A stretch of DNA of 27,603 nt from a virus. The translations under genes were made by a program, and so were the position numbers. The notes below the pieces were generated by a model. That model had not been told where the DNA came from and searched no databases. It was given only the letters and a program-made list of their open reading frames with translations. Location of the stretch: positions 1-27,603 of IMG/VR virus record IMGVR_UViG_3300009376_000066; one strand, given 5' to 3'. Within the stretch, counting starts at the first letter, position 1; every line of letters starts with the position of its first letter. Of this stretch, positions 1 to 27,603 are shown piece by piece.

Positions 1-94
1 ATACCAGTTTCTCAGAAATAACTATATCCCCATTGCCACATCCGCATTTACAGTCAAACTCCTCTTTTGTAAAGTGTTCTGTAAGTCTAGTCAT
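1..94 (-). CDS. Peptidase M15-like endolysin, N-terminal fragment
   Basis: Partial gene that runs off the left edge; only the first 31 residues are visible. They begin MTRLTEHFTKEEFDCKCGC and continue with a glycine-rich stretch. This HFT-x-x-EF-x-CKCGC opening is typical of phage and bacterial M15A (D-Ala-D-Ala carboxypeptidase-like) peptidases that cut peptidoglycan cross-links. The catalytic zinc residues lie outside the window and cannot be checked. The start ATG overlaps the stop of the upstream 53-residue gene, indicating translational coupling. If real, the phage has two wall hydrolases, this one and the SleB-type enzyme at 17664-18203. Confidence 0.6.
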   Translation of the reverse strand, partial: MTRLTEHFTKEEFDCKCGCGNGDIVISEKLV

Positions 95-248
95 TCTTTT
101 CTCCCTCTGACTTCTCCATACGTTCTATCAATGCATTACATAAATGATGCAATCTATCATTCTCTTGTTTTAATCGTTCTACTACTAATACCCATTCTGA
201 ATGTTCCATATCATGTCCCTTCACATCATGTTCGTGTCCTCGTTTCAT
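87..248 (-). CDS. Small hypothetical protein, 53 aa
   Basis: Short charged protein with a His-rich start (MKRGHEHDVKGHDMEHSEW) and a heptad-like helix (VERLKQENDRLHHL) that could form a short coiled coil. No membrane segment. Its ATG overlaps the stop of the 76-residue gene upstream and its stop overlaps the M15 start, so it sits in a tightly coupled operon. I do not recognise a family. The unbroken frame and the exact overlaps are the main support. Confidence 0.6.
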   Translation of the reverse strand: MKRGHEHDVKGHDMEHSEWVLVVERLKQENDRLHHLCNALIERMEKSEGEKND

Positions 249-475
249 ATTAGGTCCCTTTTCTTATGAATAATCAGATGATCTCTTAATACACTATGTA
301 AGTTAATATTCTGAATCCACTTAAGCCTCCCTACTTGACAATAATGACATCTGCCGAAATACTCATCACCACGATACTTGGATAGTATGCATATAATCTG
401 TTTCTTACACTTCTCATTATCACACTTAAACGTATACGTCATAGCTGATAAATTTAATACTTGTCCATACTTCAT
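245..475 (-). CDS. Small zinc-ribbon protein, 76 aa
   Basis: Hypothetical 76-residue protein with two Cys pairs: CDNEKC at about residues 18-23 and CHYC at about 43-46. This spacing suggests a small zinc ribbon that could bind nucleic acid or protein. An internal Met at residue 12 is an alternative start; no strong ribosome site marks either. It sits five bases after the upstream membrane protein and overlaps the next gene by ATGA. Function unknown. Confidence 0.6.
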   Translation of the reverse strand: MKYGQVLNLSAMTYTFKCDNEKCKKQIICILSKYRGDEYFGRCHYCQVGRLKWIQNINLHSVLRDHLIIHKKRDLI

Positions 476-479
476 AACT

Positions 480-728
480 TCATACGGGAATACGTTTATA
501 ATATGTAAGTCCCAACGGGACCTGGTGCCTGCCTGTGTTCCAGTTTTCTGGAGGTATTACACATATATAAGGTTCTGGACATATTCTGAGATACTGCTCT
601 TTCTGAATCGTTCTGGACAAATCCTTGATTGTGGCAACAGAGATGAATAGAGTAATTGCCAGGAATACTAGGAGCCAGTTTGAGATTGAACTTTTGGACT
701 GGAAAATTTTTTTGGTGAAATTTTTCAT
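480..728 (-). CDS. Single-span membrane protein, 82 aa
   Basis: Hypothetical protein with a basic N-terminus (MKNFTKKIFQSKSS), one membrane helix at about residues 17-34 (NWLLVFLAITLFISVATI), then a charged region and a Cys/Pro-containing tail (CPEPYICVIPPENW). Topology would be N-in, C-out, as in inner-membrane spanin or accessory lysis proteins, but no family motif is recognised. It is first after a 157-base gap with no gene. Confidence 0.55.
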   Translation of the reverse strand: MKNFTKKIFQSKSSISNWLLVFLAITLFISVATIKDLSRTIQKEQYLRICPEPYICVIPPENWNTGRHQVPLGLTYYKRIPV

Positions 729-885
729 AGCCGTTTTTTGATTTCTGGAAATTTTTTAGGGGGATCGGAAAAGGAGGTTGCCAGTAAGCTCACTAAGTCC
801 CCCTCAATATATCCCCAAATACTGTCGCCTCACGATGGCCGCTTCCACTAAAAAAAGCTTTTTCGCCTGGCAGCCAAAACACGCG
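729..885. other. Gene-free stretch with potential long-range stem
   Basis: 157 bases without a credible gene. It is G/C-rich compared with its surroundings and contains AGGGGGA at 758-764 and its exact complement TCCCCCT at 798-804, a 7-bp stem closing a 33-base loop. In the loop AGTAAGCTCACT is a near-palindrome that could form an inner hairpin. No T-run follows the stem on the minus strand, so it is not a simple terminator there. It may be a leader structure for the 82-residue gene or a small RNA. Confidence 0.3.
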
Positions 886-1197
886 TTAGTTCCTCTGTAA
901 TAGACTGAGGATCTCTGTAATATCCTCAGAGTATTGCTGTGAGTCTAGGAGTTCCTCTGCATCTAGTTCTCCTCGTGTCTCATCTAATATACTGAGACTA
1001 TCATTCATACACATACACACAATATCAAGTTCCTCAGAGGTTAACTGATATATACTGGGGTTCTCTGAGAGTGTCTGTGATATAGAGGAAACTCGTAATT
1101 GCAGAGTCTTATCAGGAGCATATTCACTCAGTACATCATTCATACTCATCCTGATAGTCTCAATGTGTCTCTGTTTAATATCTGCTAACGACTGCAT
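886..1197 (-). CDS. Hypothetical acidic helical protein, about 103 aa
   Basis: Protein rich in Ser, Glu and Leu, predicted mostly helical, with no membrane segment and no recognised motif. I prefer the start at 1197 (MQSLADIKQRH), which has GAGGGG nine bases upstream. An in-frame ATG at 1224 would add nine residues but lacks a visible ribosome site. The 5' end overlaps the upstream 40-residue frame by about 23 bases. The coding strand is unusually rich in TCTGAG/CTCAGA words. Confidence 0.55.
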   Translation of the reverse strand: MQSLADIKQRHIETIRMSMNDVLSEYAPDKTLQLRVSSISQTLSENPSIYQLTSEELDIVCMCMNDSLSILDETRGELDAEELLDSQQYSEDITEILSLLQRN

Positions 1198-1297
1198 ACC
1201 TCTGAGCCCCTCTATTAATTTCATTGGTAACTTTGGGAAGGAGAGAATTGTTTAACTTTGCGTCCCCCTCGTGAAACTCGAATATCTCAGTAACCAT
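1175..1297 (-). CDS. Small hypothetical protein, 40 aa
   Basis: Short frame beginning MVTEIFEFHEGDAK, with a strong ribosome site (AAGGGGG) about six bases before the ATG at 1297. An upstream in-frame extension exists, but this start has the better signal. It overlaps the next gene by about 23 bases. No motif or family is recognised. Support rests on the ribosome site and the operon setting. Confidence 0.4.
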   Translation of the reverse strand: MVTEIFEFHEGDAKLNNSLLPKVTNEINRGAQRYAVVSRY

Positions 1298-1328
1298 ATA
1301 AACCCCCTTCACTATCCCCTTCATATAA

Positions 1329-1368
1329 GACACTATGTAACACTCTGAGACACTATATACCACTCAGA
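1329..1368. repeat. Tandem 20-bp imperfect repeat
   Basis: GACACTATGTAACACTCTGA at 1329-1348 is followed directly by GACACTATATACCACTCAGA at 1349-1368, identical at 17 of 20 positions. It lies between the start of the 40-residue gene and the end of a 28-residue membrane peptide gene. It could be an operator or a local duplication. Confidence 0.6.
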
Positions 1369-1439
1369 CTCCTCAGAATAGCCAATAGAGACAGTAGTAT
1401 GGTGATTGCAACGAACCATGTACCGAAAGTATTCATCAT
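1353..1439 (-). CDS. Membrane micropeptide, 28 aa
   Basis: Very short frame starting MMNTFGTWF followed by one hydrophobic helix (VAITILLSLLAIL) and a short RS-containing tail. Its ATG overlaps the stop of the 58-residue membrane protein upstream (ATGATG context), and a GGAG lies about nine bases before. Probably a single-span membrane peptide; function unknown. Confidence 0.45.
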   Translation of the reverse strand: MMNTFGTWFVAITILLSLLAILRSLSGI

Positions 1440-1612
1440 AACCAACGATCTCCACCACTCCTTCGTACTGTGTCCATTAATTCACCATGTCGTGTTATTT
1501 CACCCTTCTTGTCTCGTTCTCTTGTCCATCTGTTAGGTGACAAGAGGGTAAAGAGTACGACTAGTATCAGTATCAGCAGTATCAGTAATAGTACGTTGAT
1601 TATCTGACTCAT
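1436..1612 (-). CDS. Single-span membrane protein, 58 aa
   Basis: Clear N-terminal membrane helix (INVLLLILLILILVVLFTLL, residues 5-24) followed by a charged cytoplasmic or periplasmic domain rich in Arg, Lys and Asp. A good ribosome site, GAGG, lies six bases before the ATG at 1612. It overlaps the 3' part of the 85-residue zinc protein in another frame for about 80 bases, so one stretch of DNA encodes two proteins. The layout resembles small phage inner-membrane spanins, but this is only a shape resemblance. Confidence 0.55.
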   Translation of the reverse strand: MSQIINVLLLILLILILVVLFTLLSPNRWTRERDKKGEITRHGELMDTVRRSGGDRWL

Positions 1613-1790
1613 TATTGTCCTCGTGGATGTATTGTTGTCGTGATTCTATTAGTGAAGGGAGTAGTAGATCACCACATTCCTTGCATATTAACAGCTCCTT
1701 CGTTTGATCTCTAGTTGTTGCGTTCTTATGGAATGTATAATTGTGCAATCCCACTTGACACCTTCTTTGTCGATATGCCTCACCCGTCAT
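1533..1790 (-). CDS. Small zinc-binding protein, 85 aa
   Basis: Starts MTGEAYRQRRCQVGLHNY and has a second Cys pair in ICKECG. Together these give a C...H...C-x2-C arrangement typical of short zinc ribbons. The C-terminal third is rich in Thr, Asp and Ser and overlaps the start of the next gene, so it may tolerate change. The ATG at 1790 overlaps the stop of the 29-residue gene by ATGA; an earlier GTG at 1796 is possible. Function unknown. Confidence 0.55.
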   Translation of the reverse strand: MTGEAYRQRRCQVGLHNYTFHKNATTRDQTKELLICKECGDLLLPSLIESRQQYIHEDNNESDNQRTITDTADTDTSRTLYPLVT

Positions 1791-1876
1791 TTCCACACTC
1801 TCTTTTTACACTTGCGTTTTTCAAAGTCATACTGCTCACAATACCAGTAATCCAGTATCCATGCCATTATATTCAT
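1787..1876 (-). CDS. Small hypothetical peptide, 29 aa
   Basis: Very short frame with aromatic residues and a basic tail containing Cys (YWYCEQYDFEKRKCKKR). It overlaps both neighbours by ATGA, which is the main support. There is no recognisable motif. Translational coupling to the upstream membrane protein is likely. Confidence 0.4.
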   Translation of the reverse strand: MNIMAWILDYWYCEQYDFEKRKCKKRVWK

Positions 1877-2037
1877 TGTTTATCTTCTCTACAATACTTG
1901 ATTAAAGTGTACACTAACCAGATTACGAAAGCAACTGCTAACAAAGAGATTGTCCCATACACGACTAATGCACCAAGTCCTGACACGGGTGCAGAGTTTC
2001 CCATGAGTAATGGTATCAGTAGATAGAGTAGTCTCAT
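1873..2037 (-). CDS. Small membrane protein, 54 aa
   Basis: Begins with a hydrophobic signal-like segment (MRLLYLLIPLLMG), followed by a short polar stretch and a second strong helix (VVYGTISLLAVAFVIWLVYTL, about residues 25-45), then a charged tail (KYCREDKQ). Either a signal peptide plus one span, or a two-span protein of holin-like size. It overlaps the downstream gene by ATGA and the upstream 83-residue gene's stop. No family assignment. Confidence 0.55.
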   Translation of the reverse strand: MRLLYLLIPLLMGNSAPVSGLGALVVYGTISLLAVAFVIWLVYTLIKYCREDKQ

Positions 2038-2285
2038 GGTGTTTTACTCCTCTTGGTAGACTTCCGTGTCTTGCGTTTAAGTGCAGTTACTTTGGGTTTA
2101 CTCTTTCTTTTTGTAGACTTCTTAGTCGTCTTAGGCATAACGGTTGGACCTATATCTTCTCCCGACCATTTCTCTTTTCGGCAGTACTTGTCCAGCCAGG
2201 GACCTATAATGGACTTGGGTGAAAACAACATATATGTTAGAATTCCTACCAGTATGAGTAAGAGTAGAACCATAGTAGATTCCAT
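2034..2285 (-). CDS. Membrane protein with Lys/Arg-rich tail, 83 aa
   Basis: One N-terminal membrane helix (MVLLLLILVGILTYMLF, residues 5-21), a short middle region, then a very basic C-terminal tail of about 30 residues made of Lys, Arg, Thr and Ser (for example KTTKKSTKRKSKPK). The tail looks like a histone H1-like or AlgP-like nucleic-acid or polyanion binder tethered to the membrane. Overlaps the next gene by four bases. Function unknown; binding phage or host DNA at the membrane is speculation. Confidence 0.55.
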   Translation of the reverse strand: MESTMVLLLLILVGILTYMLFSPKSIIGPWLDKYCRKEKWSGEDIGPTVMPKTTKKSTKRKSKPKVTALKRKTRKSTKRSKTP

Positions 2286-2287
2286 GA

Positions 2288-2455
2288 TTACTTAGCCTCC
2301 ACTTTCTTCTCTATGGGTTTTTCTACTGTTTTTGGCATTCCAAAGGGTGCATCTGATGCCATGCAGTAGAGTCCTATGACGAAACAGATGATTAGGGCTA
2401 AAGCTCCCTTGTGAATATGTGTTCCATCTGGTTTAAATCCGATTGGTTTTGGCAT
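2288..2455 (-). CDS. Single-span membrane protein, 55 aa
   Basis: Starts MPKPIGFKPDGTHIHKG, followed by one membrane helix (ALALIICFVIGLYCMA, residues 18-33) and a Lys/Glu-rich tail. A ribosome site (AAAGGAG) lies upstream. Likely an N-in single-span protein; no family recognised. The next minus-strand gene starts two bases after its stop. Confidence 0.55.
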   Translation of the reverse strand: MPKPIGFKPDGTHIHKGALALIICFVIGLYCMASDAPFGMPKTVEKPIEKKVEAK

Positions 2456-2467
2456 TTTGTTTCTCCT

Positions 2468-2590
2468 TTACTTGTTGATTATGTAATTCATGTAGAGTTT
2501 TGCAACTCCATAACAAATGACCATCAGGGCGACTATGCCCAGACTTGCTGCGAATAATTGTGCTATTAATTGTGATAGTGTTATACTCAT
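2468..2590 (-). CDS. Membrane micropeptide, 40 aa
   Basis: Short protein (MSITLSQLIAQLFAASLG...) whose central stretch of about 20 residues is hydrophobic, ending in YMNYIINK. Its ATG overlaps the stop of the 48-residue gene by ATGA. One membrane helix is predicted by eye. Unknown function. Confidence 0.5.
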   Translation of the reverse strand: MSITLSQLIAQLFAASLGIVALMVICYGVAKLYMNYIINK

Positions 2591-2733
2591 TCTTCTTCAA
2601 TCCTTCTCGTTAATTTATAAAAAAGATATAGACTTCCTACGATATACGATAGGGTGACTGTGAGAAACAAGAGTCCTATCGTGTTATGAAGCCAGGGTAT
2701 TTCAATAATAGTGCGTGATATTTTCCAACCCAT
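2587..2733 (-). CDS. Single-span membrane protein, 48 aa
   Basis: Short protein with one membrane helix (TIGLLFLTVTLSYIVGSLYLFY, about residues 18-39) and a charged C-terminus (KLTRRIEEE). Start and stop overlap both neighbours (TGATG upstream, ATGA downstream). No recognised family. It belongs to the same coupled run of membrane micropeptides. Confidence 0.5.
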   Translation of the reverse strand: MGWKISRTIIEIPWLHNTIGLLFLTVTLSYIVGSLYLFYKLTRRIEEE

Positions 2734-2978
2734 CAGAGTTGGAAACTTCCGTCATCTTCCCCTAGAATACCAGCCTGTCCGGGTGGAAACATTCCTGATG
2801 TGCTTTTTTTCCAGTCTACCAACTTCTGATCTGTGGAATGTGTCTCTTTGGGGTATAGTTTCGTTACTAACTCTTTTAATTGAGCGTTCTGTGTTTCTAG
2901 TGTTTTTACTTGTGATTCCAGTACGGCGCATCTCGTCATTAATTGACTGACTTCTGAGTATTCTCCTGAAGATGTCAT
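2733..2978 (-). CDS. Coiled-coil protein, 81 aa
   Basis: Residues 8-42 form a clear heptad pattern (EVSQLMTRCAVLESQVKTLE continuing to about residue 42) expected to be a dimeric or trimeric coiled coil, followed by a Gly/Pro-containing tail ending in GILGEDDGSFQL. No membrane helix. A good ribosome site (AAGGAG) lies seven bases before the ATG. It is the first gene after the structural block and could be a small virion or chaperone-like protein. Family unknown. Confidence 0.6.
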   Translation of the reverse strand: MTSSGEYSEVSQLMTRCAVLESQVKTLETQNAQLKELVTKLYPKETHSTDQKLVDWKKSTSGMFPPGQAGILGEDDGSFQL

Positions 2979-3019
2979 ATTGTATCTCCTTTGCGGGAAT
3001 GTTGTATATGTATGTATAC

Positions 3020-3754
3020 TTAAACATAAGACATTGTTTCCTCATTTATCATATTTTTTGCGTCATTCTCTAGGAGGGACTTGAGATCAGATTGTTGCAT
3101 GAAAACTTCGACACCATCAAGTCCTTTGCGCATTGCTCCATCTGAGAATGTTTTTGCTTGTTGTATATTACTACTGATTGCATCCTGTATCTCCGTGATA
3201 GGCATGGAAGATGTCAGCGTGGTGATATTGTTTTGTGCCTCGGCAAATAGATCAGTAAATGATTGATCGGGCAGAATATTTTTTCCAGCCTGTGTAACTG
3301 AACCAAGACTAGGAGCCATTGCTGCTAGTTTATCCAAACCACCATCAGCGTCTGAGAGTATATTTGGAATGTCGAGTGAGCATGGATCAAAATTAGCAGA
3401 TAGAGATATTGCCGAATTAGCAAGGTCTAAGAGATTGACATTAGCAAGACCTGTTATGTTCGTAAGACCACCGTATTTTGTCAGAAGGTCTGTGAGTCCT
3501 GCACCAGCACCACTAACAACAGATTGTAGATCATCTCTTAGAGATGAGAAAGCAGATGTAGCTAAAGGAATCTCTGGTAGCATATCTATAAGTTTTGATT
3601 TTACTGCCAACATTCCAGCTGGTAATAATCCTTGCAAGGCAGTAATCCCAAGAGGACCTCCAAGTGTTCCACTAAGATTGAGAAAACTGGAAATCTGTGT
3701 GGTTACAACTCCTTGCAAGGCATTCATACTTACATTTATTCCACAAGTTGCCAT
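3020..3754 (-). CDS. Uncharacterised structural-block protein, 244 aa
   Basis: Low-Cys protein rich in Ala, Leu, Ser and Gly, mostly amphipathic helix with hydrophobic stretches (GPLGITALQGLLPAGMLAV). I do not recognise a family. It has a good ribosome site (GGAGGG) and starts five bases after the PAAR protein, in the same run as gp5 and the hub. A role in the tail spike or hub region, or as an injected virion protein, is inferred from position only. Confidence 0.55.
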   Translation of the reverse strand: MATCGINVSMNALQGVVTTQISSFLNLSGTLGGPLGITALQGLLPAGMLAVKSKLIDMLPEIPLATSAFSSLRDDLQSVVSGAGAGLTDLLTKYGGLTNITGLANVNLLDLANSAISLSANFDPCSLDIPNILSDADGGLDKLAAMAPSLGSVTQAGKNILPDQSFTDLFAEAQNNITTLTSSMPITEIQDAISSNIQQAKTFSDGAMRKGLDGVEVFMQQSDLKSLLENDAKNMINEETMSYV

Positions 3755-3758
3755 TTAA

Positions 3759-4058
3759 TTACCCTCCAGCCATTACGTTGTGTGAACCCGTCATTGTCCA
3801 TGTACAACCTATTATATCATCTGCAATTCTTCCTGCACCCCTACCATTAATTCTAACAGTTATTGAACCAAGTGTTATTGGTCTAAGATGAACATAACAT
3901 TTTGGCGCAGCAGGTGCCGCATGTGGGGCATTGAAATCGAGCTGACATGACCACGGACGGCCATTCACAAGGACATTTGGTGAGCCGGTCATTCGCCATG
4001 GCCAATTACAATGAACTAAATCAATATCTCCAATTCTAGTTGCTGGTCGTGCTATCAT
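3759..4058 (-). CDS. PAAR-domain spike tip protein (T4 gp5.4-like)
   Basis: 99-residue protein made almost wholly of a PAAR domain, the zinc-stabilised cone that caps gp5/VgrG spikes and pierces the outer membrane. It begins MIARPATRIGDIDLVHC and has the paired PAAR pattern: GSPNVLVNGRPW at residues 25-36 and GSITVRINGRGAGRIADD at 64-81, then GSHNVMAGG. Candidate zinc ligands are H16, H46, H57 and C85. The gene is two genes downstream of the gp5 spike, as expected for a tip protein. T4 gp5.4 is the functional counterpart. Confidence 0.85.
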   Translation of the reverse strand: MIARPATRIGDIDLVHCNWPWRMTGSPNVLVNGRPWSCQLDFNAPHAAPAAPKCYVHLRPITLGSITVRINGRGAGRIADDIIGCTWTMTGSHNVMAGG

Positions 4059-5011
4059 TATGTTATATCTCCATTTGTAAATTGCGTTATTATTGTTTGA
4101 ATATCATCATGTCCAAATACGTCTGTATACATGAATCTGTAAAAAGGATCTTGTATATATCCAGAGACTTGAAAAGCTTGAATATATGCTTGAATTTTTG
4201 CAAGTGCAGCATTATATGCTGCCATATCTGCCGTAATATGTGCAGTAAAAGCTGCCAGATGAGTATTGATTAATGTTAATCCATAAGAAGTCATTGGACT
4301 ACCCAATGCATTAATAGAATTAATCAATGCTGTTGGTGTAGTACCAGACATACTCCCATTAACAGTAGTCAATATGTTTAAACTATCATATGTTGTTGGT
4401 AATGGATTCGTATTCAGATGAGTTTGTGCAGTTGCAATCGTAGTATCTGCTGTGAATAATGTACCAAAGAATCCTGTGAGATAGTTAGTGAATGTTACAC
4501 CATGCCTATTCTCTAAATCTATTAAACCACGAGCCAATCCCATAAGAGCAATTAGAGTTGGTTTCTCTATTGCAGGAGGTGGTGCATCATCAAGACCACA
4601 CAACAACTCATTATGCAATTTAAAATTATCGACATCGGCAACTGTAAAATAGTTCTTGAATGTAATTATCTGGGTATGAAGTGCATTTTCCGAAAATGCA
4701 GTAGCTGCGTTGGCAATATTTGTCATATCTGAATCAGTATATCCAGCACTAGAAAATCCTGATGGTAATGTTCCAGTCACATAACCATTCATTGTTGCAG
4801 CTTCTGATACTGCGACTGCTTTATCTGTTTCTAATAATGATTTAACAACATCTACACGAGCCAGCATTGTAGTCAATACACTTGCAAGTGGATTCTTGTA
4901 TGCGTCTCCAGCAAATAACTCTATAGCTAACTGTTTCACATGAGTTACTTCAGAATCAAAATAATTTGGTGGGAATGTTGGTGTAAGTCCTGCTGTAAAT
5001 GTAATTGGCAT
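4058..5011 (-). CDS. Uncharacterised protein between spike and PAAR tip, 317 aa
   Basis: Ala/Thr-rich protein, probably helical, with no catalytic motif or membrane segment that I can see. It starts MPITFTAGLTPTFPPNYFDS. A GGAG lies nine bases before the ATG, and the stop overlaps the PAAR start by one base. Its place between the gp5 spike and the PAAR tip suggests a virion component of the tail hub or a chaperone or effector loaded with the spike. No family is recognised. Confidence 0.5.
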   Translation of the reverse strand: MPITFTAGLTPTFPPNYFDSEVTHVKQLAIELFAGDAYKNPLASVLTTMLARVDVVKSLLETDKAVAVSEAATMNGYVTGTLPSGFSSAGYTDSDMTNIANAATAFSENALHTQIITFKNYFTVADVDNFKLHNELLCGLDDAPPPAIEKPTLIALMGLARGLIDLENRHGVTFTNYLTGFFGTLFTADTTIATAQTHLNTNPLPTTYDSLNILTTVNGSMSGTTPTALINSINALGSPMTSYGLTLINTHLAAFTAHITADMAAYNAALAKIQAYIQAFQVSGYIQDPFYRFMYTDVFGHDDIQTIITQFTNGDIT

Positions 5012-5023
5012 ATTATATTCTCC

Positions 5024-6418
5024 TTAGTTCAATAGAATCAATGGTGCTGTAACTTTGTAAATACCACCAGCAGTTATAGTATATATACCACCAACACTAT
5101 GTATTACTGCTCCTGCAACAGTATTTGTGTATGTTGAATTGGTCATTACTTCCATAGGTCCTTGACTGAATATATCCAATGTGGTGCCTGCACCCACATT
5201 CATACCAAGAACACTAGCAATATCAATACTTGTAGAACTTAAAAGATTAATCCCTAATGTAGTAGCAAGAGCATAACTACCCCCATATATACACGATACG
5301 TTAATACCAACAAGTTCATCCATAGTACCACCAATACTTTGATTGAGATTTGCACCTATGTTGATAATCTGATTTTTACCAACGAATAAATCATCTTCAC
5401 CATTAATAACAGACTTACGATCTGTTCTTACTTCTGTGACTTCATTACCAAGTACTTTACTTCTCTTATCACCATGCACATTCAAATGGTAATCTCCATA
5501 AACTTCTTGTACTAAATCTCCCTGATACAACATACGACAATCACCTTTAATAGTAACATTACACTTGCCTTGTATCAGAACATCTTTGAGTCCAAGTGTT
5601 ATCTCGTATTCATCACCAACAACTTTGGTAATTTTCGTGCCATCTGGTTGTATTTCTTCAAATGTTCCTTTCTTATGGTATCTATGTAATCGTTCTGCAC
5701 TTGGTGTATCATCCCATTCCTCAACATGACCAGACTCAGATTGTCTAACATGGTTAAATGGATAAAGAGATGAAAGAATAACAGAACCCAAATAAGATGT
5801 ATCATTATCAGTTGCTCCACCATATCGAGGATTTGGTTCATGCCAATCTGCAGCTTTATATAATCCAGCATTAGATGTATTGGCAATTGTATCACCACCA
5901 GATGCCGTACTCATATCTCCTGCAACAGCAACTGGAACATCTTTTTGTCTGGTTGTTCTCTTATGTTGAAGTGATGGTGAATTTTCACCGTTCTTCGTAC
6001 CAATCGGAAGCAATCCACTACCACGAGCAAGACGATTAGTGTCTGGTTCATTCAAATATAATGATTGTGGATATATACCCTTTGGATCATTAAAACCAAG
6101 TGTAGGATCTGGTCCTGCTTCTGGTATACCACCAAATGTTCCAATCATTACAGGGTCTTGTGCATTTTTACCATCACGAAAAAAACCAAAGACCCAAGTA
6201 CCCTCAACAGGGCCAGTTGGTGTTGTACCAATTCCATTCATAGCTGCAGATGTTATTGGTTGACTTGGAGTTGCCCAAGGTAATGTGTTAGTTGGTATAT
6301 GGTCATTGTCTTTTTTATCTGAATGATAACCAAGAATACGAACACGACAACGACCCAACTTTAATGGGTCTACTCTATCTTCAACTACTCCTGTCCACCA
6401 TGTAAATTCACCGTACAT
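5024..6418 (-). CDS. 5: Baseplate hub spike gp5 (OB fold plus beta-helix, no lysozyme)
   Basis: Central spike of the contractile tail. Residues 1-100 form the gp5/VgrG OB fold (GVVEDRVDPLKLGRCRVRIL, TWVFGFFRDGKNAQDPVMIG). A linker follows, and from about residue 255 to 464 there is a Val/Ile/Gly-rich repeat pattern (VQEVYGDYHLNVHGDKRSKV) typical of the triple-stranded beta-helix needle. T4 gp5 has about 575 residues with a lysozyme domain between these parts. Here the linker is too short and lacks lysozyme motifs, so the spike is probably non-enzymatic. Its start overlaps the hub gene stop (TAATG). Confidence 0.85.
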   Translation of the reverse strand: MYGEFTWWTGVVEDRVDPLKLGRCRVRILGYHSDKKDNDHIPTNTLPWATPSQPITSAAMNGIGTTPTGPVEGTWVFGFFRDGKNAQDPVMIGTFGGIPEAGPDPTLGFNDPKGIYPQSLYLNEPDTNRLARGSGLLPIGTKNGENSPSLQHKRTTRQKDVPVAVAGDMSTASGGDTIANTSNAGLYKAADWHEPNPRYGGATDNDTSYLGSVILSSLYPFNHVRQSESGHVEEWDDTPSAERLHRYHKKGTFEEIQPDGTKITKVVGDEYEITLGLKDVLIQGKCNVTIKGDCRMLYQGDLVQEVYGDYHLNVHGDKRSKVLGNEVTEVRTDRKSVINGEDDLFVGKNQIINIGANLNQSIGGTMDELVGINVSCIYGGSYALATTLGINLLSSTSIDIASVLGMNVGAGTTLDIFSQGPMEVMTNSTYTNTVAGAVIHSVGGIYTITAGGIYKVTAPLILLN

Positions 6419-7830
6419 TATTTATTCCCCAATTTTCTTGGTATTCGACTAGTTGCAACATCATTTAAACCATCTTTAGTCATTTCTATCATCATCTTAT
6501 ATCCAGTTTCACCCATGTCATTTGAAAATATATGACGAATAGCTGTAATCATATATGTACCAGACAAAAACTTATCAAATGCAATATCATGTTTACCATG
6601 ACTTGTTGTTTCTGGTGATGCAACATTAAGCGTAACTAACAAACCCACACGAATAAATGATAGACCAGCACATTGAACTTGCATAGTGATACCATCAAAC
6701 AACGCAATATTACCAGCTCGTCTTAATTTCCATTCTTCTACTTTATTATCGTGTTTATGTTGTGCGTTAACAGAATACATCTGATTGTGTTTTGGATAAA
6801 ATGAAACAGCACTATCTGTATAATCACTCAATCGTCTACCCTCTATGACACCACTAGACTCATCTGGTGCATATGAAGTTCTGAATGTATTGCCTGTTTG
6901 AAACTCTGTATCTGAATTAGATAGAGGTGGAAAAGGTGCAGTATGATTAATCCACATCCATTCAGTAAATCCATCATAATTATATTGTGCAATCTTTTTT
7001 CTTACTATATCATGTGTAATCAACTTTGATGCATATAACCCTTCATTGATATTTTTCACTTTCTGAAATTGATTTAGATATGTTATACTATCAACTTTGA
7101 TAAATCCAGTAGCCAACGATCCTATCTTAAAAGGATCTTCAACCATATGTTCTTTGGCAAAGATTAAACGATCTGCTTCTTGGCCAATCTGTTCTTCTAT
7201 AAGACGATTTAAACTCGTAAAATGTGTACCATCCATTGTTTCATAATAAAGATAATTAGTAGCATAATCGTTATCTTCTGGTTGTGATCTTTCACATAAC
7301 CAATTAAAAGCATCATGGGGTCGCCAATTTGGAATAATACAGTTTATTGGTTTTGCATCCTCGGTGTGTAATTCACCATGGCCATCATCCAGATAATTAC
7401 TCCATATATCACTAACAATTTCATCTGCTGTCCAATCACCACCACTATATGATTTACTCACACGAGCATGTTGATTACTCATATATTGTTCTGATACAAG
7501 ATCAAGAGAAAATCTTTGGGATTGGTTATTTTTTAGGAAACGATCGGATAGTTCGTGGACATGAAGTAACGGAGGATCTATGATATGCTTACCATCATCA
7601 CCTTCCAAACGTATTGCACAATCAATTGTTTCTTCACCAAGAATAGGAAGCTTGTATGGAATATTATAAGCATCTTGTAATGTAATATGACCCGTCATAT
7701 GATTGGAAAAAATATCTTCGTATATGTTCAACTCCTCTAAGTGAGGAACTAGATCATATTTTCCAAATGAAGATTCAATATCTATCTTCTCTATGGTAAT
7801 ATCAGTTACATTTAATTGTTTTTTTGCCAT
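6418..7830 (-). CDS. 27: Baseplate hub protein, gp27-like
   Basis: 470-residue protein directly upstream of gp5. The N-terminus (DITIEKIDIESSFGKYDLV, LNIYEDIFSNHMTGHITLQD, then LPILGEETIDCAIR) has the pattern of hub proteins of the gp27/VgrG N-terminal/gpD fold, which form the trimeric ring that grips gp5 and joins the tube. The C-terminal part (LSGTYMITAIRHIFSND) fits the second tube-like barrel. T4 gp27 has 391 residues, so this is longer. The assignment rests on motifs and the neighbouring gp5 and gp53; moderate certainty. Confidence 0.7.
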   Translation of the reverse strand: MAKKQLNVTDITIEKIDIESSFGKYDLVPHLEELNIYEDIFSNHMTGHITLQDAYNIPYKLPILGEETIDCAIRLEGDDGKHIIDPPLLHVHELSDRFLKNNQSQRFSLDLVSEQYMSNQHARVSKSYSGGDWTADEIVSDIWSNYLDDGHGELHTEDAKPINCIIPNWRPHDAFNWLCERSQPEDNDYATNYLYYETMDGTHFTSLNRLIEEQIGQEADRLIFAKEHMVEDPFKIGSLATGFIKVDSITYLNQFQKVKNINEGLYASKLITHDIVRKKIAQYNYDGFTEWMWINHTAPFPPLSNSDTEFQTGNTFRTSYAPDESSGVIEGRRLSDYTDSAVSFYPKHNQMYSVNAQHKHDNKVEEWKLRRAGNIALFDGITMQVQCAGLSFIRVGLLVTLNVASPETTSHGKHDIAFDKFLSGTYMITAIRHIFSNDMGETGYKMMIEMTKDGLNDVATSRIPRKLGNK

Positions 7831-7842
7831 AATATATCCTAA

Positions 7843-8391
7843 TTATTGTTGTGCCATTAACCTCTTAAACTCATCAACGACCAAATCAACATACTGTGGT
7901 TGCATAATTCTAATAGTTCTTTTGGCATCATTGACTTTTTCTTCATGCACAAAATTAGTAATAGCATTCGCAATTGGTGCTGTCGAATCCACTTGATAAT
8001 TATCAGAATCTTCGTAATGATGTATTGCGTTAATATTAGCTGCACCATATTTTTTCGTAACAAATTTCGTCAAATCATATTGAGTGAGTGGCCAATCATA
8101 CCAAGGATATTGTATTTGATTACCATTTGCAAACAATATAATCCAATGCAATTCTGAATCACCATAATATTTATGTGCAAGTGTATCAGGTCTTTCCCAA
8201 TCTTTTACATCATGTTTCAAATACTCACAAGTGGCAAGTAATGCTTCATGTGAAGAACCATCAGGATCAGACCAACCATGACACTTAACCAAAACACGAG
8301 CAAGAATATTTGTAACGTGATCTAAACGAGCTTGATTTTGTTCACCACGAATATCATAACCTATTGTTGGAAAATATCTAAAATATGCCAT
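7843..8391 (-). CDS. 53: Baseplate wedge protein gp53
   Basis: 182 residues, close to T4 gp53 (196). It begins MAYFRYFPTIGYDIRGEQ and contains RPDTLAHKYYGDSELHWIIL and WPLTQYDLTKFVTKKYG, which match the LysM-like region and C-terminal signature of wedge protein gp53. This protein ties the six wedges of the baseplate together. A strong ribosome site (GGGAGG) precedes the ATG. It sits between the tube cap and the hub. Confidence 0.9.
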   Translation of the reverse strand: MAYFRYFPTIGYDIRGEQNQARLDHVTNILARVLVKCHGWSDPDGSSHEALLATCEYLKHDVKDWERPDTLAHKYYGDSELHWIILFANGNQIQYPWYDWPLTQYDLTKFVTKKYGAANINAIHHYEDSDNYQVDSTAPIANAITNFVHEEKVNDAKRTIRIMQPQYVDLVVDEFKRLMAQQ

Positions 8392-9668
8392 TAATAACCT
8401 CCCTCATTACGACCCGATGCTAACAGAGCTCCCTTTCTAACATCTTGTGCCATGACAAGTTCTGTTTCTTGGAAATGTAATCCTAATGTAATAGCAACTG
8501 GAACACCATTTTCATGTGCAGTCCACATATTTTGTGGTGCATAATTTGTAGTAACACTATCACATACACAAGTTTTTAACTGTGGTATATTTGTATTTGG
8601 TCTATAAGTAGTCAAATCACCCTTTCCTTCAGCTGTTAAAAATTCAATTCTATAAACCATTGGATAGTTCATAAACGACTTACCTAACTTACCACCCTGC
8701 CATGATGGTCTTGAATGTTCACGAAACATACTTATAATTTTATCTATTGTTTGAAATTCTGGCCCACTTCTAGGTCTCATAGTAAAATCAAATTGAAAAT
8801 CACGAAAAGAAACACCAGAGAACATCATTTCCATGTAAGGATTCATTGATACACCTAAAGCGGCTTCTCCACCTCTTTGAATTGTACTACCAGCTGCGGC
8901 AGCACCAATCGCTGCACCAACCAAACCACCCTTTAAACCCATTCTTGCAACAAGAGTTCCGATACCAGAAACACCAGCAGCTGCAACGGTACCACTTGCT
9001 CCTGCCACACCACCAGCAATTGAACTCCCCACACCCTCACCTGTTATAACACTTTTTACTGTGTTACCAATCATACCTAATTCTTGTCCACCCCAATTTG
9101 CTTTATCATTAAATGTAATACCAGCAGGCATATTCATATAAATACTACCAAGAATATCTTCTCCACCTCTACGAACATTCAATGCTTTTCTTGCGGCAGT
9201 TGCTTTTTTTACACGTTTTTGAGCACCTACAACCTTGTCTCCAAAAAGAAACAAACCTTCTTTCAATGTTTCATAAAAACTTTCTGGTAGTTTTTCTCCT
9301 TTTTTCTCATACAATTTTTTTCCGGCAGCCTCAATTTCAATTTGTTTTTCTTTTTCAGTTTTGGTAGAGTTCATTATTTTATCAAATTCTTTATGAGATT
9401 TTTCGTCTATAGCATCACTAAATCCAATCTCAATTGCTTTACTCATCATAGATAAAGCTGTTCCAGCAGCCGTTGATACATCATCTATCGACATACCAAT
9501 TCTTTTCATAATAGTAAAACAAACGGCATCAGGTGTATTACTTCCTCCGCCCGCGCTTAAATCTTCCGGATACGCTAGAGACTCAAATTTTGAAGGTGCA
9601 TAGAAATCTCCTGATTTTGTAGCACGATCAGTTAATGCTTGTGTTGCTGCATCATTTGTTCTTCCCAT
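8391..9668 (-). CDS. Baseplate tail-tube cap/initiator, gp48/gp54 family
   Basis: 425-residue protein. The C-terminal part carries a tube-like domain recognisable in NPYMEMMFSGVSFRDFQFDF, IDKIISMFREHSRP and NYPMVYRIEFLTAEG, the pattern of gp48/gp54 proteins that start tail-tube polymerisation on the hub. The middle (about residues 195-275) is Gly/Ala-rich and hydrophobic (GVAGASGTVAAAGVSGIGTL). It is longer than T4 gp48 (364) or gp54 (320); I cannot decide between the two. Ribosome site GAGG; it starts one base before the upstream gene ends. Confidence 0.8.
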   Translation of the reverse strand: MGRTNDAATQALTDRATKSGDFYAPSKFESLAYPEDLSAGGGSNTPDAVCFTIMKRIGMSIDDVSTAAGTALSMMSKAIEIGFSDAIDEKSHKEFDKIMNSTKTEKEKQIEIEAAGKKLYEKKGEKLPESFYETLKEGLFLFGDKVVGAQKRVKKATAARKALNVRRGGEDILGSIYMNMPAGITFNDKANWGGQELGMIGNTVKSVITGEGVGSSIAGGVAGASGTVAAAGVSGIGTLVARMGLKGGLVGAAIGAAAAGSTIQRGGEAALGVSMNPYMEMMFSGVSFRDFQFDFTMRPRSGPEFQTIDKIISMFREHSRPSWQGGKLGKSFMNYPMVYRIEFLTAEGKGDLTTYRPNTNIPQLKTCVCDSVTTNYAPQNMWTAHENGVPVAITLGLHFQETELVMAQDVRKGALLASGRNEGGY

Positions 9669-10826
9669 TTAAATAGTCCTCGATAGTTTTTTAGATTGAA
9701 ACCATATTCTTTTACTAGCTACTCTTGCACCATCCGGTGTAATAAATCTTTCAGTTGGAAGCATAATAGCTAACTCCCAATCCAATGGATGCACTTCTAA
9801 TATTTTAGAACGAATCCTTCCGGGTTTATATGTTTTAAATGAAACTTTTGCGTGTCGAAATAATCTATTCTCTTGTATTACTTTCTTGAACTTAACAGCA
9901 AATAATTTCGTCTTATTATTAAAATCTTCATTGTTCAAATACATAAACATCTTACCAAGAAGGCTTGCTCTTAATTTTGGTTCTATATAATGAAAGTTAA
10001 ATGCCTCAATATGATTTGGATGTTCAGCCAAACAAAATATTAACGGAAATGCATCATAAATTTCATCTTTAGTTTTTAAAATATCACGACCACTTGCAGA
10101 ACTTTGTGATTGATAACGAAAAAAATACATACGACCTATCTTTATATCACTTATTCTTTTACCACCACCCCTCAACATTTGCCTAGAACGAAAATTTACA
10201 CCATACTCAGCTGCATAATTATGATACCAGTTTCTTGCCACTTCACTTCTACTAATAATATTATTCTGTTTAGCTATTTTATGGGCCTTTTGAAAAAATG
10301 ATTCTTCAGTAAGAAAATCTATATGTTTGTCTAATGCTTCTTTTACTGCGTTACTAATTTTAATTTGGCCAAGTTTGTTTTTTCTAATAACAGCAGTTCC
10401 TACTTCAACAGTATCACGCAAAAAACCAACTACTTTACCTTTGCTCTGTGCTAATTTTGGAAAACCAAGTTTTACTAAAGTATTACCATATACAGTTGCC
10501 TCAGTTTTACTAAACTTTTTAACAGTCTGTTCTAACATTTTATCATTAACCATCTGATCCATATTTGTCAATCCCTTGCGCAATATGAATCGTGAAACTC
10601 TAACGAAAAAGACTCTAAGACCCGGATATCTCTGTGCAACTGCTAATATTGCTAGTGTCTTACCATTAGTCAATTTACCTACTACTTCATCAGCAGTTTT
10701 TGTTTCTTCATCTGGAAAAAACTTATCATATCTTTTTTGTACAATACTTTGACGATAAGCTTCACGGCTAGCCATTACTGCCGTTTCATAACTACTTAGT
10801 TTTTGTGATTTTGTTGTCTCTGCCAT
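9669..10826 (-). CDS. Conserved T4-like structural-block protein, 385 aa
   Basis: Basic protein. The C-terminal half (IKIGRMYFFRYQ, DAFPLIFCLAEHPNHIEAFN, FHYIEPKLRASLLGKMFMYL) resembles a conserved protein I have seen in T4-like marine phages next to tail-completion genes, but I cannot name its role with confidence. A DNA-end protector or tail-completion role is possible from position next to gp4. The N-terminal half is Lys-rich helix. It overlaps the gp4 3' end by about 35 bases, and a TATAAATA box lies only nine bases upstream of the ATG. Confidence 0.6.
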   Translation of the reverse strand: MAETTKSQKLSSYETAVMASREAYRQSIVQKRYDKFFPDEETKTADEVVGKLTNGKTLAILAVAQRYPGLRVFFVRVSRFILRKGLTNMDQMVNDKMLEQTVKKFSKTEATVYGNTLVKLGFPKLAQSKGKVVGFLRDTVEVGTAVIRKNKLGQIKISNAVKEALDKHIDFLTEESFFQKAHKIAKQNNIISRSEVARNWYHNYAAEYGVNFRSRQMLRGGGKRISDIKIGRMYFFRYQSQSSASGRDILKTKDEIYDAFPLIFCLAEHPNHIEAFNFHYIEPKLRASLLGKMFMYLNNEDFNNKTKLFAVKFKKVIQENRLFRHAKVSFKTYKPGRIRSKILEVHPLDWELAIMLPTERFITPDGARVASKRIWFQSKKLSRTI

Positions 10827-11295
10827 TTTGTTTATATTTATAAGATTTAGTTGGAATATCTAACTCTTTTTCAGTTAAAATAACAAACTCCATGCCACGT
10901 TTTTCTGCCCATTTTCGTGCTGCCTTCCATTTACTCTGATTTCGTATATATGTTTTTAAGTCATTTTTATACTTAACAGAGATTCTCTTTCGTTTCTTTG
11001 GTGGCTTACATTGACTCAAAGGCTTCACCTCAATGATATACTTCTTGATCTCTCCCTCTGCATTTTGTACTTTAGCATAAAAATCAACAAAATATCGTCT
11101 AGTTTTCTTCTCAATCTGGTTATAATAGGGTATAATAACATTCTCTGAAGCCCACTCAAGAACAGATGGGTGTCTATCAAGATACTTCATGTACTTAAGC
11201 TCCCATGATGATCTATATATCACTTCTTGCAAATCAGCTACATATTTTGCCTTATTATGTACCTTATAACGGCCAATTGATTTCTTATAATTCAT
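10792..11295 (-). CDS. 4: Head completion nuclease-like protein gp4
   Basis: 167 residues from the ATG at 11295 (T4 gp4 is about 150). It matches the TnsA-like PD-(D/E)XK fold of gp4: YRSSWELKYMKYLDRHP at 28-43 (E32), RRYFVDFYAK at 67-76 (D71), YIIEVKP at 86-92 (E89, K91), then KWKAARKWAEKRGMEFVILT. T4 gp4 joins head-completion steps before tail attachment. An upstream in-frame GTG at 11322 would run through the late promoters and is unlikely. No clear ribosome site is visible. Confidence 0.85.
   Translation of the reverse strand: MNYKKSIGRYKVHNKAKYVADLQEVIYRSSWELKYMKYLDRHPSVLEWASENVIIPYYNQIEKKTRRYFVDFYAKVQNAEGEIKKYIIEVKPLSQCKPPKKRKRISVKYKNDLKTYIRNQSKWKAARKWAEKRGMEFVILTEKELDIPTKSYKYKQNGRDNKITKTK
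10835..10842 (-). promoter_or_regulatory. T4-type late promoter box (TATAAATA)
   Basis: Exact match to the T4 late promoter -10 box on the minus strand, inside the gp4 3' end and nine bases before the next start codon. The leader would be almost absent, so it may act mainly on downstream genes or be chance. Confidence 0.4.
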
Positions 11296-11303
11296 AGTAG
11301 TTG

Positions 11304-11311
11304 TATAAATA
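11304..11311 (+). promoter_or_regulatory. Late promoter box driving the plus-strand tail genes
   Basis: Exact TATAAATA on the plus strand. Transcription would start near 11318-11320, giving a leader of about 25 bases before the ATG at 11346. This is a good fit for a T4-type late promoter (gp55/gp33/gp45 dependent in T4). Confidence 0.8.
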
Positions 11312-11325
11312 TAGTGAGTCACTAG

Positions 11326-11333
11326 TATTTATA
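11326..11333 (-). promoter_or_regulatory. Late promoter box driving gp4 and the structural block
   Basis: Exact TATAAATA on the minus strand, about 31 bases upstream of the gp4 ATG. It faces the plus-strand box at 11304-11311; the two boxes are separated by a TAGTGA-G-TCACTA palindrome at 11310-11322. Start points for both directions would fall in or near that palindrome. Confidence 0.8.
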
Positions 11334-11345
11334 ACGGAGAATAAG

Positions 11346-12128
11346 ATGTCAACTATATTTGATTTTCAGGCCGAAATGAAAGGTTTTATGCGGCCTAATA
11401 AATTTAATGTCGAAATAGGTTCAACAGCAGCTGGAAGTATAAAACGATTTGCCATAAGTTGTTTCCAAGCACAAATTCCCGGCAATACTATAGCTACGAC
11501 TGATAAAGATATAGCATTTCGTAGTGTTGCATATCAAAAAATATACTCTGATGTTATTCTTGGATTTTATTGTGATGACAAAATGAAAGAACTAAAATTC
11601 TGGCAAGATTGGATAAATTCAATTCATAGGAAAGAAGAAAATCGGTGGGCATACTATGATGAATATAAAAGTGAAATTAAAATTACTCCAATAAATCGTA
11701 GAGGTGTGAATGTTGCGGAGTGGACACTCCATGATGCATACCCAAAACAAATAGATCCTATTCAACTGGACTATGGAACTAATGATGCTGTAATGACTAT
11801 AAATGCAACTATAACATATCGACATTTTACTGTTAAATTTTTGGAGTTGTTAAATCAAAAAGAAATAGAAGAAGCTGCAAAAAAAGGGGAAACGGGTGTA
11901 GAACCACATTATACAGAAAATACCGAATCAGATTATAACGAAAAACAACACTTATATTATCCAAACCATAAAGAAATCCGTCCCCATGAAGGAATTGAAG
12001 AATTTAGGAAACGAATGCTCTCTGATGGAGCATATAATTTTCTTGAAGATCCTGATATACAAGAAAGAAAAGCAAAAAGATCAAGAGAAGGTGGAGCCAG
12101 ACATATGGTTGACAAGCAACAACAATAA
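11346..12128 (+). CDS. Tail-tube-fold protein (gp19/gp54 family)
   Basis: 260 residues from the ATG at 11346, chosen because GGAG lies seven bases upstream; an earlier in-frame start would overlap the promoter. Residues 1-165 match the gp19-like tube fold: MRPNKFNVEIG, FQAQIPGNTI, DVILGFYCDDKMKELKFWQD and DAYPKQIDPIQLDYGTNDAV. The C-terminal 80 residues are charged and end in KQQQ. T4 gp19 has 163 residues, so this is a longer relative, possibly a tube-initiator (gp54-like) or specialised tube subunit. It heads the plus-strand tail operon. Confidence 0.75.
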   Translation: MSTIFDFQAEMKGFMRPNKFNVEIGSTAAGSIKRFAISCFQAQIPGNTIATTDKDIAFRSVAYQKIYSDVILGFYCDDKMKELKFWQDWINSIHRKEENRWAYYDEYKSEIKITPINRRGVNVAEWTLHDAYPKQIDPIQLDYGTNDAVMTINATITYRHFTVKFLELLNQKEIEEAAKKGETGVEPHYTENTESDYNEKQHLYYPNHKEIRPHEGIEEFRKRMLSDGAYNFLEDPDIQERKAKRSREGGARHMVDKQQQ

Positions 12129-12161
12129 TATTAATATCATTTTATATAGGAGTGAAATGAA

Positions 12162-12911
12162 ATGGGATTACCAACAATCGCAGTACCACAATATACATTA
12201 ACAGTACCATCATCAAAACAAGAAGTTAAGTTCAGGCCCTTTCTAGTAAAAGAAGAAAAAATACTTTTACTGGCTATGGAATCTGAAAAAACTGAAGAAA
12301 TTATATTAGCTACTAAGACAATAATTGAAAATTGTGTCTATGGTGATATTAAAGCTGAAGATTTACCAACATTTGATATGGAATATATATTTTTACAACT
12401 CCGTGCAAAAGCAAAAGGAGAAATAATTGAACTACAATATAAATGTCCAAAATGTGAAAGTGAAATACCAGTAACCATTCCGATTGATGATATTAAAGTT
12501 ATTGAAAAAGATGGCCATACAAATGATATTAAATTAACAGAAGATTTAGGTGTAATAATGAAATATCCTAATATGGCAATGCAAACAAAAATAACAAAAA
12601 CTATAAAAGATAAACCAGAAATAGAAGGATTATTTGACACTATGATAGCTTGTATTGATTATATTTATGATAAAGAAACAACATATCCATCTAAAGACCA
12701 TACAACACAAGAACTGTTAACTTTTCTGGAATCATTAACAGATGGTCAGTTTCAAAAATTATCAAAATTCTTTGAAACATCACCAACTCTTAAACATGAT
12801 ATAGAATTACATTGTAAAAACAAAAGTAAACTTTCTAAGGGTGAAAAGAAAAAAGAATGTGGTTATAAAGAAAAAATAACATTGGAGGGACTCAACTCTT
12901 TTTTCGCGTAG
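12162..12911 (+). CDS. 26: Baseplate hub assembly protein gp26
   Basis: 249 residues. It has the N-terminal pattern of the T4 gp26 family (KFRPFLVKEEKILLLAMES, TIIENCVYGDI, LPTFDMEYIFLQLRAKAKGE) and a zinc-ribbon-like set of Cys: C95, C98, C218 and C233. In T4, gp26 acts in hub assembly. The gene ends in a T-rich run with a heptamer suited to -1 frameshifting, which would extend the protein to about 311 residues. Ribosome site AGGAG precedes the ATG. Confidence 0.8.
   Translation: MGLPTIAVPQYTLTVPSSKQEVKFRPFLVKEEKILLLAMESEKTEEIILATKTIIENCVYGDIKAEDLPTFDMEYIFLQLRAKAKGEIIELQYKCPKCESEIPVTIPIDDIKVIEKDGHTNDIKLTEDLGVIMKYPNMAMQTKITKTIKDKPEIEGLFDTMIACIDYIYDKETTYPSKDHTTQELLTFLESLTDGQFQKLSKFFETSPTLKHDIELHCKNKSKLSKGEKKKECGYKEKITLEGLNSFFA
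12899..12905 (+). promoter_or_regulatory. Predicted -1 ribosomal frameshift site (T TTT TTC)
   Basis: In the gp26 frame the codons are TCT TTT TTC GCG TAG. The heptamer T TTT TTC fits X XXY YYZ, and slipping back one base moves the ribosome into an open frame that runs to 13096. It is two codons before the gp26 stop. No strong downstream pseudoknot is obvious by eye. Confidence 0.65.
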
Positions 12912-13096
12912 CCCTTTGTCAAGAGTCGTTAGCGAACATGATAACAGCAAACTTCAACATGATGCAACATCACAAATATTCGTTAACTGAATTAGACAAT
13001 ATGATTCCTTGGGAAAGGGAAGTTTATATAAGTTTATTAATTAAGTATGTACAGGAAGAAAATGAACGAATGAAACAAGAACAAAACAAGAGGTAA
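12905..13096 (+). CDS. Frameshift extension of gp26 (gp51/gpT-like segment)
   Basis: An open frame of 63 codons follows the slippery site in the -1 frame and encodes a protein-like sequence (LANMITANFNMMQHHKYSLT, MIPWEREVYISLL) with a Gln/Glu/Lys-rich tail. The first internal ATG (12938) has no ribosome site, so translation as a gp26 fusion is more likely than independent start. The pair, followed by a large hydrophobic protein, copies the layout of tail assembly chaperones (lambda G-GT then tape measure H). In T4 the nearest functional name would be gp51. Confidence 0.65.
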   Translation, partial: RVALCQESLANMITANFNMMQHHKYSLTELDNMIPWEREVYISLLIKYVQEENERMKQEQNKR

Positions 13097-13100
13097 CCAA

Positions 13101-15722
13101 ATGTCGTTTTTAGGGACACCAGACACAATCTATCACAAACAGCCTGATACAAATCCTGCAAAGAAAGCAGAACCAGTAGCCACGGAAAAAACTTTACATG
13201 GTGTTCGTGCTGGTATATCCTTAATAAATAGTGATCTTACTTCTATAACTCACAAATTAGGAGAAAAGGGATTAATTTATCAAGTTCTTGAAGAAATAGC
13301 CGATATACTAAACCGCTCTTCAATAGCTCGCCATAGTGAAAGTCACCTTGAACAATCTCTCAACGCAATAAAAGAACAAACAGTTTATTATAATGAAAAA
13401 ACCATGAAGTGGCATGACTGGCATACCAATAAATTCGCACCGAAACAAAAAGAACTTGATACAGCTGCTATGCAAATTCGTAAAGGAGATAGTGCTGAAG
13501 ATAGAATGGAAGCGAAGGCCGAGATAACTCCTGAAGATAATTATCTAAAACAGATAGCTGAAAATACCAAAGCACTTCTTGAAAAAGACTTTGGAGGGGG
13601 AGGAGAAAGTGCTGAAGATAGAATGGAATCAGAAGCTTGGGCAGAAAATCGAGCGAGAGATACAAAGGCATATAGAAAAACTATAAAAGGCAGATGGGAT
13701 ACTTTTCTAAAATGGGGTAAAGATAGTTTTCTAGGCAGAAACTGGAAATTAATTCTTGCTGCCTTCGCTCTTCTCTTTACTCCCTTTAAAGTTTTAAAAC
13801 CACTCTGGGAATTGGTAAAGTCGGCATGGAACTTTACTAAAGAACATCCAATAGTTGCAGCTGTGCTAGGAATTGGTACTGCAATAGCACTTGCTCTTTT
13901 AGGACCTCTTGCCCTCCTTCTAGCACCCTTAAAACTTTTACGCGGTATATCGAGATTTTTTACAAAGCCTAAAGTTCCACGAACAACACCACTAACACGC
14001 ACAACATCTACGCAAAGAACACCAGCACAACAAGCTGCTCGTAATGCTGAGGCTACCCGACTGAAAGGAATGACAAAAGCAGAAAGGCATGCTGAAAGGG
14101 CAAGCAAAAAAGCTCAAGAGCGAGCTGCTAAGAAAACAACTGAGACAGCAGGTAAGAAAGTGGCTGAGACAGCAGCTAAGAAAACAGCTGCAAAAACGGT
14201 TGCAAAAGGACTTGGAAAAGCTGCTCTGAGAAAACTTCCCTTTGGTGCTGGTCTACTTTTTGGTACAGCATTTGCTGTTCAAAGAGCAATGGCGGGTGAT
14301 TGGACTGGTGCTGGAATGGAAATAGCATCTGGTGCCATGGCCGTTGTTCCTGGGCCAGGAACAGTTGGTTCAATTGCGATGGATGCTACTATAATGGCAA
14401 GAGATATGGGAGCCGGGCCATTTAAGGAAAAAGAAGGAGAAGAATTAGGCAAAACTCTTGAAGAAGAATATAAAGAAGGACAAAAAGAAGGAAAAAAAGC
14501 AAAAGTACTAACTAAAGATGCAAAGAAACAAGCCGAAATAGAAAAGAAAAAAACAAAAGCAACAGCAATACCTAAAAGTACAAAGAAAAAAGAAGGTGAT
14601 TTCTCTCCTGCTGTTATGAGGTCACAACAAAATAAACCAGATGATATGAACTCATATAAAGGTGAAAAAGGAGTGTGGTCTTTAGTAGGTAATGATTGGA
14701 TATTTTATTCTGACAGACAAGAGGATGATGTTGATACATCTGATATCACAACAAAAGCAACAACAACTAAAGATACAAAGAAAAAGTGGGATTGGAAGGA
14801 TCCTTTTGGTTGGTCGAAATCTGATCCTAAATCTGATCCTAAATCTGATCCTAAAGATAATTATCTACAACAGATAGCTGAAAATACCAAAGCACTTCTT
14901 GAAAAAGACGTTGGGACAGTAACCATTTCGACTGATAAATCTTCTGATAAACAAACAAAAGCTGTCAAAACACCACCTAGAAGTACTTTTAAAACTAAGA
15001 TACCAACAGCAACAGGTCTCATGCCAAATGAAGAAGGTTGGGATGATGATGATTGGGCAGATGATGAAATCAAACGAGATGACACAGCAAGAAAAAAACA
15101 AGGCAAACCATTTGGTCAAATTAAGTATCAAACTGGGGTAGATGTCGGAACAAAAGAAGAAAAAATACAAAAGACTGTCATAAAATATGTACAGCTCAAA
15201 GAGGAAAGATTTAAAAAGGCAAAAAGAAAATGGGTCAAAGAGAAAATTGCAAGAAAAGTTGCCAAACAACTTAGAGGACCCCAACGCGAACTAGTTTTAG
15301 AAGCATTAAAAGGTACACAACTTGAAGAGCAAATTAAGAAACTGCCAGGTGGACTTAAAGGTCCTGCTGATTTAAGTAAAGTTCCGGGTGCAAAAAAAAT
15401 GCTAACTCCTTCTGGTGGATTAGATATGCAAAGTAAAGCTTTCATTGATCACATGGGAGCTAGGTCTGCTGAAAAACCTGCTGAAGAACTTGTACCAAAA
15501 GAAACACCAGCTGCAAAAATGGATACTATGAATCAAGTTCATACAGATAAGGCGACACTCGGAGCAACTCCCCAAGCATCGCCTGTAATTATTTCAAATG
15601 AAACAACTAATTCATCTGTACAATCAAACCCATTAACATATGTTAGTGGTGTTGCACCTACAAGAGGCAAACCAATACCCAGCCATCGACATACAAATAG
15701 TTGGGATCGCTTTGGTGGTTAA
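13101..15722 (+). CDS. Putative tail tape-measure protein, 873 aa
   Basis: The largest gene in the window. It has an N-terminal helical region, a strongly hydrophobic segment at about residues 215-280 (KLILAAFALLFTPFKVL and VAAVLGIGTAIALALLGPLA), an Ala/Lys-rich helix (AAKKTTETAGKKVAETAAKK), a second Gly/Ala-rich hydrophobic stretch (LPFGAGLLFGTAFAVQRAMA) and a charged, repetitive second half. This fits a tape measure (T4 gp29 role), and it follows the chaperone-like frameshift pair. Two copies of NYL-x-QIAENTKALLEKD and three SDPK units show recent internal duplication. An alternative is another large virion protein. Ribosome site AGAGG. Confidence 0.6.
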   Translation: MSFLGTPDTIYHKQPDTNPAKKAEPVATEKTLHGVRAGISLINSDLTSITHKLGEKGLIYQVLEEIADILNRSSIARHSESHLEQSLNAIKEQTVYYNEKTMKWHDWHTNKFAPKQKELDTAAMQIRKGDSAEDRMEAKAEITPEDNYLKQIAENTKALLEKDFGGGGESAEDRMESEAWAENRARDTKAYRKTIKGRWDTFLKWGKDSFLGRNWKLILAAFALLFTPFKVLKPLWELVKSAWNFTKEHPIVAAVLGIGTAIALALLGPLALLLAPLKLLRGISRFFTKPKVPRTTPLTRTTSTQRTPAQQAARNAEATRLKGMTKAERHAERASKKAQERAAKKTTETAGKKVAETAAKKTAAKTVAKGLGKAALRKLPFGAGLLFGTAFAVQRAMAGDWTGAGMEIASGAMAVVPGPGTVGSIAMDATIMARDMGAGPFKEKEGEELGKTLEEEYKEGQKEGKKAKVLTKDAKKQAEIEKKKTKATAIPKSTKKKEGDFSPAVMRSQQNKPDDMNSYKGEKGVWSLVGNDWIFYSDRQEDDVDTSDITTKATTTKDTKKKWDWKDPFGWSKSDPKSDPKSDPKDNYLQQIAENTKALLEKDVGTVTISTDKSSDKQTKAVKTPPRSTFKTKIPTATGLMPNEEGWDDDDWADDEIKRDDTARKKQGKPFGQIKYQTGVDVGTKEEKIQKTVIKYVQLKEERFKKAKRKWVKEKIARKVAKQLRGPQRELVLEALKGTQLEEQIKKLPGGLKGPADLSKVPGAKKMLTPSGGLDMQSKAFIDHMGARSAEKPAEELVPKETPAAKMDTMNQVHTDKATLGATPQASPVIISNETTNSSVQSNPLTYVSGVAPTRGKPIPSHRHTNSWDRFGG
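13491..13627 (+). repeat. 20-bp direct repeat (SAEDRME coding)
   Basis: AGTGCTGAAGATAGAATGGA occurs at 13491-13510 and again, identical, at 13608-13627. It encodes SAEDRME both times and flanks the first NYL-x-QIAENTKALLEKD copy. Confidence 0.85.
13536..13589 (+). repeat. 54-bp repeat, copy 1
   Basis: The segment starting GATAATTATCTAAAACAGAT recurs at 14856-14909 with one mismatch (AAA to CAA). At protein level it gives DNYLKQIAENTKALLEKD. Near identity over 54 bases at 1.3 kb distance points to a recent duplication or gene conversion. Confidence 0.9.
14820..14855 (+). repeat. Tandem 12-bp repeat, three copies (SDPK)
   Basis: TCTGATCCTAAA occurs three times in a row and encodes SDPKSDPKSDPK, a flexible linker. 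It lies directly before the second copy of the 54-bp repeat. Confidence 0.9.
14856..14909 (+). repeat. 54-bp repeat, copy 2
   Basis: Second copy of the 13536-13589 repeat, giving DNYLQQIAENTKALLEKD. The SDPK tandem repeat abuts it upstream. Confidence 0.9.
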
Positions 15723-15735
15723 TGCAACTCCACAA

Positions 15736-16581
15736 TTACTCTTGTTCTGCTAACTTCTTGAAGTAATCCAAAGTATCATCAGTCTTTTCACCAGTAGCAA
15801 CTGGATCATCTGTACTTTCTTCAATAGTACCAACAAACTCTTTCCCTTCATGCGCAATTACTGTATTGAATCGAGCTTCAAGTTCTGCATACTGCTTGAA
15901 GTTCTTTTCTGCAATAATATCATTTAATGAATGTTGTTGACCCCAAACTTCTTCCATCTTCTTTTCATCTTTATCCAACGGACACGGATCAGTAAACTCA
16001 GACTTGTCATAGTTTGGAAAACCATCTACTTGACGCATCTTGATTTTAAAGTTTGCACCTTCCCAAAAGTCAAAAGGATTTAGTGGTGTCTCATCCTGAA
16101 ATTCTGGATTCATAACACCAGTAATCTTTTCAAAGATTTTCTTACCATAACGGAATAGAAAAACTTTACCTTCGTTTTCGGGATTCATACTATCTTCAAT
16201 AACATAAATGTTTGAATAGTAGTTAAGTTTACGTCTGCGTTCTCTAGCTATGTTCTTATCTGAATCAATACCAGAGTTCCACAAAGCCGTATTTGCTTTT
16301 GAAACAGGATCATCTTTACCAAGAGTGGTTAAAGAGTTTTCGATATACCAACCACCGGGTCCTTTAAAACCATGTGTCCAAACACGAACCCAAGGTACAT
16401 CTTCTTTTGGTGCTGCGGGAAGAAAACGAATTACTGCATAACCATTACCAGACTTATCTCGTTCTAGTTTCCAGATTCGATCATCTTCATAGGAAGGTTT
16501 TTCTGCGAGTTTCTCGACTTGTTTGGAAAGAGATTCCAAATTAGCCATACGATTCTTTTTCATTTCTTTAAAACTTGCCAT
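15736..16581 (-). CDS. 32: Single-stranded DNA-binding protein gp32
   Basis: 281 residues (T4 gp32 has 301). It has a basic N-terminal region (MASFKEMKKNRMANLESLSK) like the gp32 cooperativity motif, a core OB region with NYYSNIYVIEDSMNPENEG, KVFLFRYGKKIFEKITG, FWEGANFKIKMRQVDGFPNY, and an acidic C-terminal tail (EKTDDTLDYFKKLAEQE). It coats single-stranded DNA in replication and recombination. The T4 zinc-binding Cys/His set is missing: the only Cys in the protein is near residue 199. It converges with the tape-measure gene. Strong ribosome site (AAGGAG). Confidence 0.9.
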   Translation of the reverse strand: MASFKEMKKNRMANLESLSKQVEKLAEKPSYEDDRIWKLERDKSGNGYAVIRFLPAAPKEDVPWVRVWTHGFKGPGGWYIENSLTTLGKDDPVSKANTALWNSGIDSDKNIARERRRKLNYYSNIYVIEDSMNPENEGKVFLFRYGKKIFEKITGVMNPEFQDETPLNPFDFWEGANFKIKMRQVDGFPNYDKSEFTDPCPLDKDEKKMEEVWGQQHSLNDIIAEKNFKQYAELEARFNTVIAHEGKEFVGTIEESTDDPVATGEKTDDTLDYFKKLAEQE

Positions 16582-16703
16582 AAGTATTACTCCTTATTAC
16601 GTTATATTGTTATATTACTTAGTATCATCATATATCAGCTTCCTGATCTCACCATGAAATCATTACCCAACCCCTTAACCCAAATTGACCATCCGCTCCT
16701 TTC
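16582..16703 (-). promoter_or_regulatory. gp32 leader with hairpin and AU-rich tract
   Basis: No gene. On the coding strand a G-rich part (GGGTTAAGGGGTTGGG) is followed by a hairpin ATCAG-GAAG-CTGAT (16634-16647), then about 50 bases of A/T-rich, unstructured sequence up to the AAGGAG of gp32. T4 gp32 represses its own translation by binding a leader with a 5' folded element and an unstructured AU tract, and this layout is similar. No strong promoter box is clear. Confidence 0.4.
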
Positions 16704-16910
16704 TTATATTGGAAGCTTTGCTGTCTTTTTCAACATATGAAGCTCTTGTGCTTCAACTTCTATTTTATCTTTAATGGATTGGTTCAACATCTTTGCCATT
16801 GCTTCTGGTTCAATCTCAGACTTCTCTGAGCAATGTAAAACTGCTTCCATATAAGACAAATATTTTTCTTTCACTAACTTTTCAATCGTTAAATTTATAT
16901 TTATGGACAT
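16704..16910 (-). CDS. 33: Late transcription co-activator gp33-like
   Basis: 68 residues, helical, ending IKDKIEVEAQELHMLKKTAK then LPI. The layout YMEAVLHCSEKSEIEPEAM followed by IEVEA-x-x-L-x-x-LKK and a final LPI matches the short gp33 proteins of marine T4-like phages as I know them. T4 gp33 (112 residues) bridges RNA polymerase and the sliding clamp at late promoters. Genes 33 and 32 are also close in T4, and TATAAATA boxes in this window imply such a factor. The sequence is short, so moderate certainty. Confidence 0.65.
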   Translation of the reverse strand: MSININLTIEKLVKEKYLSYMEAVLHCSEKSEIEPEAMAKMLNQSIKDKIEVEAQELHMLKKTAKLPI

Positions 16911-16912
16911 AA

Positions 16913-17083
16913 CTAATTATTACATTCAATGTATTCAGGATTTTTAATCCATCTTCCTTTTTCATCTTTAATAAACATTGGAATTGAATCAGAAATAATT
17001 ATAGGCACACTTTCTTCTTCTTTGCCTACAATATTAACAATTTTACCATCTTTCATTACGGTATCGCTCATTGTTATTTTCAT
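16913..17083 (-). CDS. Small hypothetical protein, 56 aa
   Basis: Starts MKITMSDTVMKDGKIVNIVG and ends in a charged region (FIKDEKGRWIKNPEYIECNN). Probably small beta-rich; no membrane segment. A good ribosome site (GGGAGG) lies about five bases before the ATG. It sits between ClpP and gp33 in one operon. Family unknown. Confidence 0.6.
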   Translation of the reverse strand: MKITMSDTVMKDGKIVNIVGKEEESVPIIISDSIPMFIKDEKGRWIKNPEYIECNN

Positions 17084-17094
17084 CCTGGCCTCCC

Positions 17095-17652
17095 TTAGTA
17101 AACTGTTTTTACACTATCACATAAACGAAGCTTTTTTGCTTCTGTTGCACTCAACCAGACATCTTGTGCTGGTAACAAAAACTCTCTTATTTTCTTTTCA
17201 TTCAAACCAGTACATTTTTTATAATGACTAATCATACGTTTAGTTGTTAATTCATATTCTTTAACTGTTGCAAACAATTCATGTTCTTTACCATAAGTCC
17301 CCCATGAAAACTGATGTGATAATACAGAAGTATTTGGAGTTAATATTCTATGTCCCTTTGCACCAGATATAAAAATCAATACGGCAGCTGATGCTACACA
17401 ACCAAGTCCGACTGTACGAACTGGAATTGAACTCCCTTTCATTGTATCTATAAGAGCAAAAGCTGCTTGTAAATCACCACCTCCAGAATTAATTACTAAC
17501 TGTAAATACTTTGGGTGTGGCCTCATTAAATTCTTTGATATAATAAATGATATTGCATCTTTACAACTGCTTTCTGATATTTCCTCCATCAAAAGATATA
17601 TACCACATTCTTCGACTGACGGTTGGGTAACTTCTTTTTTTTCTTTTGACAT
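17095..17652 (-). CDS. clpP: ClpP-like serine protease
   Basis: 185 residues, close to bacterial ClpP (about 195-205). The catalytic set is intact: the oxyanion strand INSGGGD (54-60), Ser88 in CVASAAV, His113 in VLSHQF and Asp164 in AQDVWLSATEA. In bacteria ClpP forms a 14-subunit chamber fed by ClpX or ClpA. No ATPase is in this window, so it would need the host's or one elsewhere. Some phages use ClpP-like enzymes as prohead proteases, but this gene lies with lysis and gp32/gp33 genes. The tmRNA gene is about 1.1 kb upstream. Confidence 0.85.
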   Translation of the reverse strand: MSKEKKEVTQPSVEECGIYLLMEEISESSCKDAISFIISKNLMRPHPKYLQLVINSGGGDLQAAFALIDTMKGSSIPVRTVGLGCVASAAVLIFISGAKGHRILTPNTSVLSHQFSWGTYGKEHELFATVKEYELTTKRMISHYKKCTGLNEKKIREFLLPAQDVWLSATEAKKLRLCDSVKTVY

Positions 17653-17663
17653 CCACTTCCTCC

Positions 17664-18203
17664 TTATTCATTTAGATAATCTTTCCAAAATATGTGATCC
17701 CCAATCGTCATCACTTTAATCATTCTTCTATTCCAGTATGGATTAACATCAATCCTATGATAGTGTGTTGAACCATGTAAGAAATCTTCTATCTCCCAAT
17801 GCTCTCCATATCTTGTGATACTAACACCCGGCTTCTGTAACATAGCTCTTGCAATCAACAAAGAAATCTTCCATGCTAATTGATCTTTTGGTCTATCTGA
17901 CTTACCATCACAATACCAAGAAAACTGACACTTATGTTTTTTTATCCTACCATCACTATATCGGTTCGCTTGACGAATAACTTTACATATATTATTCGGA
18001 AATCGTCTACTATTTACACGATTTATTGTAACAAGTGCAACTGCAATCTGTCCTTTAGTGGATTGATCTCTAGCTTCAAAATAAATGTTTTGAGCCAGAC
18101 ATCTAACTTCATCTTGATAATCATAAGAATTTGGTTCATAAGTTACCCTATTAAAAGCAGCACATGATACCAAAACCAAACACATCAAAATAATTTTTTT
18201 CAT
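17664..18203 (-). CDS. SleB-family cell wall hydrolase with lipoprotein signal
   Basis: 179 residues from the ATG at 18203, chosen because it gives a clean signal MKKIILMCLVLVSC with lipobox LVSC (Cys14). The domain matches Hydrolase_2/SleB-CwlJ: LAQNIYFEARDQSTKGQIAV with catalytic-type Glu43, ALVTINRV, CQFSWYCDGKSD (92-103) and THYHRIDVNPYW near residue 150. SleB enzymes cut peptidoglycan glycan strands. The signal suggests export and lipid anchoring, so lysis may not need a holin pore for this enzyme. It follows a small membrane protein and a late promoter. Confidence 0.85.
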   Translation of the reverse strand: MKKIILMCLVLVSCAAFNRVTYEPNSYDYQDEVRCLAQNIYFEARDQSTKGQIAVALVTINRVNSRRFPNNICKVIRQANRYSDGRIKKHKCQFSWYCDGKSDRPKDQLAWKISLLIARAMLQKPGVSITRYGEHWEIEDFLHGSTHYHRIDVNPYWNRRMIKVMTIGDHIFWKDYLNE

Positions 18204-18207
18204 AACA

Positions 18208-18345
18208 TTACCAAAAATAAATAAAACCCCAAACAATACCACCCAATAATGTTAAATCTGCTATCACACACCAAACTATATAAATTTTAAACAGTATAGG
18301 TGCATATTTACTTGTTTGAATTTGGCGAAGGAGGTTCCGGATCAT
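18208..18345 (-). CDS. Small membrane protein, candidate holin, 45 aa
   Basis: Starts MIRNLLRQIQTSKYAPILFK and is hydrophobic from about residue 17 to the end (IYIVWCVIADLTLLGGIVWG), ending FIYFW. A near-perfect ribosome site (AAGGAGG) lies five bases before the ATG. Its stop is four bases before the SleB-type hydrolase ATG. The position, size and membrane helix fit a small holin or lysis accessory, but there is no family match. It overlaps the 25-residue frame in another phase. Confidence 0.6.
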   Translation of the reverse strand: MIRNLLRQIQTSKYAPILFKIYIVWCVIADLTLLGGIVWGFIYFW

Positions 18346-18385
18346 CTTGTCCTCCTTCAACTAAATGTTCTTTTGTCCATTTCAT
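18308..18385 (-). CDS. Small hypothetical peptide, 25 aa
   Basis: First frame after the late promoter (MKWTKEHLVEGGQDDPEPP...), hydrophilic and Pro-rich at the end. Its coding sequence contains the ribosome site of the 45-residue membrane protein. It could be a real micropeptide or only a leader that regulates the next gene. No strong ribosome site of its own. Confidence 0.3.
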   Translation of the reverse strand: MKWTKEHLVEGGQDDPEPPSPNSNK

Positions 18386-18390
18386 AATAA

Positions 18391-18398
18391 TATTTATA
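18391..18398 (-). promoter_or_regulatory. Late promoter box upstream of the lysis genes
   Basis: Exact TATAAATA on the minus strand, in a gene-free stretch just after the intrinsic terminator and before the 25-residue frame. It probably drives the small membrane protein, SleB, ClpP and perhaps the genes to gp32 late in infection. Confidence 0.75.
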
Positions 18399-18401
18399 AA
18401 C

Positions 18402-18434
18402 AAAAAAAGGTGGGGGCCGAAGCCCCACACCACC
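18402..18434 (-). terminator. Strong intrinsic terminator
   Basis: On the minus strand a GC-rich stem (GGTGTGGGGC / GCCCCCACC) closed by a TTCG tetraloop is followed by TTTTTTT. It ends transcription of the 71-residue gene and isolates it from the late lysis genes. Confidence 0.9.
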
Positions 18435-18451
18435 GGGAATTTAATACTATA

Positions 18452-18667
18452 CTACGCCCAAAACTTATTCAGTTTCTTGCGGATAGCATTAACTGTCTTT
18501 GCGCCACCAACAATGTCTGCGTTCTTAAACGCAACATTACCAGTTGCAGGGCTCGTATAAATCCGAACCCAACGAGGCAAATCTGTAAGCTCACACTCTG
18601 CGCGAGTCATCTTGCGAGCATACTTTCGGCCAATTCGTGGTTGACCGTGTTTTGTACTCATACCCAT
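18452..18667 (-). CDS. Small basic protein, 71 aa
   Basis: Single gene in its own transcription unit, between the early-type promoter at 18740-18768 and the strong terminator at 18402-18434. Start at 18667 (MGMSTKHGQPRIGRKYARKM) because AAGGAG lies six bases before; an ATG at 18673 overlaps the ribosome site. Rich in Arg and Lys at both ends, with WVRIYTSPATGNVAFKNAD in the middle. It has no SmpB signature despite lying next to tmRNA and is too short for it. A nucleic-acid-binding early protein is a guess. Confidence 0.65.
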   Translation of the reverse strand: MGMSTKHGQPRIGRKYARKMTRAECELTDLPRWVRIYTSPATGNVAFKNADIVGGAKTVNAIRKKLNKFWA

Positions 18668-18736
18668 AAACATCTCCTTAAGAAGATTAACAAAAACATG
18701 ATGAAGATACTACTACTCATTCATCATAACAAACAT

Positions 18737-18755
18737 CTCATTATAACATAATGAG
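18737..18755. repeat. Inverted repeat over the early promoter -10 box
   Basis: CTCATTAT (18737-18744) and ATAATGAG (18748-18755) are perfect 8-base arms around a 3-base spacer. The repeat overlaps the TATAAT box at 18740-18745, so a bound dimer or an RNA hairpin at the start site could regulate the promoter. Confidence 0.75.
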
Positions 18756-18768
18756 AATACAAATACAA
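18740..18768 (-). promoter_or_regulatory. Early-type sigma70 promoter (TTGTAT-N17-TATAAT)
   Basis: On the minus strand TTGTAT (18768-18763) and TATAAT (18745-18740) are spaced by 17 bases and preceded by TTTTTCC. It has the same design as the promoter at 22274-22302. It drives the 71-residue gene with a leader of about 65 bases. Confidence 0.8.
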
Positions 18769-18773
18769 GGAAA

Positions 18774-18804
18774 AAGGTGAGGGTTTCTGTTGCCAAGTAC
18801 CCTC
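18774..18804 (-). terminator. Hairpin and T-run at the tmRNA 3' end
   Basis: GAGGGT (18804-18799) pairs with ACCCTC (18784-18779), followed on the minus strand by ACCTTTTTCC. It closes the tmRNA coding piece and can act as an intrinsic terminator; it may also be part of a pseudoknot in the mature RNA. Confidence 0.65.
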
Positions 18805-19040
18805 GGACTCCGACTGACTATGCAGCCATCGCTAATTCGTAATCGTTAGCGTTTAAAGTATGCATAATTGATAACGGAGCCATCATGCTTCTCCGTGCTG
18901 TCCTATAGTTTCCATCATCCTGTCGAAACTAGTTCGCCCCCCTTAATTTGGTAATTCATTATAGTAGGCCTTTAGAATTGGTGGAGGCGGCGGGATCTGC
19001 CCCCGCGTCCAGAAAAACTTTCACTCTAAGATTACACAGC
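18776..19040 (-). ncRNA. ssrA: Circularly permuted two-piece tmRNA (ssrA)
   Basis: Transfer-messenger RNA, which rescues stalled ribosomes and tags proteins for proteolysis. The acceptor piece comes first in transcription: T-arm GCGGG-GGCAGAT-CCCGC, then CGCCTCC-ACCA ending at 18979, so CCA is encoded. A spacer of about 37 bases follows, then the coding piece starting at 18941 with GGGGGCG, which pairs with CGCCTCC in seven pairs and includes the G3-U70 alanine identity pair. AGTTTCGACAGG follows, as in the tmRNA D-region. The tag frame (18850-18818) reads ANDYELAMAA then TAG. The permuted order and AND start are typical of alphaproteobacteria. Exact processed ends are estimated. Confidence 0.93.
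18818..18850 (-). other. tmRNA proteolysis tag frame (ANDYELAMAA)
   Basis: GCT AAC GAT TAC GAA TTA GCG ATG GCT GCA TAG gives a 10-residue tag ending MAA. Ala is the resume residue. It is short compared with many alphaproteobacterial tags (about 12-14 residues) but keeps the small hydrophobic C-terminus needed for ClpXP-type recognition. The exact resume codon is inferred. Confidence 0.85.
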
Positions 19041-19041
19041 A

Positions 19042-19070
19042 ATTATAATATAAAAATTTGAAATATAAAC
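19042..19070 (-). promoter_or_regulatory. Possible tmRNA promoter
   Basis: TATAAT at 19047-19042 lies just upstream of the acceptor piece; a start near 19035 would suit the tmRNA. The -35 region (GTTTAT, 18-base spacing) is weak. It overlaps the end of the 28-residue frame, so read-through from the dNMP kinase operon is also possible. Confidence 0.4.
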
Positions 19071-19129
19071 ATTGTTACAGCAAAAATACCAAACCCTATC
19101 AAAAAAATCCATAATATACTTTCTTTCAT
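19043..19129 (-). CDS. Membrane micropeptide, 28 aa
   Basis: Frame starting MKESILWIFLIGFG and continuing as one hydrophobic helix with Phe and Ile to the end. It begins seven bases after the first base of the dNMP kinase stop. There is no clear ribosome site, and the 3' end overlaps the putative tmRNA promoter. Possibly real, possibly chance in AT-rich DNA. Confidence 0.35.
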   Translation of the reverse strand: MKESILWIFLIGFGIFAVTMFIFQIFIL

Positions 19130-19133
19130 ATCA

Positions 19134-19676
19134 TCACACCACAAATTGTTCATACATTTCTTCTTTTGTACCATTATTCTTAATAATCAAATCAATATTC
19201 TCTGGTCTTAAACCACTCTCACTTGAATGTGTATTTTCTTCAATATCATCCTTATCTCTGACTATATTTATAACAATTCCACCCCTATTGCGTATCCAAT
19301 AAGCTTCATTATCAAAACGAACATCAGTAATAACAACTGTCCAGCCAGGATGTTGTTTGACAAACATCTCAGCATTCTTAACCCAAATATTGACATCAAT
19401 ACCACGACCAACTTCAGTACCAAGTAACTGATAAATTTTTCTAGGAGACATTCCCCAAGGTTCAATTACTTTCTCTTTATTTTTTATCTGTTCATCAGAT
19501 AAATTAAACATGATCTTTGCTCCCTCTTTAAGAGGTTTAGCAAAATAATAATGCAAACAACGATAACGATCACACAAATATTTACCAAGTGTATCTTTAC
19601 CAACACCAGCTTTACCCGATATACCAATCAAACCAGGTTCACCATCTTTATTTGCCAAGCCAAAAATTGGAAACAT
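19134..19676 (-). CDS. 1: Deoxynucleoside monophosphate kinase (T4 gp1-like)
   Basis: 180 residues from the ATG at 19676, which overlaps the stop of the upstream gene (TAATG); an earlier TTG start is less likely. It has a P-loop GKAGVGKDT at 21-29, followed by FAKPLKEGAKIMFNLSDEQI, PRKIYQLLGTEVGR, NIWVKNAE and VVITDVRFDNEA. This pattern matches phage dNMP kinases of the T4 gp1 type, which convert dNMPs to dNDPs for phage DNA synthesis. Cytoplasmic. T4 gp1 has 241 residues, so this is a compact version. Confidence 0.85.
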   Translation of the reverse strand: MFPIFGLANKDGEPGLIGISGKAGVGKDTLGKYLCDRYRCLHYYFAKPLKEGAKIMFNLSDEQIKNKEKVIEPWGMSPRKIYQLLGTEVGRGIDVNIWVKNAEMFVKQHPGWTVVITDVRFDNEAYWIRNRGGIVINIVRDKDDIEENTHSSESGLRPENIDLIIKNNGTKEEMYEQFVV

Positions 19677-19858
19677 TAGTTTGATAATCCTTTCCAATGA
19701 TCTGGCCCACGTTTAACTTCATACTTCCATTTATGATCTGGGTACTTACCAGTTTCTTTATCAATTACTGGTGTATAGCCTTCCATCTTATTCCGATATG
19801 CTTTTGCATCAGATTTCTTTTCAAAATATTCTTTTCCAACTTTAAACAAGCGTTTCAT
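19676..19858 (-). CDS. Small hypothetical protein, 60 aa
   Basis: Basic protein rich in Lys, Tyr and Asp (MKRLFKVGKEYFEKKSDAKA ... KYEVKRGPDHWKGLSN). A clear ribosome site (AAGGAG) lies six bases before the ATG. Its stop overlaps the dNMP kinase start. Layout and charge suggest a small cytoplasmic accessory protein; family unknown. Confidence 0.6.
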   Translation of the reverse strand: MKRLFKVGKEYFEKKSDAKAYRNKMEGYTPVIDKETGKYPDHKWKYEVKRGPDHWKGLSN

Positions 19859-19867
19859 CTGTACTCC

Positions 19868-19939
19868 TTAGAATAAGGGTGTAATAACATAACCAATAAT
19901 TAAATAAATACCAATACCTATAGCCAAACCTTCTAACAT
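19868..19939 (-). CDS. Membrane micropeptide, 23 aa
   Basis: Frame MLEGLAIGIGIYLIIGYVIT plus PLF, a single helix with Gly spacing. A good ribosome site (GGAG, six bases) precedes the ATG, and the gene lies in register between the lipoprotein and the 60-residue gene. The ribosome site makes it more likely than chance. Confidence 0.5.
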   Translation of the reverse strand: MLEGLAIGIGIYLIIGYVITPLF

Positions 19940-19940
19940 A

Positions 19941-21296
19941 TTAATCTCCTTTCACTACTTCATAATTAAATGTTCTTTTACTTAGAACCTCGGTCAAATC
20001 TTCATCTTTATATAAGACAGCTTTAACAACTTCTTGACTTGGAGGACCCGTTATTTTAAAATGAAATGGATAACCAGTCCCACCAATATTATAGATTTTA
20101 TTCTTTTGAATATAATTATCTTTTAAATGCACATTAGGAAACACCTGTGATGATGAATCATTTATAATTCTTTTTGAATGGATAGTCAAATATCCAGACA
20201 CATCAGACCGAACAAAGAAAACTGCTTCTTCACCAACTTCAAATTCTTTCTTATCTAATGCAAACTGAAATTTATACTCTTTAAATTTCTTGAATGTAAC
20301 ATCTAATGTATCTAATCGGCCAAACAAATCTTTCTTGAGTTTATGATTAAATCGTTTTGACAATGTAAACAAATCAACTTCAGCTTTAACAATTTCAAAA
20401 TCATGTTCAATTTTAACATTATTTATCTTTACTTTACAAATACCTTTATCATCACTTGAAATTCGACTAACAAAATTATATGAATTACCATGAAACTTAA
20501 TTGGTAAATTGCGTAAAGCTTGTTTATCATATGTAATCTTTACAACAAACGATTCAAGATTATCTATCTTTTCAACTTCAATATTATTAACAATTGCCTG
20601 TACTTTTTTCTTAAAATCAATTGCTGATGGTATATTAGATGATATTGAGGGAATTTCTGGAAATAAACTTACACTTTTATAAGTTCTCAATAAAGGCAAT
20701 AACTTAGAACTCTCATTATATCCATTATAATAATGCACAAGAGATTTTAAAACTTCTCCGTTATCATGGAATGTATTAGCTTGTTCCATAGTCAAATCAA
20801 TTGACGAAACAATAATATCAACCTGATCTTGAATCATTCTTAAAACATCTTTTCTCTTTACTACTGCAAAAGAATAATAAACTTTTTTTACAGGATCATA
20901 CCAACCATCTTTTATTTGCACACCTTCTAAAAGAACATCTGTTTCAGTCTGAACAAACGATTCAACAAAAGATCCGTCATTACTATTATAATCTTTCATA
21001 ACAGAAGCTAACTTAAAACGAATGGTCTTTGCTATCTCTGCTCTTGCTGACTCACTTGCTGATACTGTATTCTCTTTGGAAAAACCAACCCCGACTAAGT
21101 ATTGAGAATGAGCATAGTGTTTATGTTCTCTGCCCAATACCCAACCGAGTGGTTTCGGAAAATTATCTAATTGTTTCTCTTTTTGAGAAATACCAAAATT
21201 CCCCACCTCTGATTCAGACATCTGCTGAATATCACTTATGGGCATTGTTGTGGCACAACCAGACAGCATTATCAAAAATAACATTATGTAATGCAT
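19941..21296 (-). CDS. Lipoprotein with LPP20-like and DUF4384-like domains
   Basis: 451 residues. A short lipoprotein signal (MHYIMLFLIMLSGC, lipobox LSGC, Cys14) is followed at about 65-155 by an LPP20/FlgO-like pattern: YLVGVGFSKENTVSASESAR, AEIAKTIRF and VYYSFAVVKRKDV. The C-terminal part (about residues 355-440) looks like DUF4384: FEVGEEAVFFVRSDVSGYLT, a FPN segment, GYPFHFKITGP and VVKAVLYKD. Such proteins occur in bacterial surface and secretion loci, acting at the outer membrane. A phage copy could change the infected cell's surface. The middle (160-350) is unassigned. It pairs with the next lipoprotein. Confidence 0.7.
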   Translation of the reverse strand: MHYIMLFLIMLSGCATTMPISDIQQMSESEVGNFGISQKEKQLDNFPKPLGWVLGREHKHYAHSQYLVGVGFSKENTVSASESARAEIAKTIRFKLASVMKDYNSNDGSFVESFVQTETDVLLEGVQIKDGWYDPVKKVYYSFAVVKRKDVLRMIQDQVDIIVSSIDLTMEQANTFHDNGEVLKSLVHYYNGYNESSKLLPLLRTYKSVSLFPEIPSISSNIPSAIDFKKKVQAIVNNIEVEKIDNLESFVVKITYDKQALRNLPIKFHGNSYNFVSRISSDDKGICKVKINNVKIEHDFEIVKAEVDLFTLSKRFNHKLKKDLFGRLDTLDVTFKKFKEYKFQFALDKKEFEVGEEAVFFVRSDVSGYLTIHSKRIINDSSSQVFPNVHLKDNYIQKNKIYNIGGTGYPFHFKITGPPSQEVVKAVLYKDEDLTEVLSKRTFNYEVVKGD

Positions 21297-21320
21297 GATA
21301 AAATCTCCAAATCAACAATA

Positions 21321-21932
21321 TTAGTTTTTATCAGGAAAAAACTTACGTCCTTCTTCTATCTTATTAGATTCTTCTTCCATAAGTTTAAAACGATCAGCTG
21401 CACGGTTTTTAATAGCATCACGCACATTATCAGGTAGTTTTTTAAACTCTGGACTAGTTGAGATATTTCTTTTAACAGCATCATAATCTAAACGTGCCAA
21501 AGATAAAAACTCACGACGCTCTGGAATTTCAAAATGGTCTACGATTACAGCACCGCGAAGTGTTTGTGCTACTACAACTTTCATTGCCACCTCAGCATTT
21601 TGCTCTTCGCTAGAAGTATCAAAATTGCCCATTGTAGTATGACCTTGATAATCTTTAGTCAAAGAATTTACATACACTTCAAAAACTTTAGCAAGATCAC
21701 CTCTGGCTCTATCATCAGCTACAGTTCGTTGTAAAGAATAATTCTGTATGCCAGTAGCTGAACCAACACCATAAAATGCTTTACCATCTTTATCAGTAAA
21801 CGCACCACCACCGACATGAACCCATTTTGGAGCATTATACTCACTAAGTGCCTTTGGTTTTTCTGGTACTGTTGGAATCGTACCACATGCTCCCAACAGC
21901 AAAATTAAACTCACCATCATAAAATATTTCAT
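21321..21932 (-). CDS. LPP20-family lipoprotein, 203 aa
   Basis: Lipoprotein signal MKYFMMVSLILLLGAC with lipobox LGAC (Cys16). The body contains PKWVHVGGGAFTDKDGKAFY, GVGSATGIQNYSLQRTVADD, RARGDLAKVFEVYV and FLSLARLDYDAV, the LPP20-type pattern of a small alpha/beta domain in outer-membrane lipoproteins. The C-terminus is charged helix. It lies upstream of the larger DUF4384-like lipoprotein, so the two are probably made together. Strong ribosome site (AAGGAG). An outer-membrane role, for example blocking superinfection, is inference. Confidence 0.75.
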   Translation of the reverse strand: MKYFMMVSLILLLGACGTIPTVPEKPKALSEYNAPKWVHVGGGAFTDKDGKAFYGVGSATGIQNYSLQRTVADDRARGDLAKVFEVYVNSLTKDYQGHTTMGNFDTSSEEQNAEVAMKVVVAQTLRGAVIVDHFEIPERREFLSLARLDYDAVKRNISTSPEFKKLPDNVRDAIKNRAADRFKLMEEESNKIEEGRKFFPDKN

Positions 21933-21943
21933 AACTTCTCCTT

Positions 21944-22228
21944 TCAGAATTTTCTCGGATGACCATCACCATCTGATGATGAATTATTTTCATACCAAGA
22001 ATCCATACCCGCATCCATATTAGAACAATCGAGTTTCATAGTAAAAACGCCAAAGCGATTTTCAATAATATTCGTATTACCACAATTATTGCAATAAACT
22101 TTATAATTATTTAACTTCTCACTTATTGCAACTGGAGCATCAAGTTTTTTTTGACATGATCGGCAATACATCATAACAGTATCATACATTTTTGGTTCTA
22201 ATTTATAAGGACAATCTGAATCGCTCAT
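21944..22228 (-). CDS. Zinc-ribbon protein, 94 aa
   Basis: Two Cys pairs, CRSC at about 22-25 and CNNC at about 46-49, form a treble-clef or ribbon-like zinc site. The acidic Ser/Asp-rich tail (NNSSSDGDGHPRKF) follows. It is the first gene of the lipoprotein unit, behind the early-type promoter. It may bind RNA polymerase or nucleic acid, but no family is recognised. Confidence 0.65.
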   Translation of the reverse strand: MSDSDCPYKLEPKMYDTVMMYCRSCQKKLDAPVAISEKLNNYKVYCNNCGNTNIIENRFGVFTMKLDCSNMDAGMDSWYENNSSSDGDGHPRKF

Positions 22229-22271
22229 AATTGTGCCTCTTAATTATGCTCCATTAATCATTAATATACTA

Positions 22272-22290
22272 CTATTATATCAAATAATAG
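22272..22290. repeat. Inverted repeat over the second early promoter
   Basis: CTATTAT (22272-22278) and ATAATAG (22284-22290) are perfect 7-base arms around ATCAA. One arm overlaps the TATAAT box at 22274-22279. The arrangement matches the inverted repeat at 18737-18755. Confidence 0.7.
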
Positions 22291-22302
22291 CCTATAATAC
22301 AA
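22274..22302 (-). promoter_or_regulatory. Early-type sigma70 promoter (TTGTAT-N17-TATAAT)
   Basis: TTGTAT (22302-22297) and TATAAT (22279-22274) with 17-base spacing on the minus strand, preceded by TTTTTCC. Same boxes, spacing and upstream sequence as 18740-18768. It drives the zinc-ribbon protein and the two lipoproteins. Confidence 0.8.
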
Positions 22303-22305
22303 GGA

Positions 22306-22347
22306 AAAACATAACCTGTAAGTCCCCATTTTTAAAGGGTTTATGTG
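22306..22347 (-). terminator. Probable terminator after the aldehyde dehydrogenase
   Basis: On the minus strand ACATAAACC pairs with GGTTATGT (one bulged A), around an inner CCC/GGG hairpin, and TTTTT follows. The stem begins in the ALDH stop codon and the T-run abuts the next promoter. Confidence 0.5.
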
Positions 22348-23825
22348 TTGTCTATTTGTGCCTTTTGAATACGGCCGGAGAAGTCCACGCTACATACTTT
22401 CCATTCAGTACAGTTATCCAACATGGTTTGTCCTGCGTCTCTATGTCCATTTCCTGTACCTTTTAATCCTCCAAAGGGGAGATGCACCTCTGCACCAATA
22501 CAGGAAGCATTAACATAAACAAGACCAGTCTCTATTTCTTGAAATGCTCTCATAGCAAAATTAATATCACTAGTATAAACAGCTGCTGAAAGTCCATAAG
22601 CAGTATTATTAATTTGCCAGATTGCTTCATTTGAATTTGTAAAAGTATTCAAGGCAACTACTGGCCCGAATATTTCTTCTTGCATAAGTGGATCACTAAT
22701 ATCAACATCATCAAAAATTGTAGGTTCAAAAAAGTAACCATAAGTATCTTTTGTAGGTTCTTGAATAGTATTTCCACCACAAAGAATTGTTACACCACGT
22801 TCTTTAGCTTCATCAACATACTTAGATACTTTAGCTACTGATTTGGAATTTATCAAAGGACCCATATTAACTGTTTCGTCTAATCCATCACCGATAAATA
22901 ACGATTTTGTTTTTTCTAATAATTTATTAGTAAATTCTTCTTTAACATTTTCATGTACAAATACTCTGGAACAAGCAGTACATCTTTGACCCGTAGTACC
23001 AAATGCTCCAAATGCAACTCCTTCAACTGCAAGATCGAGGTCTGCATCTTGATCTACAATGATACCATTCTTACCACCCATCTCAAGTGAATATTGTTTA
23101 CCAAGTTCTGCACAAGCAGTCGCAATAATTTTACCAGTTGCTGTTGAACCAGTAAACGATAACATTTTAACATCTGGATGTTGTGCTAACGGCAATCCAG
23201 CCGTTGGGCCATAACCAGTTACAACATTAAATACACCAGATGGTAGTCCAGCTTCAATAAAAATTTCTGCCAACTTAATAACAGACCACGGAGTATCTTC
23301 TGCTGGTTTCATAACCATTGTGTTACCAGCAACCAATGCTGGAAACGCTTTCCATGCAGGAATTGCTATTGGAAAATTCCAAGGTGTTATTGCACCAATA
23401 ACTCCCATTGGTTGTCGAATAGTCATCACCATCTTATCTTTCAATTCAGATGGATTGGTTTCACCTGCTAATCGTCTACCTTCACCAGCTGCATAATATG
23501 CCATGTCAATTGCTTCTTGAACATCTCCTCTAGTTTCGGCAATAATCTTACCCATCTCTTGAGTCATGCCCTTTGCAATACATTCTTTATCACGTTCCAT
23601 TATCTGTGCAGCTTTAAAAAGAATCTCAGCACGTTTTGGTGCAGGTATGTTCTTCCACAACTTGAAGGCATCTTTAGCATGCTCAACTGCACGATCAATA
23701 TCAAGCCGTACAGAATCTTGAAACTCACCAATGTCTTGACCGGTGTGTGCTGGATTATAAGATTTAAAAGTTCTACCAGAAACAGACTCCAACCACACAC
23801 CACCAATAAAATTCTTATAAATCAT
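22341..23825 (-). CDS. NAD(P)-dependent aldehyde dehydrogenase
   Basis: 494 residues, full length for the ALDH superfamily. Key parts are intact: PWNFP with Asn150, KPAEDTPWS (173-181), FTGST (224-228), Glu248 in LEMGGKN, catalytic Cys282 in GTTGQRCTACSR, EEIFGPV (383-389) and GAEVHLPFGGLKGTGNGHRD (444-463). The C-terminal pattern resembles the alpha-ketoglutaric semialdehyde dehydrogenase group, but the substrate cannot be fixed from sequence alone. It oxidises an aldehyde to an acid and makes NAD(P)H. An ALDH is unusual in a phage and is probably host-derived. Codon use is AT-rich like its neighbours, so it is well adapted. Confidence 0.9.
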   Translation of the reverse strand: MIYKNFIGGVWLESVSGRTFKSYNPAHTGQDIGEFQDSVRLDIDRAVEHAKDAFKLWKNIPAPKRAEILFKAAQIMERDKECIAKGMTQEMGKIIAETRGDVQEAIDMAYYAAGEGRRLAGETNPSELKDKMVMTIRQPMGVIGAITPWNFPIAIPAWKAFPALVAGNTMVMKPAEDTPWSVIKLAEIFIEAGLPSGVFNVVTGYGPTAGLPLAQHPDVKMLSFTGSTATGKIIATACAELGKQYSLEMGGKNGIIVDQDADLDLAVEGVAFGAFGTTGQRCTACSRVFVHENVKEEFTNKLLEKTKSLFIGDGLDETVNMGPLINSKSVAKVSKYVDEAKERGVTILCGGNTIQEPTKDTYGYFFEPTIFDDVDISDPLMQEEIFGPVVALNTFTNSNEAIWQINNTAYGLSAAVYTSDINFAMRAFQEIETGLVYVNASCIGAEVHLPFGGLKGTGNGHRDAGQTMLDNCTEWKVCSVDFSGRIQKAQIDNT

Positions 23826-23854
23826 ATCATTCCTCCTTCTTCACAATTATAAAA

Positions 23855-24256
23855 TTAAACTCCTCTGGTAATCGCTACAATTTTATTAATTTGTTTCTGA
23901 ATAATATCTGTTCTTCCTGGCCATTTAATATATTCATTCTCAGGATTTTTCATCAAATTATGTAACAAAGGTAAAATCAACTTTTCAACTTTCTTCATTT
24001 GACCTTTGTAAATATCTTCCAACTCAGCTTTCCGTTTCTCAAATAAGATTTGATAACTAGAATCATCTTCTCGCAACTTAAGCAACTTATCCATCTTTGC
24101 TTCCAACGCACCTGATTCATGTCCAACAGCTTTTGCTACTTTCTCCTGTACTGCTGTTTCAAACTCCTGTACTTCATCTTCGTCAACAGTCGTAAAACCA
24201 AAATCATAATTCATATCTATATCTTCTATACTGCTTAGATCAAAATCTTCTGCCAT
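23855..24256 (-). CDS. Conserved hypothetical phage protein, 133 aa
   Basis: Acidic N-terminus (MAEDFDLSSIEDIDMNYDFG), central long helix or coiled coil (about 35-100) and a conserved-looking end (NPENEYIKWPGRTDIIQKQI). The ending recalls a small protein common in T4-like marine phages, but no role is known to me. It lies between the nuclease and ALDH genes with a good ribosome site (AAAAGGAGAGG). Confidence 0.6.
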   Translation of the reverse strand: MAEDFDLSSIEDIDMNYDFGFTTVDEDEVQEFETAVQEKVAKAVGHESGALEAKMDKLLKLREDDSSYQILFEKRKAELEDIYKGQMKKVEKLILPLLHNLMKNPENEYIKWPGRTDIIQKQINKIVAITRGV

Positions 24257-24269
24257 TGTACCTCTCCTT

Positions 24270-24968
24270 TTAAAATGGTTGATGCTTCATACCAGTTATA
24301 TGTGGATTTTCTTTCATAATATTTATTAATTTTGTCAACCACTCATCTGCATCTTTAGCTGGTTTCTTGAATACTTGAACATCAAAAGTTTCAGTACAAG
24401 CAACCAAGATAACTATTTGTTTTATTTCTACACCTGTCATTTCTTCAAACATCAACTTATAAGCAAATGTTTGCATAAAATAATCATCAATCCATTCTTC
24501 TTTTTTTGGTTTGCGTGATGTTTTAAAATCTATAATGGATAATTGACCATTATATTCTGCTATACAATCAGTAGTTCCTGCAATACGCAATAAATCAGAA
24601 AACAATGGAATTTCAAGTCCGACTATATTATTTATATTACCAAGCAGGAAGCGTAAACGATTAAATGTATCTATTATCTTCTTTTCTTCTTTATCCAACT
24701 TAACTGTATAATTAGATAAATAAAACTCTGCCAGTTGATGTACGGCTGTACCAATTCTTGCCGCTTCTTTAGAAATACGTTTGGCCTCTTTCTCACCAAC
24801 TTTTTCTTTCCATGCTTGCAGACCTAGATTTTCTTGTTGTGCTAATATTGATGTAATACTAGGATAGGAGTTACCATCAGGAGTTACATAATATCTCTTA
24901 CCATCTTTTTCTACTCTTTCTGGTATTTCAAAATCACCAATATCATTTCTATGGATAAATTTCTTCAT
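24270..24968 (-). CDS. PD-(D/E)XK nuclease, RecB/Cas4-like
   Basis: 232 residues with the ordered motifs of the RecB-like exonuclease family: RIGTAVHQLAEFYL (71-84, His77), GLEIPLFSD (Glu119), GTTDCIAEY (Asp134), SIIDFKTSRK with Asp147 and Lys149, and YFMQTFAYKLMFEE with Gln166 and Tyr170. It probably cuts DNA with Mg2+ and helps recombination, repair or host DNA breakdown. The absence of four Cys argues against a Cas4 Fe-S cluster. Standalone enzymes like this are frequent in T4-like marine phages. Confidence 0.85.
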   Translation of the reverse strand: MKKFIHRNDIGDFEIPERVEKDGKRYYVTPDGNSYPSITSILAQQENLGLQAWKEKVGEKEAKRISKEAARIGTAVHQLAEFYLSNYTVKLDKEEKKIIDTFNRLRFLLGNINNIVGLEIPLFSDLLRIAGTTDCIAEYNGQLSIIDFKTSRKPKKEEWIDDYFMQTFAYKLMFEEMTGVEIKQIVILVACTETFDVQVFKKPAKDADEWLTKLINIMKENPHITGMKHQPF

Positions 24969-24983
24969 TTTAATTCACTTATA

Positions 24984-25781
24984 TTAATTAAAGTAACCCT
25001 TTACTAATCCTAATTTATGAAGTAACCATATAGACATCCATGTTAGATCAACTTCAAACCATTTTAAACCATGTTTTACTTTCTTTGGACTATAATGATG
25101 ATTGTTATGCCATCCTTCTCCAAAACTCAGTATTGCAGCCCACCAACAATTAGTGGACAAATCATTTTTAATATTGTAATTCTTATATCCCCACATATGA
25201 CAAGCACTATTGACTAACCATGTTACATGATACACAAGAACTAATCTTACAAAGATTCCCCAAACAACCCAAGAAATACCACCAAGTAAATAAAATACAA
25301 TTCCCAAAGCTACTTGAATATGAATGTAATACTTATCTAAGAATTGGTAAAACTTATCTTTATTAATATCCCTTGTATATTGTTCTATGGTCTTATCGTT
25401 ATCACTATCCTGTGTATATAACATCCATCCTATATGCGACCACCAAAATCCACGATTAGCATTGTGTGGATCATTTTCTGTATCTGAAAATTGATGATGT
25501 TGTCTATGATGTCCTACCCATTTGATAGGACCGTTTTGACAAGCAAGAGTACCACAAAACACAACAAAATAAGCTAACCATTTTGGTATTATCAAACTCT
25601 TATGAGTTAAATATCTATGATAACCAAAACAAATACCAATAGAAGCAGTCAACCAATACATCACTAGCATTAGTGTTACTGCACTCCAACAAAATATCTC
25701 TGGTATCAAGGCCAATAAAGCACCGAGATGTAAAAAAATAAACCATGATATAATTGGTTTTGAAATTACTTCACTATTCAT
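24984..25781 (-). CDS. Fatty acid desaturase (delta-9 acyl desaturase-like)
   Basis: 265 residues, integral membrane, with the three His boxes of membrane di-iron desaturases: HRYLTH (55-60), HRQHH (92-96) and HNNHH (225-229), plus NSACHMWG (191-198), a signature of the stearoyl-CoA/acyl-lipid delta-9 group. Hydrophobic helices lie at about 10-50, 65-80 and 155-190. It introduces a double bond into fatty acids and would make the host membrane more fluid. Desaturase genes are known in some marine phages. Electron donors must come from the host. Confidence 0.9.
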   Translation of the reverse strand: MNSEVISKPIISWFIFLHLGALLALIPEIFCWSAVTLMLVMYWLTASIGICFGYHRYLTHKSLIIPKWLAYFVVFCGTLACQNGPIKWVGHHRQHHQFSDTENDPHNANRGFWWSHIGWMLYTQDSDNDKTIEQYTRDINKDKFYQFLDKYYIHIQVALGIVFYLLGGISWVVWGIFVRLVLVYHVTWLVNSACHMWGYKNYNIKNDLSTNCWWAAILSFGEGWHNNHHYSPKKVKHGLKWFEVDLTWMSIWLLHKLGLVKGYFN

Positions 25782-25789
25782 TTATAGAT

Positions 25790-25981
25790 TCACGTTCTTT
25801 CTATTAATCCTACATATTCTTTATTAATACGAACACATTGTTCGTTTTTAGTCTTAACTTCTTCACAATGATATTCATTCAAAAATAAAGCTTTAATATC
25901 AAGATAACCCTTGTATGGAACATCAACATAAGCTTTTCCACCCGATAACATCAATACAACTATAATCGTTTTAAAAAACAT
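25790..25981 (-). CDS. Small secreted protein, 63 aa
   Basis: N-terminal signal-like segment (MFFKTIIVVLMLSGGKA) followed by a charged domain with two Cys (YHCEEVKTKNEQCVRI) that could form a disulphide in the periplasm. No lipobox. It lies directly upstream of the desaturase. Function unknown. Confidence 0.6.
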   Translation of the reverse strand: MFFKTIIVVLMLSGGKAYVDVPYKGYLDIKALFLNEYHCEEVKTKNEQCVRINKEYVGLIERT

Positions 25982-26008
25982 TACAAATTTGCGTTCTTTC
26001 TGTTTGGG

Positions 26009-26353
26009 TTACGAAATAGTGTTGCCATTATTCCTCCTCAGTTCAATTTGTTGTTCATAAGTTAGTCCTCCGAATGGATGCTCTCCACCAAATCGAGGTA
26101 CATCATATGCGTTTGTCGGTACTACTTCTATTTCAGGATCTACAGCTTGTCTCAATGCTCGTTCTATACCTCTCAATGTACCACCTGCACTAGATGGACA
26201 ACTACCACAAGCTCCTTGAAATGATATTACAACTTTATTTCCTTCTACCAAGTTAAGTTCTATGTTCCCACCATCAGACACTAAATAAGGTCTAATAGTT
26301 TCATCTATACACTTCTCAACAGCTTCATACTTTTCTATATCATTCATCATCAT
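26009..26353 (-). CDS. NifU-like Fe-S cluster scaffold protein
   Basis: 114 residues from the ATG at 26353 (start uncertain; 26347 and 26368 are alternatives). It has the C-terminal NifU/Nfu domain: IRPYLVSDGGNIELN, VVISFQGACGSCPSSAGGTL with the CGSC cluster-binding pair (C49, C52), and GIERALRQAVDPEIEVV. Such proteins carry a 4Fe-4S cluster to apo-enzymes. The C-terminal 30 residues (DVPRFGGEHPFGGLTYEQQ) are extra. It overlaps the stop of the upstream micropeptide gene. Fe-S supply might help host or phage Fe-S enzymes during infection. Confidence 0.85.
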   Translation of the reverse strand: MMMNDIEKYEAVEKCIDETIRPYLVSDGGNIELNLVEGNKVVISFQGACGSCPSSAGGTLRGIERALRQAVDPEIEVVPTNAYDVPRFGGEHPFGGLTYEQQIELRRNNGNTIS

Positions 26354-26435
26354 AAGTCTTAATGTCATTCCATGCAAAGATTATGGCGAATACCATAAAC
26401 CCAAGACACATTATTGCAAAAATTATTTCAATCAT
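26340..26435 (-). CDS. Membrane micropeptide, 31 aa
   Basis: Frame MIEIIFAIMCLGFMVFAIIF followed by AWNDIKTYDDE: one membrane helix and an acidic tail. Its ATG overlaps the stop of the coiled-coil membrane protein by ATGA, and its 3' end overlaps the NifU-like start. Translational coupling is probable; function unknown. Confidence 0.5.
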   Translation of the reverse strand: MIEIIFAIMCLGFMVFAIIFAWNDIKTYDDE

Positions 26436-26953
26436 TTTGTTTTAGTCATGGCTGCAAGTGGATTCTCCAATGCCTTCATAATCTTCTTATCTATCTTCGT
26501 TTCTAATGCTTCTATCTGACTATCCACTTTGGTTAATTTATCATCCCATCTTTTACTAGTATCTGCTATTAAATCCCTTACTTCCTTCTCTGCATTTCTC
26601 ATGGCTTGTCTAGTCTCTAGTCCATCTGCACGGGATCTCTTATCTATTGCAGCTATTTGATCTGATTGTTCTCCTATCTCACCTTTCAAATCGGTTCTCA
26701 TATCTCTTGCTGTTCCTTGTGCGTCTGCTACTAGTTCTTTCATAGCTGACATATCTTTCTTCATAACATCCAATCTCTTATCGAATCCAGACAAGTCTGG
26801 AGCAACATAAGATTGAATCTTTGCTTCCATATTTTCGTATCGTTTCACTAGTTCAAAAAATCCCCATAGTCCTCCACCAATCGTTCCTATCAATGATATG
26901 ATAATGAATAGTTTACCACCTGATGCTTTGATTCCTCCGTATTCTACTTCCAC
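26432..26953 (-). CDS. Membrane-anchored coiled-coil protein, 173 aa
   Basis: Starts at GTG (26953), supported by AAGGAG seven bases upstream. One membrane helix (KLFIIISLIGTIGGGLWGFF, residues 14-33) is followed by a long amphipathic coiled coil to about residue 160. The shape resembles inner-membrane spanins or phage proteins that span to the envelope, but a virion role is also possible. It follows the Ser/Glu-rich protein, with which it may work. Confidence 0.65.
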   Translation of the reverse strand: MEVEYGGIKASGGKLFIIISLIGTIGGGLWGFFELVKRYENMEAKIQSYVAPDLSGFDKRLDVMKKDMSAMKELVADAQGTARDMRTDLKGEIGEQSDQIAAIDKRSRADGLETRQAMRNAEKEVRDLIADTSKRWDDKLTKVDSQIEALETKIDKKIMKALENPLAAMTKTK

Positions 26954-26964
26954 ACGATTTCTCC

Positions 26965-27591
26965 TTATTTGTATTGAGACATTATCATTTCTTCCATCAT
27001 TTGATCTGAACCAAGATTGTATATTCCACCTAACGGATCAGGCAGTTGATCTGATTCATATGAAACAGTCGTATCATAAAATGCAACATCTGGAATATTC
27101 GCAGTTTGATAAGAAGAAAAATCTGCAGCTGCTGTTGTTATACCCATAAGTGCAATTTTCGTATCATTTACATCACCACCAGAAACTTCAATCGACTGTA
27201 AAATTCTTGACACTATAGCTTGAACAACTTTTGCTTTATCTGCTTTGGTTTCGTTTACTTCTTGTTTTGATTCTGATTTAGATTCCGATGACTCTGACTT
27301 TGATTCTGATTTAGACTCCACTTTTGACTCTACTTCAGCGACTTCACTAGTTGTTTCACTAGTTGTTTCACTAGTTACTTCGGCTACCTCACTAGTTGTT
27401 TCACTAGTTACTTCGCTAGTCACTTCACTAGTTACTTCACTCATAGCAGTTTCTACTTCAACAACTGCACTAGCTACCTCTGTTGTAGCAGTTGTACTAG
27501 CACTTGAACTCATACCCGTATTAACACTTGAACTCATACCCGTATTAATAGTCATTGATTGCACACCACCACTAGCAGTCGGTACACTCAT
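26965..27591 (-). CDS. Ser/Glu-repeat protein with conserved C-terminus, 208 aa
   Basis: The first half is low complexity: Ser/Thr-rich start, then SEVTSE/TTSEV repeats (about 50-85) and SESKSESK repeats (about 88-110). The second half is a folded-looking domain (VVQAIVSRILQSIEVSGGDV, then VAFYDTTVSYESDQLPDPLG) ending GSDQMMEEMIMSQYK. Probably a virion or envelope-linked protein with a flexible linker; the family is uncertain. The repeats vary easily by slippage. The upstream promoter lies outside the window. Confidence 0.6.
   Translation of the reverse strand: MSVPTASGGVQSMTINTGMSSSVNTGMSSSASTTATTEVASAVVEVETAMSEVTSEVTSEVTSETTSEVAEVTSETTSETTSEVAEVESKVESKSESKSESSESKSESKQEVNETKADKAKVVQAIVSRILQSIEVSGGDVNDTKIALMGITTAAADFSSYQTANIPDVAFYDTTVSYESDQLPDPLGGIYNLGSDQMMEEMIMSQYK
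27341..27440 (-). repeat. 12-bp tandem-like repeat (CACTAGTTGTTT/CACTAGTTACTT)
   Basis: About eight degenerate copies of a 12-base unit; the palindrome ACTAGT occurs six times within the block. It encodes the SEVTSETT repeats of the 208-residue protein. Confidence 0.85.
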
Positions 27592-27603
27592 TATAATAGT
27601 CCC

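Follow-up and report, generated by a model that had tools for sequence, protein, structure and literature searches.

A circularly permuted tmRNA gene at a conserved position upstream of gp33 and gp32 in T4-like phages

Two-piece tmRNAs have been published from T4-like marine phages, so the kind of gene described here was already known. The closest described system is Methylophilales phage Melnitz (MZ577097), in which a glutamine riboswitch was reported in the 3' part of the tmRNA gene; in the same study 53 two-piece cases were found among 18,146 phage genomes, and 17 of 47 Melnitz-cluster contigs carried one (PMC9004378). The DNA analyzed here (the window; the whole 27.6 kb stretch of virus contig IMGVR_UViG_3300009376_000066) resembles Melnitz, a T4-like marine myophage, in having a permuted alpha-like tmRNA gene just upstream of gp33 and gp32, with a cell wall hydrolase upstream in the same region. 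The Melnitz tag is ANDNYVPVDYALAA (14 aa), however, versus ANDYELAMAA (10 aa) in the window, Melnitz has no ClpP in between, and in the window no riboswitch family was matched (Rfam). Pelagibacter phage HTVC008M likewise has a permuted tmRNA directly upstream of gp33 (tag ANFNEYALAA, RF04321 90.6 bits) but no ClpP there; the gene (NC_020484, about 145161-145370, within the stretch of about 145103-145414; L374:15104-15415) is unannotated in the GenBank record. A second ClpP-bearing T4-like lineage (e.g. L023, L018, L047) shares the order tmRNA-hydrolase-ClpP-gp33-gp32 with the window, whereas its tmRNAs reach their highest scores (up to 165.9 bits) with RF01850 and mostly have the canonical T-loop UUCGA, and the lineage branches apart from the window's in the trees of both tmRNA and gp32. 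Added here to the published record are the breadth of the conserved slot upstream of gp33-gp32, the HTVC008M gene, the second lineage with the other tmRNA type, and the ClpP neighbour.

The window has T4-like genes for gp32, the baseplate hub, the tail tube and a gp33-like coactivator; it is a fragment of a T4-like myophage, probably marine, judging from related isolates. Read along the minus strand, the tmRNA comes after a dNMP kinase gene and is followed by a 73-aa ORF, the genes for the cell wall hydrolase and the ClpP homologue, the gp33-like gene and gp32. The 73-aa ORF (18452-18673) lies between the tmRNA and the hydrolase, is conserved in the window's lineage and had no PHROG match; it is followed by a strong hairpin and T run resembling an intrinsic terminator (18410-18428, minus strand, a consensus match only). 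Downstream are the cell wall hydrolase (Hydrolase_2, endolysin-like; 17664-18242; PF07486, 1.4e-19; phrog_938), the ClpP-family serine protease homologue (17095-17652; PF00574, 6.3e-28), the gp33-like late-transcription coactivator (16704-16910; PF16805, 9.9e-18; phrog_254) and the gp32-like single-stranded DNA binding protein that anchors the syntenic block (15736-16581; PF08804, 2e-46; phrog_224), all on the minus strand. Beside the dNMP kinase, at 19941-21932 (minus strand), are two lipoprotein-like genes, one of the LPP20/DUF4384 type, which perhaps stand in for the curli-type CsgG genes of pelagimyophages.

The circularly permuted, full-length tmRNA gene occupies 18776-19041 on the minus strand. 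ARAGORN called a permuted tmRNA (tmRNA*) within the search span 18727-19071, the sole tRNA or tmRNA gene of the window. RF04321 (tmRNA_permuted) matched 18818-19041 from end to end (model positions 1-213) with 114.5 bits (E = 5.9e-22; cut-off 47), and RF01849 (alpha_tmRNA) matched 18776-19090 with 110.9 bits (E = 9e-30; cut-off 50). Alpha and beta models were scored separately, and the cyanobacterial tmRNA model entered via clan competition only; the beta model (RF01850 type) gave 75.5 bits against 110.9 for alpha, below its cut-off of 84, which places the gene in the alpha subtype. The gene is covered over its full length by both RF01849 and RF04321, with scores far over the cut-offs, but the mRNA-like domain is shorter than the alpha consensus (alignment deletions) and the tag has only 10 residues. 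When phage and plasmid collections were searched at the nucleotide level with the tmRNA, only short matches or none were obtained. The preliminary description, made from the letters alone, had proposed a phage-borne permuted tmRNA and an Infernal search with RF01849 as a check. The locus passed that check, ARAGORN and both Rfam models agree on a permuted tmRNA, the record is a virus contig with T4-like genes, and every sequence element that had been named (CCA, seven acceptor pairs, G-U third pair, UUUCGACAGG, tag frame) is present on the minus strand.

The precursor consists of an acceptor-3'/T-arm piece, an intervening sequence and an acceptor-5'/mRNA-like piece, as delimited by ARAGORN, RF04321, RF01849 and covariation; all features below are on the minus strand. 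The first-transcribed piece (18979-19041; sequence and RF04321 alignment) holds UGCUGU (the 5' strand of the joining helix), the T arm (GCGGG/CCCGC), the acceptor 3' half, the discriminator A (A73, 18982) and the encoded CCA (18981-18979), the last two read directly from the sequence. The intervening sequence (18942-18978; alignment) varies widely in length among relatives and is expected, by analogy with known permuted tmRNAs, to be cut out by tRNA-type processing. The second-transcribed piece (18776-18941; sequence, Rfam and alignment) contains the acceptor 5' half, followed by the D-region UUUCGACAGG, then ACAGCA, which completes the long helix joining both pieces, and the mRNA-like domain with its stems. 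The acceptor stem forms between segments in reversed order: the 3' strand CGCCUCC (18983-18989) makes seven pairs with GGGGGCG (18935-18941), the third being G18939-U18985, the equivalent of G3-U70. A hairpin CGGAG/CUCCG (18875-18895) is the first stem after the tRNA-like domain and lies upstream of the tag. The tag frame (18818-18850; ARAGORN, alignment and third-position variation) reads GCU AAC GAU UAC GAA UUA GCG AUG GCU GCA UAG, opening with an alanine resume codon and ending in AA before the stop, and the peptide is conserved. The 3'-terminal hairpin is GAGGGU/ACCCUC (18779-18804). Immediately upstream of the gene is a sigma-70-like promoter, TTTATA-16-TATAAT (19042-19069), a consensus match only; promoter-like sites in the region were not enriched over shuffles.

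Covariation was evaluated on an alignment of 13 tmRNAs (12 distinct) from the window's phage lineage, with pairs taken from the window sequence. Across the 29 structural pairs and 13 loci, 99.4% of 344 pair cells were paired, a figure favoured by drawing the structure from one aligned sequence, which does not explain the compensatory changes. Such changes occurred in 10 of the 29 pairs: 2 in the acceptor, 2 in the T stem, 3 in the pre-tag hairpin (of its 5 pairs) and 3 in the last hairpin. The observed covariation was reached in 0 of 500 shuffles, and sliding the partners by 1-3 columns reduced pairing to about half. Two of the seven acceptor pairs, which link the reversed segments, thus changed in compensation, and the G-U pair was invariant. 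The joining helix UGCUGU/ACAGCA was also invariant and 100% paired, so that covariation there informs neither way; the single-sequence fold was mildly better than shuffles (z = -2.0), which is weak evidence. Comparison of 11 distinct tags showed only third-position differences in alanine codons 7, 9 and 10, and residue 8 was I, L or M throughout. The A four bases 5' of the resume codon was invariant in the aligned relatives; its equivalent in E. coli tmRNA, A86, is required for activity (PMC2481249). These comparisons indicate that the tag is under coding constraint and the whole gene under purifying selection. The gene is maintained and is not a relic. Judged from sequence, this is probably a two-piece tmRNA gene that looks functional and is kept up by its T4-like myophage.

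The tag had been described as shorter than many host tags, but it is not unusually short, since tags of 10 residues are the commonest in a database of 97,179 tmRNA sequences (PMC11915505). It is short relative to the alpha-type tags of 13-14 residues collected here; in ClpP-less contigs with a tmRNA upstream of gp33 the alpha-type tags have mostly 12-15 residues. Both ClpP-bearing lineages have 10-aa tags, of the form AN[DQ]Yxx A[LMI]AA in the window's lineage and ANDxxxALAA in the other; the sole longer call, in L081, is an N-terminal extension by ARAGORN.

ClpP relatives in IMG/VR share the same gene block, and a permuted tmRNA is present in every T4-like one whose sequence extends 3 kb or more upstream of ClpP (in L041 the gene is cut at the contig edge and was detected by the covariance model alone). 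These T4-like contigs form two lineages, each fully supported and non-sister in the gp32 tree; tmRNAs of the window's lineage lean towards the alpha model, and those of the second are beta-type. The tmRNA keeps its place in contigs whose ClpP identity ranges from 100% to about 63%. Another set of ClpP contigs has no T4-like neighbours (L056, L058-L061, L063-L066, L068-L073, L075, L078), and in their fetched flanks ARAGORN found zero tmRNA; the contig of L064 has a permuted tmRNA elsewhere, outside the ClpP flanks. A second survey, anchored on gp32 instead of ClpP, placed a tmRNA upstream of gp33 in many ClpP-less contigs. Among 24 ARAGORN-negative representatives the Rfam models detected a tmRNA in 10, and RF04321 scores of about 74-120 bits were obtained for genes missed by ARAGORN in L176, L216, L217, L227, L256, L261, L274, L276, L286, L302, L308, L312 and L331. 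As ARAGORN misses permuted tmRNAs, phage tmRNA counts based on it are too low. With ARAGORN alone, ClpP and tmRNA had appeared strongly associated (14/14 vs. 21/45, P = 0.0003), an association that was weakened by the covariance-model tmRNAs in ARAGORN-negative ClpP-less contigs.

By comparison with known permuted tmRNAs, the minus-strand transcript would be a precursor in which host enzymes of tRNA processing would cleave at the encoded CCA and at the 5' end of the acceptor. Two helices that show covariation or conservation, the acceptor stem and UGCUGU/ACAGCA, would hold the two pieces together, and alanine would be charged through the G-U acceptor pair. Delivery would presumably fall to host SmpB. 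SmpB was not found in 25 related contigs, with control genomes positive; because the contigs searched are incomplete, dependence on host SmpB is uncertain. Ribosomes stalled on broken messages during infection would then be rescued, with A-ANDYELAMAA added to the unfinished product, and because the ...AMAA end resembles known degrons, host proteases would be expected to degrade the tagged products. The most likely benefit is that ribosomes would stay available at a time when host mRNA is being broken down and phage message abounds, tagging being part of the normal reaction. This explanation is supported by the presence of the tmRNA at the same position in the window's lineage, in the second ClpP-bearing lineage and in many ClpP-less relatives.

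Alternatively, the phage tmRNA might tag host or aberrant proteins and the neighbouring phage ClpP help to destroy them, so that proteolysis is redirected to the phage's favour. ClpP lies about 1.1 kb downstream of the tmRNA on the same strand, the two co-occur in both non-sister T4-like lineages, and a permuted tmRNA was present in 13 of 13 ClpP-positive vs. 20 of 34 ClpP-negative representatives (after covariance-model correction, leaving out loci that had been selected by tmRNA; Fisher P = 0.005). The 13 ClpP-positive representatives are two lineages and not independent cases, however, so this P value is no evidence of a functional link, and tmRNA is common upstream of gp33 without ClpP. 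The protease itself keeps the Ser-His-Asp triad in 26 of 26 aligned phage sequences, but lacks the N-terminal axial loop and the hydrophobic pocket residues (Y60 to Q/N, Y62 to V/I, F82 to G, L189 to K) at positions that we take to be equivalent to the ClpX/ClpA docking pocket. Neither ClpX nor SspB was found in 20 related contigs (fragments), and the strong terminator-like hairpin separates the tmRNA and the 73-aa ORF from the hydrolase-ClpP pair. A ClpP lacking the usual ClpX-docking features does not demonstrate a phage 'tag and degrade' cassette, which we consider improbable; the co-location of ClpP and tmRNA in two lineages is a lead and not a result. Quite a long shot, too, is a phage-specific trans-translation module in T4-like phages, with a tag that departs from those of bacterial permuted tmRNAs and, in two separate lineages, a ClpP working without an unfoldase or with a different one, the phage thereby writing and reading its own degradation tag. 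The phage RNA could also act on host trans-translation while being itself non-productive. As a decoy or competitive inhibitor it would occupy host SmpB, alanyl-tRNA synthetase or ribosomes without full trans-translation, for which there is a precedent in the tag-less tmRNA of phage DS6A, reported to inhibit endogenous tmRNA in E. coli (PMC11915505); an intact tag frame under coding constraint and a covarying structure would be needless for a decoy, and this reading is very unlikely.

Ribosome rescue by a resident phage gene also has to be weighed against other accounts of how the gene came to be there. Host ssrA is a frequent attachment site, and ssrA fragments occur in prophages (PMC9004378), but the gene in the window is complete, is under purifying selection and shares its gene order with many contigs, and the carrier is a T4-like phage whose scanned genes include no integrase, so that a host ssrA fragment brought along by a temperate phage as an integration-site relic is hardly credible. 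The preliminary description had further supposed that the phage's gene is a captured alphaproteobacterial ssrA. A midpoint-rooted tree was built from the tRNA-like and mRNA-like parts of permuted tmRNAs, all of them from phages and proviruses; in it the tmRNAs of the window's lineage form a single clade (0.999) and lie on the alpha side (support 0.887), away from the beta-type clade with ANDERFALAA-like tags. Capture from an alphaproteobacterium is plausible, but the support of 0.887 is moderate, the root is a midpoint, and one clade member (L012) scores best with the beta model. The tRNAs of a 59.8 kb relative did not point to a host. The best score under the alpha model and the placement on the alpha side speak for a recent capture from a present alphaproteobacterial host, but the gene is monophyletic within the phage lineage, its position is conserved over the whole range of ClpP identity, and when about 85,000 species genomes were scanned for the tag form ANDY[DE]xAxAA, no permuted bacterial tmRNA was found, the seven matches all being standard-form tmRNAs of Atribacterota, Clostridia and other unrelated bacteria. 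Recent capture is thus unlikely. The clade, its placement on the alpha side and the negative tag scan make an old phage resident of alpha-like ancestry the most likely origin, and the tmRNA looks like a long-standing occupant of a conserved slot.

These loci show that the phage two-piece tmRNA, known before from a few isolates, recurs at one defined position across a broad T4-like group, and several such genes have been overlooked by standard annotation. They offer a testable case of phages bringing their own ribosome rescue, with natural tag variants that can be compared with host tags.

Some further observations concern the neighbours and relatives of the gene. ClpP is about 67% identical between the two T4-like lineages, and their gp32 proteins only about 44%, which suggests transfer or unusual conservation of ClpP. 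Host-like metabolic genes on the minus strand of the window encode an aldehyde dehydrogenase (22341-23825), a fatty acid desaturase (24984-25781) and a NifU-domain protein (26009-26377). In a close relative (L297:361-480) the tmRNA has almost no intervening sequence and CCA is not encoded (CCTCCACTTATGGGGGAT), so that its 3' end would require CCA addition.
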